From Butyrivibrio sp. (GTDB lineage Bacteria > Bacillota > Clostridia > Lachnospirales > Lachnospiraceae): a stretch of 64,000 nucleotides of DNA. The notes under the pieces are model-generated. The model had not been told where the DNA came from. It did not search any database and was given only the letters and a program-made list of their open reading frames with translations. This document shows positions 1-64,000 of this stretch, one piece after another. Position numbers and translations under genes: made by a program. The stretch lies in NCBI GenBank assembly GCA_023664865.1, contig JAMPEU010000010.1, forward strand, positions 50,094 to 114,093. Reading direction: 5' to 3'. Positions within the stretch are counted from its first letter, which is position 1; each line of letters starts with the position of its first letter.

Positions 1-794
1 CTTGTAAGTATATCATAATGGAAATCGTAGACTTCTGTTCTGCTGTTAAAGAAAGAAACAAAAGACTTCCAGTCCTCACTTCCATAGGCAGCAAAATCAA
101 TCAACCTGCTAACAAGCATTCCGCATAAAATAACACATATTATGATTCCATATTTCAAAAAGTTCTCTTTTTGAAAAAACTTCTTTTCCTCAGCCCATCT
201 GAATAAACCGGCAATACATATGAAGGGAAATAACAGCAAAAGCATCTCGGTGCGAAGCTGATAAGCGAAAATAACAAGCGTTATTGCAGGGATATTCTTA
301 AATACAAACTCCTTTATCGACAATTCGCTCTTAGTAGTCATAAAAAGAAATATTGCCGCAGCCGCCATCATGGCGCAAGTCAATGTATACTGTATGGCGA
401 TAATATGTGGCAACGTTATCCCCCACACAAACGCAGTAACCAACGCCATACACCCCGCCTTAGCATATCGCTGCTTACACATCTGCAGCAATCGCAAGCC
501 TACCAGATAGACACAGCCCATCTGGCAGATAAACAAAAACAGACCATACCATGGAATATTCCCGCACAGTCTGTAAAGTAAACTTATAAATACTCCCAAA
601 ATATACAGCGTCTGCATGTTATGACCGTCAGGGGTTCCCGAATAAGCCCCTGACATAATGTCTTTCATCATAACATCATCGTTCATATCATAATAAAAAT
701 CAAAGAGCAGACTCAGCAGAATTATATTGACTATTACAGTCAAGCAGGCAATTATACAGTTCTCATATTTCGCCCAAGCTTTTTGAATCTTCAT
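1..794 (-). CDS. Multi-pass membrane protein, GT-C-like (partial, C-terminus off window)
   Basis: An open minus-strand frame starts at an ATG at 794 and runs without a stop past the left edge, giving about 264 residues. It opens with a short basic stretch and a hydrophobic helix, followed by a loop with clustered acidic residues (YDMNDD, then GTPDGHN), then repeated hydrophobic helices. An acidic first outer loop after the first helix is the usual layout of GT-C glycosyltransferases, which use polyprenyl-phosphate sugars outside the membrane; the window has other proteins of this plan (10905, 16683, 30008, 32765). Function is inferred from topology only; the specific family is not certain. 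It lies 32 bases downstream of the sugar aminotransferase and is probably in the same transcript. Confidence 0.7.
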   Translation of the reverse strand, partial: MKIQKAWAKYENCIIACLTVIVNIILLSLLFDFYYDMNDDVMMKDIMSGAYSGTPDGHNMQTLYILGVFISLLYRLCGNIPWYGLFLFICQMGCVYLVGLRLLQMCKQRYAKAGCMALVTAFVWGITLPHIIAIQYTLTCAMMAAAAIFLFMTTKSELSIKEFVFKNIPAITLVIFAYQLRTEMLLLLFPFICIAGLFRWAEEKKFFQKENFLKYGIIICVILCGMLVSRLIDFAAYGSEDWKSFVSFFNSRTEVYDFHYDILT

Positions 795-826
795 GAAGTA
801 TATACCTTCCTGATATCCCCGCCTAA

Positions 827-1954
827 TTAAGCATAGAACAGCTTAATCTGCTCTGTAATATATTCAACCTCGTCCGCCGTCAGCTTATAGAACATAGGCA
901 GACGCAGCAGCCTGTCGCTTTCTGCGGTTGTATATCTATCTTCCCCGTGAAATCTTCCGAATTTAACGCCTGCCGGCGCCGTATGAAGCGGAACATAATG
1001 AAATACTGCCATTATATCCTTTTCCTTAAGGAAAGCGCTCAATCGGCTTCTTTCCTCCAAGTCTTTCGTTTTAATGTAAAACATATGCGCATTATGGCTG
1101 CAATGTTCAGGAATGTATGGAAGTTCTATCCTGCCGCTGTCCGCAAGCGGAGTAAGCAGTTCCTTATACTGATTCCATCTGTCCATACGCGCCTTGGTGA
1201 TTTCGTCGGCGATTTCCAACTGAGCATACAGATAAGCGGCATTCATATCGCTTGGCAGATATGAAGAGCCATAGTTCTGCCAACGGTACTTATCCACCTG
1301 CCCCCTGAAATATTTACTGCGGTCTGTGCCTTTCTCCCTGAATATCTCAGCATTCTCAATATTTTTTTCATCACGGATCAGTAAAGCTCCGCCCTCGCCC
1401 ATACTGAAGTTCTTCGTCTCATGAAAACTGAAACAGCCGAAATCTCCAAATGTTCCAAGCGCTTTGCCTTTATATGACGCCATAATGCCCTGTGCAGCGT
1501 CTTCTACTACCATCAGATTATGTCTGCGGGCAATATCCATAATGGTATCCATCTCGCAGCCTACTCCTGCGTAATGTACAGGCACTATAGCTTTCGTATG
1601 CTCAGTAACAGCATCTTCAATCAGGTTCTCATCGATATTCATGGTATCCGGTCTGACATCCACGAATACAGCTTTCGCTCCGCGCAGTACGAAAGCGTCC
1701 GCTGTGGAGACAAAAGTATATGAAGGCATGATTACCTCATCGCCCTCTTTGATATCAGCAAGCAGCGCCGCCAATTCCGTCGCATGGGTACAGGAAGTCG
1801 TCAGAAGACATTTAGTGGTTCCGGTTTTCTCCTCTATCCATTCACTACACTTTCTTGTAAATGGACCGTCACCGCATATCTTCTGGTTCTCAATGGCTTC
1901 CTTCATGTACTTAAGTTCGTTACCCGTATAGGGGGGTACGTTAAAACTTATCAT
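827..1954 (-). CDS. wecE: dTDP-4-amino-4,6-dideoxygalactose transaminase (DegT/DnrJ/EryC1 family)
   Basis: PLP-dependent sugar aminotransferase of 375 residues, the usual length for WecE/RffA. It should convert dTDP-4-keto-6-deoxyglucose to dTDP-4-amino-4,6-dideoxygalactose (dTDP-Fuc4N) in the cytoplasm. Visible hallmarks are an early GDGPFT segment, the TTSCTHATE cofactor-phosphate region (about 52-60), VEDAAQG (150-156) and the FHETKN motif with the Schiff-base lysine at 181, the same position as in E. coli WecE. The start is supported by an AGGT site four bases upstream, inside the end of glgP. The gap to glgP is 6 bases, so the two are probably co-transcribed. No rmlA/rmlB or N-acetyltransferase partner is in the window; the substrate assignment rests on family resemblance. 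Confidence 0.85.
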   Translation of the reverse strand: MISFNVPPYTGNELKYMKEAIENQKICGDGPFTRKCSEWIEEKTGTTKCLLTTSCTHATELAALLADIKEGDEVIMPSYTFVSTADAFVLRGAKAVFVDVRPDTMNIDENLIEDAVTEHTKAIVPVHYAGVGCEMDTIMDIARRHNLMVVEDAAQGIMASYKGKALGTFGDFGCFSFHETKNFSMGEGGALLIRDEKNIENAEIFREKGTDRSKYFRGQVDKYRWQNYGSSYLPSDMNAAYLYAQLEIADEITKARMDRWNQYKELLTPLADSGRIELPYIPEHCSHNAHMFYIKTKDLEERSRLSAFLKEKDIMAVFHYVPLHTAPAGVKFGRFHGEDRYTTAESDRLLRLPMFYKLTADEVEYITEQIKLFYA

Positions 1955-1960
1955 TTTTAC

Positions 1961-4438
1961 CTACTTTCCACTCTTCTTCGGTATTACCACCTTGTCAAGC
2001 TTCCAAATTTCGTCTACATACTCCTGAATAGTTCTGTCGGACGTAAACTTGCCACAGCACGCCGTATTCAATATGGCGCTCTTCGCCCATGCTTTCTCGT
2101 CCTTATACGCTGCTTCCACTTTCCTTTGCGCCTCGGCATATGCCTTGAAGTCTTTCAGAATAAAGTACATATCCGCCTTTGAAGTACTCTGCGTATTCAA
2201 TAAAGAATTATACAGAGTCCTGAACAGTTCAGGGTCATTCGGTGAGTAAGTGCCGTTAATAAGCTGCATCAGCACTTTCCTTACGTCCGGGTCGTTGTTG
2301 AAAATTTCCATCGGATTATATCCGCCGTTGTTCTCATAATTAATTACTTCATCAGAACTCAATCCGAAGATAAAGGCGTTTTCTTCTCCAACTTCTTCAA
2401 CAATCTCCACATTTGCGCCGTCCATGGTTCCAATTGTAAGCGCACCGTTAAGCATAAACTTCATGTTGCCGGTTCCCGACGCTTCCTTGCTTGCCGTAGA
2501 TATCTGCTCGGATACGTCTGCTGCCGCAAATATAATCTCAGCATTGGACACCCTGTAATTCTCAATAAATACAACTTTTATCTTGCCGTTGATTGCCGCG
2601 TCGTTATTTATCACGTCGGCAACCGAGTTGATAAGCTTGATAGTCAGCTTGGCGTTGCGGTAGCCTGCTGCCGCTTTCGCGCCGAAGATAAAGGTCCTCG
2701 GATAGAAATCCATATCCGGATGCTCTTTTAACTCATTATACAGATACATAACATGCAGTATGTTAAGAAGCTGGCGTTTGTATTCATGCAGCCTCTTAAC
2801 CTGAACATCGAAGATGGAGCGCGGGTCTACTTCAATACCGTTATTCTCTAAGATATATTTTGCCAGACGCACCTTATTCTGATACTTGATATTCATAAAT
2901 TCCTGCTGCGCTTTTTCATCGTCGGCATATACCTTTAACTTGCTGATTTTGGATAAATCGGTAATCCAGTCATTTCCTATATGGTCCGTTACCCAGTTTG
3001 CAAGCAGCGGGTTGGCATGAAGAAGGAAACGCCTCTGGGTAATGCCGTTGGTCTTATTATTGAATTTCTCGGGCATCATCTCATAGAAGTCCCTCAGTTC
3101 CTGATTTTTAAGGATTTCCGTATGTAATCTCGCCACGCCGTTGACCGAATAACCGGCTGCAATGGCAAGATGCGCCATCTTAACCTGTCCGTCATAGATA
3201 ATCGCCATCTTGCGGACTTTCTCCTGATTGCCCGGATAACGCTGTTCTATACGCGCAATAAATCTGCGGTTGATTTCCTCGATAATCTGATATACGCGCG
3301 GAAGGAGTCTGGAGAAAAGTTCAATCGGCCATTTTTCCAAAGCTTCCGACATAATGGTATGGTTGGTATATGCGCAGGTCTTAGTCGTAACTTCCCACGC
3401 CTCATCCCATGTAAGATAATAATCGTCCATCAGGATGCGCATCAATTCCGCTACCGCTACCGTAGGGTGCGTATCGTTCAACTGGAACGTAACCTTCTCA
3501 TGGAACTTCCTTATATCATCATGCTTACGCATATATTTCTCCACAGCTTCCTGAACAGAAGCAGAGATAAAGAAATACTGCTGTTTTAAACGCAGCTCTT
3601 TTCCTGCGTAATGGTTATCGTTAGGATAAAGCACCTCTACGATATTCCTTGCAAGGTTCTCCTGCTCTACTGCTTTATGGTAATCGCCCTTATCGAAGGA
3701 ATCAAGCTGGAAACACTCTACCGGCTCGGCATCCCAGATACGCAGCGTATTAACTATTCCGTTTCCGTATCCTACAATCGGGATATCATAAGGAATCGCA
3801 CGTACCGACTGATAACCTTCCTGCTTAAAGTTATTTCTGCCGTTTTCATCCACATAGACATTGACATATCCGCCGAATTTAACTTCTTTAGCATATTCAG
3901 GCCTGCGAAGTTCAAACGGATTGCCGTCTTTTAACCAGTTGTCCGGCACCTCTACCTGATAACCGTCCCTGATTTCCTGCTTGAACATACCGTAACGATA
4001 TCTTATACCACAGCCATACGCCGCATATCCCAGAGTAGCAAGGGAATCCAGAAAACATGCCGCAAGCCTTCCCAGACCGCCGTTGCCAAGCGCAGCGTCC
4101 GGTTCCTGGTCTTCCACTACGTTGATGTCAATGCCTAATTCATTCAGCGCATCTTTGAATACTTCATACGCCTGCAAGTTAATCATATTATTGCCAAGCG
4201 CACGTCCCATCAAAAATTCCATTGACAGGTAATATACCATCTTGGGATCCTGTTTCTCATATTCCTGCTGGCTTGCAAGCCACTGATCCACAATCGCATC
4301 CTTGACCGCGTATGATACCGCCTGAAAAATCTGCTGGTCTGTTGCTTCCTCAAGAGTCTTACGATAAAGCGTCTTTACATTATATAAAACACTTCTTTTA
4401 AAAAGCTCTGTGTCAAATGTTACTGGTTTCTTCTGCAT
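1961..4438 (-). CDS. glgP: Glycogen/starch phosphorylase (GT35)
   Basis: Cytoplasmic alpha-glucan phosphorylase of 825 residues, full family length, releasing glucose-1-phosphate from glycogen or maltodextrin. The PLP-binding signature EASGTGNMKFMLNGALTIG is intact with the cofactor lysine at 660 (rabbit muscle K680). Other family blocks are MEFLMGRALGN (about 73-83), ALGNGGLGRLAACFLDS (116-132) and the NDTHP loop (321-325). A strong GAGGAGG site lies just upstream of the ATG. It follows ileS by 51 bases with no clear terminator between, so it may be read through from ileS. The muscle regulatory phosphorylation extension is absent, as normal for bacteria. No other glycogen gene is in the window. 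Confidence 0.96.
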   Translation of the reverse strand: MQKKPVTFDTELFKRSVLYNVKTLYRKTLEEATDQQIFQAVSYAVKDAIVDQWLASQQEYEKQDPKMVYYLSMEFLMGRALGNNMINLQAYEVFKDALNELGIDINVVEDQEPDAALGNGGLGRLAACFLDSLATLGYAAYGCGIRYRYGMFKQEIRDGYQVEVPDNWLKDGNPFELRRPEYAKEVKFGGYVNVYVDENGRNNFKQEGYQSVRAIPYDIPIVGYGNGIVNTLRIWDAEPVECFQLDSFDKGDYHKAVEQENLARNIVEVLYPNDNHYAGKELRLKQQYFFISASVQEAVEKYMRKHDDIRKFHEKVTFQLNDTHPTVAVAELMRILMDDYYLTWDEAWEVTTKTCAYTNHTIMSEALEKWPIELFSRLLPRVYQIIEEINRRFIARIEQRYPGNQEKVRKMAIIYDGQVKMAHLAIAAGYSVNGVARLHTEILKNQELRDFYEMMPEKFNNKTNGITQRRFLLHANPLLANWVTDHIGNDWITDLSKISKLKVYADDEKAQQEFMNIKYQNKVRLAKYILENNGIEVDPRSIFDVQVKRLHEYKRQLLNILHVMYLYNELKEHPDMDFYPRTFIFGAKAAAGYRNAKLTIKLINSVADVINNDAAINGKIKVVFIENYRVSNAEIIFAAADVSEQISTASKEASGTGNMKFMLNGALTIGTMDGANVEIVEEVGEENAFIFGLSSDEVINYENNGGYNPMEIFNNDPDVRKVLMQLINGTYSPNDPELFRTLYNSLLNTQSTSKADMYFILKDFKAYAEAQRKVEAAYKDEKAWAKSAILNTACCGKFTSDRTIQEYVDEIWKLDKVVIPKKSGK

Positions 4439-4489
4439 TTAGCTACCTCCTCATGCTGACTTTTTATAGTTATTATTATATTACTCTGT

Positions 4490-7400
4490 TTATTGTTTTT
4501 CAATCCCGATAATAACCTTTTCTCCATTGACGTTCCATTCTTTGGATACCGCAAGCTGCTCATTGTCCGTAATGCCCTGTGCCAGAACCTTGCTTGATAT
4601 TACGGTTTCATTTTTATGCACTATCTTGGATATCTTCTCATTACCGCAGATTGATACCTTAATGTGATCCATTACCTCAAAGTCCGCATCCTTACGCATG
4701 GTCTGGATTTTGCTTATCACCTCATATACAAAGCCTTCCTCAATAAGCTCGTCAGTCAGTTTAGTATCCAGTACGACAGTAACAGTGTTGTCAGCCTCCG
4801 ATACATAGCCTTCTTTCTGCGCCATCTCAATGAGCAAATCTTCTTTAGCCAGGGAAATCTCCACTCCATCCACTTCAAACTTAAGCGCGCCTTTATCATT
4901 CAGCTCATCCATCGCCAAATTGCCGTCCACACTGCTTAAATGTTTCTGGATGCCGCCAAGCTGCTTGCCGTATTTAGGCCCTACCGTGCGAAGCTGCGGC
5001 TTGAAACTATAGCTTGTAAATTCCCGCACATCGTCGGTAAAGACAATCTGCTTCACGTTCAATTCGTCTTTTATGATATCCTGATAAAATTCGCTTAATG
5101 TATTCTGCGCTTTGACAAGCATGGTGCCGATTGGCTGGCGGTTCTTAATATTAGCGGCGTTACGCGCTGCGCGCCCCATCACGACAATCTTCAAGACCTC
5201 TTCCATATCTTCTTCCAGCTTTGCGTCAATCATCTTCTCATCCGCAGCAGGGAAATCACACAAATGAATACTCTCCGGAGCATCTTTGTCAATGCTTCTT
5301 ACCAAATTCTGATATATTTCCTCTGTCATAAAAGGAACCATGGGCGCAGCAGCTTTGCATATATTAACAAGCGCCGTATATAAAGTCATATAAGCGTTAA
5401 TCTTATCCTGCTCCATGCCCTTAGCCCAGAAACGCTCGCGGCTTCTCCTGACATACCAGTTGCTCATTTCATCGACGAAATTATCCAGCACGCGTGCCGC
5501 CTCCGGAATCTTATATTCGTTCAGATTGGCGTCTACTTCCTTGACCGCCGTATTCAGCTTGGATAAAAGCCACTTATCCATGACGGGGAGTTTATCATAG
5601 TCCAGCGAATACTTCGTCGCGTCAAAATTATCAATATTCGCATACAATATGAAAAAGGCATAGGTATTCCATAATGTGCCTAAGAACTTGCGCTGTCCTT
5701 CCTGCACCGCCTTGCCGTGGAACCTGTTCGGCAGCCACGGTGCGGAATTGATATAGAAATACCAGCGGATTGCGTCTGCGCCGTAAGTCTCAAGAGCCTC
5801 AAACGGATCTACGGCGTTGCCTTTGGACTTGGACATCTTCTGACCGTTTTCGTCCTGTACATGTCCAAGCACAATTACATTTTCAAAGGGAGCCTTATTA
5901 AACAGCAGGGTTGATTCCGCCATCAGGGAATAGAACCATCCGCGCGTCTGGTCCACAGCTTCCGAGATAAACTGCGCTGGGAACTGCTTTTCAAATAAAT
6001 CCTTATTTTCAAACGGATAATGATGCTGTGCAAAAGGCATCGCTCCCGAATCAAACCAGCAGTCTATAACCTCCGGCACACGTTTCATAGTCTTGCCGCA
6101 GTCAGGGCATTTAATCGTAATCTCATCTATATAAGGTCTATGCAGTTCCACCGTCTTAGCCGCTGGATTGCCGCTCATCTTCTCAAGCTCTTCGCGTGAA
6201 CCGATTGACTCCATATGTCCGCATGACTCGCACTCCCAGACATTAAGCGGCGTTCCCCAATAACGGTTGCGGGAAATGCCCCAATCCTGAATATTTTCCA
6301 GCCAGTTTCCGAAACGTCCCTCGCCGATGGGCTCCGGAATCCAGTTGACAGTCTTATTATTGCGCACTAAATCATCACGCACCGCGGTCATTTTAATAAA
6401 CCACGACTCTCTCGCATAATAAATAAGCGGGGTATCGCATCTCCAGCAGAATGGATAATCATGCTCAAATTTGGGCGCGTCAAACAATTTTCCTTCTTTA
6501 TCCAAATCCTTCAGAATTTCGGGATCGGCTTTCTTTACAAACATTCCGGCATAAGCAGTCTCCTGCGTCATTTCACCTTTGCCGTTTACAAACTGCACAA
6601 AAGGCAGGTCGTATTTGCGCCCTACCTGCGCATCGTCTTCACCGAATGCAGGCGCTATATGGACGATGCCTGTACCGTCCGTCATGGTAACATAGGTGTC
6701 GCAGGTTATAAAATGCCCCTTCTTATGCTGTTTTGCCGCCGCTTCTCCTGCACAGGCAAACAAAGGCTCGTATTCTTTATATTCCAAATCCGTTCCCACA
6801 TAAGTTTCCAGTATTTCATACGCCGGCTTTCCTTCCTCCGCCAGCTTGCCAAGCACGTTATCAAGAAGAGCCTGCGCCATATAATAAGTATAGCCGTCAG
6901 CCGCTTTTACTTTTACATATGTCTCATTCGGATTCACGCACAACGCTACGTTAGAAGGCAGCGTCCACGGTGTCGTGGTCCATGCGAGGAAATATGCGTC
7001 TTCCCCTACCGCCTTAAAGCGTACCACGGCGGAGCGTTCTTTTACCGCCTTATAGCCCTGAGCCACCTCATGCGATGAAAGCGGAGTCCCGCAGCGCGGA
7101 CAATACGGCACTATTTTAAATCCTTTATATAATAAGCCCTTATTCCAAATCTCTTTTAACGCCCACCATTCGGATTCTATAAAATCGTCATGGTAAGTGA
7201 CATATGGGTCGTCCATGTCAGCCCAGAAACCAACCGTTCCGGAGAAGTCTTCCCACATGCCCTTATATTTCCAGACCGATTCCTTACATTTACTGATAAA
7301 TGGATCCAGTCCATATTCTTCTATCTGCTCTTTTCCGTCCAGTCCCAGCAGTTTCTCAACTTCCAATTCTACCGGGAGTCCATGCGTATCCCAGCCTGCC

Positions 7401-7645
7401 TTTCTAGGCACCATATAGCCCTTCATAGTGCGGTATCTTGGAATCATATCTTTTATTACACGGGTAAGCACATGCCCTATATGCGGCTGTCCGTTCGCCG
7501 TCGGCGGTCCGTCATAAAAAGTATAAGTTTCTCCTTCTTTACGGGAGTCGATGCTCTTCTGAAAGATATCGTTCTCTTTCCAAAACTGACAAACTTCTTT
7601 TTCCCTGTCTACAAAATTTAAGCTGGCGTCAACTTTTTGATACAT
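4490..7645 (-). CDS. ileS: Isoleucyl-tRNA synthetase, eukaryotic-like type 2
   Basis: Class I aminoacyl-tRNA synthetase of 1051 residues charging tRNA-Ile. The HIGH signature is at 55-58 (within FYDGPPTANGQPHIGHVL) and KMSKS at 603-607. Cys pairs CPRCG (182-186), CWRCD (400-404), CESCG (472-476) and CPDCG (513-517) look like zinc-binding knuckles in the insertion and editing region. The FYDGPP context, the greater length, and the ending with an EEGFVYEVISKIQTMRKDADF-type segment instead of the C-terminal zinc finger of E. coli-type IleRS place it in the eukaryotic-like IleRS2 group, known for low mupirocin sensitivity. The 125-base upstream gap is too short for a T-box leader and I see no TGGNACC antiterminator box. 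Confidence 0.96.
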   Translation of the reverse strand: MYQKVDASLNFVDREKEVCQFWKENDIFQKSIDSRKEGETYTFYDGPPTANGQPHIGHVLTRVIKDMIPRYRTMKGYMVPRKAGWDTHGLPVELEVEKLLGLDGKEQIEEYGLDPFISKCKESVWKYKGMWEDFSGTVGFWADMDDPYVTYHDDFIESEWWALKEIWNKGLLYKGFKIVPYCPRCGTPLSSHEVAQGYKAVKERSAVVRFKAVGEDAYFLAWTTTPWTLPSNVALCVNPNETYVKVKAADGYTYYMAQALLDNVLGKLAEEGKPAYEILETYVGTDLEYKEYEPLFACAGEAAAKQHKKGHFITCDTYVTMTDGTGIVHIAPAFGEDDAQVGRKYDLPFVQFVNGKGEMTQETAYAGMFVKKADPEILKDLDKEGKLFDAPKFEHDYPFCWRCDTPLIYYARESWFIKMTAVRDDLVRNNKTVNWIPEPIGEGRFGNWLENIQDWGISRNRYWGTPLNVWECESCGHMESIGSREELEKMSGNPAAKTVELHRPYIDEITIKCPDCGKTMKRVPEVIDCWFDSGAMPFAQHHYPFENKDLFEKQFPAQFISEAVDQTRGWFYSLMAESTLLFNKAPFENVIVLGHVQDENGQKMSKSKGNAVDPFEALETYGADAIRWYFYINSAPWLPNRFHGKAVQEGQRKFLGTLWNTYAFFILYANIDNFDATKYSLDYDKLPVMDKWLLSKLNTAVKEVDANLNEYKIPEAARVLDNFVDEMSNWYVRRSRERFWAKGMEQDKINAYMTLYTALVNICKAAAPMVPFMTEEIYQNLVRSIDKDAPESIHLCDFPAADEKMIDAKLEEDMEEVLKIVVMGRAARNAANIKNRQPIGTMLVKAQNTLSEFYQDIIKDELNVKQIVFTDDVREFTSYSFKPQLRTVGPKYGKQLGGIQKHLSSVDGNLAMDELNDKGALKFEVDGVEISLAKEDLLIEMAQKEGYVSEADNTVTVVLDTKLTDELIEEGFVYEVISKIQTMRKDADFEVMDHIKVSICGNEKISKIVHKNETVISSKVLAQGITDNEQLAVSKEWNVNGEKVIIGIEKQ

Positions 7646-7724
7646 AATAATCCTCCATTCCTGCTCAACCTACGAATATTGCCAAACCAGATACTGTCTT
7701 CTTCAACATCTTTGCTCTTCGCAT

Positions 7725-7733
7725 ATTATACCA
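7725..7733 (-). promoter_or_regulatory. Extended -10 promoter element upstream of ileS
   Basis: On the minus strand TGGTATAAT (TGn plus a consensus -10) ends about 80 bases before the ileS start. No good -35 lies at 16-18 bases; the TTGACA at 7759-7764 is 28 bases away. The TGn extension can replace a -35, so this is a plausible sigma-A start site for ileS-glgP-wecE. Inferred from motif only. Confidence 0.5.
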
Positions 7734-7770
7734 TATTGTAATATTATGAAAATAGGATTGTCAAGGCGGA

Positions 7771-8241
7771 TTATTCCTTATTTTTGCCCTTTAATAAATT
7801 AATAGCAGCCACACATACAGCTATAATCAGTATCGGAATCAATATTTCCCATATTTCAGACTTGTTCCTTTGCTCTTCTGCCTGCTGCACTTCATCATAA
7901 ATCCTATGATTATCGTTCATACTCTGTTCAAATTCCTGATTAATTAAATCCTGGTCTCCCAGAGTTTTCAGATAGCCAATCTGAATATAACCCGTATGCT
8001 CTCCGGCAGAAATCCTGCACCAATTATTTTCCGCATTTTCTGTTGTAAATACTACCGTTCCCGCCTCTAGGGCTGTCACTATATCAGATTCCTCTGACGC
8101 TTCTTCATGCAAATCTGCCGGCGCATTTGTTTCGAATATCATATTTGATTTTATCTCATCCAAATTCGCAGCACATACCGGAAACTGCATGATAAGCAGC
8201 ATAATTATTCCTACTACGGACATAGTTAATAATTTTCTCAT
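7771..8241 (-). CDS. Secreted or membrane-anchored SH3-domain protein
   Basis: A 156-residue exported protein. Residues 1-24 are a signal peptide (MRKLL, hydrophobic core, AA end). Residues about 33-95 have the pattern of a bacterial SH3 domain (LHEEASEESDIVTALEAGTV, then WCRI and GYIQIGYL), which usually binds peptidoglycan or cell-surface ligands. Then come a charged, Glu/Gln-rich, probably coiled segment (about 98-128), a hydrophobic helix (about 131-149) and a KGKNKE tail. It therefore looks tethered to the membrane by its C-terminus with the SH3 domain outside. An AGGAG site precedes the ATG. A hairpin separates it from the upstream gene. Exact role unknown. Confidence 0.75.
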   Translation of the reverse strand: MRKLLTMSVVGIIMLLIMQFPVCAANLDEIKSNMIFETNAPADLHEEASEESDIVTALEAGTVVFTTENAENNWCRISAGEHTGYIQIGYLKTLGDQDLINQEFEQSMNDNHRIYDEVQQAEEQRNKSEIWEILIPILIIAVCVAAINLLKGKNKE

Positions 8242-8278
8242 CTATTCTTTCTCCTGTTATGAAATTTTAACAAACTAA

Positions 8279-8299
8279 GGGAATGCCAAAGGCATTCCC
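8279..8299 (-). terminator. Perfect 9-bp hairpin downstream of the secreted-protein gene
   Basis: GGGAATGCC and GGCATTCCC form a perfect 9-bp stem around a 3-base loop, 71 bases after the stop of the 8371-9036 gene. On the minus strand it is followed by a T-rich but interrupted stretch (TTAGTTTGTT). It could terminate that gene, act as an attenuator, or stabilise the 3' end of the mRNA. Confidence 0.6.
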
Positions 8300-8370
8300 C
8301 ATAGTCGCTTAATTATATAAATTAATTTTTTCTAAATCAAACAACCTCAATTTGATTGTATGCCAAGCAA

Positions 8371-9036
8371 TTACTTAGCAACGATTGCATAAGCTCCAAG
8401 TCCTACATTAACTGCAAACGTAACTGTATCCGGATTAGTATCCAAATCTTCAAGAACCGTTATTACGCCACCTTCCTGAACACAGATTACATAGTATGTC
8501 AGCGACGGGTCAGCATTTTTAGGAAGTCCTGTCATAAGTGCAACACTTCCATTTTCCAATTCAACCCATTTGCCGCTCTCTTTAGCTCCAAGTTCAACCT
8601 GAATACATGCAACAACGTCAGTTTCCAAAGCTTCTGCCGCCGCATTAATGCTTGCCATTGCGTTTACGCTCTTCTTCGTATCTACATCATAAACAAAGAT
8701 TGTAGGTTTCTGGCCTTCAGTTAAGCCAAGAGATGCCGTTATCTCTTCAGCAGATGTCGTAACTGCCGCACCCTGCACTGTCGCAACATCATATATTCCT
8801 GAAACAGATGTTTTTACTGATGTGCCAGCTACATTTATACTAGCATTCGCTCCTTTAGTTACACTTGCAATATGCAACATTGCAGGCGACTCACTAGTTA
8901 CAGAGCTTGATGTTGTACTTGTACTATTACCAGACACATCATTGTCAGATACGGCACACACCATTAATGTAGCTGACATAAGCATTGTTGTTGCAACGGT
9001 TGCTGCCATGATTTTTTTCATTCTTTTTAAATTCAT
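8371..9036 (-). CDS. Secreted protein of unknown function
   Basis: A 221-residue exported protein with a clear signal peptide (basic MNLKRMKK, hydrophobic core, cleavage near residue 28 after VCA). A short Ser/Thr-rich linker follows (about 33-51), then an alternating small-residue/beta-strand region (about 52-135, SVTKGANASINVAGTSV style) and a C-terminal segment with VTFAVNVGLGAYAIVAK, which has the look of a beta-sandwich end. No cysteines remain after the signal except two in the mature chain (VVACIQV, YVICVQ). It has a strong AGGAGGAG site, its own upstream region (9037-9260, shared divergently with the DegV gene) and a downstream hairpin, so it is probably monocistronic. I do not recognise the family. 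Confidence 0.7.
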   Translation of the reverse strand: MNLKRMKKIMAATVATTMLMSATLMVCAVSDNDVSGNSTSTTSSSVTSESPAMLHIASVTKGANASINVAGTSVKTSVSGIYDVATVQGAAVTTSAEEITASLGLTEGQKPTIFVYDVDTKKSVNAMASINAAAEALETDVVACIQVELGAKESGKWVELENGSVALMTGLPKNADPSLTYYVICVQEGGVITVLEDLDTNPDTVTFAVNVGLGAYAIVAK

Positions 9037-9260
9037 TTTACTTCTCCTCCTATATAATTATTATAGCTTTTGATGATGAAGATATTTTAATACACCTTTA
9101 TACGGATTGCAACTATTTTTTTAGTTTTTATACACAATGTAAGTATTTTCCATTTTAGATGTATCTATTTTTTTATTTAACTTAAAATAAAACACTTTTA
9201 TATTTCTCCAACTGGGTGTAAAATAAATATAAAATATAATTATATGAAAAGGAAAACAAT

Positions 9261-10145
9261 ATGCTGCGTATAATTACTGATTCTGCAACCGATTTACCCA
9301 AAAGTTACATTGAAGAGCATAAACTCCACGTCATTCCTACGCCTGTGGTTATAGACGACGTAGACTATTTTGACGGTGCAACAATTCAGACCGGCGAATT
9401 TTATACGATTTTGGACGATATTAAGCGCGACGTCAAAACATATCATATCAATCCTGATATGTTTACTAAAGCCTTTACACCATATGCGCAGGCGGGTGAC
9501 AGCATTATTTATCTCTGCTTTTCGACCGGAATCGCCGGAACCTATAATGCCGCCAATATTGCCAAGAATAATGTATTAGAGGAATATCCTGATTTTGATT
9601 TGACTATTATTGATTCCAAGTCTGCGTCTATCGGATTCGGATTATTGGTATCCAAGCTGGTTACCATGTTGGAAAAGGGAGCCTCCAAAGAAGAAATCAT
9701 AGAGGCTGCCGACTATTTTATTTCCCATATAAGGCATGTGTTCACAGTGCAGACTCTCGCTTATCTGATTAAGGGCGGCCGCCTCACCAAATTTAAAGGC
9801 GTGATTGCGGAAACCCTGGACATGAAACCGGTACTGGAAGTGGATAAGAATGGGGCGTTAGCGGTTATCAAAACAGTGCGCGGACGCAAGAAATCCATCC
9901 GCAGCCTGATGGATTACGCCAAAGAATACGGCTATCATTTGGAAAATCAGGAAATAGCAGTCTGCCACGGTGAAGATCCTGATTCTCTTGCCATGATGAA
10001 ATCACTTATCGAAGAAGAATTTCATCCCAAATCAATTCTCGTTGCCGTTGTAGGCTGTGCAATCGGCGCACACACGGGACGCGGAATAGTAGGGTTCTGT
10101 TTCTTTGATGCCGATGATGGCAAATATGCTCATTATTTTTCTTAA
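9261..10145 (+). CDS. DegV family fatty-acid-binding protein
   Basis: A 294-residue cytoplasmic DegV/FakB-type protein. Family members bind a fatty acid and present it to the FakA kinase, though most DegV paralogues have no assigned ligand. Diagnostic blocks are the N-terminal ITDSATDLP (about 4-12), VIPTPVVIDDVDYFDG, the CFSTGIAGTYNAA loop (about 89-101) and DSKSASIGFG. An AAAGGA site precedes the ATG. It is divergent from the secreted-protein gene and ends at a strong hairpin shared with the convergent spoVT. No fakA-like kinase is in the window. Family call is firm; the ligand is inferred. Confidence 0.92.
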   Translation: MLRIITDSATDLPKSYIEEHKLHVIPTPVVIDDVDYFDGATIQTGEFYTILDDIKRDVKTYHINPDMFTKAFTPYAQAGDSIIYLCFSTGIAGTYNAANIAKNNVLEEYPDFDLTIIDSKSASIGFGLLVSKLVTMLEKGASKEEIIEAADYFISHIRHVFTVQTLAYLIKGGRLTKFKGVIAETLDMKPVLEVDKNGALAVIKTVRGRKKSIRSLMDYAKEYGYHLENQEIAVCHGEDPDSLAMMKSLIEEEFHPKSILVAVVGCAIGAHTGRGIVGFCFFDADDGKYAHYFS

Positions 10146-10167
10146 TTCCTTTAATAATGCGTAGACA

Positions 10168-10204
10168 AAAATTCCAAGACAGTTATGCTCTGTCTTGGAA
10201 TTTT
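10168..10204. terminator. Bidirectional rho-independent terminator between degV-like gene and spoVT
   Basis: AAAATTCCAAGACAG (10168-10182) and CTGTCTTGGAATTTT (10190-10204) form a perfect 15-bp stem with a 7-base loop. The A and T ends give a T run on either strand, so it can stop both convergent genes. Confidence 0.9.
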
Positions 10205-10240
10205 GCATTATATTGCTATATGCTTACACAGCCCCATTTA

Positions 10241-10786
10241 TTACTGCTCCATCTGCCTGCCTAAGAAACCTGCCGCAGATTGTATAAGTTTCTGTTCTAC
10301 TTCCCCCATCTTAGACTTATTATCCATTTCCAGTAAAATTACGGCGCCTATAACGTCGCCCTCGCATATAATCGGACTGATTGCCTCATGCTGGTATTCG
10401 TCGTCCGACTCATGGCAGATGGAAATAAAATTCCTGTCGCCCTTAGCGGCTACAACGCTCTCCCTATTATTAATTTTCTCCTCCAAATCCTTACTTATGG
10501 ATTTGCCGAGAACATTCTTCATACCGCCCGAAACGGCAATAAACTGGTCTCTGTCGGATATCATCGCAATATGCCCTGATACCTGCGCCATACTTTCTGC
10601 GTACTGCTTAGCGAATGTCCCCATTTCACCGATTGGAGAATACTTTTTTAAAATAATCTCACCTTCCCTATCCGTATAAATTTCCAGCGGGTCAGCTTCC
10701 CTAATCCTAAGAGTCCTCCTTATCTCCTTAGGAATAACGATACGTCCAAGGTCATCTATTCTTCTAACAATTCCTGTCGCTTTCAT
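10241..10786 (-). CDS. spoVT: Stage V sporulation protein T (AbrB-type transcriptional regulator)
   Basis: A 181-residue DNA-binding regulator. Residues 1-50 are an AbrB/SpoVT swapped-hairpin domain (MKATGIVRRIDDLGRIVIPKEIRR). The remainder resembles the GAF-like sensor domain of SpoVT, including the AISPIICEGDVIGAVILLE strand-loop-strand near the end. In Bacillus SpoVT controls forespore sigma-G genes. Length and domain order match SpoVT rather than the short AbrB. A GGAGGG site lies just upstream. It is a single gene, convergent with the DegV gene, and its presence argues for a spore-forming lineage. Confidence 0.95.
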   Translation of the reverse strand: MKATGIVRRIDDLGRIVIPKEIRRTLRIREADPLEIYTDREGEIILKKYSPIGEMGTFAKQYAESMAQVSGHIAMISDRDQFIAVSGGMKNVLGKSISKDLEEKINNRESVVAAKGDRNFISICHESDDEYQHEAISPIICEGDVIGAVILLEMDNKSKMGEVEQKLIQSAAGFLGRQMEQ

Positions 10787-10904
10787 ATAATATAACCCTC
10801 CATTTATTCTAATAGTATTTTATAAGTCTGCTACTATTATCTGTAAATGGTGGGAGTTTATACCTGAATTAATAATTTTTCTGTCAACGGCATTATCAGT
10901 CCGC

Positions 10905-12689
10905 CTAATCAACCCGCCCTGAAATATTCATCTTTTCCGCCTCATACAAAATAAATTTTTGGTTAGAAAAAGTCTCAGCATATCCATATTCTTCCATGTA
11001 GTCTAAAATCAATGAAAGTTTTGTAGCTTTCATGGCATCTTCCGCGGCATAAACATCCGTATCATGGCTTAAAATTACAACAGGCAGCTCTTTCCCTTCT
11101 GAAATTTCCCTCTTAAGTGCATCAAACGCCGCAGCCATGGTCTCTTCACTATATGACGCCAAATCACTCCACGGATTAAAACATGACGGCATTTCAAGAT
11201 AAAAGCTCAGCGCAGGAATCTCGCCATATAGAATAACCTCTCTTCCGGCAAGATTTTTGTCCGAGACATATGCCGAAAGTTCTTTCATTTGTTCTGCCCT
11301 GTCGCTGCTCGTATATATGCCCTTAAGCACGGCATTGTTTTCAACTTTGGAATCCATCGCCTTATCTCTTTCAGATTCCACGAAAACATATCCTATTCCG
11401 AAACCGACGCTCTGAACACAGAATAGGCATAAAAACGCAGCTCCCATCGCCTTAACCGCAAATAACCGCATATCATTTTTTCTGCACAGCCTGTATACAT
11501 TCCACAATACATAAGGCAGGGCAAGAAATAAATTGTTAATGCTTGTAAGCAGCCTGTTATTACTTCCAAGCGCGCTTATAAATAATGCCAATATTATCAT
11601 GACTGCAAGCAGTTTCTCATTCTTTTCCGTTTTCTTTGAGAAAATACGCAGTATGCACACAAATATAGTCAGCATTAAAAATACTATGCCCAGCCTATAT
11701 ATTGCACCATCACTGTTAAATTGAAAGTTAAAGCAATTTTTACTATAAAGCCATACTATTGCCGCTGCTGAAAAAAATATACATATTAATCGTTTTATCC
11801 ATTTCCAAGACTTAGGGAAAAGAAAACACGCTATTACGCTGGGAACCATAAATATCAGAATCCTGTTAAGCCAATATAAATTCTGTATATAGTCACTAAA
11901 TACTCCATATAACATGGAAGACGCTTTATAATCCGCAGCGTTTTCCGTCATGGCAAACAGCCTTCTTATGCCCTCCACATAGCTCATAAATCCATACCGT
12001 AGTGATATATATCCCAGCCATAATATAACGGCGCCGACATATCCGAGAAGGCAGAAACCTGTCTCCTGCATGACTTTTTTGATTTTCTTATGGCATATGC
12101 CCCCATATGCCCATACCGCCACAATCAGGCCTGCCTCCGGCAGATTGGAGAAACGGACGAATATATTCGTGCCAAGCGCTGCTCCCGCGATTATCAGATA
12201 TATTTCTTTTTCCTGCGTAAGTCCTTCATATACAAGCAGTATGCCCACAAGGAAAAACAAATATGTCATGTAATTATATAAGACCGCCGTAGGAGACCAA
12301 CATAGGCTTATCGCCATCAGCTCGCCTGTGAATACTATTAACTCCGGTATTTCCAAACGTTTTGCCAGAAATCTATAAGAAATAAGCGCCAATGCGCTTA
12401 CCAAAAGAGCTGTATATAAATTCATGAAAATGAGCGTATGGCCGCCCGGCAAAAGCGTCAGAATATGTCCTGTTACATTTGCCAGATATGTAGAAAAAAA
12501 CCACATGGAATCCATGTGTTCAAGCCCAGAATATCTGAAATTAGCATAGTTATAGCCTGTATCCGCCAAATCCAGCCCCATATTTATATGGCGCAGAGGA
12601 TATAGCAGCAAAATAAGCGGAAATATATATAGGCACGCTCTATAAATCTTAGAGTTCTTTAGGATATCCATATTCTTTAATTTATCCAT
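10905..12689 (-). CDS. Multi-pass membrane protein, GT-C-like glycosyltransferase candidate
   Basis: About 594 residues with roughly ten or more hydrophobic helices and a soluble C-terminal domain of about 110 residues (after EVILYGEIPALSFYLEMPS). The first outer loop carries acidic residues (GLDLADTGYN), as expected for a GT-C enzyme that moves a sugar from a lipid carrier outside the membrane. A longer frame opens at a TTG at 12713, but the ATG at 12689 has an AAAGGACG site at proper distance and overlaps the upstream stop by 8 bases, a coupled arrangement, so I choose it. Last gene of the operon descending from about 22 kb. Substrate unknown. Confidence 0.75.
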   Translation of the reverse strand: MDKLKNMDILKNSKIYRACLYIFPLILLLYPLRHINMGLDLADTGYNYANFRYSGLEHMDSMWFFSTYLANVTGHILTLLPGGHTLIFMNLYTALLVSALALISYRFLAKRLEIPELIVFTGELMAISLCWSPTAVLYNYMTYLFFLVGILLVYEGLTQEKEIYLIIAGAALGTNIFVRFSNLPEAGLIVAVWAYGGICHKKIKKVMQETGFCLLGYVGAVILWLGYISLRYGFMSYVEGIRRLFAMTENAADYKASSMLYGVFSDYIQNLYWLNRILIFMVPSVIACFLFPKSWKWIKRLICIFFSAAAIVWLYSKNCFNFQFNSDGAIYRLGIVFLMLTIFVCILRIFSKKTEKNEKLLAVMIILALFISALGSNNRLLTSINNLFLALPYVLWNVYRLCRKNDMRLFAVKAMGAAFLCLFCVQSVGFGIGYVFVESERDKAMDSKVENNAVLKGIYTSSDRAEQMKELSAYVSDKNLAGREVILYGEIPALSFYLEMPSCFNPWSDLASYSEETMAAAFDALKREISEGKELPVVILSHDTDVYAAEDAMKATKLSLILDYMEEYGYAETFSNQKFILYEAEKMNISGRVD

Positions 12690-13857
12690 GTATTTCGTCC
12701 TTTTTATAGTCAATATTAAGTCCGTTCAGCCATTTAACAAAGCGCCTGTAAATGTTAATATTCATAAGCGCCGAATGTATTACGCCAAACAGCAAGCTCC
12801 TCAACATGTCCAGAATAATACCTATTACAAATACCGATACTATCGCAAGTATTAATGTTGCAATTAAAGAAACAATGCCATGCGGTGCGCCTGTGATATT
12901 ATAAAGCCAGCCTGTCCATTCATATCTTATTGCCATATGTTCATGCCACAGGTAAACACCGAGGGTATATGGCGCAATCCGGCATATAATGCGGCTGAGT
13001 GTGTAGCTTTTTATTTTTATGTAATAGAAACAATAGAATAATGCAACCGAAGCTAATAATACCAGAATATGATTGTAATCATAACAAATATCCAGTATTT
13101 GCTCCAGTTTACCTGTATTCATATATACAAATCGCAACAACAAAGTAATTCCCAAAATACATACTGCCGACGCTAAATAAACAAGCAGTGAACGTGCTGC
13201 ATTTTTGAAAAACGGAATGCCATATATTCTTATATACGCGGCAATTAGGAAAATGCACAGATACCATATGCAGTCATATCCGCCCATGTCCGCTGCAAGC
13301 CTTACAGGAGCCACTGATTTAATAAGCGAGAACGCACAAATCATAATCACCAGCACGGTTTGAAACTGCCGTTTCGTCAGTCTCTTAATCCCTTGCGCCA
13401 ATATAGGGGAAAATAAATACATAAATACATATGCCGTCATAAACCAGTAATGGTTCGTAGAAATTGGCAGGAATAACTGTGCCAGATAGTACATGGAAAA
13501 TCCGCCTTCAGGTATATAGCCGAATACTGCTGCCACAATGCCTACTCCTATACTGTAAAACCATATTTGCAAAATAAGTGTAATCAAACGCTTCACTTTA
13601 AAACAGCTCTCTACCAAAAAATATCCGCTAAGCAGCATATAAATATTAACAGCCACGGACGCAAGCGCTTCAATCCCCCATGCAAGATAACCATATGCCG
13701 GAATTTCCGGCTGCTCTAACGCAACAAGACAGCCGCCTTTCCACAAAAAATGCAGCGCCACAACAAGCAGCATGGAAACGATTCTAAGCAGTTCCATGTT
13801 GTCAAGGCGGGGATTGGATACATTATTTGATTGTGTTTCCGTATTATTATCACACAT
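12682..13857 (-). CDS. Acyltransferase family 3 membrane protein (O-acetyltransferase-like)
   Basis: About 391 residues with ten or so membrane helices. The start of the domain, NMELLRIVSMLLVVALHFLW, contains the R-x10-H pattern of acyltransferase-3 proteins, and the HYWFMTAYVFMYLFSP segment is typical of the family. These enzymes transfer acetyl or other acyl groups to extracytoplasmic polysaccharides. The frame is open to 13899, but the ATG at 13857 (GGAG site eight bases upstream, 8-base overlap with the asnB stop) is the better start. Within a coupled operon with an amidotransferase and GT-C-like proteins. Acceptor unknown. Confidence 0.88.
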   Translation of the reverse strand: MCDNNTETQSNNVSNPRLDNMELLRIVSMLLVVALHFLWKGGCLVALEQPEIPAYGYLAWGIEALASVAVNIYMLLSGYFLVESCFKVKRLITLILQIWFYSIGVGIVAAVFGYIPEGGFSMYYLAQLFLPISTNHYWFMTAYVFMYLFSPILAQGIKRLTKRQFQTVLVIMICAFSLIKSVAPVRLAADMGGYDCIWYLCIFLIAAYIRIYGIPFFKNAARSLLVYLASAVCILGITLLLRFVYMNTGKLEQILDICYDYNHILVLLASVALFYCFYYIKIKSYTLSRIICRIAPYTLGVYLWHEHMAIRYEWTGWLYNITGAPHGIVSLIATLILAIVSVFVIGIILDMLRSLLFGVIHSALMNINIYRRFVKWLNGLNIDYKKDEIHG

Positions 13858-15742
13858 GCTTATCACTCCAATATGCAATATACCACTGCTGGAACACAAA
13901 ATATGACCACATCAATTTTGAATAGTTAGCTCCGGTTGCCGGACCGGCATCGCCATTCTCCATATATGTCTTAAGCATTTTATTTACAAAATCTGCATCA
14001 AAAATTCCCTGCTTTACCAGAAAATCATGCGAAGACATATCTATAAGCTGTTCCTTTAAAGGACCCCTTAACCATTTGTCCAACGGCACTCCAAAACCTA
14101 CCTTAGGCCTGTCCAAAAGCTCCCTCGGAATGTAATCATATGCTATATCCTTAAGGATTCTCTTCTTAATGCCCCTGTCGTATTTAAATGAATGCGGAAG
14201 CCTATAGGAATACTCCATAACGTCTTTATCAAGAATCGGGCAGCGTGCCTCCAGTGAATATTTCATTGAAGCCCTGTCCACTTTACACAGAATATCTCCC
14301 GGGAGGTATGTGTCCATATCTAAGAGCATTCTCCGTTCCTGCCAGTTCTTTTCCTGATATACGCTCTCTATCTGATACAGAATTGGAACTTTATCTCCCT
14401 TAACCATGTTATATGCAGTTTCAATATAATTGCTTGTGCCAAACTGAGTCTTCGTTTCCTTATTTCTGTTAGACGCAATAGTTCTTACCTTAAACGGCAT
14501 TTTATGCAGGATGTTTAGCTTTCTAATTCCCGGAAGGCTGCACAGTTGATAAGCAATTCCCCCCAACATATCCAGCTCTTGCGCTTTTTTCACCATTTCA
14601 TACACATTATATCCACAGAAGAATTCATCTCCCCCATCGCCAGACAGTACTACCGTAACATCCTGCTTTGCCAGGGCGGATACCAGCATAGACGGAATCT
14701 GTGAGCTGTCTGCAAATGGCTCGTCATAATACTTGGCAATGCTGCCGACCAAATCAAACATCTCTTTCTCATCAATATACATTTCCGTATGATTGGTTTC
14801 CAAATGTCTGGCTACTTCTTTAGCATATTTAGCTTCATTATATTTCTCTTCATTAAATCCGATGGAATATGTTTTTACCGGCTGCTTGGACTGGCTCTGG
14901 GCAATCGCAGTTATTAGCGAAGAATCATATCCGCCGCTTAAAAATGTTCCCAGCGGCACATCGGCAATCATACGCATTTTCACAGAGCGGTTAAGCAGTT
15001 CTTTAAGTTCCGATTTGGCCTGCGCATAATCCGTTACCTCATTATGCCTCTGTTCATGATAAACTCTCTTGATATCCCAATACTTCCATGTATTTATGTC
15101 TCCCTCATGGAATTGCAATATCATGCCGGGTTCCAACTTATAAATATCTTCAAATACAGTGTCCGGAGCATTGATGTACTGATGATAAAGATATCGCGCA
15201 ATTATATCTGTTCTGATTTTTTTCCCAATTTCCGGGCATTCCATAATGGGCTTAAGTTCCGAGGCGAAAACCAGATTTCCATCCTTTAGCCAATAATACA
15301 ATGGTTTTTTACCTATCCTGTCCCTTATCAGATAAAGATTCTGCGTCTCCCTGTCAAAAAGCGCAATCGCAAACATTCCGTTAAATTTATCTACGCAGGA
15401 AATACCCCACTTTAAATATGCGGCTATGATTACTTCCGTATCGCATGAGGAACCAAACGAATAGTCCTTCAATTCCTCTTTTATTTCGTTAAAATTATAT
15501 ATCTCACCATTAAAAACAACCGAAATCCTTTTGTCCTTAGAGTGCATTGGCTGATGCCCTAATGCCGACAAGTCCAGAATGGATAATCTGCGCTGCGCCA
15601 GCCCTACAGCATACCCGCCAGATGCCGGATATATCTCTTCCCCATGGTCATTTGGGCCTCTGTGATACATAGTATCATTCATTTGTTCAAGCTGCTGTCT
15701 TGTGATTGTTTTTTTACTGATGAAACCACATATACCGCACAT
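13850..15742 (-). CDS. asnB: Asparagine synthase-type glutamine amidotransferase (AsnB family)
   Basis: A 630-residue two-domain enzyme. Cys2 (MCGICGF) is the Ntn glutaminase nucleophile, RGPND lies at 28-32, and FNGEIYNF near 77-84. The synthetase domain has the SGGYDSS pyrophosphate loop at 269-275 and VLSGDGGDEFFCGY further on. Classical members make asparagine, but paralogues in polysaccharide loci amidate sugar carboxylates or other acids. Here it sits inside a coupled operon of glycosyltransferases and acyltransferases and there is a second copy at 25998, so a polysaccharide-tailoring role is the better inference. An AAAGGAGC site supports the ATG. Confidence 0.88.
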   Translation of the reverse strand: MCGICGFISKKTITRQQLEQMNDTMYHRGPNDHGEEIYPASGGYAVGLAQRRLSILDLSALGHQPMHSKDKRISVVFNGEIYNFNEIKEELKDYSFGSSCDTEVIIAAYLKWGISCVDKFNGMFAIALFDRETQNLYLIRDRIGKKPLYYWLKDGNLVFASELKPIMECPEIGKKIRTDIIARYLYHQYINAPDTVFEDIYKLEPGMILQFHEGDINTWKYWDIKRVYHEQRHNEVTDYAQAKSELKELLNRSVKMRMIADVPLGTFLSGGYDSSLITAIAQSQSKQPVKTYSIGFNEEKYNEAKYAKEVARHLETNHTEMYIDEKEMFDLVGSIAKYYDEPFADSSQIPSMLVSALAKQDVTVVLSGDGGDEFFCGYNVYEMVKKAQELDMLGGIAYQLCSLPGIRKLNILHKMPFKVRTIASNRNKETKTQFGTSNYIETAYNMVKGDKVPILYQIESVYQEKNWQERRMLLDMDTYLPGDILCKVDRASMKYSLEARCPILDKDVMEYSYRLPHSFKYDRGIKKRILKDIAYDYIPRELLDRPKVGFGVPLDKWLRGPLKEQLIDMSSHDFLVKQGIFDADFVNKMLKTYMENGDAGPATGANYSKLMWSYFVFQQWYIAYWSDKHV

Positions 15743-15777
15743 ATATGCTGCTCCTTTTACAATATTCTACCGGTATA

Positions 15778-16686
15778 TCAGAAATCTTCCCCAAATACTG
15801 TGTAATTAATGTCATATTTTAGCAATAGCTCCTGTGAAGGCGTTACATATTCTAATGCAAGAAAATTTTTAATCTTTCTTTTTTCTTCCTCTCCTGCGGG
15901 ATTATCTCCCAGAATATAAACATTGTTTTCATTATATAAATCAGATTTGCATATCTCAGTATCATTGGTAATTAGTTTTTTACCTAAATACAGTGCCTCC
16001 AAACACCGCGGAGTTATCGCACCAAACTCATCGCAATCCACAATATTAAGTATTGCTTTAGCCTGTCCTGCTTCTACAAGATTCTCATAGTAGCTTAACT
16101 CATCTGTATATAATTCTATACCATAGCCCCAGTCCTCTTTACTATCCGTGACAATATGAAAATTTACGTTTAATCCACAGTTTTTAAAAAACAAATAATA
16201 TTTCTTAATAGCTTCGCTGCGCCGCTTTGCCCTTCCGCAGTAAAAAATATCATACATGTCCGTACACTGAATGTTTTTCAGTATCTCCCTGCAATAAAAG
16301 CTTGTCTGAAACTTCATGCCATTTTTTGTATCCTTTGGATTAAATGACAGTACCGGATATATCTGCTTTTGCGACAGCCGCTCCCTATTCTTTCCGTCCC
16401 ACATATAAATATATGCATTGATACCTTTTCTTTTAAGAAAACTTCCAATTATAGGTTCATATACGGCATCAAAAATAATGACCCGGTCATATTCTTTCAG
16501 ATTTCCTATCCAGTCCTCCAAAAGAAAACGCCCCCACAATTCAACAGGCAGCTTTAACTTTCTGCACAGTTTTGACAAAAAGCAATATTGCATTCCTCGT
16601 TTCCACATGTCCTTTACAGCAATATCTTTCCTTTCTATATAGGGAAAGAAAAGATATTTTGAATCATATACCAGAAAAAGTATCAT
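15778..16686 (-). CDS. Putative glycosyltransferase-like protein
   Basis: About 302 residues, soluble. The chosen ATG at 16686 has a GGAGGAG site and shares an ATGA overlap with the upstream gene; the frame extends further to 16734 without support. The centre and C-terminus (FYCGRAKRRS, then GAITPRCLEALYLGKKLITND) resemble the donor-binding half of GT-B glycosyltransferases, including a Glu in the PRCLEAL segment, although the N-terminal half is short and divergent. Position between a GT-C-like membrane protein and asnB fits polysaccharide assembly. I cannot assign a donor or acceptor. Confidence 0.65.
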   Translation of the reverse strand: MILFLVYDSKYLFFPYIERKDIAVKDMWKRGMQYCFLSKLCRKLKLPVELWGRFLLEDWIGNLKEYDRVIIFDAVYEPIIGSFLKRKGINAYIYMWDGKNRERLSQKQIYPVLSFNPKDTKNGMKFQTSFYCREILKNIQCTDMYDIFYCGRAKRRSEAIKKYYLFFKNCGLNVNFHIVTDSKEDWGYGIELYTDELSYYENLVEAGQAKAILNIVDCDEFGAITPRCLEALYLGKKLITNDTEICKSDLYNENNVYILGDNPAGEEEKRKIKNFLALEYVTPSQELLLKYDINYTVFGEDF

Positions 16687-18221
16687 GTCACTCCTCCGTC
16701 TCTTCCTATTCTCACCCTTCCCGACTCTTGGCAAAATATTTTTTTAATATACGGACTTGCAAACTCTTTTGCTATACAATATAGACCAATGTAAAATAAA
16801 CCTGTCCCATAATTAACATATCTTTTAAACGATACAAATACCATACTTGTTGCCGCAACAAACAACATATTCACTAATATCCCGCACAGCATTAGCTCCA
16901 TGCGCTTTGTGTCTTTCCTTCTTATTATGCACATTCCCACAGCCAACGCATAAATTATTATAGTCGCCAAATAACTAAGCCAGTACATATTTCTTCTATG
17001 AATAAAAACTGTGGATATTAATCCTGACGGCAGCTGCAGCATTCCGCTGAGTATCCATTTAAGCGGGTGCGCTTTCAATAATGTCCATACGATATTATTT
17101 ACGTCTATAACGGTTAAGTTCGGATTCTCTGCATAATAATCAATTATATAACCACTACATGCCATCGGAATGCTTGCAAGTCCAATCTGCACGTAGTCTC
17201 CGATAAGCAGGTTGTTTTCCATAGCGTTTAAAATCAATCCGTCCTGTTCAAGCCGATCATATATATATGCATATAGCTGCCTCATCTCAGAATCTTCAAA
17301 AAGGTATACGTCATCTTTATCGGCTACTATCATTATTTTGGTAAATATAACCGTAGAAAACTGTGAATCATAATTATCCCCATTCTCAACTACATAAACG
17401 GCGGTAGTATTATTTAATTCCTCGCCGCTTATCTCCTGTACATCTGTTTCAACTCCACCCTCATTAGTTCCCTCCTTAGCGCCAACTGCTTCTGCGCTTA
17501 AAAGTAAAGCTTTTTGCAGAACAAGATTACCCTGCCGGCATACGACATATGAAACTACAAAAACTCCGCAGAAAATAAATATTCCTGATACAAATCTCTT
17601 AAGCTTAACGCTCTTTTTACCAACAGCGCCATACATCCAAATTAAAAATAGCGCTCCTGCCGGGATTAACAATGCCAACTGTAATTGAGTCCTTGTAAGC
17701 GCCATAACAATCGCTATCACATCCGCTATTACAATATAAGCATACTTTTTACTCCATATTCCTTTCAGTATAAACATCATCAATATATAAAACAACGGGT
17801 ACGCTAACGCCTCGGTTATAATATGTCTGCTGGTTATCCCATCCGGCATAAATACAGTATATGGAAGCATGGAAAATGCCAGACATAAATATGCCTCAGG
17901 CCAATTTAACTTCATATTTCTCTTTATAAACAGAATAAAGCATACCATGCAGACTGTGGCAATTGCTATTTGTTCAAGTACAATTATCTGCAGATATATC
18001 CCTTGTGGAAATATGAGTCTGTTAAGACATATGAAAAGAGGATATATCGGAACAATGCCCTGTGCCAGATGTCCCGCCAAATATGCCTGACTATCTGGAA
18101 GAAGAAGCGGCGTCAAACCGAAAGGAAAAGCAAAAAACAATATACATACCGCTATAAGGATAATATTGAAAACCCAATCTCTATTTTTAATTTTTTCCCA
18201 CATTCTATTTATCCCTGCCAT
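16683..18221 (-). CDS. Multi-pass membrane protein, GT-C-like
   Basis: A 512-residue protein with about ten hydrophobic helices. After the first helix the loop carries LLLPDSQAYL, with an acidic residue in the position typical for GT-C enzymes. A long extracytoplasmic acidic loop lies at about 250-345 (KEGTNEGG through DKDDVYLFEDSE), which may be a substrate domain. Two starts are possible: the ATG at 18221 and an ATG at 18203 with an AGGG site; both overlap or abut the ABC transporter stop. Ends in an ATGA overlap with the next gene. Likely a sugar- or substituent-transferring membrane enzyme; not identified further. Confidence 0.68.
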   Translation of the reverse strand: MAGINRMWEKIKNRDWVFNIILIAVCILFFAFPFGLTPLLLPDSQAYLAGHLAQGIVPIYPLFICLNRLIFPQGIYLQIIVLEQIAIATVCMVCFILFIKRNMKLNWPEAYLCLAFSMLPYTVFMPDGITSRHIITEALAYPLFYILMMFILKGIWSKKYAYIVIADVIAIVMALTRTQLQLALLIPAGALFLIWMYGAVGKKSVKLKRFVSGIFIFCGVFVVSYVVCRQGNLVLQKALLLSAEAVGAKEGTNEGGVETDVQEISGEELNNTTAVYVVENGDNYDSQFSTVIFTKIMIVADKDDVYLFEDSEMRQLYAYIYDRLEQDGLILNAMENNLLIGDYVQIGLASIPMACSGYIIDYYAENPNLTVIDVNNIVWTLLKAHPLKWILSGMLQLPSGLISTVFIHRRNMYWLSYLATIIIYALAVGMCIIRRKDTKRMELMLCGILVNMLFVAATSMVFVSFKRYVNYGTGLFYIGLYCIAKEFASPYIKKIFCQESGRVRIGRDGGVT

Positions 18222-19953
18222 CCCTGATTACCTTTTGTTTATCAACCTTATACACAATATCGCAGTTCTTAATAGTCGAAAGTCTGTGTGCGATAATAAC
18301 CAACGTCTTAGTTTTACCCAAACGCTCAATCGCATCCATTATGGCGCTTTCCGTATCATTATCCAAAGCGGAAGTAGCCTCGTCAAGAATCAATATCTCC
18401 GGATTATGATACAACGCTCTTGCGATTCCTATTCTCTGTCTCTGTCCGCCGGATAATCTCACGCCCCTTTCTCCCACGGCAGTGTCCCAGCCCTCCGGCT
18501 GCTCCATCACAAACTCGTATATCTGTGCTTCCTTCATTGCCGCTATCAACCTGTCATTATCTATTTCTTCCTCCGGCACTCCAAATACAATATTGTTTTT
18601 TATTGTATCATCCAAAAGGAAAATTGTCTGTGGAATATAGCCCAGCTTACCGTACCATGCTTTCTTATTTTCTTTTATGTCCTTACCGTCTATAACAATC
18701 TGGCCTTTGTCAGGTTCCAAAATACCCAGAAGAATATCCGCCAAAGTAGTCTTACCCCCGCCTGAAGGTCCTATGAACGCTACGGATTTATTTTTAGGAA
18801 TCACTATTTCAACATCCGACAACACATCTTTCTCTGTTCCTTCATACCGGAATGAAATATCTTTCATTTCAATCTGATGCTCAAAGATAAGTTCGCTAGC
18901 CTGTGAATCTTCCTTGACATTCGTATATTCATTGTTCTTCCTTATATCATTTATATCCTTGTACAGCGCGTCCACAGAAGGTTTTCTCAGCATAATCATA
19001 CTAAGGTATGTCGTAATGCGGTTTAAAGACGGCAGTAATCTAAACGCAGCCACGGCAAATACCGATACTATTGGTATAAAATATGAAGCGTCTACTCCAC
19101 TGTATATCTTCATTGCCACCACTGACAAGAGACCTCCTATACATACAGTCTCTACCGTCGGCTTGGCAATATAAGTAATAATGCTATAGCTTGTCTTGGT
19201 ATGTGCAAGGCGGTCTGTGTTAGCGTTATATTTATCCTGAAAGTATTTTTCCCTCATCAGGATTTTTGTTTCCTTTATTCCTCCCAGCGCCTCCATAATC
19301 CACTTATTCATAAGCCGCAGCTGTTCACGCTCTCTGACACCCAGCCTGCGCATCTGTTTCTTCATTACAAGCAGATAAAGCAAAACATACATAGTCAGAA
19401 GAATTGTAATTCCTATGGTTATGCTTTTATCCTTGATAAATAGAAATACTGTTAATGCGGCGCACACAGCTGTCTCCGATATCAGCTGCATAACGCAGAG
19501 TACAAAAGAATAGCAGCCGTCAGTATCGTCCTTTATATTCCTCATAAGTTCAGCACTGCTGTTATTTAGGTGAAACGAGTATGGCCTGTTAATATAATTT
19601 GCCAGCAGCTGCTGCGATAATCGATATTGATTTTTAAAGGTAAACGAATATTGAAAGTATGCCATAATGCACAGATATACATTTTTCACTACATAAACCA
19701 ATATGAGAAAAACTGCCATAAGAATAATAAGCTGCTGCGATGATTCAAGCTTTAAGAAATTATAAACAGAGCTGACTAAGGGATTCGCCAAAAGGGACGC
19801 GGGGTTTATTATTGCCGTAACAAACGGTATAACTGCCGAAACGCCCAGCAGCTCCCACAGCGCTCCGCCAAACATCAGAATACACAAGACCACAAGTTGA
19901 AGCTTCTGCTTTCTGTTAAATATTATTCTTAGCTCCCTTATAATCTCCTTCAT
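18205..19953 (-). CDS. ABC transporter, permease-ATPase half-transporter (PglK/MsbA-like flippase)
   Basis: About 582 residues: an N-terminal six-helix exporter domain (ALWELLGVSAVIPFVTAI in the first helices) and a C-terminal ATPase. Walker A GPSGGGKT is near 395-402, the signature LSGGQRQR follows, then Walker B ILILDEATSALD and the H-loop IIAHRLS. This architecture, with the EL-GVSAVIPF first helix, is that of PglK-type lipid-linked oligosaccharide flippases, and a close paralogue is at 41986. The frame extends to 19977, but the ATG at 19953 has a GGAG site seven bases away and an ATGA overlap with the upstream glycosyltransferase. Probably works as a homodimer. Cargo is inferred. Confidence 0.88.
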   Translation of the reverse strand: MKEIIRELRIIFNRKQKLQLVVLCILMFGGALWELLGVSAVIPFVTAIINPASLLANPLVSSVYNFLKLESSQQLIILMAVFLILVYVVKNVYLCIMAYFQYSFTFKNQYRLSQQLLANYINRPYSFHLNNSSAELMRNIKDDTDGCYSFVLCVMQLISETAVCAALTVFLFIKDKSITIGITILLTMYVLLYLLVMKKQMRRLGVREREQLRLMNKWIMEALGGIKETKILMREKYFQDKYNANTDRLAHTKTSYSIITYIAKPTVETVCIGGLLSVVAMKIYSGVDASYFIPIVSVFAVAAFRLLPSLNRITTYLSMIMLRKPSVDALYKDINDIRKNNEYTNVKEDSQASELIFEHQIEMKDISFRYEGTEKDVLSDVEIVIPKNKSVAFIGPSGGGKTTLADILLGILEPDKGQIVIDGKDIKENKKAWYGKLGYIPQTIFLLDDTIKNNIVFGVPEEEIDNDRLIAAMKEAQIYEFVMEQPEGWDTAVGERGVRLSGGQRQRIGIARALYHNPEILILDEATSALDNDTESAIMDAIERLGKTKTLVIIAHRLSTIKNCDIVYKVDKQKVIRDGRDK

Positions 19954-20999
19954 ATTGTTTCTCCAAAATCCAGCCACATTTTCGCTATTTTATTTACGGA
20001 AAACTTTTCTCTTATCAAAACCGCATTATGTGAAATCGTTGCTGCAAACTCCGGCTCCGTAACAATTCTTTTCATTGCCCGGTACAGCTCCTCCTTATTT
20101 TGCATAGGCACAAGAAGTCCGTTTACTTCATTTTCTATACATAACCTGGAACCTCCTGCGGGACAGTCTGTGGCTACTACAGGCAGTCCCATTGCCATTG
20201 CCTCCATCAGGGAATTAGGTATTCCCTCATAGTCCGAAGATAAAACATACATGCCGCAGTTCTTTATTTCATCAATTACATTTTCTTTAAATCCCGCAAA
20301 TACTATTTTATCATAAATTCCGAGATTACGCGCCAGACTTTTAAGTTCTTCCTCAAGTTCCCCTTTTCCGTAGATAATCAGTTTATATCCGGAAATTTCC
20401 CTGCAAAACATCGCAAATGAAGACAGCAATAGCGCATGGTTTTTCTGTGCCGTAAGTCTCCCGACCGCGACTATACTCTTTTTGCGCTCACCTTCAAACG
20501 GTTCGGGAAGCTTCATCACAGGATTAGGAATCACTGCGCTTCTTTTTCGTATCCTCTCCGGGAAACAGTTTAAGGCATCCTCCGTCTGAAATGCAAATGC
20601 CTTCCCGAAAAAATATATACAGTCCCTAAGTTTAGCGAAACTACACTTTCGCGGATCATTTCTTTCAGATAATATGAGCCTTGACCGCAGACCAAACGCT
20701 GCCAGAATAGAGAATAAATTCGTCTCCGTACCAAATGAAATAATCAGACCGCTTCTGTGCTTCTTAAAATATTTACGCAGAGTCATTATCCGTTCGATTC
20801 TTTTACTCAGACGATGCCCTGTGTCTGTTCCGATGCAAAATACTTCTACTTTATTATTCAGTTGGTATGCTATTTCTTCCCCGGCAGTCATAAGTATCGT
20901 CACAGCATGTCCCATCTGTACAAACCGTTCAGATAACGCTGCTATCACACGTTCGCTTCCGCCGCCTGCCATGCAGGCAGTCACAAAAACAATCTGCAT
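19950..20999 (-). CDS. Glycosyltransferase family 4
   Basis: A 349-residue GT-B retaining glycosyltransferase. The N-terminus has the glycine loop (CMAGGGSERV, about 9-18) and the C-terminal domain has AVGRLTAQKNH and the E-x7-E motif (SSDYEGIPNSLMEAMAMGLPVV). The NDPRK and AGGSRLCIENEVNG segments resemble GalNAc/galactosyltransferases of O-antigen clusters. It uses a nucleotide sugar at the inner face of the membrane to extend a lipid-linked glycan. Ends in an ATGA overlap with the ABC flippase, which suggests the two act on the same repeat unit. Donor not determined. Confidence 0.9.
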   Translation of the reverse strand: MQIVFVTACMAGGGSERVIAALSERFVQMGHAVTILMTAGEEIAYQLNNKVEVFCIGTDTGHRLSKRIERIMTLRKYFKKHRSGLIISFGTETNLFSILAAFGLRSRLILSERNDPRKCSFAKLRDCIYFFGKAFAFQTEDALNCFPERIRKRSAVIPNPVMKLPEPFEGERKKSIVAVGRLTAQKNHALLLSSFAMFCREISGYKLIIYGKGELEEELKSLARNLGIYDKIVFAGFKENVIDEIKNCGMYVLSSDYEGIPNSLMEAMAMGLPVVATDCPAGGSRLCIENEVNGLLVPMQNKEELYRAMKRIVTEPEFAATISHNAVLIREKFSVNKIAKMWLDFGETI

Positions 21000-21001
21000 T
21001 A

Positions 21002-22006
21002 TTATTTATCCCTTTTATATGATTTAATAATTGACTCGTATTCCTTTGCAATTACATCTGTTGAAAGGTTCTTTTTGACATATTCTCTTGATGCTTCTCC
21101 AATTGCGCGCCTTTCATCGACGCTTATAATAAGTTTTCTAAGAGTTTTATACCATTCTCTCTCATTATAGCATAATAGGGCAGGCGTATCAATATATGAG
21201 GGCACGGGGCTGGCTGCTACCGGCAGTCCGATTGCCATAGGACACGCGATTTTCGTCAAAGTATGCTGTGCTTTTTCTATATCCTTCATAGGACGTGGGG
21301 CAATCATAATATCACCTTGCAATAAGCATGTAAGAATACTTTTCTGCTCATATGGTATATATTCATAAGCAAAACTTTTGATTCCCGGATCATCTTCACA
21401 AATAAAGGTGACTTTACAATTAAACTCCTTCTGCAGCTGCGATATGGCATTTTTTATCAATTCGGTATGAAGCGCATTGCTCCTGTATCCGCTGTAAATT
21501 AATGTAACCTGTTCTTTTTGTTCATGCTTTTTATGAACTTCAAAATAAGTCTCATTTACTCCTTCATTGATAAAATATACATTTTTATGATACTGCTTAA
21601 ATTGCTTATACTGTTCTTTCGAATATGCAAATGCAATATCGGAACACTTAAGAATCTTCAAAATATTTCTTCTTTCCCAGTCATCCGCCCTGCTTTCATC
21701 CGTTAAATATTCACAAAAATTGTCCGAAATAACCAGCGTATCCGTATCCGCCAGCTTTTGCGCTCTTTTTACGGCAGCATCCGTCCGCGTTTTAGTGAAA
21801 ATAACCGCATCATACTTCTTATACGGTTTATAGAGTTCCACGTTTATCCCGATTTTCTCCATCGCCGTCATTATATCATAACATCTTATGCGCACACTAG
21901 GCATTTCTTTATTATATGCCTGTATGTCGTCAATAACAAAGCCTATTTCACACTTCTTAAACAATTTGCTTAAATCATGCAGTAAAAATCTGTCTAAAGT
22001 TTTCAT
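21002..22006 (-). CDS. Glycosyltransferase, GT-B type
   Basis: About 334 residues. The frame could open at a TTG at 22018, but the ATG at 22006 has GGAGCAGG just upstream. The N-terminal half (GFVIDDIQAYNKEMPSVRIR; DAVIFTKTRTD) binds acceptor in similar proteins, and the C-terminal half (TLIYSGYRSNALHTELI; APRPMKDIEKAQHTLTKIACPMAIGLPVAASPVPSY) has the shape of a GT-B donor domain, with KIACPMAIGLPVAAS in place of the usual E-x7-E region. A poly- or oligosaccharide role is inferred from position, two bases upstream of a GT4. First intact gene of the 22-10.9 kb operon; everything just upstream of it is decayed. Confidence 0.72.
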   Translation of the reverse strand: MKTLDRFLLHDLSKLFKKCEIGFVIDDIQAYNKEMPSVRIRCYDIMTAMEKIGINVELYKPYKKYDAVIFTKTRTDAAVKRAQKLADTDTLVISDNFCEYLTDESRADDWERRNILKILKCSDIAFAYSKEQYKQFKQYHKNVYFINEGVNETYFEVHKKHEQKEQVTLIYSGYRSNALHTELIKNAISQLQKEFNCKVTFICEDDPGIKSFAYEYIPYEQKSILTCLLQGDIMIAPRPMKDIEKAQHTLTKIACPMAIGLPVAASPVPSYIDTPALLCYNEREWYKTLRKLIISVDERRAIGEASREYVKKNLSTDVIAKEYESIIKSYKRDK

Positions 22007-22064
22007 TTCCTGCTCCAATCACTCGGCTTACCTAAAATCAAACGCTGAGGTATGCGTACTATAG

Positions 22065-22466
22065 TCAACTGTTTCCTGAAAATGTTCTTATGTCCAAGTC
22101 ATACAGTTTACTAACTCCCAATGCCATAAACGGGGCAACAACATCACCATAGGAATCCTGAATCAGCAATACGCTTTTTCCGCTCTCGTCATTTAAATTA
22201 GTGACCGTCATAAGCGCATTATCCCCCCATGAATATTCTTCATCATATATGTCAAGATTAATATTAAATCCATTCTCCTGATTTAGCCGCCCAGCAATAA
22301 GTCCGGCTGAATAATCCCACCAAATTGCCTGTACCAGGCTATTATTCATATCCAAGGCTTCAAACAACAGATTCTTGGAAACAAACCGCGCCATGATACT
22401 CATGAAAAAAAACCCAATAATCGCAAGAATTATTCCCGCAGTAAAATGTTTTATTTTTCTCGCCAT
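22065..22466 (-). pseudogene. Remnant of a DHHW/SGNH-like protein partner of MBOAT acyltransferase
   Basis: A 133-residue remnant. Residues about 8-30 are an N-terminal membrane helix; after LFEALDMNNSLVQAI the chain jumps to a segment (SGKSVLLIQDSYGDVVAPFMALGVSKLYDLDIRTF) that normally lies near the end of about 370-residue DHHW-type proteins, and it stops abruptly after FSGNS. So both a large internal part and the extreme C-terminus are missing. Intact relatives sit next to MBOAT O-acyltransferases and help acetylate surface glycans. Its MBOAT neighbour (22489-23544) is broken too, which supports decay of the whole module. A short product could still be made. Confidence 0.75.
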
Positions 22467-22488
22467 AATCAATACCCCGCTCGCCCTT

Positions 22489-23544
22489 TCAGAAATTAAA
22501 ATAAATAAACGGATTATAGGTTGATTTTATACACGCCAATACTGATAATAGAAACAGAAAAAGAATGACCGCGCACTCGCAGGACTGTCTTATATCTGTA
22601 TTATTTATCTTTTTTATGACTGTCAGATATACAGGGGTACTAAAAATAATACCCAGGCTCAATAACAGCCAAACATTTTTCATATAGTCCACGGCTACCG
22701 AATCAATCATCCCTGCGTTGCCAATGCCAAACATCTGTCCTATATATTTTACCGCCTGCAATAATGATTCCGAACGAAAGATTACCCACGCAATAATAAC
22801 TATAACCATCGTATATATGTGTGAAAATACTCCCATTTTTTTAATTGCCGGAATATATGTCTCTAATAATCGCACGGCAAAATATAATAATCCCCACACT
22901 ATGAAAGTCCAGTTTGCACGTGCCATATTTCGGTCAAAAGCCAGACAATAAATAAATTAAAAATCCATCTGCTTTTGCTGACGTGGTTTCCTCCAAGGGG
23001 AATGTATACATAATCTTTAAACCAACTGCTTAAAGAAATATCTCACAATAGGACCGGCAATCAGCTGCGGAAACAATGATACATATAAGGCTGCTTTAAA
23101 TATGTTTTTCTGCACTTTTACTTTTCCATTATACACATCTAATACATAAGACAATATCTGAAATGTAAAAAAAGAAATACCAATTGGAAGGGCAATTTTC
23201 AGACTCCAGTTATCCTTATGAAACAGCAATGAAACATTTTTCGCCACAAAAGATAAATACTCAAATATAAAAAGCAGACCAATATTATACGTAATTGATA
23301 TTACCAAAAATAATTTTTTAACTTTTCCGCCAGTTCCGGCAATTTTCAACGCCAGAAACCAGTTGAAGATTATTGAAAATATCATTACAAATACAAATAT
23401 CGGCTCTCCCCACGCGTAAAAGCCGATACTTACGCACATCAGAATTATATTTTTAAAATTTCCGCTCTTGAAGAACGGATTATAATATACTAATAAAACA
23501 AACGGCAGAAACAGAAACAAAAAAATTGTTGATGAAAAAACCAT
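22489..23544 (-). pseudogene. Broken MBOAT family O-acyltransferase gene (internal deletion plus frameshift)
   Basis: The N-terminal part (23544 down to about 23040) encodes the MBOAT start (MVFSSTIFLFLFLPFVLL) to [14 protein letters not shown]. The sequence then jumps, in another frame, to [15 protein letters not shown] (about 23031-22985), losing the roughly 115 residues that in the intact copy at 46872 include the RRWH/KRWH histidine. A second lesion near 22918-22924 is one missing G inside the WHG catalytic-histidine motif (CACGTGCAAAC where CACGGTGCAAAC is expected). The last 145 residues to FIYFNF are otherwise well preserved. The start at 23544 has an AAGGAG site. Two independent lesions make function very unlikely. 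Confidence 0.9.
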
Positions 23545-23645
23545 ATTGTACAATTCTCCTTATCGAATATTAATTATACTAAAAATACTATGTTCTTTCA
23601 ACTTATTTTCTCATTCTGCATTACGGCGGCATTATAGAAATTTCG

Positions 23646-24684
23646 CTATAAATCAAATCGCTTGTCACAAAATCTAAATAGCGGCTCCTCAATTATCTTC
23701 CTTCTTAAAATATCTATTAATACGCATATAACAAAAATACCGATAACCGCCAATAACATATGCACACTCAAATATGGCGACTCAATCCGCACATCTTTAA
23801 ATATAATTTCCCACATTGTGTAACGTATGTTTTTATTATTATGAATCAAATATACTCCCAGCACAGAGCCGCTTATATAGTTTATCAGCTTATTACTTTT
23901 CATTTTAATATTTCTAAATATGCCAAAAACAGACAGTACCCAAAAAATTACCAACGGGCTGCTCATTCTCAGAAAATATCCGGTATTGCCGGCAAAAAAA
24001 CTGTGTTTGGTCCCCAATATATCAAAGACAATAACTGTTCCTGTAAGCGCAATTAATAATACAACCGCTGCTATGAAGTTTAATTTTATATCATTAAATT
24101 TATTGTCAGGATATCGTCTTAGATATATGCCAACCAAATAAATAAAAAGGTAAAATCCAACATCAGAAATAATAGATGCAGGTCCTCCCGGCATAGTGGG
24201 AATCAGGCTGGTAATGATAAATAAAATGATAAGTAATTTCTGATGAGATTTTTTATCCAGATTTCTAATTATAATATTAATATACGGCATCAGCAGCATC
24301 AACACTATATACGCAGTCATAAACCAATATTCACCATGACTAAACGGAAGCATTGCCGCTATAAATGAGCGTGTACCCAGCCCCCCCCCGCGCAATGGCT
24401 GCAATCACCATACATACTACAGAATAAAATAACATTTCAAGCCACAGTTTGAATATACGTTTCCGATTGTCTGTGTAATCTTTCCAGAAATAACCGGATA
24501 TTGCAAAAAACATTATATTTCCTGCTCCGCCGCCAAAACATAAAGTTTGAATTAATACACGGTTAAATGTAACCGCTCCGGTTGGAAACTCCGGCTGAAT
24601 ATATCCTGCATAATGGCTTACAACAATCAAAATCATAGCAACTATTCTTAAAAGTTCAAAATTACTCTGACGTTCTTTAGTCAT
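23646..24684 (-). pseudogene. Acyltransferase family 3 gene, frame broken in a nine-G run (possible phase-off state)
   Basis: The 5' part (ATG at 24684 with a GGGGGA site; SNFELLRIVAMILIVVSHYAGY has the family R-x10-H pattern) reads into a run of nine G and then leaves frame, ending after 114 residues. The 3' part continues in the next frame (LGTRSFIAAMLPFSHGEYWFMTAYIV and on to RFCDKRFDL) with no other lesion over about 240 residues. Removing one G gives one 345-residue protein with the correct helices and the HGEYWFMTAY family motif. An otherwise clean gene with a single defect in a long homopolymer suggests switching by slippage rather than decay. Its role would be O-acylation of the surface glycan. 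Confidence 0.88.
24381..24389. repeat. Homopolymer C9 (G9 on the coding strand)
   Basis: Nine consecutive C on the plus strand inside the acyltransferase gene. It is the longest G/C run I see in the window. Eight or eleven G would restore the full-length frame; nine does not. Confidence 0.95.
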
Positions 24685-24733
24685 AAAATATTTCCCCCGA
24701 ACTATTATTTATACCGCTTTACACATCTAAATC

Positions 24734-24762
24734 ATATTACCTTAAAATGTATCATTATTCAA
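24734..24762 (-). promoter_or_regulatory. Sigma-A promoter for the minus-strand acyltransferase gene
   Basis: Minus strand TTGAAT (24757-24762), 17-base spacer, TAATAT (24734-24739), about 50 bases before the ATG at 24684. Both boxes and the spacing are kept in the duplicated copy at 34712-34740. Confidence 0.65.
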
Positions 24763-24785
24763 GAGGCTTGGAATCGCCGTACTTA

Positions 24786-24814
24786 TTGACTTCACTTTCC
24801 AATAATACTATAAT
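24786..24814 (+). promoter_or_regulatory. Sigma-A promoter for the divergent GT4-asnB-GT11 operon
   Basis: TTGACT (24786-24791), 17-base spacer, TATAAT (24809-24814), 27 bases before the ATG at 24842. The -35 elements of this and the opposite promoter are only about 23 bases apart. The right-hand copy of this region at 35829-35901 has lost the spacer and -10. Confidence 0.8.
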
Positions 24815-24841
24815 AAATTATTATTAGAAATGAGGTCATTT

Positions 24842-25996
24842 ATGAATGTTGTATATGTTGCGCCTATGTTCCACACTAATCAGGTTCCTATTGTAAAAGG
24901 CTGGCTGGAACATGGACATCAGGTTTCTTTTATATGTCAATACACAGGTAAAACAGAAAATCATAAATACTGCGTTCCGTATGGTATGGGGTATTCTGTC
25001 TTATTTAAATTTTTTTTGTCCATATACAATTTGTTCAACAATCCTCGTAAGCATCTTAGCGCATATCCGGAGGCTTTTAGGGATAAATGCGGTTTTCCGC
25101 CCATATTCAAATTTTTTAAATATATGAAAAAATTAAATCCTGATATTGTAATCCTCAGAGAACGTTCCGTATATTCGATATGCGCTTATATCATATGCCG
25201 GTTACAGCGGACAGACTGTGTTTTATATAACCAGACTCCTCTTTGGGATAACGAACCCCCGCGTAACGATTTGGCGCATCGTATTGTGAAAATGCTGACA
25301 CCTTCTGTCCGCATGACTCCGGTGCTGGGCAATCCTGATACCGGTTATTTGGACAAGCATGCCGTTTATATCCCTTTTGTCATTGAACCTCAGCAAAGCC
25401 CGGAACAGAAAAAATACTTTCGCAATCAACGAATAAATATTTTGTGCGTTGGGAAATTTGAAGAGCGCAAGCATCACCTGATGCTGCTGGAAATCGTCCG
25501 GCAGCTATTTACGGATTATCCTCTTCATCTGACCTTAGTCGGTGAAGTTTCCACACAATATCACAAAAATTATTACCAAAAAGTCCAGGATTATATTACC
25601 GTAAATCACATGGAAGACTTGGTTGACTGTCACATCAACTGTCCTCCTGATAAAATGTCTACTTTCTACCGCAGTGCAGACCTTTTTGTATTACCAAGTA
25701 CAGGTGAATTTGCCTCCGTTTCACAACTGGAAGCAATGTCACACTCCCTCCCCGTAATTGTCAGCAACACTAATGGAACTGCATGTTACATTGAAGAAGA
25801 TAAAAACGGATATTTGTTTAAGGATAAAAATGAAAAAGATTTAAAAGAAAAAATTACTAAAATAATCTCAAGCAGAAAAAATATTCTGCAAATGGGCGCT
25901 TACAGTTACCTGCTGGTAAATGAAAAATACTCTTTTACAAATTATCAGGCAAAAATCAAGACGTTAATTAAACCAAGAAAGGAGCACGGTTGCTGA
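24842..25996 (+). CDS. Glycosyltransferase family 4
   Basis: About 384 residues. The frame opens at 24830, but the ATG at 24842 has a GAGG site six bases upstream and starts the conserved MNVVYVAPMFHTNQVP. The second half carries CVGKFEERKHHLMLLEI and the E-x7-E type region (LPSTGEFASVSQLEAMSHSLPVIV), marks of a retaining GT-B enzyme. First gene of a plus-strand operon with asnB and a GT11 gene, opposite to most of the locus, behind a good promoter. A near-identical copy of its first 50 or so bases, with the ATG changed to CTG, lies at 35845-35901. An 8-T run near 25010 is in frame. Donor unknown. Confidence 0.88.
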   Translation: MNVVYVAPMFHTNQVPIVKGWLEHGHQVSFICQYTGKTENHKYCVPYGMGYSVLFKFFLSIYNLFNNPRKHLSAYPEAFRDKCGFPPIFKFFKYMKKLNPDIVILRERSVYSICAYIICRLQRTDCVLYNQTPLWDNEPPRNDLAHRIVKMLTPSVRMTPVLGNPDTGYLDKHAVYIPFVIEPQQSPEQKKYFRNQRINILCVGKFEERKHHLMLLEIVRQLFTDYPLHLTLVGEVSTQYHKNYYQKVQDYITVNHMEDLVDCHINCPPDKMSTFYRSADLFVLPSTGEFASVSQLEAMSHSLPVIVSNTNGTACYIEEDKNGYLFKDKNEKDLKEKITKIISSRKNILQMGAYSYLLVNEKYSFTNYQAKIKTLIKPRKEHGC

Positions 25997-25997
25997 T

Positions 25998-27932
25998 ATG
26001 TGTGGAATAGCCGGCTTTTGCGGACAAACTTCTGACAATCAAATGCAGATTAAACGCATGTGCGATAAAATGATATACCGCGGTCCTAACGCCGAGGGGT
26101 ACTGGCTTGATTCCGAAGGTGCAATTACATTAGGACACAGGCGGCTTTCTATTCTGGATTTATCGTCAAACGGCTCTCAACCCATGTGTTCTTCAAGCGG
26201 GCGGTTTATTATAAGTTACAACGGAGAGATTTATAACTTCAAAATAATTCGCAGCAAGCTGATAAACGACGGCTTTATAAACCATTTCAGAAGTGCTTCC
26301 GATACGGAAGTTATTCTGGAAGCATTTGAAGCCTACGGACTTGACGCTGTAAAAGACATGAAAGGCATGTTTGCTATCGCCTTGTATGACAGAAAAGAAA
26401 AAACTTTACACCTTATGCGTGACCGTATGGGTGAAAAACCGTTATATTATGGCATGGTCAGCGGTAAATTTGCTTTTGCTTCCGATTTGTCCTGCCTGAC
26501 TGTATTAGAAGGCTTTAACACAGAGATTAACCGAACTGCGCTTTCAGCTTTTATACGCTATAAGTCCATTCCGCAGCCTCTTACTATATATAAACATATT
26601 TACAAGCTGCTGCCCGGACAGATTTTATCCATAAACGCGCCGTTTACAACTCCGACATTCTCTACTTACTGGTCGGTAAAAGATACTGCCCTGTACGGTT
26701 TTGAACATCCCTTTAAAGGTACGGAAGCAGATGCCAAAGCGGAACTTAAATCTCTACTTGTAGAAGCAGTACGCGGTCAGATGATTTCTGATGTACCCAT
26801 TGGAGCTTTCCTTTCAGGCGGTATTGACAGTCCGCTTGTTGTCTCTATTATGCAGAGCCTTTGTAATGAAAGCGTCAAAACATTTACCATAGGCTTTGAA
26901 GAACCCAAATATAATGAAGCGGAATACGCCAAAGATATCTCCAGACATCTGGGAACAAACCACACTGAACTGTATATTTCAGAACAGGACTTAAAGAATG
27001 TCATTCCCCTGCTGCCTTCTATTTATTCGGAGCCGCTTGCAGATCCTGCATGCCTGCCCGCCTATCTTATCAGCAAACTTGCTAAATCAGAGGTAACTGT
27101 GACGTTAAGCGGTGACGGCGGTGACGAGTTGTTCTGCGGCTATGAGCTTTATGTCCGGCTGGAAGACCTGTGGAATAAATTTAATAAAGTTCCTTATAGT
27201 ATAAGAAAACCCATGGGCGTTTTATTGCAACATTCACCTTTAAAGTATAATAATAAATTATACAATATCGGAGAATATGCACAGCTTACTGATTATAACA
27301 GGCTTCATGAATTATTTAGGAATGAGCATAATTATGACGCTCACAATGCCGTCTGTGACATCACAAATCCTCATGATTATTTATCAGGCTCATGGCTTGA
27401 CGAAGATAAAGAGTTACTCCCCGATATAGAGCAGTTCAGACGTGATATGTTTTTGGAGTTTCCGGATATCAAGTCTTCAATGCTTTACCGTGACCAGACC
27501 GGATTTCTTCCCGATACTGTTCTTCCTAAAGTTGACCACGCTGGAATGTATGTATCCCTTGAAAACCGAATACCTTTGCTTGATAAAGACATTATTGAAT
27601 TTTCATGGACTCTGCCTATTAATTATAAATGTTCTGGCGGTTCCAATAAAAAGATATTAAAAGAATTGCTCTACGAGTATGTTCCAAAAGAAATGCTCAA
27701 TCGTCCCAAGCACGGATTCGAGGTTCCGCTTCCTGAATGGCTTTCCATGGGAGAGCTTCACGAATGGACGGGTGAACTGATACTACACAGCCGCCTCGCT
27801 GATGATGGCTATTTCAATAAAAAGATATTACACAGAATGTGGAAAAATTTTAATATAAATCACTCAAACGCTCTGCAGATATGGTACGTTCTTCAGGCAG
27901 AAAGTTGGTATCGCTTTAATGTAAAACCTTAA
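25998..27932 (+). CDS. asnB: Asparagine synthase-type glutamine amidotransferase (second copy)
   Basis: A 644-residue AsnB-family enzyme. Cys2 is the glutaminase nucleophile, RGPNAEG (28-34) and YNGEIYNF (74-81) follow, and the synthetase P-loop is SGGIDSP (273-279), where the usual final Ser is Pro; the core SGGxDS is kept. LSGDGGDELFCGYEL and the C-terminal RPKHGFEVPL are typical. It starts one base after the GT4 stop and precedes a GT11 gene, so a role in amidating a carboxyl group on the glycan is more likely than general asparagine supply. Divergent from the copy at 13850 and clearly not a recent duplicate. Confidence 0.87.
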   Translation: MCGIAGFCGQTSDNQMQIKRMCDKMIYRGPNAEGYWLDSEGAITLGHRRLSILDLSSNGSQPMCSSSGRFIISYNGEIYNFKIIRSKLINDGFINHFRSASDTEVILEAFEAYGLDAVKDMKGMFAIALYDRKEKTLHLMRDRMGEKPLYYGMVSGKFAFASDLSCLTVLEGFNTEINRTALSAFIRYKSIPQPLTIYKHIYKLLPGQILSINAPFTTPTFSTYWSVKDTALYGFEHPFKGTEADAKAELKSLLVEAVRGQMISDVPIGAFLSGGIDSPLVVSIMQSLCNESVKTFTIGFEEPKYNEAEYAKDISRHLGTNHTELYISEQDLKNVIPLLPSIYSEPLADPACLPAYLISKLAKSEVTVTLSGDGGDELFCGYELYVRLEDLWNKFNKVPYSIRKPMGVLLQHSPLKYNNKLYNIGEYAQLTDYNRLHELFRNEHNYDAHNAVCDITNPHDYLSGSWLDEDKELLPDIEQFRRDMFLEFPDIKSSMLYRDQTGFLPDTVLPKVDHAGMYVSLENRIPLLDKDIIEFSWTLPINYKCSGGSNKKILKELLYEYVPKEMLNRPKHGFEVPLPEWLSMGELHEWTGELILHSRLADDGYFNKKILHRMWKNFNINHSNALQIWYVLQAESWYRFNVKP

Positions 27933-27963
27933 AGATAATTAATTAGTAGAAAGGACTTTTAAG

Positions 27964-28812
27964 ATGATTTATTCACAGACCACAGGCGGATTCGGCAATC
28001 AACTTTATAACTATGCGATCGGCTTCGCATTGGCAAAACAATACGGGGATAACTTAACTATTGATATTTCCCCTTATAAGTTTTCACAGAGACCTTTTGT
28101 TTTAGATCAAATGACGATTTCCGAAAAGGTTGTTTCACTTTTTCCGCCTAAAAAAGATACCAAATTGTCCCGTATGGCAGCGCGCGCACTTAGAATTCTT
28201 GCTACTAACCGTTATGGATGTTGCAAATGGATTAAAGAACGCTATGACACACGAAACCAGTTTGCCAACTATGACTTTTCACATAAGGCAAGCCTTTATT
28301 TGGAAGGTTTCTGGCAACATTACCGCTATTTTGACAATTATCGGGATTTATTGTGCAAAGAATTTCAGTTAAAGGAAGAATTTATTTCTGAGCAGTGTCG
28401 TCGTTTGATAAAGCAAAGCCAGTCGGAAGACAGTGTGGCAGTACATATCAGGCGCGGCGACTATGAAGCTTCATGGCTGCTGAACGACGATTATTATCAC
28501 AATGCGTTTAATTTAATGAGTGATAAACTTAAAAATCCCCACTACTATATTTTCTGCGAAGATATCCCCTATATAAATGAGCATTATGGATATCTCGCTA
28601 ATGCAACCTTTGTCACAGGCGATTTTTCCCTGTCAGACATGGAAGAATTCTGGCTTATGACGAAATGCAGGCATCAGATTATCGCCAACAGCACGTTCTC
28701 ATGGTGGGCAGCTTATTTAAATACTAACTCTGACAAAATTGTAATCGCGCCTGAATATATGCACTGGAATAAAGAATACTATCCTTCCGGCTGGAATGTA
28801 CTGCGGGCATAA
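27964..28812 (+). CDS. Glycosyltransferase family 11 (alpha-1,2-fucosyltransferase-like)
   Basis: A 282-residue protein of the GT11 type. It has the N-terminal TGGFGNQLYNYAIGFALA block (7-24), the HIRRGDY motif (161-167) shared by GDP-fucose-dependent alpha-1,2/alpha-1,6 fucosyltransferases, and the C-terminal ANSTFSWWAAYLN block. It should transfer fucose (or a related GDP-sugar) to galactose or GalNAc in the cytoplasm. AAAGGAC seven bases upstream supports the ATG. Last gene of the plus-strand operon, convergent with an acyltransferase. No GDP-fucose synthesis genes are in the window. Family is firm; the fucose donor is inferred from the motif. Confidence 0.9.
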   Translation: MIYSQTTGGFGNQLYNYAIGFALAKQYGDNLTIDISPYKFSQRPFVLDQMTISEKVVSLFPPKKDTKLSRMAARALRILATNRYGCCKWIKERYDTRNQFANYDFSHKASLYLEGFWQHYRYFDNYRDLLCKEFQLKEEFISEQCRRLIKQSQSEDSVAVHIRRGDYEASWLLNDDYYHNAFNLMSDKLKNPHYYIFCEDIPYINEHYGYLANATFVTGDFSLSDMEEFWLMTKCRHQIIANSTFSWWAAYLNTNSDKIVIAPEYMHWNKEYYPSGWNVLRA

Positions 28813-28836
28813 ATCCTTTTAAAGGCAGATAGTTTT

Positions 28837-29967
28837 TCATTGTTTTGAAGAATCTCTGTTTCGGTCAATTACAAAACCAAAGCCGGTATACATTAATCTT
28901 TCTATAGGAATTTCTATCCATCTATGCAATGGCAAAGCAATTATAAATGATGTTGCAATAACGACTACATATTTCACTAACCAGCCAACTACTCCATTAC
29001 CAACTAAACCGGGTATATATTTTGTGTACAAAGAAATAATTTGAAAATGCAGCAGGTAAATTGGATAAGAATATTCTCCCAACTTGCAAAATATAATATT
29101 ATTTACAAATGGAATTGGTTTAATATATTGGCTAAGCGCTATCAAAAAGAACCACATGCCAAACAGAGTAACTTCACTCAATCCCAATAATTTATTTTTA
29201 TCCAATATCATACCACTTAGCATACACAGTGAAAACAAAAAGAGTGTCATAGACAATAGCGTCCTATGCCTTATTTTACTTAGCATTTGTGATTTACAGC
29301 AATGAAATAATAAAATTCCCAATATCATCACAGGTAATTGTGCCAAAAACCATATATTCAAATAATCTGAATAAATATATGAATCTATAACATCTGGTAC
29401 AAATTTTCTTAACAAGAAATTTATCAGGCAGCAACCAATACCAGTTCCAATAAAACAAATAACGGATTTTTCAATAGAGTTTACTTTTTTATACAAAAAA
29501 GGCACTGCCACATAAAAAATCACCAAAGCGCCCAAATACCATTCCACTCCTATTATACTATTAATATAATGGGGAAAAAGACCATGTAAAAACAGTATAT
29601 GTGCCAACACATTAGCTGTTGTAATTTGCGTTTCACTCCCTAGCCAATATGGCATACCCCCACCAAGTATACCAGATACTGCAAGCGCAATATAATATGT
29701 GGGTACTAATCGTATAATTTTCTTAGCAATCCAGTGACCATCTTTTTCTGTTGCCGAATGCTTTTCATAAGATATAAAAAGCAAAAATGCAGAAAGCACA
29801 AAAAAAAGCTGAACACAGTTTTTTCCGTAAAAAACTATATTCGACAAATACTGTGGCAAATCCGAATTATTACAATGACACATTACAACACCGCATATTG
29901 CGATTCCTTTTAATGTATCAACCCAGACATATTTTCTTTTCTCAGTTTCCTTTTCTCTATTTATCAT
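28837..29967 (-). CDS. Acyltransferase family 3 membrane protein
   Basis: About 376 residues with around ten helices. The N-terminus (YVWVDTLKGIAICGVVMCHC) and the VQLFFVLSAFLLF segment match acyltransferase-3 proteins that O-acetylate surface sugars. The frame is open to 30000, but the ATG at 29967 (GAGAGG six bases upstream) is preferred. Composition looks more AT-rich than flanking genes, a hint of separate acquisition. It precedes nothing on the same strand (the next gene is convergent GT11), and it lies 40 bases after the off-frame GT-C gene. Confidence 0.87.
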   Translation of the reverse strand: MINREKETEKRKYVWVDTLKGIAICGVVMCHCNNSDLPQYLSNIVFYGKNCVQLFFVLSAFLLFISYEKHSATEKDGHWIAKKIIRLVPTYYIALAVSGILGGGMPYWLGSETQITTANVLAHILFLHGLFPHYINSIIGVEWYLGALVIFYVAVPFLYKKVNSIEKSVICFIGTGIGCCLINFLLRKFVPDVIDSYIYSDYLNIWFLAQLPVMILGILLFHCCKSQMLSKIRHRTLLSMTLFLFSLCMLSGMILDKNKLLGLSEVTLFGMWFFLIALSQYIKPIPFVNNIIFCKLGEYSYPIYLLHFQIISLYTKYIPGLVGNGVVGWLVKYVVVIATSFIIALPLHRWIEIPIERLMYTGFGFVIDRNRDSSKQ

Positions 29968-30007
29968 GTTCTGCCTCTCCATTGTCCGCATCAAGCACAA
30001 ATTTTTC

Positions 30008-31725
30008 TTATTTGTTCAAAGCGTTTATTTTTGCTAAAATACGACCGTCTATTTCAAACACTTCATAATTATATTTTATATATTGCATAAAATCACTCTC
30101 AATGTCCTGCTCCGTTACAGGGTAACTACCCAGCGGATAATAATACACTATTGTCGGGAACTTATCAGGATGCAGCGCATAATACTGTTCCAGTCTTTCG
30201 TAATCTGTTTCCAATAAATATGTACTCATAGTCCCGCACTCCATATTGCTATATAAATACGCCAGCGGCGTATTTCTTCCGCAAAACAAAATATCATCCT
30301 CTTTATATGATACCTTATCCAAATCCGACATAATGTTATTAAATATCTGATATGCGGTTTCATCAGTATATGTGCCTTTTAAGGGTCCTTTCTCTATATA
30401 ATACGAATAATTCCCGGTTAACAAAGAATCCGTCCATGTAAACACTATTCTCATAGAGAACACACAGGTCAAAACTCCTATGCATAATACTGACAGACTC
30501 TTTTCTGTCAAAACCGTATGTTTAAGATTTTCATTCGCTAACAGATTCGGCAACATAATAATAGTAAAAACTGCCATGAGACATAATCCTGCCGAAGTCG
30601 TAATAATACCGGTATCTGTTGCCAAACAGAAACCTAACGCTGACAGAGCTGCCAACGCCCAGAGGCAATTATATTTTTCTTTCTCTCTACGGATAAAAAC
30701 AGATATCTCCATCGAAAACCAGATGAACGGAATAAAAAATTCATTTTCCACATATGGTCTTCCTGATGTCATAACTGTCATGCACGAAAATATTAAACAT
30801 ACTAATGACCCATATATAAGATAATCAGCATATCCTTTTTTATAATGATTAACAGCCACCACAATGAAAAAATATACCATATTGATAATTGTCAATGCCG
30901 TATAATTCTTTAAAATGTGATATCCTGTTTTAAGAGGCTTAAGCAGAAGGCTTTTGCCCCCCCCGTGCCTGAAACGCTATGGTTTTTGTCATTCAGAATA
31001 AATTGTAAATTCTCAGAAATTTCATGCAGGGAAGCTCTTGAGAAAATAAAAAGCAAAAAAATCAGCAAAACAGTAACAGCGCCGGCGCTGACAAGCACAT
31101 ATTTCTTTAGCGGATGCCATTTACCGCCAGAGTTTCGCGTATATGCTTTCCATGCGGCAAAAGCTGCTCCCGCAAAATAAATCAATATGAAGAATGGCTG
31201 CGCCAATATTGACATTGCCAAAAAAATACCACATAAATAATAGTCCAGTTTCTTCCTTTTCTCAGTAAGATAAACAGCCCCTATCATCATTACCATTCCT
31301 ATCGGTATTGTATTATAAGACAACGAATCCAAATTATATGGAGTAAAAAAATAGAATACTGCGACACCCATCATGCCAAACAAACCATACGGCTTTAACC
31401 TTTTCAAACAAAAAAACGCTACAAACATCTTATATATAAGATACAGAAAACGGAAATACAAAACAATTCCCTCTGTTGTTTTCATTATTGCCATATATAG
31501 AGAAACAAATGGAAGAAGTAAAAAACCGCTCATCTGCGCTGTATTCCAATCATCCGCCAACATAGCATCACCTTGGTAAAAACGATAAGCGGTTGTAATG
31601 TAATATAACTCGTCCGTAGTGCCTATTGTGGTAATCAGGCATTTTAGGACAAAAACAAAAGTCGTAACTATTAAAACAATTATAAATACACCTGCTGTTT
31701 TTTTCCTATTTATTTCTCTTTGCAT
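30008..31725 (-). pseudogene. GT-C-like membrane protein gene, frame broken in an eight-G run (possible phase-off state)
   Basis: The 5' part (ATG at 31725, MQREINRKKTAGVF) encodes a first helix, a loop with TTDELYYIT (acidic GT-C-like position), several helices and DKNHSVSGTG, then enters eight G and terminates 16 codons later. In the next frame the sequence goes on directly as GKSLLLKPLKTGYHILKNY, then TIINMVYFFIV, further helices and a soluble C-terminal domain ending ILAKINALNK. Adding one G restores a single 572-residue protein with no other defect. It overlaps the upstream acyltransferase by about 20 bases. Probably a surface-glycan sugar transferase; substrate unknown. Confidence 0.86.
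30957..30964. repeat. Homopolymer C8 (G8 on the coding strand)
   Basis: Eight consecutive C on the plus strand inside the GT-C-like gene. Nine (or six) G would restore the reading frame; eight does not. Confidence 0.95.
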
Positions 31726-32713
31726 AATAATCCCAACTCCATCCACCATTCAGTATCGGACATACTCTGTCAATAATAAGCGCCGGTATAATCCAGGCTA
31801 TACAAGCAATAATGCAGATAATTAAAGCATATGCGCTTCCGCTTATATCAAACGGAAGCAATTCCAGCAGTTTCCTACCGAATATGTATCCATGCGATCC
31901 AAATGCAAAATATAGCAGACTATGACTACCCATAAAGGTTATCAGCGGAATATGACTCCACTTTTTTGTCAGTGCGAAAACCGCAAATACTCCGCTGAAA
32001 CATAATATGAAGTACATTATTATATTTTGTATATCATTCATTTTCACATTAAAACCACGGTAGCTGAAAATTTTTATGGATACTGCTATTTCTGCGATAT
32101 AAAAGAGCGGCGTTGCCCATGCTAATTTTCTCATGGTGCATACATCCAGCGGCTTATTATCCAGATAGTGCCTGACATAGTATCCTACAATAATAAATAT
32201 CTGATTTATCAAAGCACAATTTATATTCCATATATTCAGAATTTCTATTTTTCTTAGCACAAAATATGCAAAAACAGAAACTATAAAACTGACAGTTATA
32301 ACAAGCTTTTGGTCTTTGCATAACCTCATAATCGCATATGCCATAATCGTAGAAACCATTAACGCTGGAACAAACCAAACCGCCGTTCCTTTTAAAATAT
32401 TAATAGTACAGTCTATTCCTATTTCCTTTATTGCATTTGCATCTTTTAACATTCGTCTTATATCGGAAATATTAGTATATGCCTGGACATACGAAATTAT
32501 TATCCATGGTATCAATAATTTTAATATTCTTTTATTTATAAAATCTTTTACCTTCATTTCCGGTCTAAGCAGATACCCCGACGTAAAAAAGAAAATAGGC
32601 AGCATTACCGGGGAATATATCAATCTGTGGATTCCATCTACGCCTGTATGCTCCATCATTACGCAAAAACTGCCGATCCCCCTCAGGGTATCAATCGATT
32701 CGTCTCTTTTCAT
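31706..32713 (-). CDS. Acyltransferase family 3 membrane protein
   Basis: About 335 residues with ten or so helices. ESIDTLRGIGSFCVMMEHTG holds the family Arg and His, and the LPIFFFTSGYLLRPEM segment is the standard second block. Such proteins transfer acetyl or succinyl groups to extracytoplasmic sugars. The frame opens upstream at 32752; the ATG at 32713 is the first codon of the conserved domain and has a GAAGGGAAG site, a little distant. Overlaps the following GT-C-like gene. Part of its central sequence (32461-32500) is found again in the scar at 35962-36001. Confidence 0.87.
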   Translation of the reverse strand: MKRDESIDTLRGIGSFCVMMEHTGVDGIHRLIYSPVMLPIFFFTSGYLLRPEMKVKDFINKRILKLLIPWIIISYVQAYTNISDIRRMLKDANAIKEIGIDCTINILKGTAVWFVPALMVSTIMAYAIMRLCKDQKLVITVSFIVSVFAYFVLRKIEILNIWNINCALINQIFIIVGYYVRHYLDNKPLDVCTMRKLAWATPLFYIAEIAVSIKIFSYRGFNVKMNDIQNIIMYFILCFSGVFAVFALTKKWSHIPLITFMGSHSLLYFAFGSHGYIFGRKLLELLPFDISGSAYALIICIIACIAWIIPALIIDRVCPILNGGWSWDYYAKRNK

Positions 32714-32764
32714 AAAATTAGACTTCCCTTCTCGCAGTAGGCAATCAACCAAATTCCACTACTC

Positions 32765-34150
32765 TTACCCATGGTATAAGTAATAAATTGTAAAGTCGAG
32801 ATCAAATCCGTAGACTCCATAATCAATATACTTAATATTATGTTCCTGCAGTTCCTCCATGTCCAATATATTTGTTGTTTCAATCTCTGCCGCAAAATAC
32901 CACATATAATCAAAATCAGCAGAATATACATCGTATCCATCAAGATATGCTTGAACGGTATCTGGAAAATAGTATGGTATAACACTGCATAAATCACCAT
33001 GATCATAAAGAATCATATCGCCTTCACGAAAGTGCTCATCTGCAAACTGTAATGTTTCCTCCGCCATATTATCATATTCCAACGCGTACGTTTTTGGATA
33101 CACTCGTAATCCCGTAATAATGAAAATCAGCATAGGTATACACAACAAATATTTGGGTATATATTTACATACGCAACACATTCCTAAAATAGTTGCATAC
33201 AAAGGGATCATCAAATACTTGCCCACCAAAATCGGCCTCATAAGCTGCTGAAACACCAACCCAAATATCAGGATAATCCAAACTGCCGACATACATACCA
33301 ACGACCAGTACAGTTCCACTGTCTTTAACTTACACCAAAGAACAAATCCAATCAAAAAGAATATAACCAGCAACAGTATATATACATTTTCAAATTTGGG
33401 TATATCTGTTCTAAACATATCCCGCATGATTCCCAAGCGTGATGTAGCCGCCGGAATCCAACTGGTAGCTTCTGATTTTGTCTGACGCAAAATTATCGGC
33501 ACCCATGGCAAATATACTGCAATAGTGCAGGCTGCACAGATTAACCATGCCTTCACCTGTTTAAAATCACGTTTGAACAAGTAAAACAAAAGCAAGCCTG
33601 AATATATTACCACCAAAGTAAGCACCGCAAAATAATGAGTATAGGCTGCTGCCAGACTTAAAAGAGTGAATAATATCCAATCTTTTCTAGTAGCAGATGG
33701 GCTTAAAAGGTGATACATTTGTATACAACTGCATGATACAAGAAATAACGTCCATGTATATGTGCGCACCTCCACAGATTTTCTCAACATCAGGGGTGTA
33801 AACAACACAAACAAACAGTAAAAAATCATTGTTTTATAACCAAATTCTCTCTTAACAAAAGATGCTCCTATAATAAATAGCAGAAAAACAGCCAAAACAG
33901 AAAAAAGTTTCGCTGCCAATAAACTATTATTTGTAATTGCGAGTACAATTCTCAATGCCCAAAGATACAAAGGGCATGAATCCAGCTTCATTCTTTCTAG
34001 AAAAGCCGGAAACGGCAAAGTACTCCACCGCAAACTAAATCCTTCATCCACCCATATGCTTTTACTAAAGCACAATGACAGCGGAATAATGGTTAATATT
34101 GAAATAAATATTATAGTAAAATATTTCTGTGTTTTTTCATTCTTCAACAT
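32765..34150 (-). CDS. GT-C family membrane glycosyltransferase (ArnT/PMT-like, GT39-type)
   Basis: A 461-residue protein with about eleven helices. After helix 1 the loop reads SIWVDEGFSLRWS, the acidic DE motif of polyprenyl-phosphate-sugar transferases such as ArnT and PMT. DSCPLYLWALRIV and EVRTYTWTLFL are also typical of this group (YPPLY- and R-Y-type blocks). A soluble C-terminal tail follows (DEHFREGDMILYDHGDL to the end). GGAGGG upstream supports the ATG. It probably adds a sugar from a lipid donor to surface glycan outside the membrane. Just upstream begins the recombined 34.2-36.0 kb region. Confidence 0.82.
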   Translation of the reverse strand: MLKNEKTQKYFTIIFISILTIIPLSLCFSKSIWVDEGFSLRWSTLPFPAFLERMKLDSCPLYLWALRIVLAITNNSLLAAKLFSVLAVFLLFIIGASFVKREFGYKTMIFYCLFVLFTPLMLRKSVEVRTYTWTLFLVSCSCIQMYHLLSPSATRKDWILFTLLSLAAAYTHYFAVLTLVVIYSGLLLFYLFKRDFKQVKAWLICAACTIAVYLPWVPIILRQTKSEATSWIPAATSRLGIMRDMFRTDIPKFENVYILLLVIFFLIGFVLWCKLKTVELYWSLVCMSAVWIILIFGLVFQQLMRPILVGKYLMIPLYATILGMCCVCKYIPKYLLCIPMLIFIITGLRVYPKTYALEYDNMAEETLQFADEHFREGDMILYDHGDLCSVIPYYFPDTVQAYLDGYDVYSADFDYMWYFAAEIETTNILDMEELQEHNIKYIDYGVYGFDLDFTIYYLYHG

Positions 34151-34181
34151 TATTGTATCCCTCCATACCTATACTTCTCTC

Positions 34182-34639
34182 TCAATTAATAAACTTATTC
34201 TCACTCAACCGATACTTATTTCCCATCAGTTTATGTTTCACAATCCACCAGCCCGACACCCATATTCTCTGTTTCATGGCGGGGGAAGCGCTGCCTATCA
34301 TCCAGCAGTTTTTATCACAGCATTTCATCTGTTCCCTGACTTTCTGCGCCTGTTCTGAATTCCAGATTTCTTTCCATGTGTTATCATGCAGATTCCCCAT
34401 CGACATTTTTTCCGTGCTTCCATTGCATGGAAGCACATTTCCATATGAATCCAAGAAAAAACCGTTCGTTCTCATTTCGTAGGGCAGAAGAGGTTTCTGC
34501 AACCTTTCTTTTATCATCGATTTTATTATCAGTCTTTCTAAAGTAGAATGAATTATGAAGAGTCGCCGTGGCAAACTCCATATTCAACTCATCCGAAAGA
34601 TTATATAACGGCACCAAGTCCTGACAATTCGTATCCTGT
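34182..34639 (-). pseudogene. Truncated copy of the radical SAM/SPASM gene
   Basis: Closely matches 36010-36564 (part of the intact gene at 36001). It lacks the whole 5' half, including the radical SAM CxxxCxxC, and has an internal deletion of about 100 bases near 34500, corresponding to about 36321-36425, which shifts the frame after KVAE. The C-terminal SPASM-like part (LPCNGSTEKMSMGNL to SENKF) remains readable. At about 34639 the homology stops abruptly and continues as a copy of the acyltransferase 5' region. The product cannot be a radical SAM enzyme. Confidence 0.9.
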
Positions 34640-34755
34640 TTACTCTGACGCTCCCTAGTAACAAAACATTTCCCCCGAAATATTAGTTATATCGCCTTAC
34701 ATATCTAAGTCATATTACCATAAAATCATTTATTATTCAAGAGTATTGGAACTGC
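34640..34755. repeat. Diverged copy of acyltransferase 5' end plus promoter region (left half)
   Basis: Aligns without gaps to 24662-24777 over 116 bases, about 80 percent identical by eye, including the ribosome-site region and the minus-strand TTGAAT/TAATAT promoter boxes with 17-base spacing. Homology ends at GGAACTGC, exactly where the right half at 35829 takes over. The stretch from here to 34863 has no gene; it holds this copy and the promoter of the next gene. Confidence 0.88.
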
Positions 34756-34781
34756 ACGGTAAACGCAAATCCTTTCAGAAG

Positions 34782-34810
34782 TTGTCAATATCATAAAAAA
34801 CTGATATAAT
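34782..34810 (+). promoter_or_regulatory. Sigma-A promoter for the fucosyltransferase-like gene
   Basis: TTGTCA (34782-34787), 17-base spacer, TATAAT (34805-34810), with TGA before the -10 forming an extended element. It lies inside the inserted segment, so the gene brings its own promoter. Confidence 0.75.
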
Positions 34811-34863
34811 TAATTCGCTCAAATTGTGAAAATAAAAATAAGCGGAGAGAGGTAAAATAAATT

Positions 34864-35775
34864 ATGTTTCTATGGGTATATAGTGGTTTGACAAGTCGTT
34901 GTATGAGTTTGGCAGATGCCTATTATTTGGTGAAAAAATATGAAAAGAATCCTAGCCTAACCGTTGTTTGGCCACGGGAACTTTGTTGTAATATTGGATA
35001 TTATGAGGTGTTTTCCAAACAACAATTTAGTGATATTAGGATAAAAGTGATTGAGGTTGAAGACGTAGGTTTTAGTATTCGTGCTGCTATAAAAGGAATA
35101 CATTGGTTAAGAGCAGTCCATGGAATATTTGCGAGGAATAAAATCAAGGGGTTAAATGCAAGGATGAGAAAACAATTACACTTTATTGATTATGAACCTC
35201 CAAAAGAAGTTGGTTGGTCAGGCGAGGAATATAACAATTGGAATATTATGTGTTGGGAAAAATTGAATAGGCTATTAGAATCAGCGGAAGAGACATATGT
35301 CCGGGCATATTCGAGATTAATAATGGGAGAAGGGCAGCTCCCTACATTCGCAGAAAATATTCATTTTAAAGAATGTTTTGATTCCTTGGCAGATAAAATT
35401 ATATGCCATCATCATAATATAGTAGGTGTGCATATTAGAAGAACAGACCATATAGCTGCAATCCAAAACAGCCCCATTGAAAGTTTTTACAAAAAAATGG
35501 AAGAGATTTTAGAAGAGGATAGTTCTACGATGTTTTTTTTGGCGACAGATGATTTCCTGGTAGAGCAGAAAATAAAGGAGAAATTTAGAAAACATATTAT
35601 TATCCAACCTAATAAAAAATGGGGGAGAGATGAGCGCAAAGAGATGGAATCGGGAATTATTGATTGTTTATGCCTTTCCAAATGTAAATATGTATTAGGA
35701 AGTTATTTAAGTTCTTTTTCCAGTTTTTCAGCAAGACTTGGTGGGAAAGAATTGTATATTTGTAAGGGGGAATGA
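34864..35775 (+). CDS. Fucosyltransferase-like protein (GT23/NodZ-like)
   Basis: A 303-residue protein. HIRRTDH (190-196) followed by SPIESFYKKM, FFLATDD (about 225-231) and the C-terminal LGSYLSSFSSFSARLGG are the arrangement of alpha-1,6-fucosyltransferases of the NodZ/FUT8 type, though the overall identity is likely low. The acceptor is unknown. A GAGAGG site lies 12 bases upstream. Codons are AT-rich and G-rich relative to C, unlike the neighbouring genes, and the gene sits alone on the plus strand with its own promoter between the two halves of a split duplicated region. That looks like lateral acquisition as a cassette. An 8-T run near 35533 is in frame. Confidence 0.75.
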   Translation: MFLWVYSGLTSRCMSLADAYYLVKKYEKNPSLTVVWPRELCCNIGYYEVFSKQQFSDIRIKVIEVEDVGFSIRAAIKGIHWLRAVHGIFARNKIKGLNARMRKQLHFIDYEPPKEVGWSGEEYNNWNIMCWEKLNRLLESAEETYVRAYSRLIMGEGQLPTFAENIHFKECFDSLADKIICHHHNIVGVHIRRTDHIAAIQNSPIESFYKKMEEILEEDSSTMFFLATDDFLVEQKIKEKFRKHIIIQPNKKWGRDERKEMESGIIDCLCLSKCKYVLGSYLSSFSSFSARLGGKELYICKGE

Positions 35776-35828
35776 AATTTGCCTCTTAAAGAAGCCCATT
35801 ATGCACAAGACGAAAGGGTTCAAAAAAT

Positions 35829-36001
35829 GCCGTACTTATTGACCTCATTTCTGAACGTTGTATATGTTGCGCCTATGTTTCACACTAATCAGGTTCCTAT
35901 TCCAATCATCCACCAACATTGCATCTCCCTGATAAAAACGATAAGCAGTTGCAATGTAATATATCGGAAAGATTAGTATATGCCTGGACATACGAAATTA
36001 C
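35829..36001. repeat. Recombination scar built from four local fragments
   Basis: 35829-35843 equals 24776-24790. 35845-35901 equals 24836-24892 (57 bases, three differences), with the promoter in between deleted and the GT4 start codon ATG changed to CTG. 35899-35963 matches 31543-31607 (part of the off-frame GT-C gene). 35962-36001 matches 32461-32500 (part of an acyltransferase gene). A 65-codon open frame across it is an accident. The region holds no real gene. Confidence 0.9.
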
Positions 36002-37002
36002 TATGATTCTATAAACTTATTCTCACTCAACCGATACTTATTTCCCATCAATTTATGTTTCACAATCCACCAGCCCGGCACCCATATTCTCTGTTTCATT
36101 GCCGGAGAAGCGCTGCCTATCATCCAGCAGTTTTTATCGCAGCATTTCACCTGTTCCCTGACTTTCTGCGCCTGTTCTGAATTCCAGATTTCTTCCCATG
36201 TATTGTCATGCAGATTCCCCATCGACATTTTTTCCGTACTTCCATTACAGGGAAGTACATTTCCGTATGGATCGAGAAAGAAACCGTTCGTCCCCATCTC
36301 GCAGGGCAGAAGACGCTTCTGTCCGTAAATATAGTTTATAAGTCCATGATTAAAGTAAGCTCTCGCCCATTTCTTCGGAGACTTTGACTGCAATAAGGCG
36401 TTAATCAGCTCTTCAAACGCCTCGGCAACTTTTCTTTTATCATCAATTTTATTATCAGTCTTTCTAAAGTAGAATGAATTATGAAGAGTCGCCGTGGCAA
36501 ACTCCATATTCAACTCATCCGAAAGATTATATAACGGCACCAAGTCCTGACAGTTCATATCCTGAACCGTCATTCCGAATCCCACGTCTTTATGCCCCAT
36601 TTCTACGAGTTTCTTTAACGTTCCGTATCCTCGGTTAAATCCGTCGGGAAGACCGCGTATGGCGTTATTGGTCTCTTCAAGCCCTTCTATGCTGATGCGT
36701 ATTCCGACTTCGGGGAATTCCTCGCAGAGCTTGATGATTCTGTCGGTAAAATATCCGTTAGTGGAAATAACGATGCGATTAGTCTTTTTATACAACAACT
36801 CCACAATGTCATGGATGTCCTGTCTGATAAAGGTTTCGCCGCCCGTAATATTAGTGAACGCCATCTCAGGAAGTTTCTCCAGTGTTACTAAATCTATCTC
36901 TTCTTCCGGTCTGGTCGGATCTTTAAAGCAATCGCACATATTACAGTGCGCATTGCACCTATATGTTATTATAATTGAACCATGCAGTTTTCTCTTCCCC
37001 AT
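36001..37002 (-). CDS. Radical SAM/SPASM domain protein
   Basis: About 333 residues. CNAHCNMC (Cys16, 20 and 23 from the chosen ATG) is the CxxxCxxC motif for the SAM-bound 4Fe-4S cluster, TNITGGETF is the SAM-binding GGE motif, and the C-terminal LPCNGSTEKMSMGNL with VKCCDKNCWMIG is a SPASM-type auxiliary cluster region. The ATG at 37002 is chosen because it begins the conserved part; the frame extends to 37026. Radical SAM/SPASM proteins modify peptides or oxidise alcohols; in polysaccharide loci their substrates are mostly unknown. It follows a GT4 gene almost directly, and a truncated copy lies at 34182. Confidence 0.88.
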   Translation of the reverse strand: MGKRKLHGSIIITYRCNAHCNMCDCFKDPTRPEEEIDLVTLEKLPEMAFTNITGGETFIRQDIHDIVELLYKKTNRIVISTNGYFTDRIIKLCEEFPEVGIRISIEGLEETNNAIRGLPDGFNRGYGTLKKLVEMGHKDVGFGMTVQDMNCQDLVPLYNLSDELNMEFATATLHNSFYFRKTDNKIDDKRKVAEAFEELINALLQSKSPKKWARAYFNHGLINYIYGQKRLLPCEMGTNGFFLDPYGNVLPCNGSTEKMSMGNLHDNTWEEIWNSEQAQKVREQVKCCDKNCWMIGSASPAMKQRIWVPGWWIVKHKLMGNKYRLSENKFIES

Positions 37003-37022
37003 ATTCACAGCCCTATCCCTTC

Positions 37023-38219
37023 TCAAGTTGTAATGTCCTCATATATTTTTACAAGTTTCAGACAATATTCCTCACAATTATCAAATGCTATATTTTTACA
37101 ATTCTGTATATATCGGCTGTTCTCGTCTCTATTCTCCCATAAGCGGCGTATTGCAGCCTTAAGTTCTTCCTTGTTTCCGCTTTCTACAAGCAGCCCTGTC
37201 TCACCATCTTTAATCAGTTCAGGAATTCCGCCTATTTTAGCCCCGATTACCGGCGTACCGAGTTTCAAAGACTCCATCACCGAAAACGGACAGTTCTCAG
37301 GACATTCTGAGACTGATATACTGAATCTTGCTTCTGCTATAAGACGATGCAGTTCTTCTCCGGAAAGAAATCCCTTATTTTGAATATTTCCTACACTATC
37401 CACAATTTTCGTCAATTCGCCTTTTCCTGCAAAAATAAATGGTATCTCCGACAGTTCCCTGCATGCAGCAGCTAAAGTTTCTACTCCCTTTTCTGTGGAA
37501 TACCTTCCAAAATATACCGCATATTCTTTCTTTTCTATAGTATTACCTGTGTTTTCAACATTTGAAATAAAGTTCCGTAAAACTATGGTGCGCCCCGCAA
37601 GCTGCGGATTCATTTCCAGCTTTTCTTGTACAAAACAGCTGGGACATATTATTACATCGATGCGTTTATATGGCTTAAGTCTTTTGTATAACCAATTCTC
37701 CAATGCGCCTAATAAGCTTTTCACCCTTGAACCGTGAATACATCTGCCTTGAAAGCATGAAATGCTTCCTTTAGTCAGACAACGCAGGCACAACTCTCCT
37801 GTCAAGCCATAAGTCATCAGATGATTTGGACACACCAACTGCAAATCATGCGCCGTAAACACTATCGGAATCTTATGCGCTTTAATCTCATATATAATTG
37901 ACGGAGTGAGCTGATAATTAAAATTATTCAGGTGTACGATATCGGGCTTAAAATCTTCAAGCACGGCTCGTATCTTTTTGCGGGCGTCCGATGAATATAT
38001 GATTTTAAACGGGTACAAAAGTTTCTGCAGCTTACCTGTATGGAAATCCATATTTGACGTATAGCTCTCCGCGTGATTGCCTACGATGCGGTTTTCATGC
38101 TCCATGCCAAAATACTCTACCTCATGCCCCTGCCGCACAAGTTCTTTTCCCAATTCAAAAATATAGGTCTCGGAACCGCCGTTCGGGTACAGGAATTTAT
38201 TTACCATCAAAATTTTCAT
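37023..38219 (-). CDS. Glycosyltransferase family 4
   Basis: About 398 residues. The ATG at 38219 overlaps the upstream stop by one base (TAATG) and starts MKILMVNKFLYPNGGSETY, the usual GT4 N-terminus with the glycine loop. A Cys-rich segment (about 140-165, CPNH, CLRC, CFQGRC) may bind a metal and is seen in some GT4 enzymes of this type. The C-terminal domain has YFGRYSTEKGVETL and SECPENCPFSVMESLKLGTPVIG. Cytoplasmic repeat-unit assembly enzyme; donor unknown. Tightly coupled to the GT4 before it. Confidence 0.9.
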   Translation of the reverse strand: MKILMVNKFLYPNGGSETYIFELGKELVRQGHEVEYFGMEHENRIVGNHAESYTSNMDFHTGKLQKLLYPFKIIYSSDARKKIRAVLEDFKPDIVHLNNFNYQLTPSIIYEIKAHKIPIVFTAHDLQLVCPNHLMTYGLTGELCLRCLTKGSISCFQGRCIHGSRVKSLLGALENWLYKRLKPYKRIDVIICPSCFVQEKLEMNPQLAGRTIVLRNFISNVENTGNTIEKKEYAVYFGRYSTEKGVETLAAACRELSEIPFIFAGKGELTKIVDSVGNIQNKGFLSGEELHRLIAEARFSISVSECPENCPFSVMESLKLGTPVIGAKIGGIPELIKDGETGLLVESGNKEELKAAIRRLWENRDENSRYIQNCKNIAFDNCEEYCLKLVKIYEDITT

Positions 38220-39343
38220 TAATCCGCACATCCTTTATAGAGTTCAAGCGTCTTATCTACAATCTCGGACCATTTATATTTTCCTGTAATATAATCTGTG
38301 ATTTCATCGGACGTATGCTTAAAGACATAATCCTTTGCCGTGAGTTCGTCAAGCCTCTGCTTTAAACTCTCCACATCAGATTTATTAAAAGCCCGCGCAT
38401 ATTCCCCCGCTACGCCAATATTCTCGGCAATATCACTGACTAAGCACTGCGCCCCATAACTCATGGCTTCCAAAAGGCTTATCGGCATACCCTCTAAGTC
38501 GCTGGGAAGGATATACAGATAGCAGTTGCTGAACAGTTCTTCCAATTCCCTGCCTTGGACAAATCCCGTCATGATGATATTACCGTTTTTATCACACATC
38601 TTTTTAATCTTATCATAATATTCATCGCTATGGCTGCTGCCGCCGACAATCACCAGCTTATACGGACTGTTTGATTTTTCGTAAGCTTCTATCAAATAAT
38701 GCAGTCCTTTCTCCGGTACGATTCTGGCAAGGAAAAGCAGGTAGTCTTTTCCATTGAGTCCATATTTTCTGCTGATAATATCAGGATTTTTTCTATCAGG
38801 TCTGTCTATGCCGTTTGGTATATATATGGTTTCCCTATTATAGTTCTTCTTAAAATACTCCTTTACCTCCGGCGACAAGACTATTATTTCATCAGCGTAT
38901 TTCGCCGCCGTTCTCTCCGCATATTTCAAAAATCTCGTAGCAAAACCGCCCCATTTAGCCCTCTGCCAATCCAATCCGTGAATAGTGGCAGCCGTCCTGA
39001 TTCTAAATAGTTTAGGCAGCCATATAAATGCGCATGGTCCTTCGGCATGATAATGTATAACGTCATAATGAGAAAATAACGCGTGAACCGTAGCGAAAAA
39101 AGCATACACTATCGCATTCAGGCTTTTCTTCTGCAATGTTGGCACTGTGATAATATGCACGCCTTTATATTCTTTTACAGTCTGTGCATCATTTTGCGCT
39201 CCTGATACATGATGGCCTTTTCTATTATAGGCATAGACCTCTTGTCCTTCTTTCACCATCCGCACAGACAGTTCTTCTACAACCCTTTCCACGCCGCCCT
39301 CCCTTGAAGGGATACGCTTATGCCCAATCATTGCTATCTTCAT
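38219..39343 (-). CDS. Glycosyltransferase family 4
   Basis: About 374 residues. ATG at 39343, directly after the starter-transferase stop; the frame could extend to 39379 but that lies inside the upstream gene. MKIAMIGHKRIPSREGGVERVV is the typical start of the rhamnosyl/galactosyl GT4 subgroup. FLARIVPEKGLHYLIEAYE and PSDLEGMPISLLEAMSYGAQCLV (E-x7-E) mark the donor domain. Immediately follows the starter transferase, a common position for the second sugar transfer of a repeat unit. Donor not assigned. Confidence 0.92.
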   Translation of the reverse strand: MKIAMIGHKRIPSREGGVERVVEELSVRMVKEGQEVYAYNRKGHHVSGAQNDAQTVKEYKGVHIITVPTLQKKSLNAIVYAFFATVHALFSHYDVIHYHAEGPCAFIWLPKLFRIRTAATIHGLDWQRAKWGGFATRFLKYAERTAAKYADEIIVLSPEVKEYFKKNYNRETIYIPNGIDRPDRKNPDIISRKYGLNGKDYLLFLARIVPEKGLHYLIEAYEKSNSPYKLVIVGGSSHSDEYYDKIKKMCDKNGNIIMTGFVQGRELEELFSNCYLYILPSDLEGMPISLLEAMSYGAQCLVSDIAENIGVAGEYARAFNKSDVESLKQRLDELTAKDYVFKHTSDEITDYITGKYKWSEIVDKTLELYKGCAD

Positions 39344-39345
39344 AA

Positions 39346-40761
39346 TCAGTCCGAACCTTTTCCGATAATCACTACCCATATCGTTTTAAGCAGTATCTTA
39401 AAATCAAGCGTCAGAGACCAGTTATCTATATACTCTAAATCAAGCTTCACTACCTCGTCAAAGTCTTTAATTTCGCTTCTGCCGTTTACCTGCCACATTC
39501 CTGTCAAACCGGGCGTCATGCACAGCCTTCTTCTATAATAGGGACTGTATTTTTCAAATTCATCTTCCGTAGGCGGCCTGGTCCCTATAAGGCTCATATC
39601 GCCTTTAAGCACATTATAAAACTGTGGAAACTCATCTATACTTGTTTTCCGCAGAAATCTGCCTACCGGGGTAATGCGCGGATCGTTCTTAATTTTAAAC
39701 ATAAGCCCTGACATTTCGTTCTGCCCTATCAGATTTTCTTTCTTTTCCTCCGCGTCCACATACATAGAGCGGAACTTATATATTTTAAATCTTCGTCCGT
39801 TCTTTCCTACCCTAACCTGTGAAAATAATACCGGACCTTTTGAGGTTATCTTAATCGCTGCCGCAACAAACGGATATAACACTCCCGTTATACACAGTCC
39901 TATTATTCCGCCTATAATATCTATGAATCTCTTAATCAGACCTCTTCGATAATCAATTTGAGACAACGCGTAGGAGACAACCACATAATCTCCGAACTTT
40001 TCGACATTTCCTTCTCGAGCCGTGATGTCCAGGCTATAATGGCAGATAACCCCCATCAGCTCAAATGTATGAATCAATCGGCTGACCTCGTCTCCCGACA
40101 TATGCTTTGCATGTAAGAAAACTTCATCAAATGGCATTTGCTTAACCTGTTCAATTAAATCTTCACCTTCAACAAAATTCTGAAAGTCCGTATACTTATG
40201 CTTTATCTCTTCATCCCTGCCGACATACGCTATTGCTCCTATGGCATAATTCATAGGCATCGACTGTTCAAGCATTTCTATCATTTTCGCGGGTTCTTCC
40301 GTATCGGTTACTACCAGAACGCTTACCTGCCTGTGGCTGCTTCTATAATATTCCCTCAGACAATATTTAGCAACTGCATGTCCCACATAGGTAAGCGCCA
40401 TGTTAAACAGAAACACATATCCCCAGATAAGCCTTGAGAAATCCGCCGCCGTACTGGTAACAAACAAGAAACATGCGACAATGATTACCATCGTAAGATT
40501 ATATTTAAACACTGAAACCAGCTCTATCATATATCCACGCTGAACCACTGATTTATTCCAGTCTAACAGCAGGCTGTAAGAGACAGAAATCAGCATAAAG
40601 AAAAGGCAGGTGCTAAGGTGCATTTCACTTGATATTATTAACCGCACAGAGCCGAAACGAACCAGACCTGCAAGCAGATATGATATAAATAACGCTATCA
40701 GGTCAATAAGCAGCAGACAATAAGTCTCCAGTATTCTGTTTTTCTGGTTAGTCTGTTTCAT
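39346..40761 (-). CDS. Polyprenyl glycosylphosphotransferase (WbaP/CpsE-type starter transferase)
   Basis: A 471-residue initiating enzyme that links a sugar-1-phosphate to undecaprenyl phosphate. Residues 1-140 hold four or five helices, 145-250 a nucleotide-binding-like fold (VSVLVVTDTEEP), and 277-471 the catalytic PF02397 domain: KRFIDIIGGIIGL helix, FKIYKFRSMY, and TSIDEFPQFYN with the Asp376-Glu377 dyad, then GLTGMWQVNGRS. This is the large polytopic form, distinct from the small PglC-like enzyme at 55323. It heads the subset of genes 36-41 kb. Glucose or galactose phosphate is the usual cargo, but this cannot be read from the sequence. Confidence 0.94.
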   Translation of the reverse strand: MKQTNQKNRILETYCLLLIDLIALFISYLLAGLVRFGSVRLIISSEMHLSTCLFFMLISVSYSLLLDWNKSVVQRGYMIELVSVFKYNLTMVIIVACFLFVTSTAADFSRLIWGYVFLFNMALTYVGHAVAKYCLREYYRSSHRQVSVLVVTDTEEPAKMIEMLEQSMPMNYAIGAIAYVGRDEEIKHKYTDFQNFVEGEDLIEQVKQMPFDEVFLHAKHMSGDEVSRLIHTFELMGVICHYSLDITAREGNVEKFGDYVVVSYALSQIDYRRGLIKRFIDIIGGIIGLCITGVLYPFVAAAIKITSKGPVLFSQVRVGKNGRRFKIYKFRSMYVDAEEKKENLIGQNEMSGLMFKIKNDPRITPVGRFLRKTSIDEFPQFYNVLKGDMSLIGTRPPTEDEFEKYSPYYRRRLCMTPGLTGMWQVNGRSEIKDFDEVVKLDLEYIDNWSLTLDFKILLKTIWVVIIGKGSD

Positions 40762-40777
40762 TTTAAGTTTCCTCTGC

Positions 40778-41989
40778 CTAAGGTCCCTCTACGACTTGTG
40801 TGCTTATATTTCCATCAACGTTTTCTCTTTGAGTTTCCTGTCTTTGCAACAAATCAAGCATGAATACAAATAAAATATTTCTGGTTATGAACTCTCCAAA
40901 AGAAAATGCCTCGCCCAACATCCATACAATTCCGCTTACTATAATCATAAGTTCTGCAAAATCTTTGCTGCGGACATTCCGATACAGCTTTATCAGTATC
41001 AAGGCAATAACCATGATAAATATTATAATACCATAATTATAATATAGCTTTATGAAACCCATGTCTATTGAAATCTGACTATTTATATGAGAAAATAATG
41101 ATATTTTCTCTCTGGGTACTATAATTGCCCCATTAGCATCCGTATAATCCGTGCAAAAGTTTGCCCAGTAGCTCCCCCAATAAATCCTTCCACTCCATAT
41201 TTTATCTATAAATCTCATCAGCATCGACATATTATTCGGATCATGCTGCATTACCGTTGCCAAAGAAAGCAGCAGAGAAGACGCTAACGCTATTATTCCA
41301 AGACCATATGTCAGTTTCAGACTTTGTATCTTAGTCCATATTTTCCCCAATAGCATAACTGCCAATAAAACTGCACCTAACAACATATTTGTCCTGGAAT
41401 CCGTAAATATAAACAGTATACCATTTAACAGTATAACTGTCAAAATATGAAACCACTTTATCTGTTCCCAAAAATACCAAATTAGCCCCAATGCAAACTG
41501 CAATAACACTATATGGCAGGCATTAGGATGTTTAAATCCGAAACAATATCTTGCCTCAACTACTCCCATATCCCGAAAGTCCTGTATCATGGACATTTCT
41601 CCATAAATCCCCAGACAGGCGGCGCTGACCGTCACCGCTATACATATTCCTACAAATATCAAGTACGCTGCTATCGCTTTTTTAAAGGGAATATCCTTAC
41701 CCGCAAAAATGAGCAAGAATATCAGGCAGGCAAAATAATTATGCACATGTAAAAAACTCACAGCGCCAATAATAAGTGAAAATATGAGCATCATGTACTC
41801 TTTTTTTGTATATTCTGTGACAAACGCCTTACACATCAGCAGTATTATTGCAAGCTGAAACATTCTTCCGGAATATATAACATGGATACTTGTCGCGCTG
41901 ACATAATCCACAAACATTATAAGAATAAACGCTGCATAAAATGCCGCAATTCCAGGCTTTCGTAGTTTTTCTCGTATCTTTGCCATCAT
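40778..41989 (-). CDS. Wzy-like polysaccharide polymerase (O-antigen ligase/polymerase type)
   Basis: A 403-residue protein with about ten to twelve helices and a longer outer loop toward the C-terminus (about 265-320, MRFIDKIWSGRIYWGSYWANFC). TDSRTNMLLGAVLLA is close to the TxSR-x-A/G-type motif of the O-antigen polymerase/ligase family. Polymerases are poorly conserved, so the call rests on topology, this motif and its place between a starter transferase and an ABC flippase. Two adjacent ATGs (41989, 41986) overlap the upstream TGA; the second has better spacing from GGGAGAG. Confidence 0.75.
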   Translation of the reverse strand: MMAKIREKLRKPGIAAFYAAFILIMFVDYVSATSIHVIYSGRMFQLAIILLMCKAFVTEYTKKEYMMLIFSLIIGAVSFLHVHNYFACLIFLLIFAGKDIPFKKAIAAYLIFVGICIAVTVSAACLGIYGEMSMIQDFRDMGVVEARYCFGFKHPNACHIVLLQFALGLIWYFWEQIKWFHILTVILLNGILFIFTDSRTNMLLGAVLLAVMLLGKIWTKIQSLKLTYGLGIIALASSLLLSLATVMQHDPNNMSMLMRFIDKIWSGRIYWGSYWANFCTDYTDANGAIIVPREKISLFSHINSQISIDMGFIKLYYNYGIIIFIMVIALILIKLYRNVRSKDFAELMIIVSGIVWMLGEAFSFGEFITRNILFVFMLDLLQRQETQRENVDGNISTQVVEGP

Positions 41990-43731
41990 CTCTCCCTGAC
42001 GATTTTTCCGTCGCTCACATTATAGATTATATCACACTGCTCAATAGTTCTTAGTCTGTGTGCAATAATTATCATAGTCTTCCTTCCTTTAAACTGTTCT
42101 ATGGCTTCCATAATGGCAGTTTCCGTATTATTATCCAACGCTGAAGTAGCTTCATCAAAAATAAGCAGCTCCGGATCATGATACAATGCTCGCGCTATGC
42201 CAAGACGCTGTTTCTGTCCGCCTGAAATGCGGATACCCTGTTCACCGACTTCGGTTTCCAGTTTATCCGGCAGCTCATTCACAAATTTTTCCATCTGCGA
42301 TTCTCTCAGCACTTCCCAGACTCTCTCTTCGTCAATATCTTCCTCTTCCACACCGAACGCTATATTCATTTTAATGGTTGCATCTGTAAGATAAGCATTC
42401 TGCGGAATATATCCGATATGTGACAACCACTTTTGTTTATGCTGCAGTACATCCTGTCCGCTGCATGATATCGTTCCTTCCTGAATCTGTAAAAGCCCCA
42501 GCAGAACGTCTACCACAGTTGTTTTTCCAGCGCCTGACGGTCCTTTAATTCCGATGGAACTTCCTAAAGGCAGTTCCATATCCGCCTTATCCAAAATTTT
42601 CTTATCCGTACTAGGATAAGCGAATGTAATTCCTTTTAATACAATACTATCTTTTAATACAAACTCTACATCTTCATTAAGTTTAACATCTTCACCTTTA
42701 TTGCTGTTAAAAATTTTATCATACCCTTCCTTTTTAACCAGTTCGTAAATCGTGGTAAGGGACGGCTCATAATACGCAATATTCGCCAGATATGTGTTAA
42801 TCCTGCTCACACTGGGCAGTAGCCTGAATGCGGCTACTGCAAATGCTGCAAGAACGCTTACCATCTGTGTCCGCGCACTGCCGTTTAGTATATTAAGGAT
42901 AAGATAAATCAATATCCCTGATACAAATACCGTTTCCAAGCAAATCCGGGGTGCCGCGCCATACACCGTATACTTAATTTTGGTTTTTGCCTGCCTGTCG
43001 GCTTCATCTCTATAATGTCTGTTGAAGTATATTTCACGATGCAATACTTTCGTTATCTTTATTCCATTCATGGACTGCAGTATCCATTTTGTCAGTTCCG
43101 CAGCATGCACCTGATCCGCCCTTCCCAAATTTCCCACCCGGTTTTTTAATTGTTTGATAACGATAAAAGTAATGCCCACGACCAAAATCATTAAAAATAT
43201 CATCATCTTCCAATCAGTTATTAACAGAAAAATCCCCAGGCACAATGTAACCATCAATTCGGACATTAACTGCATCGAATCTGATAAAATCGCAAAGACA
43301 TTACCAATATCGCTTCTGATAATCCTCAATATTTCCGGCACATCCGCATATAAGAAAAATTCATATGGGCGGTTTAAATACCATTCCAGCAAATTTCCCA
43401 TGGTTACCGACATATTTGAATTAATAAATTTTGCCTGCACATATGTCAAGAAAAGCAAATAAATTCCTTTGACAACATAGATTATTATCATTATAAGGAG
43501 CATACAGATAAAAATTCTGTCAGTGTCAGTAATGTGAAATATTTTTGCAATTATTTCCGTATATAAATTATTTTCCCCGCCGGAATCCGCCATCTGCTCT
43601 ACCACTGGTATAATGGCAGATACGCCAAGCGTTTCCAACAGCGCGCCGATAAATATCATGAAAGTCAGAAGCAATACTCCGATTTTCTGGCGTTTATTTA
43701 AAAAAAACATTAACTTACGAATCAGTTCCAA
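41986..43731 (-). CDS. ABC transporter, permease-ATPase (PglK-like flippase)
   Basis: A 581-residue half-transporter. The first helix region GALLETLGVSAIIPVVEQM matches the PglK style of lipid-linked oligosaccharide flippase. Walker A GPSGAGKT is at 397-404, then ISGGQKQRLGIARAL, LLIFDEATSALD and MIIIAHRLR. It overlaps the Wzy-like gene and starts two bases after a GT2 gene. A paralogue is at 18205. As no Wzx-type protein is visible, this and the paralogue are the candidates for moving the repeat unit across the membrane. Confidence 0.9.
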   Translation of the reverse strand: MELIRKLMFFLNKRQKIGVLLLTFMIFIGALLETLGVSAIIPVVEQMADSGGENNLYTEIIAKIFHITDTDRIFICMLLIMIIIYVVKGIYLLFLTYVQAKFINSNMSVTMGNLLEWYLNRPYEFFLYADVPEILRIIRSDIGNVFAILSDSMQLMSELMVTLCLGIFLLITDWKMMIFLMILVVGITFIVIKQLKNRVGNLGRADQVHAAELTKWILQSMNGIKITKVLHREIYFNRHYRDEADRQAKTKIKYTVYGAAPRICLETVFVSGILIYLILNILNGSARTQMVSVLAAFAVAAFRLLPSVSRINTYLANIAYYEPSLTTIYELVKKEGYDKIFNSNKGEDVKLNEDVEFVLKDSIVLKGITFAYPSTDKKILDKADMELPLGSSIGIKGPSGAGKTTVVDVLLGLLQIQEGTISCSGQDVLQHKQKWLSHIGYIPQNAYLTDATIKMNIAFGVEEEDIDEERVWEVLRESQMEKFVNELPDKLETEVGEQGIRISGGQKQRLGIARALYHDPELLIFDEATSALDNNTETAIMEAIEQFKGRKTMIIIAHRLRTIEQCDIIYNVSDGKIVRER

Positions 43732-43732
43732 T

Positions 43733-44761
43733 TTACTGTCCTCCTGATTTACCCAGACTGCGTACGATATCCCTTAACTTAACAAACTCTTCAAATAAAT
43801 TACCGAAAATGTATGCCATTTTCGGGCTCACCAAAAAAATGCGCAGATAAGTTCTGTAATATCTGGATACATACTCCATTTTTATCATTTTTCTGATTAG
43901 TTCTTCATCTTCTCTAATTATCTTAATCAGCCGCTTTACATACTCGTGTTTCTTTGCCTGTACACACTCTGTATAATAACGAATCAGTCTTTGGTGTTTT
44001 AAGTAGCTAAATCTAATGGACAAATCTTCACGTCCCATATTATTCAGAAATACCTCTTTCTCATGGAAAAGAGGTATTTCATCACGGAAAGTAACCTCAA
44101 TTGCTCCCTTAGCAGTAATGCTGTTATCAGTAGCAACATTGTAATTGTAATAAGCTTTATCCAAGTATATACAGTTATGGCACGCTGCATAAACCTTCGT
44201 GATAAACATTATATCTTCATAGTATCTTCCTTCCTCAAAACGGATACCTTGTAAAAGGTTTCTTCTATATAGTTTGCCCCATACTGCTGTTACCGTCTGA
44301 AAGTCTCTATAACCATTAATATAAAACTCCAATGGTTCACTCCCCACAAACTTAGCATGTCTGTCAGTACCGTTACCCTCAACCCTGTCCGTATATATGC
44401 TGCGTTCACGAAATACAACCATCTCCGTATCGGTCTCAATAAACTTATATGCCTCTTCAATACAATCAGTATCAATCCAGTCGTCGCCGTCAACAAACAT
44501 CAGATATTCTCCGGCAGCTCTATCCATTCCCACATTTCTTGCAGCAGCACGCCCGCCATTCTTTTGATGTAAGACGTGAATTCTCTTATCAGCTTGGGCG
44601 TGCAAATCGCAGATACCGCCGCTATTATCTGTAGCCCCATCATCCACGAGAATAATTTCCAAATTCCCATATGTCTGATTCTCAAGAGATTCTATACACT
44701 TGTCCAAATATTTCTCAACATTATATACAGGCACAACTATAGAAATCAATTCATTTTTCAT
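43733..44761 (-). CDS. Glycosyltransferase family 2
   Basis: A 342-residue GT-A inverting enzyme. ISIVVPVYNVEKYLDKCIESL begins the fold, VDDGATDNSGGICD lies near 40, NGGRAAARNVGMDRAAGEY follows, and the metal-binding DGDD is at about 96-99. The second half is helical and acceptor-specific. An AAGGAG site upstream supports the start. It is adjacent to another GT2 (5 bases apart), and the two share the same plan but differ in the C-terminal half. Donor unknown. Confidence 0.92.
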   Translation of the reverse strand: MKNELISIVVPVYNVEKYLDKCIESLENQTYGNLEIILVDDGATDNSGGICDLHAQADKRIHVLHQKNGGRAAARNVGMDRAAGEYLMFVDGDDWIDTDCIEEAYKFIETDTEMVVFRERSIYTDRVEGNGTDRHAKFVGSEPLEFYINGYRDFQTVTAVWGKLYRRNLLQGIRFEEGRYYEDIMFITKVYAACHNCIYLDKAYYNYNVATDNSITAKGAIEVTFRDEIPLFHEKEVFLNNMGREDLSIRFSYLKHQRLIRYYTECVQAKKHEYVKRLIKIIREDEELIRKMIKMEYVSRYYRTYLRIFLVSPKMAYIFGNLFEEFVKLRDIVRSLGKSGGQ

Positions 44762-44766
44762 TCGTT

Positions 44767-45750
44767 TTATTTCTCCTTGAGTTTTTGCCTTAATTTCATT
44801 AACACTCCATTACATTGTATCGGAATGGATAGTGCCACCAGCTTAGCATTTCTAGACAAATATAAGTTTTTCAAAATGTTCTCTCGATTTTTCCATATCA
44901 GCTTTTCTATATACACTCTTTCCTCTTTACATTCCTTTTCTTTGCCATCTTCCTTTATACGCGCATATATGGAAACCGCACATTGTATCATAAAAAAATA
45001 AGCCTCATCCTTCAATTCAGGCGCAGTTCTTATGACATCATTGCAAATTTCCTGAGTATAGATAAGCCTATACATATCTTGGCGCTGAAATGTCTTTCTT
45101 GATCTACTGGTCATTACTAATCTGTAATAGTATTTCGCCTCTCCGATATATACCACTTTTCCGGTATTTTTTAATATACTATACAGACATGGAAGATCCT
45201 CTGACTGCAGGTTTTCTTTTGGAAATCTAACATTCTTAAAAAGCTGCGCCTTAAACAATTTATCACATTGGGAATAGGTCATTTCCTTATCCAGCAAAAG
45301 ATTCTGTATGATTTCCTTCCCCTGCAAAATAACAACGTCCGTTATAGGCTTCTCTGCCGCCGTCACTTTTCCATCAATTACCCGCATACGGCCACAGCAG
45401 GCAATGTCGCTATCCGTCTGCTTAATAGCTTGCAGTAAAGTTTCATACATATCATCTGCTATATAGTCATCAGAATCCACAAATCCCAGATACTCGCCGG
45501 TAATTACATCCAAACCTGCATTTCTTGCGGCGCCTGGACCTGCATTCTCTTGATGAATTACTTTGATATTAGTATATTTTTGAGCAAATTCATCGCAAAT
45601 AGCTCCTGATGCATCAGTAGAACCATCATCCACCAATATTATTTCGAATTTAATGTTTTTTTGACCGCATATGCTATTCAAACATTCCCGCAAATACTTT
45701 TCTACATTGTATACCGGTACAATAATCGATACTAATGCTTGCTCACCCAT
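44767..45750 (-). CDS. Glycosyltransferase family 2
   Basis: A 327-residue GT-A enzyme: VSIIVPVYNVEKYLRECLNSI, VDDGSTDASGAICDEFA, NAGPGAARNAGLDVITGEYLGFVDSDD with the DSD metal site near 93-95. After that come FRKENLQSEDLPCL-type acceptor residues (KENLQSEDLP, about 176-185). Upstream is a 35-base gap with a GGAGACGG site and a TATAAA-like run, so an internal promoter is possible but unproven. Together with the next gene it would add two sugars to the repeat. Confidence 0.92.
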   Translation of the reverse strand: MGEQALVSIIVPVYNVEKYLRECLNSICGQKNIKFEIILVDDGSTDASGAICDEFAQKYTNIKVIHQENAGPGAARNAGLDVITGEYLGFVDSDDYIADDMYETLLQAIKQTDSDIACCGRMRVIDGKVTAAEKPITDVVILQGKEIIQNLLLDKEMTYSQCDKLFKAQLFKNVRFPKENLQSEDLPCLYSILKNTGKVVYIGEAKYYYRLVMTSRSRKTFQRQDMYRLIYTQEICNDVIRTAPELKDEAYFFMIQCAVSIYARIKEDGKEKECKEERVYIEKLIWKNRENILKNLYLSRNAKLVALSIPIQCNGVLMKLRQKLKEK

Positions 45751-45785
45751 GGGCCGTCTCCTCTGTTCTCCTTTATAATACTAAA

Positions 45786-46820
45786 CTAATATACATAATT
45801 CAAGAAAATCTCTTTCTCCTTATCCTCATGCGCATGATAGTTGTCTAAAGTCAGTCTGTACTCTCCGTCATTTATCCACTTCAATATAAGCGAATTGATT
45901 TCGGCTCTATAATGAAGCTCATCACTGTAGTTATCAAAATTACTGATTAAATCTACATTTTCGTTAAAACAAAATAATTCAACATTCGGATATTGAAGTA
46001 TCAATTCTGTCGCAATACTTTCCGCCTCAATCTGTTCAGATACCTTTCCGGATATATCCCAATAATCCCAAAACAAAATACTATAGGGTGGGAAAAAGAT
46101 ATAAAATGTAGTGTCTGGGTTTTGCTCTATCACAGAACATACATTTATTCTAATATTATCTTCTACCAGTTTTCTTTCTTCATCGCTCAATCCACGGTCA
46201 TCAGCTATAACGCCTCTATGCTCATGTCCTGCCTTTACCACATCATATCCCGTCTCTCTCTCCCATGCGGAATATTCGTCAAACGTTGTTGGTTTATCCC
46301 CTCTAAGCGTCATCAGCATATTATTAAGGACGCCATGGTAAAAAATTGATTTATTCAAAACATAATTTACATCATTCAAAACCAAATCATCATATAAATA
46401 TGTCGGATACTCTTCATATCGCTTATAATCATATTCTTTAATAAGCATTACCCCATCCAGCCCCCAAAGCACCTTCTCTATATGATTATTATAGTCAAAT
46501 GCTCTCTGCAGACTCTGCGATATTTCCTGTGGTCCTCCTCCAGAAAATGGAAGCTTAATGCTTGAGGTTCCAAATAACTCATCAAATTCAGACGTCTTAA
46601 AATTCTGCGTCATTGATGTTCCGGTAATAATGGCATCATAATCAAAATGTCTTGCTATTCCATCATTGATGTAACGCTCCTCATATAATCGATATGAAGT
46701 TCCCTTGATAGGTGCATGAAAATGAAAATAAGGGTCAACTATAACAACTATAAGTGCAAACATCACTAAAGCGAACACCAAATATATGATTGTCCTATAA
46801 AACCATTTTCTTTCTTTCAT
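45786..46820 (-). CDS. SGNH-like membrane-anchored protein, partner of MBOAT acyltransferase
   Basis: A 344-residue protein with one N-terminal helix (about 9-29) and an extracytoplasmic domain. The ITGTSMTQNF block places a nucleophile-like Ser at 69, and SDELHYRAE near the C-terminus supplies the Asp300/His303 pair, the pattern of SGNH/DltD-like hydrolases that complete acyl transfer begun by MBOAT proteins. It follows the intact MBOAT gene by 51 bases. Together they would O-acetylate the glycan after its export. The exact acyl group is unknown. This is a different family from the DHHW remnant at 22065. Confidence 0.78.
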   Translation of the reverse strand: MKERKWFYRTIIYLVFALVMFALIVVIVDPYFHFHAPIKGTSYRLYEERYINDGIARHFDYDAIITGTSMTQNFKTSEFDELFGTSSIKLPFSGGGPQEISQSLQRAFDYNNHIEKVLWGLDGVMLIKEYDYKRYEEYPTYLYDDLVLNDVNYVLNKSIFYHGVLNNMLMTLRGDKPTTFDEYSAWERETGYDVVKAGHEHRGVIADDRGLSDEERKLVEDNIRINVCSVIEQNPDTTFYIFFPPYSILFWDYWDISGKVSEQIEAESIATELILQYPNVELFCFNENVDLISNFDNYSDELHYRAEINSLILKWINDGEYRLTLDNYHAHEDKEKEIFLNYVY

Positions 46821-46871
46821 CTCTAAACCGTTCTCCTTCTTAAAGGAAATTGCTCTCTCTAATTTCTGAAA

Positions 46872-48332
46872 TTAAAAATTAGAATATAAAAATACACTCA
46901 CGCCGGATAGCGAAATAATACTCCAAAACATCAATAATACCGTAATAGCCGCCTGCTTTTTTGAAAAGCAGAAGCGTTCTGTTTTCTCCTGTGCATTCTT
47001 TGCCATAAATGTTATCAAAAGAATTATTGCACCCAGCAAAACTGTCGGCAAATATGAAAACTTATCCACAACCCCTTGAAATCCAAACCTACACAATATT
47101 CTAATTTCCACAATTTCATTCACAGCCTGTATCAAGTTGTTTTCCATCTCGCCCATGCCCGGCTGGAATATCCTTCCCCAAAAAATAAAAGCTTCAGAAA
47201 TCGTATCCGCCCTAAAAATAACCCATGCGGCATTTACAAAAATAAATGTAAATACCCTGCCAAGTACCGGTATTCTCTCTATCTTTTTTTCTGTTATCCT
47301 TTCTACAACCATCAGTATGCCATGCATGAACCCCCATACGATGAATGTCCAGTTTGCCCCATGCCACAATCCGCTTATGAGAAAAACAATCATGATATTT
47401 ATACAGGTTCTCCGCAATCCTTTACGGCTGCCTCCCAGCGGAATATACACATATTTTGTCAAAAATCCCGTCAATGTAATATGCCATCTTTTCCAAAAAT
47501 CACTAATAGACTTAGCCTTATATGGCGAATTAAAATTAACAGGCAGCTCAATATTAAGCATACGCGCTATACCAATAGCCATATCGCTGTAACCGCTAAA
47601 GTCATAGTACAGCTGCAAAGAGTAACAAAGCATCACTGCCAGCGCGCTGATAGTATGAAGATTATTTATATCAGAAAAACCAATGCTTACAAATTGTGCA
47701 AGGGTATCAGCTATCAAGACTTTTTTGGCAAGCCCCATTGCAAATTGGTATAATCCTCTTGCCAGATTATCATAATCTATCTTCTTTCTTTCTTCCGATT
47801 GCAGTTGCGTTGTCAATTCAGGAAAAGGAGTAATCGGTCCGGAGCTGATTTTCGGAAAGAAGGCAACATAAAGCGCATAGTCGATAAAGCTATATCCGAT
47901 GGCACTATCCTTATAACTGTCAACCACAAATGAAATCTGCTGGAATGTAATAAAGCTCAAGCCTATCGGAAGAATGATATTAAGCATCGGCAGTCCCGCC
48001 CCTGCCAGATGATTTACATTATCAATAAAAAAGTTATAGTATTTAAATACAAATAAAAGACCCAAATCAAACGTAAGCGCCAAAATCAAAATCTGTTTGC
48101 CATACTGTTGTGTTTTCTGGTTTTTCATCAAATAAACAAGCCCATAATTTACTAAAATACTTCCTGCAAGAAATATAAGACACGCCCAGTTCATATACCC
48201 ATAAAACCAAAATGACATTACAAGCAGCCATATCTTAGCCGCCTCATATTTAGCTGCTTTTCCCAGCAGGAAATAGCCGCTTAAGCACAGTGGCAAAAAA
48301 AGTAATATAAAAATGTATGAGGAAAACTGCAT
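46872..48332 (-). CDS. MBOAT family O-acyltransferase (AlgI/DltB-like)
   Basis: A 486-residue multi-helix membrane protein with the hallmark MBOAT motifs: LPIGLSFITFQQISFVVD (about 121-138), FWKRWHITLTGFL with His284, YVYIPLGG (295-301) and [14 protein letters not shown] with the catalytic His324. It moves an acyl group, normally acetyl, across the membrane for transfer to a polysaccharide. An AGGAAA site precedes the ATG. Intact counterpart of the broken MBOAT at 22489, with which it shares the same motif order, so the locus once had two such modules. Confidence 0.95.
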   Translation of the reverse strand: MQFSSYIFILLFLPLCLSGYFLLGKAAKYEAAKIWLLVMSFWFYGYMNWACLIFLAGSILVNYGLVYLMKNQKTQQYGKQILILALTFDLGLLFVFKYYNFFIDNVNHLAGAGLPMLNIILPIGLSFITFQQISFVVDSYKDSAIGYSFIDYALYVAFFPKISSGPITPFPELTTQLQSEERKKIDYDNLARGLYQFAMGLAKKVLIADTLAQFVSIGFSDINNLHTISALAVMLCYSLQLYYDFSGYSDMAIGIARMLNIELPVNFNSPYKAKSISDFWKRWHITLTGFLTKYVYIPLGGSRKGLRRTCINIMIVFLISGLWHGANWTFIVWGFMHGILMVVERITEKKIERIPVLGRVFTFIFVNAAWVIFRADTISEAFIFWGRIFQPGMGEMENNLIQAVNEIVEIRILCRFGFQGVVDKFSYLPTVLLGAIILLITFMAKNAQEKTERFCFSKKQAAITVLLMFWSIISLSGVSVFLYSNF

Positions 48333-48377
48333 ATTAATTTCCTGCCCCTTTCATGCTCTTCCACAATTCCGGATTAT

Positions 48378-49481
48378 CTATTTCCTATATATCTCACTAT
48401 ACCTTACCGCCTGCGCTCCTATATCAAAACCTGCTCTTTTTATACTATCCAGTCTGTCCCCTCTGATATAGTCGGCAGTCTCAAGTACACGCGCTGCCCA
48501 TTCCTTGGCAGTTTTATCAAGACTGTAAAATTCCACTAGTTCCGTGATTCCTACTTCATTTGTGACAGTATCGGAGACAAGACAGCGCAGTCCGGCTGTC
48601 TGCGCTTCCACAATGCTGCCCGGCAGCCCTTCATATAAAGAAGGAAAGACAAGATAATCCATTATCTGATAATAAGAATCAACATCCGGCTTATTACCAA
48701 GAAACCATACGACATCTGAAAGTCCCGCTTCTAAAACCTGCCGCTTTATTTTCTCCATTAACGAACCCTCGCCAAGCAAAAGCAGTATGGCGTCATTCCT
48801 CTTTTTATAAATCTGCTCAAATATCTGTATTAAAAATGTATGGTTCTTCGCCTCTCTAAAGCTTCCTACATGCCCTATGACAAACTTATCTGTCAGTCCC
48901 ATTTTATCCCTAAGTTCCGTTCTAACCTTTTCGTCATATATATATTTTTTAGCGTCTATAGCATTAGGAATTACCTCAACCTTTCCTTTCCTTACCCAAC
49001 GCTTGCCATATACCGTCTCCCCTGCCTTCTTAGAACAGGCAAGGCAATAATCCGCCTTATATTTTAAGGGATAGCGAATCAGTTTCGTAATCAAACCCTT
49101 GAATCCGGGCGCATCTCCGGCGCTTCTGGCATGTCCGATTGTAATAGGTATTCCTGCCTTTTTGGCTATTGGCAGATAAATTGACGCCGTACTGGTCATA
49201 TGCCCATGTACCGCCCTAAATTCATGATGCGCGGCGAAGAAACTCTTCATAGCCTTTTTATAACTGTGTATATTATATACTTTAAAACGGGGAACGCGAT
49301 AAACCCGCCCCCCTAAAGCTTCTATTTCTTCGTCAAAATATTCTTTTTGTGATGAATGTACCAAAAAGTCAAACTGAATTTTATCTCTGTCAATATTACG
49401 GTATAAATCCATAATACGGCTCTCAGCACCGCCAAGGGCTACCCTGCCGAGAACATGAAGTATCCTGATAGGTTCTTCCAT
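48378..49481 (-). CDS. Glycosyltransferase family 4 (EpsF/CapM-like)
   Basis: A 367-residue GT4 enzyme: IRILHVLGRVALGGAESRIMDLYR, GHMTSTASIYLPIAKKAGIP, IGHVGSFREAKNHTFLIQIFE and FPSLYEGLPGSIVEAQTAGLRCLVSD (E-x7-E). This N-terminal LGGAE start is typical of exopolysaccharide GT4 proteins such as EpsF. The ATG follows directly after the TAA of the deacetylase-like gene, so translation is coupled. Donor unknown. Confidence 0.93.
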   Translation of the reverse strand: MEEPIRILHVLGRVALGGAESRIMDLYRNIDRDKIQFDFLVHSSQKEYFDEEIEALGGRVYRVPRFKVYNIHSYKKAMKSFFAAHHEFRAVHGHMTSTASIYLPIAKKAGIPITIGHARSAGDAPGFKGLITKLIRYPLKYKADYCLACSKKAGETVYGKRWVRKGKVEVIPNAIDAKKYIYDEKVRTELRDKMGLTDKFVIGHVGSFREAKNHTFLIQIFEQIYKKRNDAILLLLGEGSLMEKIKRQVLEAGLSDVVWFLGNKPDVDSYYQIMDYLVFPSLYEGLPGSIVEAQTAGLRCLVSDTVTNEVGITELVEFYSLDKTAKEWAARVLETADYIRGDRLDSIKRAGFDIGAQAVRYSEIYRK

Positions 49482-50234
49482 TTAATTACCTTGCCTTCCG
49501 CTTTTTACTCTAACCAGTATTCTCTTCATTACCGCCAGCAGATATTCTGCCGCGTGTCCGCAAAAACCTCTATCAATGCTATTTGCCGCCAGAAAAGTCT
49601 CATAAGATATAAGACTGTCCTTATGTCTGTACATTAGTTCCTCAAGATTCTTCATTGCCAAATCATCTATCCCATTAACATGCACCACCATTGTAGTCGT
49701 GCCGTTTTTCTTCTTAAAGCTTCTGCTCATCAAGAAAGAAATCGGATAAAACGTCATGCCCTGCCATCTGTAAGGCGCTTTGCCAAATCCGTCCGTTATT
49801 TTATTATATCCTAATTCCTTCAATGCCTGCAGCGTATTCCTGTCATAGGAATGTGCCGGCGCCATAAATATATCTGTACTTATTCCATGCTGTTTTAATA
49901 TCTCGGTTCCTTTTTGAATCATGTTCCTTTGTTCTGATAATGAAATACCGGCAAACTCAGAAAAAAGGTTAAGCGGGAACAATCCGCCCTTCTTAGTGGT
50001 ATATATATGCTGATATCCGTGCAGGGCAATGCACCAGCCGCTTTCCTGCAATTCTTTAACATACCCCCAGAAATCATTATTAGCTTCAGTCTTATGAAGA
50101 TTATCATCTTTATTATCAGGAACTATCCCTATAAGCGGCTTTACATTCAGCTTATCCAGTATTTCCTTAAATCTTCGAAACCTTTCCCAATCCATGTCGG
50201 GCGTTATATCATCCATACGAATTGCAATCTGCAT
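49482..50234 (-). CDS. Polysaccharide deacetylase-like protein (DUF2334/CE4-related)
   Basis: A 250-residue soluble protein with a deacetylase-style core: RMDDI with Asp8/Asp9 at the N-terminus, and LHGYQH with His72/His76, the D and HxxxH metal ligands of CE4-type enzymes, then FMAPAHSYDRNTLQAL. No signal peptide, so it would act in the cytoplasm, perhaps on an N-acetylated sugar nucleotide or lipid-linked intermediate. It lies between the epimerase and a GT4, with 1-base and adjacent junctions. PIG-L-type deacetylation followed by re-acylation would be one use; this is speculative. Confidence 0.8.
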   Translation of the reverse strand: MQIAIRMDDITPDMDWERFRRFKEILDKLNVKPLIGIVPDNKDDNLHKTEANNDFWGYVKELQESGWCIALHGYQHIYTTKKGGLFPLNLFSEFAGISLSEQRNMIQKGTEILKQHGISTDIFMAPAHSYDRNTLQALKELGYNKITDGFGKAPYRWQGMTFYPISFLMSRSFKKKNGTTTMVVHVNGIDDLAMKNLEELMYRHKDSLISYETFLAANSIDRGFCGHAAEYLLAVMKRILVRVKSGRQGN

Positions 50235-50235
50235 T

Positions 50236-51210
50236 TTACAGGTTCTCCCTATACCAGTCTATCGCCAGCCCTATTCCTGTCTTAAAATCATATTCCGGAT
50301 TATATCCAAGAAGCTCCCTTGCCTTACTGATATCGGCATTTGAATCCCTTATGTCGCCGGGACGCTCCGGACCAAATTTCGGCTCAATATCCTTTCCCAG
50401 CGCCCTGCATAAATCATAATATATATCAATCAGAAACTCCCTGCCGCCGGCTCCGATATTAAAAGCCTCGCCTGCCGCCTTACCGGAAGCCAGGCATGCT
50501 TTTAAATTAGCCTCAATAACGTTGTCAATATAGGTAAAATCCCTTGACTGTCTTCCGTCACCGTTTATGGTGGGAGACTCGCCGCTCAGCAGCTGCTTAA
50601 TAAATTTGGGAATAACCGCCGCATACATTCCTTCCGGATTCTGCCTTCTCCCAAATACGTTAAAGTAACGGAGTCCGTATGTATCCAGATCATATAATTT
50701 CTTATATAATCTCCCATATTCCTCATCAGCTCTTTTCGTCAGCGCGTATGGTGAAAGCAGTTTTCCCTCTGCGCCCTCTTTTTTGGGAAGTACGGGATGG
50801 TCGCCGTACACAGCCGAACTTGAGGCATACACAAACTTTTTCACACCGCTCTGCCTCGCAGCTTCCATCATATTAAGAGTACCGCGGATATTAATTTCTT
50901 CGTATAGAAGGGGCATCTCAATACTTCTCGGAACACTGCCCCACGCCGCCTGATTCAGTACATAATCCGCTCCGCTGCAAGCCTCCATACATGTGTCAAG
51001 TTCCCGAATATCGCCTTTTATAAATGTAAATCTCTCGTTGCTTTCTAAATGCGCAATATTGTCATAACTTCCTGTTGACAGGTTATCAAGGCATCTGACC
51101 GTATAGCCCATATCTATTATGGCTTCGCATAGATTTGAACCGATAAATCCGGCTCCGCCCGTTACTAAAAAAATACTGCCTGATTCAAATTTTATATTTT
51201 TATATCCCAT
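50236..51210 (-). CDS. UDP-N-acetylhexosamine 4-epimerase (WbpP/TviC-like SDR)
   Basis: A 324-residue NAD-dependent extended SDR. TGGAGFIG (17-24) binds the cofactor, the catalytic set is Ser130-132 and Tyr155-x3-Lys159, and YFNVFGRRQNPEGMYAAVIPKF, SRDFTYIDN and ADISKARELLGY are features of WbpP-type epimerases acting on UDP-GlcNAc or UDP-GlcNAcA. With the dehydrogenase at 52186 it would make UDP-GalNAc or UDP-GalNAcA. An AAGGAA site supports the start. The exact substrate form (neutral or uronic) cannot be settled by eye. Confidence 0.88.
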   Translation of the reverse strand: MGYKNIKFESGSIFLVTGGAGFIGSNLCEAIIDMGYTVRCLDNLSTGSYDNIAHLESNERFTFIKGDIRELDTCMEACSGADYVLNQAAWGSVPRSIEMPLLYEEINIRGTLNMMEAARQSGVKKFVYASSSAVYGDHPVLPKKEGAEGKLLSPYALTKRADEEYGRLYKKLYDLDTYGLRYFNVFGRRQNPEGMYAAVIPKFIKQLLSGESPTINGDGRQSRDFTYIDNVIEANLKACLASGKAAGEAFNIGAGGREFLIDIYYDLCRALGKDIEPKFGPERPGDIRDSNADISKARELLGYNPEYDFKTGIGLAIDWYRENL

Positions 51211-51240
51211 GCAAATAATTCCTTTCCAACTAGAAAAATA

Positions 51241-52182
51241 TTAATCATCTTCGCTGTTCCGCTCCTGCTGCGCCACCTGCATGAGCTTAATCTCAAAGTC
51301 TCTCCTGTTTTTCTGCGCCATATCCGATAAAATCATACCTGCAAAGAATGCCTGCACAGCCGCCAGCTCCACGAAACCGCATACGATCAAGGTTGGGAAT
51401 CTCTCTACCAGCCCGGTATGCAGAAAATCTAAAGCCACGGGAATGAATGTCCCTATGGCTATAGCGCTTAAAATAAACGCCAATAAAAGAAAGAATCCAA
51501 ACGGCCGATAGTTTTTGTATAACTTAATAATTGTTTTAATTACTCTCATTCCGTCAGTATAAGTATTCAGCTTGGAGACGCTTCCCGCCGGGCGATCCCT
51601 GTAATCCACTATGACATTTTCCAAGTGCATATTGTTATATACCGCATGAATCGTCATTTCTGTTTCAATTTCAAAGCCCTTTGACAATACGGGAAAAGTT
51701 TTTACAAAACTATAGCTAAAAGCCCTATACCCTGTCATAATATCCTGTATATCGCAGTCGAACAGCCCGTTGATGGCGCCTTTTACCATAGCGTTTCCCA
51801 TATTATGAAACGGTCTCTTATTCTCCATATAATATGTTGACGACAAGCGGTCTCCTATCACCATGTCAACGTTTCTTACTAAAACGGCATCCGCCATTTC
51901 ACGCGCGTTCTCCATAGGATAAGTATCATCGCCGTCCACCATAATATAGCAGTGCGCGTCTATGTCGCGGAACATTCTCCTGATAACGTTGCCTTTACCC
52001 TGCAGCCGTTCGTAGCGGACGACTGCGCCTGCATCAGACGCAATCTGCGCCGTTCCGTCAGTAGAATTATTATCATAGACATAAACAATCGCTTCCGGCA
52101 GAACCCGCTTGGCGTCCTCAACCACTTTTTTAATTGTCTGCGCTTCATTATAGCATGGAACCAACACTGCAATTTTATCCAT
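51241..52182 (-). CDS. Glycosyltransferase family 2, polyprenyl-phosphate sugar synthase-like with C-terminal helices
   Basis: A 313-residue protein: a DPM1-like GT-A domain (VPCYNEAQTIKKVVEDA, DNNSTDGTA, GKGNVIRRM, and the DGDDTYPMENA metal site near 78-88) and two C-terminal helices (about 221-240 and 255-280). Such enzymes load a sugar onto undecaprenyl phosphate for GT-C enzymes outside the membrane. The window's many GT-C-like proteins would need such a donor, which fits this call. It lies 3 bases after the dehydrogenase gene. Confidence 0.85.
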   Translation of the reverse strand: MDKIAVLVPCYNEAQTIKKVVEDAKRVLPEAIVYVYDNNSTDGTAQIASDAGAVVRYERLQGKGNVIRRMFRDIDAHCYIMVDGDDTYPMENAREMADAVLVRNVDMVIGDRLSSTYYMENKRPFHNMGNAMVKGAINGLFDCDIQDIMTGYRAFSYSFVKTFPVLSKGFEIETEMTIHAVYNNMHLENVIVDYRDRPAGSVSKLNTYTDGMRVIKTIIKLYKNYRPFGFFLLLAFILSAIAIGTFIPVALDFLHTGLVERFPTLIVCGFVELAAVQAFFAGMILSDMAQKNRRDFEIKLMQVAQQERNSEDD

Positions 52183-52185
52183 ATA

Positions 52186-53511
52186 TTAAAGTCTCCAATA
52201 ACTATATTCTTCCGTCATATAGTCTTCACGTTTTAACAATCCCTTGATATCCAAAAGCACCTTGCATTTATTCGCACCGCTGTAAAATGCTGCGATATCT
52301 TCCTTGCTCAGTTTCAGGAAAGCGTCGTGTGCAACTGCAATTATCACAGCATCCATATCCTTCACATCACCCATTTCCCCGAATGTAATTCCATAAAGGC
52401 GTTTCGCCTCATCTGCATCCGCCGCCGGATCTACCACTAACGGAGTAATGCCATACTCATTTAATTCCTTATAAATATCTATTACCTTTGTATTTCTGGT
52501 ATCAGGGCAATTCTCTTTGAATGTAAATCCCAAGATGGCAACTCTGGCATTTTTAACCGCGATATCTGATTTAATCAGATTCTTTACCAGGCTTTCAGCC
52601 ACATATTTACCCATATCATCATTAATCCTGCGTCCTGAGAGGATTATCTGTGAATGATATCCAAGCTGCTCAGCCTTATAAGTAAGATAATATGGATCAA
52701 CGCCGATACAATGCCCCCCGACAAGCCCCGGCTGGAATTTCAGGAAATTCCACTTAGTTCCTGCCGCCTCTAAGACCGATTTCGTATCAATACCCATTTT
52801 ATTAAATATAATAGAGAGTTCGTTCATGAACGCAATATTGATATCCCTCTGGCTGTTCTCAATTACTTTTGCCGCCTCCGCAACCTTAATGGATTCCGCC
52901 CTGTACACGCCTGCCTCGACTACTAGCTCATACACATGGGCAATCTCTTCAAGCGTCTCCGCATCCATACCTGATACAATCTTTGTGATAGTCTCCAAAC
53001 GGTGAACCTTATCGCCGGGATTGATGCGCTCCGGCGAATAACCGATTTTAAAATCAACGCCGCATTTTAGTCCTGATTCTTTCTCCAGAATCGGCACGCA
53101 GATATCCTCTGTCACTCCCGGGTATACTGTGGATTCAAATACGACAATAGAGCCTTTTGTCAGATTTTGCCCTAAAATCCTGCTTGCACCCTCTACCGGC
53201 GTCAAATCCGGGGTATGGTCGTCATTTACAGGCGTAGGCACTGCCACTATATGGAACTTTGCTTCTTTCAGCCTTGAAGCATCGGCTGTAAATTCTACTG
53301 CGGTTCCGCTGATAACCTCATTTCCGACTTCTTTGGTCGGATCTATGCCATTCTTATAAAGATTAATTTTCTCTTTGTTCAAATCAAAACCAATCACCTT
53401 GATTTTCTTGGCAAACGCTACCGCAATCGGCATGCCTACATATCCAAGCCCTACGAGTGACAGTTTTTCTTCTCCGCTTATCAGTCTTTCATATAAACTC
53501 ATTTTTCGCAC
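52186..53511 (-). CDS. UDP-N-acetylhexosamine 6-dehydrogenase (TviB/WbpO-like)
   Basis: A 441-residue nucleotide-sugar dehydrogenase oxidising C6 to a carboxylate with two NAD. The Rossmann motif GLGYVGMP is at 21-28, AVPTPV near 90, [12 protein letters not shown] follows, and the catalytic Cys268 is in [26 protein letters not shown]-type residues are those of the WbpO/TviB subgroup. Pairs with the WbpP-like epimerase nearby to give UDP-GlcNAcA or UDP-GalNAcA. The start is a GTG at 53511 overlapping the upstream TAG by a base, with GGGAG near; an ATG at 53502 is the alternative. Confidence 0.9.
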
Positions 53512-54608
53512 TACTCTCCCTTGTAATTTTCTAAAACCTTATTTATCTCTTTTATATATACACCAACAACCTTATTTCTGTCAAATTCACGTTCCATTTT
53601 CGCTCTTGCATTTTTCCCCATTCTTTCGCGTTCTTCAACGCTTAGGCTTAAGAACTCCTTTATAGCCCGAATTAAATCCGAACTGCTTTGTGGCTCACAG
53701 CCAAATCCCGTAACCCCCTCTTCAAATATTTCCTTGCATCCGCTGATATTCGAGGCAATGACCGGCCTGCCCGTTGCCGAGGCTTCCATAAGGACATTGG
53801 ACATGCCTTCGTGGTACGTGGGTAATACCACGGCTGAGGCAGCTTTTATATATTCATGCACCATCGTCTGAAATCCATATTGCTTAATAATTCCACTGTT
53901 CTCATAATCATTAAGCTTTTCTTGATAGTTTTCTTCACAAAACCCTACGGTTTCAAATATAATATTTTCATCATGCAGCGCATTTGCCGCTTCCAAAAAT
54001 TCTTCTATTCCCTTTTCTTTCATAATCCTGCCTATAAATAACAGCCGGACTGCTTTCTCCTTCGGATACTCTTCAAATCGATGCTTGCTCAGATTCACTC
54101 CTGAACCATTCACCAATCTTGCCTGCGAGTTTGTAATCTTATAATTAGTGAAAATTTCATGATTCTCTTTATTTTGAAAAAAAACGCGCTTAGCCTTCTT
54201 CAATCCTACGCGATACATATGAATAACCAAGCGTTTCAACATGCCTTCTTTTTGAAACGTGCTGCCCAGCCCCGTTATGGTTGCAATATAGGGAATCCCT
54301 TGTATTCTGCAGGCAATGCCGCCATATATATTAGGCTTTACCGTGTATGTCATCACCAAATCGGGCTTTACATTTTTTAGCAGTTTAATATAGGAAAAAA
54401 GCAGATTAAGGTCTTCCTTGACATTCATCCCCCTTCTGTCCAGCGGGATATTAATAATCCGGCAGCCTTCATTTTCCAATTCCGCGGTCTTCACCTCATC
54501 AGGCACGCTGACGAATACATCGTACTCTTCCAATAATCTTTCCAGCATTTCATTACGAAAATCATATAATCCTGCTGAGAAGTTCGCTAATACCAGTATA
54601 GTGCGCAT
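53511..54608 (-). CDS. pglA: Glycosyltransferase family 4, PglA-like
   Basis: A 365-residue GT4. [15 protein letters not shown] and [10 protein letters not shown] are characteristic of the PglA/CapM group, and [24 protein letters not shown] is the E-x7-E region. Campylobacter PglA adds GalNAc to undecaprenyl-PP-diacetylbacillosamine. Here it is followed by PglD-, PglC-, PglE- and PglF-like genes in one strand order, which supports the same second step. The GT4 family is certain; the GalNAc donor is inferred from context and the neighbouring WbpP-like epimerase. Confidence 0.85.
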
Positions 54609-54610
54609 TC

Positions 54611-55285
54611 CTATATAACTCCCTTAGCTTTATCAGCAGCCGCAATAAACTTTATAGGCACTGCCGGATTTCCCACCGCTGTACAACAATCCGGAATATT
54701 TCTAATCACAACAGAACCGGCTCCGATTATAGAACGGCTGCCAATTGCTTTCCCCTGTATAATATGAGTCCCCGTTCCAACCTCGGTTATCTCATTTATC
54801 ACAACACTGCCCGAGACATTTACGCTTGGATACAATGTAACAAAAGAATTGATTTTCGTTTCATGTCCCACGGTACAATTCCAGTCAATAAGACAAAAAT
54901 CTCCTATTTCTACATTAACGGATAAAATCGCTCCCGCACAAATTATATTTCCCTGCCCAATATTAATGCTGTCTGAATATACAACATCAGGATCAAACAA
55001 ATTAGGAAAATTCAAAAACTTGTTTTCACGGATTTTTTCAATTATATTATATCTGATGCCAGCATTCCCTACGGCGCATACGACGGCAATCGACCGGCTC
55101 ACGCCTTTTAAATAGTCAATACCTCCAAGCACTTGAAATCCCTGAACCACAGTTCCTTTTTCCACTCCATCATCTAAGAACCCAAGAATCCTCCACTTTT
55201 CCTCCTGCCTTTGATTAATCCGTTCAATAAGCCATGTTACCTCTCTCCCCAATCCTCCGGCTCCGAATATTATAATGTCCTTCAT
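54611..55285 (-). CDS. pglD: UDP-4-amino-sugar N-acetyltransferase, PglD-like
   Basis: A 224-residue protein. An N-terminal Rossmann-like nucleotide-sugar domain (DIIIFGAGGLGREV, 3-16) is followed by a left-handed beta-helix of hexapeptide repeats (about 95-205). Catalytic-type His141 is in NCTVGHET, the position of the base in PglD. It should acetylate UDP-4-amino-4,6-dideoxy-GlcNAc to UDP-N,N'-diacetylbacillosamine using acetyl-CoA. An AAGGAG site supports the start. Sits between PglA-like and PglC-like genes. Confidence 0.9.
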   Translation of the reverse strand: MKDIIIFGAGGLGREVTWLIERINQRQEEKWRILGFLDDGVEKGTVVQGFQVLGGIDYLKGVSRSIAVVCAVGNAGIRYNIIEKIRENKFLNFPNLFDPDVVYSDSINIGQGNIICAGAILSVNVEIGDFCLIDWNCTVGHETKINSFVTLYPSVNVSGSVVINEITEVGTGTHIIQGKAIGSRSIIGAGSVVIRNIPDCCTAVGNPAVPIKFIAAADKAKGVI

Positions 55286-55322
55286 CTTGACAGCCTTTCT
55301 CCTTCCTTAATCTGCATATAAT

Positions 55323-55934
55323 TCAGACTTTGCCATCTCCGGTAAAAGGTTCTATTGTAACAGATGTATCGCTATGGATTCCGTCTCTTTTTATAACTGC
55401 AAAAAATGTCATTAAAATAATTTTACAGTCCAGCCGGAAAGATATATTATCTACATAATGCACATCAAATTCAAACTTTTTTTCCCATGATATGCTGTTC
55501 CGTCCTTTAACCTGCGCATAACCCGTAATTCCCGGCCTGACCTCATGCCTGCGCCTTTCAACCGCGCTATATAGAGGAAGATAGCTAACCAGAAGCGGTC
55601 TGGGTCCGACCAGCGCCATATCACCCTTTAACACATTCCATAATTCAGGAAGTTCATCCAAGCTTGTTGAACGAAGCATACCGCCAAATTTGGTAAGCCT
55701 TTCGCTATCCGGCAGCAGATTCCCGTCTTTATCACGTTTATCTGTCATGGTTCGGAATTTATACAGCGTAAATATCTTCTCATCTTTTCCCGGCCTTTCC
55801 TGATGAAAAATAACCGGAGTTCCCAGCTTCATACGTACCAATGCTGCAACTACAAGCAATACAGGGCTTAACAAGACAAGTGCTGTAAAAGATATGACGA
55901 TATCCAACAATCGTTTTATATATTTCTTATACAT
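55323..55934 (-). CDS. pglC: Small phosphoglycosyl transferase, PglC-like
   Basis: A 203-residue monotopic initiating transferase. A single re-entrant helix (about 10-32) precedes the catalytic domain, YKFRTMTD (58-65), STSLDELPELWNVLKGDMALVGPRPLL with the Asp93-Glu94 dyad at the same numbers as C. jejuni PglC, and PGITGYAQVKGRN. It should transfer phospho-diacetylbacillosamine from UDP to undecaprenyl phosphate. A second, larger initiating enzyme is at 39346, so the locus has two. GGAGAGC supports the start. Confidence 0.94.
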   Translation of the reverse strand: MYKKYIKRLLDIVISFTALVLLSPVLLVVAALVRMKLGTPVIFHQERPGKDEKIFTLYKFRTMTDKRDKDGNLLPDSERLTKFGGMLRSTSLDELPELWNVLKGDMALVGPRPLLVSYLPLYSAVERRRHEVRPGITGYAQVKGRNSISWEKKFEFDVHYVDNISFRLDCKIILMTFFAVIKRDGIHSDTSVTIEPFTGDGKV

Positions 55935-55951
55935 ACCGCTCTCCAGTCCTA

Positions 55952-57085
55952 TTATCTCCCAAACACGCCTCTGACAATTCCTATAATCTTTGCCATGTCT
56001 TCATCAGTATTCTTAATATCGCTAGGCAAACACAAACCCCTGTTAAAAACATCTTCGCTGACGCTAATTCCATTACCATTATGGTTAAAAAAGTCATATT
56101 CTGAAAATACAGGCTGTAAGTGCATCGGTTTCCATATAGGGCGCGTCTCGATATTTTCTGCATCCAGTGCATCCATAACCATATCCGGAGTTACTTTGCA
56201 CTCGCTAGAAATAGTCATACATGAAAGCCAGTTATTGGCATCGCCATCCTTATTCAGCGGGTTCATACAGATTTCGAGGATGTCGGAAAAAGCCTGCTTA
56301 TACTTGTTATAAATAGCTTTTTTTAATGCCTTGTGCTCTTCTATATGCAGCAGCTGCCCTCTTCCGATTCCCGCCGTGATATTGCTCATCCTATAATTAT
56401 ATCCAATTTGTGAATGCTGATAATGCCTTGCCGGGTCTCTCGCCTGTGTGGCAAGAAACGTCGCCTGCTTAGTAATAGCCTCGTCTTGTGATACAAGCAT
56501 TCCACCACCCGATGTCGTAATAATCTTATTTCCGTTAAATGAATAAATCCCTATTTTTCCATAAGTGCCTGTGTGTTTCCCTTTGTAAGTGCTGCTTAAT
56601 GATTCCGCCGCATCTTCAACAAGCGGCACGTTATGCGCACTACAGATTTCCATAAGCTCGTCCAGCTTTGCCGGCGTTCCGTATAAATGCACCACGATTA
56701 CCGCTTTGGGATTTGGGTATTTCTCAAAAGCTCTTTCCAGAGCCTCTGGACTCATATTCCATGTTTCCTTTTCTGAATCGATAAATACCGGAACTGCCTT
56801 CTCATACACAACCGGATTGCATGTCGCACTAAAGGTAAGAGACGGCGCAAATACTATGTCTCCTTCCCCAATCCCCAGAATACGGAGCGCGAGGTGGATA
56901 GCGGCAGTTCCTGCGCTGAGCGCTGACGCATGAGCTATTCCCACATACTCTGCCATTTCCTTTTCAAATTCGTTTACATTTGGACCTAAAGGCGCTACCC
57001 AGTTCGTCGCAAATGCCTCATTAATAAATTCTTGTTCTTCACCATGCATTGTAGGACACGATAAATAAATTCGTTTATTACTCAT
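55952..57085 (-). CDS. pglE: UDP-4-keto-sugar aminotransferase, PglE-like
   Basis: A 377-residue PLP enzyme of the DegT/DnrJ family. The Schiff-base lysine is Lys187 in SFNGNKIITTSGGG (PglE Lys184), VEDAAESLSSTYKGK lies at 156-170, and the N-terminal LSCPTMHGEEQEF is typical of bacillosamine-type aminotransferases. It should aminate UDP-2-acetamido-4-keto-2,4,6-trideoxyglucose, the product of the PglF-like dehydratase next door. GGAG six bases upstream supports the ATG. Different subgroup from the WecE-like enzyme at 827. Confidence 0.92.
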   Translation of the reverse strand: MSNKRIYLSCPTMHGEEQEFINEAFATNWVAPLGPNVNEFEKEMAEYVGIAHASALSAGTAAIHLALRILGIGEGDIVFAPSLTFSATCNPVVYEKAVPVFIDSEKETWNMSPEALERAFEKYPNPKAVIVVHLYGTPAKLDELMEICSAHNVPLVEDAAESLSSTYKGKHTGTYGKIGIYSFNGNKIITTSGGGMLVSQDEAITKQATFLATQARDPARHYQHSQIGYNYRMSNITAGIGRGQLLHIEEHKALKKAIYNKYKQAFSDILEICMNPLNKDGDANNWLSCMTISSECKVTPDMVMDALDAENIETRPIWKPMHLQPVFSEYDFFNHNGNGISVSEDVFNRGLCLPSDIKNTDEDMAKIIGIVRGVFGR

Positions 57086-57112
57086 GGCTTTACTCCTTTC
57101 ATATGCTTGTCC

Positions 57113-58981
57113 TTAATCAGAAAACCTATCTTTATCACAATATGTGTAAGTCGGAACTATTTCTTTTATAACTTTTCTAACATCCTCACCCTCACTTTTT
57201 GAGACTTCCTTAAGCTGCTTAAGCTGCTTAAAGAAAACATCTTCCTCTATTTCAATAGGCCGCCCTATATGAATCAATTTGTTCTTTGTATCCTGCAAAC
57301 CTTCTTCGTCCATTAACAGTTCTTCAAACAACTTTTCACCCGGTCTTAATCCGGTAATTTTTATCTTAATGTCCTCATCCACTTTATATCCTGAAAGACG
57401 AATCAGATTTTTTGCTAAATCCAGTATCTTTACCGGCTCGCCCATATCTAAAACAAAAATCTCCCCGCCCTTTGCGTAGGCGCCGGCTTGAAGCACCAGG
57501 GAAACCGCCTCCGGAATCGTCATGAAATATCGTATAATATCAGGATGCGTCACTGTCACGGGACCGCCCATTTCAATCTGCCGTTTAAAAAGCGGAATGA
57601 CGCTTCCATTGCTTCCTAATACATTACCGAAGCGAACCGCGACAAATTCCGTATCGTAATGCTTATTAAATGTCTGGATAATCATTTCACATATCCGTTT
57701 GGACGCGCCCATGATGTTAGTAGGATTTACAGCCTTGTCCGTCGATATCAGGACAAATTTCTTAGCGCCGCACATCGCTGCTGCCTGTGCTGTTTTCCAA
57801 GTACCCATGACATTGTTCTTAACTGCCTCGTTCGGGCTGTCTTCCATAAGCGGCACGTGTTTATGTGCTGCTGCATGGTATACGATATCGGGCTTGTACT
57901 TCTCAAAAATACTGTTTATACGTCCGGCATTTCTGACAGAAGCAATAAGAACTATTAAATCAAGATTAGGGAAACGCTGCAGCAACTCTTGCTGGATATC
58001 ATAGGCGTTATTCTCATAAATATCTATAATAATCAGCCGCGAAGGATTATGTCCGGCTATCTGTCTGCAGAGTTCGCTGCCGATGGAGCCGCCTCCTCCG
58101 GTTACAAGAACGCATCTGCCTTGCACATACCCAAGTATGGATTCTAAATCTACTACAATAGGGTCTCTGCCCAGCAAATCCTCCACATCAACGTCTTTAA
58201 GCTGGCTGACATTGACGTCTCCGTTCACAAGCTGATACATGCCGGGAAGGGTCTGCAGCTTGCAGTTAGTATCTTTACAGATATTAATAATATTGCTGAT
58301 TACCGACCTTGGCACAGACGGCATGGCGATGAAGATTTCGTCAATGGCGAAAGCATCGACCGCTTCCTGTATCTTTTCCCTTCCGCCGACGACTTTAATC
58401 CCCTGTATATATTTTCCATGCTTATTCGCATCATCATCAATAATACAGCAGATACGCATATGCGTATATCTACTGCTGATAATCTCTTTAATAATCATAT
58501 TGGCGGCTTCTCCTGCGCCAATAATCATAATGTTTGTCCCTTTTTCGGTCTTTCTTCCCTTCTGCCTTAGTATTCTCAAGAACCGATAGCTGAATCTGCT
58601 TACAAAAGTAAAACTTAGCATTAGAAATATAAAAAGAAAATAGAAGCTTCGCGGAACCGGCTTACCGGTTATCGCAAGCCCCAAGCCATTGATTATAGTA
58701 ATCATTCCGCAGGCTATTACAATATTCTGCATTTCCATCACACCGGCAAACGCCCACAGGCTGCTATAAAGCCGCAGCAGGGTAAATACCGCAATCGTAA
58801 TTAAAATAGTGCATGGCATAAATGAATATATAGATTCCAAAAACCTGCCATCTATATTGGAAAATACAAACTCATATCGGATTAAAAGCGCCAGCAGAGA
58901 AGACACTGCCACCGCAAATACATCGTAAATAATCAAAAATATTCGTCTATATAGTAATGCCGTATTTATCGTTCTTTTCAT
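57113..58981 (-). CDS. pglF: UDP-GlcNAc 4,6-dehydratase, PglF-like membrane protein
   Basis: About 622 residues. Four N-terminal helices (to about 125), a CoA-binding-like domain (MIIGAGEAANMIIKEI) and a C-terminal SDR with VLVTGGGGSIGSELCRQI and the catalytic STDKAVNPTNIMGASK (Thr-Asp-Lys). Inverting or retaining PglF/WbpM-type 4,6-dehydratases have this layout. It makes the 4-keto-6-deoxy sugar for PglE. The ATG at 58981 is chosen for its GAGGCGG site; the frame extends to 59020. The last 20 codons contain a 9-base tandem (CTTAAGCTG) that is in frame. First gene of the pgl-like set. Confidence 0.92.
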   Translation of the reverse strand: MKRTINTALLYRRIFLIIYDVFAVAVSSLLALLIRYEFVFSNIDGRFLESIYSFMPCTILITIAVFTLLRLYSSLWAFAGVMEMQNIVIACGMITIINGLGLAITGKPVPRSFYFLFIFLMLSFTFVSRFSYRFLRILRQKGRKTEKGTNIMIIGAGEAANMIIKEIISSRYTHMRICCIIDDDANKHGKYIQGIKVVGGREKIQEAVDAFAIDEIFIAMPSVPRSVISNIINICKDTNCKLQTLPGMYQLVNGDVNVSQLKDVDVEDLLGRDPIVVDLESILGYVQGRCVLVTGGGGSIGSELCRQIAGHNPSRLIIIDIYENNAYDIQQELLQRFPNLDLIVLIASVRNAGRINSIFEKYKPDIVYHAAAHKHVPLMEDSPNEAVKNNVMGTWKTAQAAAMCGAKKFVLISTDKAVNPTNIMGASKRICEMIIQTFNKHYDTEFVAVRFGNVLGSNGSVIPLFKRQIEMGGPVTVTHPDIIRYFMTIPEAVSLVLQAGAYAKGGEIFVLDMGEPVKILDLAKNLIRLSGYKVDEDIKIKITGLRPGEKLFEELLMDEEGLQDTKNKLIHIGRPIEIEEDVFFKQLKQLKEVSKSEGEDVRKVIKEIVPTYTYCDKDRFSD

Positions 58982-59038
58982 CTTGTATCCGCCTCTGCAA
59001 CAGTATATCACAGTTGCCATTTATTTACAACAAATTGC

Positions 59039-60076
59039 TTATTTCCCTATTGTTTCCATCACCTTATGCCAATTCTTATAAGAAACTTTTCGGATATCTT
59101 CATCAGTAAAACCCATCTTACGCAAAGCACCAATTAAAGCCGGTACTTCTGACGCATCGCGCAACCCTCTAAGCGTAGATGCGCTTTCATCATTATCCAT
59201 ACTAATCCGCTTGCTAACAGTTGACTTAATCTGTTCATTCTCCTCTTCCTCAAGGCTGCACGATGACGATGCCTCGCCTTCCAGAAACTCGCAGAAATCA
59301 AAGCCAAATCCAATTTTATCAATACCCGCTATATCAGCAATATGCTCTATATGCCTTGCAAGCATATCTACTGTCCTATCTTCCTTTTTCTCCGCAATAA
59401 ATTCAGGATACGAATTTATGCCAACCATACCGCCGGTAGCCACAAGTTCCTTTATCATTTCATCAGTAAGGTTTCTTGGCGCAGGACACAGTTTACGGCT
59501 GCTGGAATGTGTTGCCACAACCGCTCCCTTCGCATGACGCATGACATCCCAGAATGATTTATCATTCAGATGTGACACGTCAAAAAGCATATTAAGTTCT
59601 TGTATTTTATTAAGCGCCTTAATGCCAAACCCGGTCAAGCCTCTGTCCGCATCTCCGCGAATACCTGTTGCAAGAGGATTTTGTTCATTCCATGTAAGCG
59701 AGGCATGCCTTGCTCCAAAGTCATACAGCATATCTATCTGTCCAATGTCTTCTCCGATTTCGGACAGCCCTTCGCAGCCGATAAATACATAGAAAATACC
59801 GTCGTCTTTTGCTTTTTGCATTTCCTCATAATTGTGTACGATCCTGAGAATATCGTGGCAGTTCTTGGTTTCTTTATTTACCGCGTCCATAATCTGTTTA
59901 AGCCTCGCCGCCGGATCCTTGGTATAAGGCGGATCTATCCACATTACAAAAATAGAGCCTTCTATTCCGCCCTTTTTCAGCCTTTCATAATGATATTTCC
60001 TAAATATATCCGTCTCGCCCCTAAGGTTTCTCACAGTAATGTCCGACCAAATATCCGAATGGGCATCAAAAATCAT
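59039..60076 (-). CDS. Membrane dipeptidase family protein (peptidase M19)
   Basis: A 345-residue zinc dipeptidase of the renal dipeptidase type: the HxD zinc pair His6/Asp8 (DAHSDIW), GCEGLSEIG with the bridging Glu, LTWNEQNPLATG, DVSHLNDKSFWDV and VATHSSSRKLC with further His ligands, and GFGFDFCEF. No signal peptide is seen, so it acts inside the cell. Members cleave dipeptides, including D-amino-acid dipeptides, which fits its place beside a D-Ala-type ligase. Starts 74 bases after that ligase gene and ends 58 bases before pglF. Confidence 0.92.
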   Translation of the reverse strand: MIFDAHSDIWSDITVRNLRGETDIFRKYHYERLKKGGIEGSIFVMWIDPPYTKDPAARLKQIMDAVNKETKNCHDILRIVHNYEEMQKAKDDGIFYVFIGCEGLSEIGEDIGQIDMLYDFGARHASLTWNEQNPLATGIRGDADRGLTGFGIKALNKIQELNMLFDVSHLNDKSFWDVMRHAKGAVVATHSSSRKLCPAPRNLTDEMIKELVATGGMVGINSYPEFIAEKKEDRTVDMLARHIEHIADIAGIDKIGFGFDFCEFLEGEASSSCSLEEEENEQIKSTVSKRISMDNDESASTLRGLRDASEVPALIGALRKMGFTDEDIRKVSYKNWHKVMETIGK

Positions 60077-60150
60077 ATATCAATCATTCCCCTTTATTAC
60101 TATTATTACTTTTTATTGCTTTCTTAGCTTACTTCTATTGCTTGCCATGG

Positions 60151-61350
60151 CTACTTTTTTATCCCTTTTGTGCCTGACAAATTCGCATTCTGCAGGATAT
60201 TTGTCTGAAAAGATGTCATAAGACTGCCTTCCTCTCGTTCACGTTTAAGCGCTAACCTTACCATATCATCGAGAAGTTCAGCATATGGCTTTCCCATTGC
60301 TTCCCACAGATAAAATGCAAGCGAACCCGGAATCGGATTGATTTCATTTACATATACTTTATCCAAGTCTTTATCAATCATAAAGTCAATCCGTGACACA
60401 CCGTTACAGTTAAGCGCCTTAAAGGTCTTTACTGCCAGTGTGCGGATTTCTTCCCTAAGTTCAGGAGTAAGCTTTGCCGGCAGTTCCCTTCTTGCCGTCC
60501 TCATTCCTTCTGATCCGCTCTTGCCACCTGCGACATACTTGTCTTCATAACTCAAAATCTCATCGCTGGATATCGGTTCTTCACATTCTGATGCCTGTGC
60601 GCTCTCATAATCGCCAAGCACCGCACAGTTAATCTCACGCAGATTCATAATCGCGTGTTCAACCAGAACTTTCTGGCTGAATTCGTAGGCATATTCCAAC
60701 GCCTCTTTTAAACCGTCCCTGTCTTTTGCCACCTTAATCCCCACGCTTGACCCCAGATTAACGGGTTTCACTATAACAGGATATGCTATCTTATCTTCTA
60801 CCTTGCGGTATGCTGTCTCTATATCCGCCTGATATTCCTTTATATTCAAAGTCACGCAGTCCAGTACCGGTATATCGTTATCTTTAAGTACCGCCTTCAT
60901 CACATATTTATCCATAGTTACTGCGGAAGCCATTACATCACAGCCCGCAAACGGTATATTATAGTGGCTTAAGAAACCCTGCAGCGAACCGTCCTCTACG
61001 TTGGCTCCATGTACGACCGGAAAAGCTACGTCAATATAATCGACTACTGAACTTCCAAATTTCTTCATCGGATACTGCACCAGATTCAGTCTGCCTTTAC
61101 TGCCCTGCATGTTGTTTTCACACATTAAGAATATACGGACGCTATTTTTAAGCAGTTCCGGTATATTACGATAATTTTTAATATCTCCAACCGTTTCTCC
61201 CGTATACATTTCATTTTCTTTAGTAATATAAATCGGAATCGCATCATACTTATCTTTATCAAAAGCCCTCAACGCCTGAATGCCTGAAATAACCGAAACC
61301 TCATGTTCTACGCTTTTTCCACCGAAGAAGACGCCTACTTTAATCTTCAT
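60151..61350 (-). CDS. ddl: D-alanine-D-alanine ligase family protein
   Basis: About 399 residues with an ATP-grasp fold: VGVFFGGKSVEHEVSVISG, VVHGANVEDGSLQGFL, VKPVNLGSSVGI and the YVNEINPIPGSLAFYLWE metal-binding end. It should join D-Ala to D-Ala or a similar D-residue. The mobile loop reads LSYEDKYVAGGKSGSEGMRTA rather than the usual YDYEAKY form, and a 20-residue C-terminal tail follows the usual end, so acceptor choice may differ. The ATG at 61350 has a GGAG site; the frame goes to 61395. Coupled by context to the MurF-like ligase and M19 dipeptidase. Confidence 0.88.
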   Translation of the reverse strand: MKIKVGVFFGGKSVEHEVSVISGIQALRAFDKDKYDAIPIYITKENEMYTGETVGDIKNYRNIPELLKNSVRIFLMCENNMQGSKGRLNLVQYPMKKFGSSVVDYIDVAFPVVHGANVEDGSLQGFLSHYNIPFAGCDVMASAVTMDKYVMKAVLKDNDIPVLDCVTLNIKEYQADIETAYRKVEDKIAYPVIVKPVNLGSSVGIKVAKDRDGLKEALEYAYEFSQKVLVEHAIMNLREINCAVLGDYESAQASECEEPISSDEILSYEDKYVAGGKSGSEGMRTARRELPAKLTPELREEIRTLAVKTFKALNCNGVSRIDFMIDKDLDKVYVNEINPIPGSLAFYLWEAMGKPYAELLDDMVRLALKREREEGSLMTSFQTNILQNANLSGTKGIKK

Positions 61351-61429
61351 AATAACCCTGCTCCTTTCTCGACCTGCAAGTTTGGGCGTAAGCACAAATT
61401 ATTCATTTGTCCAATATATTTAACCTCTC

Positions 61430-63043
61430 CTAATTATAATTATCAGGAAGGTCATTTTCAATAAGAATCACTTTCCGCCTCTCGTCCGGTATGGCGTTTA
61501 CCATCTGAAAAGCCTCCTGTAATGTATCTACAACAATCATTTTGCCCTTAGAGAAGCCAGCTTCTATCAAGCCGTCCTGTATCGGCTTTGTCTGTTCCTT
61601 TCCGACTAAAACCGCATAATCGCATTTTCCATATGCGTAGACGCCCACTTCTTTATTTTCGTCATACTGCCTCTCTCCTAATTCCACCATTCCCGGAGTC
61701 ATCAGAATCCGCAGCTCGTCAAACATTGCCAGCGTATCAAGCGCCGCCTTAAAACCGTTTTTATTGGAATTATAGCTGTCGTCTAACACGGTGCGATTCC
61801 CTTGATTTATCAGCTGTAATCTATGTGGAACGCTTTCAAGCTGCGACACGGGATAAATAAGCTTCTCCATAGAAATCCCCAACGTATTTGCCACCGCAAC
61901 CGCTCCTGCAATATTCTGTACGTTATGCGTTCCCACCAGTCTTGTATGGAACTCATATTCCTTCCCTTCTTTATCTTTCATTTTGAAGAATGAGCCTTCT
62001 ATGGATACAGAAATATCATACGCCCTATATGTGATATTGTCTCCTGCCGTTCCATAGCTTATAACCTGTGCAGCAGTTTTTCTCCCGCATATATAGTCAT
62101 TATCATAATTTAAGAATACCTTGCCGCCTGCTGGGATTGCGTCAGCAAGCTCAAACTTAGTGCTTATAATATTCTCAATACTGTGGAAACTTTGCAGATG
62201 CTGCGGTCCGATAGAGGTAATAATTCCATACTTAGGGTGTACCAAATCACAGATTTCTTTGATATCGCCAACCTCTCTTGCACCCATTTCACAGATAAAA
62301 ACCTCATGATATGATTTCATTTGTTCCCTTATGGTTCTGACAACGCCCAAGGTAGTATTATAATTGCCGGGCGTATGCAATACGTCAAACTGCACTGACA
62401 GCAGCTTGCTTAAAAAATATTTAACGCTGGTCTTGCCATAGCTTCCGGTAACTCCTATAATAGTCAGGTTCGGCATATCTTTTAATATTCTTGCCGCATC
62501 ATTAATGTAATATCTGTCTATGGCAAGTTCAATTGGGTGGTTAATCAGGTTCACAAGCAGAACCAATAACGGAATAATGATAAACATTACCAAGAGAGCC
62601 ATAGCGCAAGCCCTCGTCGGCGCACTTTGATAAAGAAGAGAAAACGCTATGCCGATTAAAAACAATATTCCCGTTGTAAGCAACATTCTCTTGACTCTGG
62701 GAGTATACACTAACGGTTTTTTCGCATGATGAGGCTTATTTACCAAAACCGTCATTATGTTCATAAAGCACGCCACGATAAGACAGCCCCGACCTCCCAC
62801 AGCAAGAAGCGGCAGCGAAATCAAGGCATAAAGAGTCTTGCCAAGCAGTCTCCCAATATTCCCCGTCAGCTTAAGCCATTCGCCGTATTCCATAGGTTTA
62901 TAAGAATTCTGCTGAAACATGTGCATTATATAAATTTCATACCAAACGGCGCCAAGCATATAAGTGCCGAACCAGATAATCCACAAAATAATATCCATAA
63001 ATGAATTCCAGTTCCTTTCCTCGTTCACATTAGAGAAGTTCAT
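61430..63043 (-). CDS. MurF-like Mur ligase with N-terminal membrane domain
   Basis: A 537-residue protein. Four predicted helices lie at about 17-37, 75-98, 119-139 and 147-167, followed by a Mur ligase: P-loop GVTGSYGKTS at 197-206, HTPGNYNTTLGVV, EMGAREVGDI and SIGPQHLQSFHS, then GTHNVQNIAGAVAVAN and VLDDSYNSNKNGF as in MurF. Standard MurF has no membrane part. It presumably adds a D-Ala-D-Ala-type dipeptide to a UDP-linked or lipid-linked peptide. It lies between the Ddl-type ligase and the hydrolase. An ATG at 62998 is possible but leaves out only a short N-terminus. Confidence 0.88.
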   Translation of the reverse strand: MNFSNVNEERNWNSFMDIILWIIWFGTYMLGAVWYEIYIMHMFQQNSYKPMEYGEWLKLTGNIGRLLGKTLYALISLPLLAVGGRGCLIVACFMNIMTVLVNKPHHAKKPLVYTPRVKRMLLTTGILFLIGIAFSLLYQSAPTRACAMALLVMFIIIPLLVLLVNLINHPIELAIDRYYINDAARILKDMPNLTIIGVTGSYGKTSVKYFLSKLLSVQFDVLHTPGNYNTTLGVVRTIREQMKSYHEVFICEMGAREVGDIKEICDLVHPKYGIITSIGPQHLQSFHSIENIISTKFELADAIPAGGKVFLNYDNDYICGRKTAAQVISYGTAGDNITYRAYDISVSIEGSFFKMKDKEGKEYEFHTRLVGTHNVQNIAGAVAVANTLGISMEKLIYPVSQLESVPHRLQLINQGNRTVLDDSYNSNKNGFKAALDTLAMFDELRILMTPGMVELGERQYDENKEVGVYAYGKCDYAVLVGKEQTKPIQDGLIEAGFSKGKMIVVDTLQEAFQMVNAIPDERRKVILIENDLPDNYN

Positions 63044-63050
63044 TATTCCA

Positions 63051-63815
63051 TTATCCGAAAAAGGCCTTTAATGCGCCCTGCACTTTAGCAGGCTGCTCCA
63101 AAAACGAATAATGACCAGCCCCTTCGCATACGACAAGCCCTGAATCCGGAATAAGCTGCTCCATCAGCCTCGCATCAGATATCGGCGTTGCAGTATCCGC
63201 ATCTCCCCATATGATAAGCGTAGGACAGTTCATCTTAGGTATAAGAAGTTTCAAATCCTCGTTGACCACTTTCACTAAAGTCGCCCGCATAATCGGCGTC
63301 GCATTGTTATAATCGGCGGAACCCCGCTTTTTTCTCATATTTTCCACAGCATCAGGATACAGAAAATGCAGAACTTTCGTACTCATAATGCGGCTCGCAG
63401 CCTTATAAATCCTAAGGCTCACTTTCTGTCTGAATGTCTTCTTAGGCATAATTCCCGCACTGTCAATCAAAACCGCCTTCTTAATAACAAAAGGCTGTTC
63501 TGTTCTGGCATTTAACTTAAATAATACCCTGCCGCCAAAAGAATGTACCAATACGCTAAATTCTTTTATATCCAAACTGATAAGGAATTTGGTGATAAAA
63601 TCCACATAATCATCAACACACCACGCCTGCAGCGGTTCAGGCGTCTTACCAAACCCCGGCATATCCGGAGCTATTACCCTGTGCGCAGGCGAAAGCGCTT
63701 TAATTATCCCATCAAACAATGTAATATTAGAGCCCCAGCCATGCAAAAGCAAGATAACATCGCCTTCACCCACGTCTATATAATTTACTGCTATATCATC
63801 AATTTTAACAACCAC
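63051..63815 (-). CDS. Alpha/beta hydrolase fold protein
   Basis: A 254-residue hydrolase. LLLHGWGSN forms the oxyanion-type loop, HSFGG (91-95) carries the nucleophile Ser92, IWGDADTATP (202-211) the Asp, and GAGHYSF (233-239) the His. Start is a GTG at 63815 with AGGAG six bases upstream. No signal peptide. It precedes the MurF-like ligase by 7 bases and would be first gene in this module. Substrate unknown; an ester or amide on a cell-wall intermediate is one guess from position. Confidence 0.9.
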   Translation of the reverse strand: MVVKIDDIAVNYIDVGEGDVILLLHGWGSNITLFDGIIKALSPAHRVIAPDMPGFGKTPEPLQAWCVDDYVDFITKFLISLDIKEFSVLVHSFGGRVLFKLNARTEQPFVIKKAVLIDSAGIMPKKTFRQKVSLRIYKAASRIMSTKVLHFLYPDAVENMRKKRGSADYNNATPIMRATLVKVVNEDLKLLIPKMNCPTLIIWGDADTATPISDARLMEQLIPDSGLVVCEGAGHYSFLEQPAKVQGALKAFFG

Positions 63816-63880
63816 ATGAAACTCCTATCACCAATATTACCATTCACAGTTGTTTGGCGACATGGACTCATATGATTCCT

Positions 63881-63971
63881 CTTGAGGTCCTTGTAAAACG
63901 CCGGTACTTAGCGAGGTATTTTCGAGCTTAGTACCGCTGCGATTTTACACGGAGCGAGAGCGTGCCTCAAG
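63881..63971. repeat. Large imperfect palindrome in the intergenic right edge
   Basis: CTTGAGG (63881-63887) pairs with CCTCAAG (63965-63971). Inside it, TGTAAAACGC with GGTACTTAGC (63893-63912) pairs with GCTTAGTACC and GCGATTTTACA (63926-63949). The result is a 91-base stem-loop. No coding frame covers it. It resembles dispersed palindromic intergenic elements; only one copy is in the window. Confidence 0.75.
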
Positions 63972-63979
63972 TGGGCGCT

Positions 63980-63996
63980 ATGCGCCAGTGGCGCAT
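63980..63996. repeat. Short perfect palindrome
   Basis: ATGCGCCA-G-TGGCGCAT, an 8-bp perfect inverted repeat around one base, directly after the larger palindrome and probably part of the same element, which runs off the window. Confidence 0.7.
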
Positions 63997-64000
63997 GTTT

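Follow-up and report, generated by a model that had tools for sequence, protein, structure and literature searches.

A GT-C-like membrane-protein gene of Butyrivibrio sp. loses its reading frame at a run of eight G residues, and long G/C runs are abundant in its genome and in most of the genomes counted from its genus. We consider it very likely that the genus carries a poly-G slippage phasome and that this gene belongs to it, standing in the OFF state in the assembled consensus. It is also likely that the phasome is large (up to 95 tracts per genome), with in-gene and promoter switches, a species-specific length equilibrium and tracts that are regained at variable linkers. The gene lies in the window, by which we mean the whole 64,000-nucleotide stretch of DNA that was analysed; coordinates are collected in Table 1.

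Table 1. Features of the two tract genes and their neighbours in the window
Feature	Positions	Strand	Remarks
G8 homopolymer tract (C8 on the + strand)	30957..30964	-	Reading frame lost here
N-terminal piece, GT-C-like membrane protein; 279-aa ORF	30910..31749	-	True frame up to the tract
C-terminal open frame past the tract	30008..30976	-	295-aa ORF 30008-30895 from first start
G9 tract (C9 on the + strand), second off-frame tract	24381..24389	-	
Acyl_transf_3 N-terminal piece, 114-aa ORF	24340..24684	-	PF01757 positions 3-105, E 2.7e-12
Acyl_transf_3 C-terminal piece, 252-aa ORF	23646..24404	-	PF01757 positions 120-324 (of 326), E 1.7e-15
Acyl_transf_3 neighbour, one open frame	28837..30000	-	Without tract of at least 7
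Acyl_transf_3 neighbour, one open frame	31706..32752	-	Without tract of at least 7
PMT_2-type GT-C membrane protein, one open frame	32765..34150	-	PF13231 E 7.1e-8; without tract of at least 7

The tract reads CCCCCCCC on the + strand, filling exactly the eight positions listed; its coding strand, the - strand, has G8. Two long ORFs, one on either side of it, lie in different frames. A sequence-only reading of the window had proposed that this run splits one membrane-protein gene and that a single added base would join the frames; the observed frames are consistent with that arithmetic, and homologues bear out the split. When the pieces were searched separately, the N piece was collinear with the N half and the C piece with the C half in 19 of 19 homologues. 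The open frames of these 19 loci span 536-687 residues (the shortest, L043, stops at a contig end), and of the 574 positions in a profile of the homologues the N piece aligns to 4-271 and the C piece to 286-569. Seventeen invariant columns were defined from 12 of the 19 homologues, and 15 are kept: all 12 that fall in the N piece and three of the five in the C piece. Among the former is a D-E pair near the N end that is invariant in 12/12 aligned homologues; an acidic D-E pair in the first extracytoplasmic loop is a hallmark of GT-C enzymes. The frame break sits in a poorly conserved stretch. Given the collinear pieces and the retained invariants, the two ORFs represent one recently functional GT-C-like gene that was frame-shifted at the tract, a single gene split at G8 and not two genes.

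The protein resembles GT-C glycosyltransferases (PMT_2/GT39-like, PF13231) in its D-E pair, in the several hydrophobic segments of each piece, and in a weak PMT_2 match of the N piece alone (E 0.0076; 16.9 bits against a cut-off of 26.1). It differs from them in staying under that Pfam cut-off, in lacking any NCBIfam match at E <= 0.01, and in having no solved-structure (PDB) relative by profile search at E <= 0.1. Homologues of the C piece occur in 34 of 397 family genomes counting its own (33 besides its own). A search of 40 relatives with the N piece matched its own genome alone, and a peptide-pattern search of genome contigs with the N piece gave no homologue. At the DNA level, neither tract gene of the window had a match at E <= 1e-10 in the other 76 genus genomes (best three places per genome); the matches of window DNA in 17 other genus genomes all fall within an asparagine-synthase gene.

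The GT-C-like gene has Acyl_transf_3 acyltransferases, glycosyltransferases, a further PMT_2 protein and genes for sugar nucleotides around it. The slippage-type defect in a glycan locus that had been read from the letters is present in its elements: tract, frame break, and glycosyl- and acyltransferase neighbours. Judged by family and by this context, the gene is probably a surface or surface-modifying one. The same reading had pointed to a second, independent off-frame tract in a glycan gene, and this too holds: it is the G9 run, flanked by pieces that match separate parts of one Acyl_transf_3 domain.

The two tracts had also been taken for the longest G/C runs of the window, as they are; next in length come five runs of 6 (one G6, four C6), with none of 7. 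Synonymous-codon shuffling of the window genes, with tract codons excluded, gave means of 0.24 coding-strand G runs of at least 8 and 0.60 of 7; the window has 2 and 0, respectively. By Poisson arithmetic the window excess has p about 0.02, and the tract within the window alone is a modest, mildly surprising finding.

The window's own assembly is a 3.82 Mb draft of 180 contigs (completeness 96.6, contamination 5.1%). Its G runs number 15 of length 7, 54 of 8, six of 9 and none of at least 10; before resolution into runs, the raw windows were 141 G7, 66 G8 and 6 G9. The 60 runs of at least 8 compare with about 14 extrapolated from the shuffle (90% coding assumed), and the shuffle predicts more 7s than 8s, the reverse of the order in the genome. 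The genome-wide excess is not chance. In the loci of its own tracts, A/T runs drop smoothly with length (180 of 7, 33 of 8, three of 9), and G runs number 24, 4, 47 and 6 at lengths 6, 7, 8 and 9; these loci were picked for holding G8, so the unbiased counts are the genome-wide ones only. Tracts are clustered in places: one contig carries 10 of them within 44 kb, and a second contig seven within 36 kb. Judged by the ileS product, its nearest relatives are uncultured Lachnospiraceae, the first from the caecum of a water deer (92%) and others from the colon of a goat and the rectum of a water buffalo (86%); the matches also include the named strains 1xD8-48 (83%) and Lachnospiraceae bacterium A4 (82%). 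The ileS neighbourhoods of 80 named relatives (1.55 Mb) held 10 G/C runs of 7 and two of at least 8.

Run lengths were then counted in 37 of the 77 genus genomes and in 24 genomes from other families of the order. The genus genomes hold 1036 runs of at least 8 versus 261 of 7, and the other families 252 versus 549; the longer runs exceed the 7s in 33/37 and 4/24 genomes, respectively. Long runs per genus genome range from 0 to 95 (the maximum in G005), with 10-95 in 29 of the 37. Their mean length is 8.1 in the window's own genome, about 9.0 in G005, G009, G011, G013, G018 and G019, and 10-11 in G001, G002, G012, G014 and G024. On the larger reading of the phasome, these lengths would be equilibria that differ between species (8 in the own, about 9 in six congeners and 10-11 in others). 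Congener G013 has 81 long runs and not a single run of 7. Such a tight length peak would be the expected product of a slippage equilibrium. Two genomes from other families of the order, G449 and G028, carry 102 and 40 runs of at least 8, with means of about 12 and 11.6; these are possibly independent poly-G phasomes.

To describe what the tracts sit in, we examined 55 of the 60 in the own genome (C125, C165, C166, C172 and C178 were left out) and classified 53, the other two being too close to contig ends. The longer open frame was on the G strand in 50 of the 55. By state, 37 were ON, 11 OFF, four short and one ambiguous; the ON class includes L011 and L023, which are really promoter tracts, and L067 and L068, which have short 5' arms. 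G8 tracts were ON in 35 of 47 cases, again including the two promoter tracts. The OFF:ON ratio of 11:37 is a modest excess over those of G5 runs (10:104, p 0.02) and G4 runs (17:517, p 3e-6) in the same genome. In G013, where 43 of the 81 runs of at least 8 were examined, the ratio of 5:27 shows no difference from the G5 control of G013 (p 0.55) and a weak one from G4 (p 0.07). Enrichment of OFF states was therefore rejected as proof of switching, as it reaches p 0.02 against G5 in the own genome and is absent in G013 against G5 runs there.

Thirty of the 37 ON genes were scanned for families. Sixteen are of glycan-decoration types: MBOAT (3), Acyl_transf_3 (2), generic SAM methyltransferase (4), FkbM (1), TupA-like ATP-grasp (2), sugar-transfer ATP-grasp (2), GT4 (1) and DUF1919 (1). 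Seven more belong to other families (two weakly) and seven to none. The OFF pieces include an epimerase, an FkbM methyltransferase, a TupA-like ATP-grasp protein and a sulfatase. The G013 genes scanned, which include 14 across or just past in-gene tracts and three behind promoter tracts, comprise among others GT61, polysaccharide pyruvyl transferase, Acyl_transf_3, FemAB-like, YfhO and CotH proteins; a response regulator and an AMP-binding enzyme are also present, and the set is therefore not purely of the surface. Two copies of a G8 in the own genome (L010:35 and L058:2623), 88% identical, lie just past an apparent gene stop codon.

Evidence independent of reading frames comes from promoters. 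In G013, four of the 43 tracts (L266:5538, L260:4476, L262:7704 and L262:6319) lie between -35 and -10 boxes of the sigma-70 type, with spacers of 16-17 and at most one mismatch in 12 (one is perfect); shuffled flanks gave a mean of 0.01 and short G runs 0/944. Because two of the four have near-identical surroundings, they are perhaps not independent. Three lie 44-221 bases upstream of genes with lipoprotein-like signals (judged by eye), encoding Peripla_BP_4 and SBP_bac_1 solute-binding proteins and an LRR protein of the BspA type. No ORF of at least 50 aa follows the fourth within 400 nt, and this tract is similar to one of the other three. The own genome gave 0/54 tracts under the strict test (at most one mismatch), and for this reason the promoter claim rests on G013; at up to two mismatches it gave 3/54 versus a null of 0.75. 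Its L011:1501 and L023:1501 tracts are in paralogous upstream regions (76% identical), where G8 occupies an 18-base spacer between weaker boxes (2 and 3 mismatches) and the downstream proteins look secreted and are without a Pfam match. Homopolymer switching in a promoter spacer is known from Neisseria porA. The G013 arrangement is like it in that the tract lies between the -35 and -10 boxes and its length sets their spacing, and unlike it in the genes that follow, which are those for solute-binding and BspA-type LRR proteins with lipoprotein-like signals.

None of the 19 GT-C homologue loci has a G/C run of at least 7. The tract of a PEP-synthase-like gene in G013 (NF004508, L257:15610) lies within a variable linker and is absent from the orthologues in eight of eight other genus genomes, which were found by searching a 20-kb stretch (best three places per genome). 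From these two cases it follows that individual tracts are not conserved, and the PEP-synthase-like case speaks for recent gain; on the larger reading, tracts would be acquired anew at variable linkers and not inherited. A 14.5-kb stretch of a tract cluster in the own genome matched mainly sugar-nucleotide genes beside the tract genes (best three places per genome); two weaker matches that span tract sites (L238 and L239; 66 and 68%) are without a G/C run of at least 7. Two MBOAT paralogues of the own genome, 77.5% identical over 814 bases, have G8 at the same site. From these few genes, tracts seem to arise often and mostly locally. No shared flank motif for site-specific action was found apart from a base bias next to the run.

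In the mechanism that we favour, replication slippage would add or remove G residues and thereby flip the frame of the GT-C-like gene. Its ON length would give the full-length frame, and its OFF length, which would be that of the assembled consensus, a truncated 279-residue product without the C-terminal half. The acyltransferase would switch in the same way at its G9 tract, independently. Elsewhere, tracts in glycan-decoration genes would act as translational switches and those in promoter spacers before lipoprotein-like genes as transcriptional ones. Tract lengths would then vary in living cells, the OFF state would presumably abolish activity, and the outcome would be surface heterogeneity. 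The sequence-only reading had counted two loci and up to four surface states. This is far too low: with some 60 tracts in the genome, about half of the scanned in-frame ones glycan-type, the number of surface states would be far above four, and the same signature extends through the genus.

The split gene could instead be a dead one, whose frame was lost once by slippage at a chance run and which is now decaying without switching back. The lack of long runs in the homologue loci, the change of two of the five C-half invariants and the absence of observed length variation (in what is a consensus assembly only) fit this account, which we nevertheless hold to be unlikely: apart from the tract, some 1.7 kb of reading frame stays open across the two halves with nearly all invariants in place, a second gene of the locus is broken in the same way at a similar run, and the genome has 60 such runs, the majority of the 53 classified lying in one open frame. 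Even less probable is an error of assembly or sequencing, with the true tract in frame everywhere. Homopolymers are the usual site of such errors and the assembly is a draft of many contigs, but most tracts of the very same length in that assembly (35/47) were classed ON, and a uniform error would not yield G8 in one gene and G9 in another; were there an error here, neither the surplus of long runs nor the position of tracts in promoters would be affected.

We give slightly less credence still to programmed slippage of RNA polymerase or ribosome, by which the gene would always be OFF in the DNA and some full-length protein would be made, since most tract genes are already in frame (37 ON and 11 OFF of 53) and tracts between -35 and -10 boxes are best explained by a change in DNA length. 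The least credible account makes the runs a functionless by-product of glycine-rich motifs and GGG codon use. An in-frame G8 does always encode at least one glycine, and in four methyltransferases the catalytic family domain begins no more than about ten residues from the tract; yet synonymous shuffling gives more 7s than 8s and far fewer runs overall, the opposite of the observed order, G013 is without any run of 7, and the promoter tracts are noncoding. A slippage phasome remains our preferred reading.

The slippage mechanism itself is already known from Campylobacter. According to PMC6321876, G9 and G10 make up 52% and 30% of tracts in a Campylobacter genome set, and C. jejuni has 18-39 putative phase-variable (PV) genes, about two-thirds of the homology groups being found in a single isolate; the same paper gives 81 putative loci, under looser cut-offs, for isolate 269.97, and PMC4965091 gives 29 loci of at least 7 for NCTC11168. 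The capsule and LOS poly-G/C loci of C. jejuni resemble those described here in having G tracts within glycan-modification ORFs, many per genome, and in their narrow length peak and mostly isolate-specific genes. The differences are that ours belong to an uncultured Clostridia lineage with its nearest relatives in animal guts, reach 95 runs of at least 8 in one genome (G005), have a usual length of 8 in the own species, and are known from assemblies. Given the 81 loci cited for 269.97, the counts here are large and not out of scale. Phase variation by invertible DNA is described for Bacteroidales and Clostridioides difficile (PMC11868660); the likeness is stochastic surface or regulatory variation in gut bacteria, and the difference is DNA inversion there against the slippage proposed here. 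For slippage phase variation in Lachnospiraceae we found no report in the searchable portion of the open-licence literature; a 378-genome survey of long SSRs, reference 133 of a review, may hold Clostridia.

By analogy, the genus may shuffle its surface as some pathogens do. Phase variation by slippage at many loci would then not be confined to pathogens. Provided that tract lengths do vary, phages, antibodies and neighbouring cells could meet a great many combinations of surface glycans on a single genotype. Some 'pseudogenes' called in draft or metagenome-assembled genomes of the group may then be OFF states.

A single inverted repeat was reported in 22-38 kb (27 nt, 74% complementary), and it does not flank the GT-C-like gene; the plasmid collection gave no match. 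Direct repeats of 300, 143 and 112 bases (92, 97 and 83% identical) link 34189-34751 with 36011-36564 and 24662-24773; they bracket glycosyltransferase cassettes and are possible recombination sites for cassette exchange. At 35840-36004 is a scar in which three short patches follow one another, each joint being a 4-base overlap; they copy 24831-24892 (92%), 31542-31607 (89%; within the split GT-C gene) and 32459-32503 (96%). The scar looks like what a second copy of the locus left behind when it was deleted. Elsewhere in the own genome (G000), the 3.3-kb contig C145 (1-3328, L171) is 80% identical to window positions of about 25534-28812, the asparagine-synthase/fucosyltransferase stretch, and is either a second copy or a second strain within the assembly.
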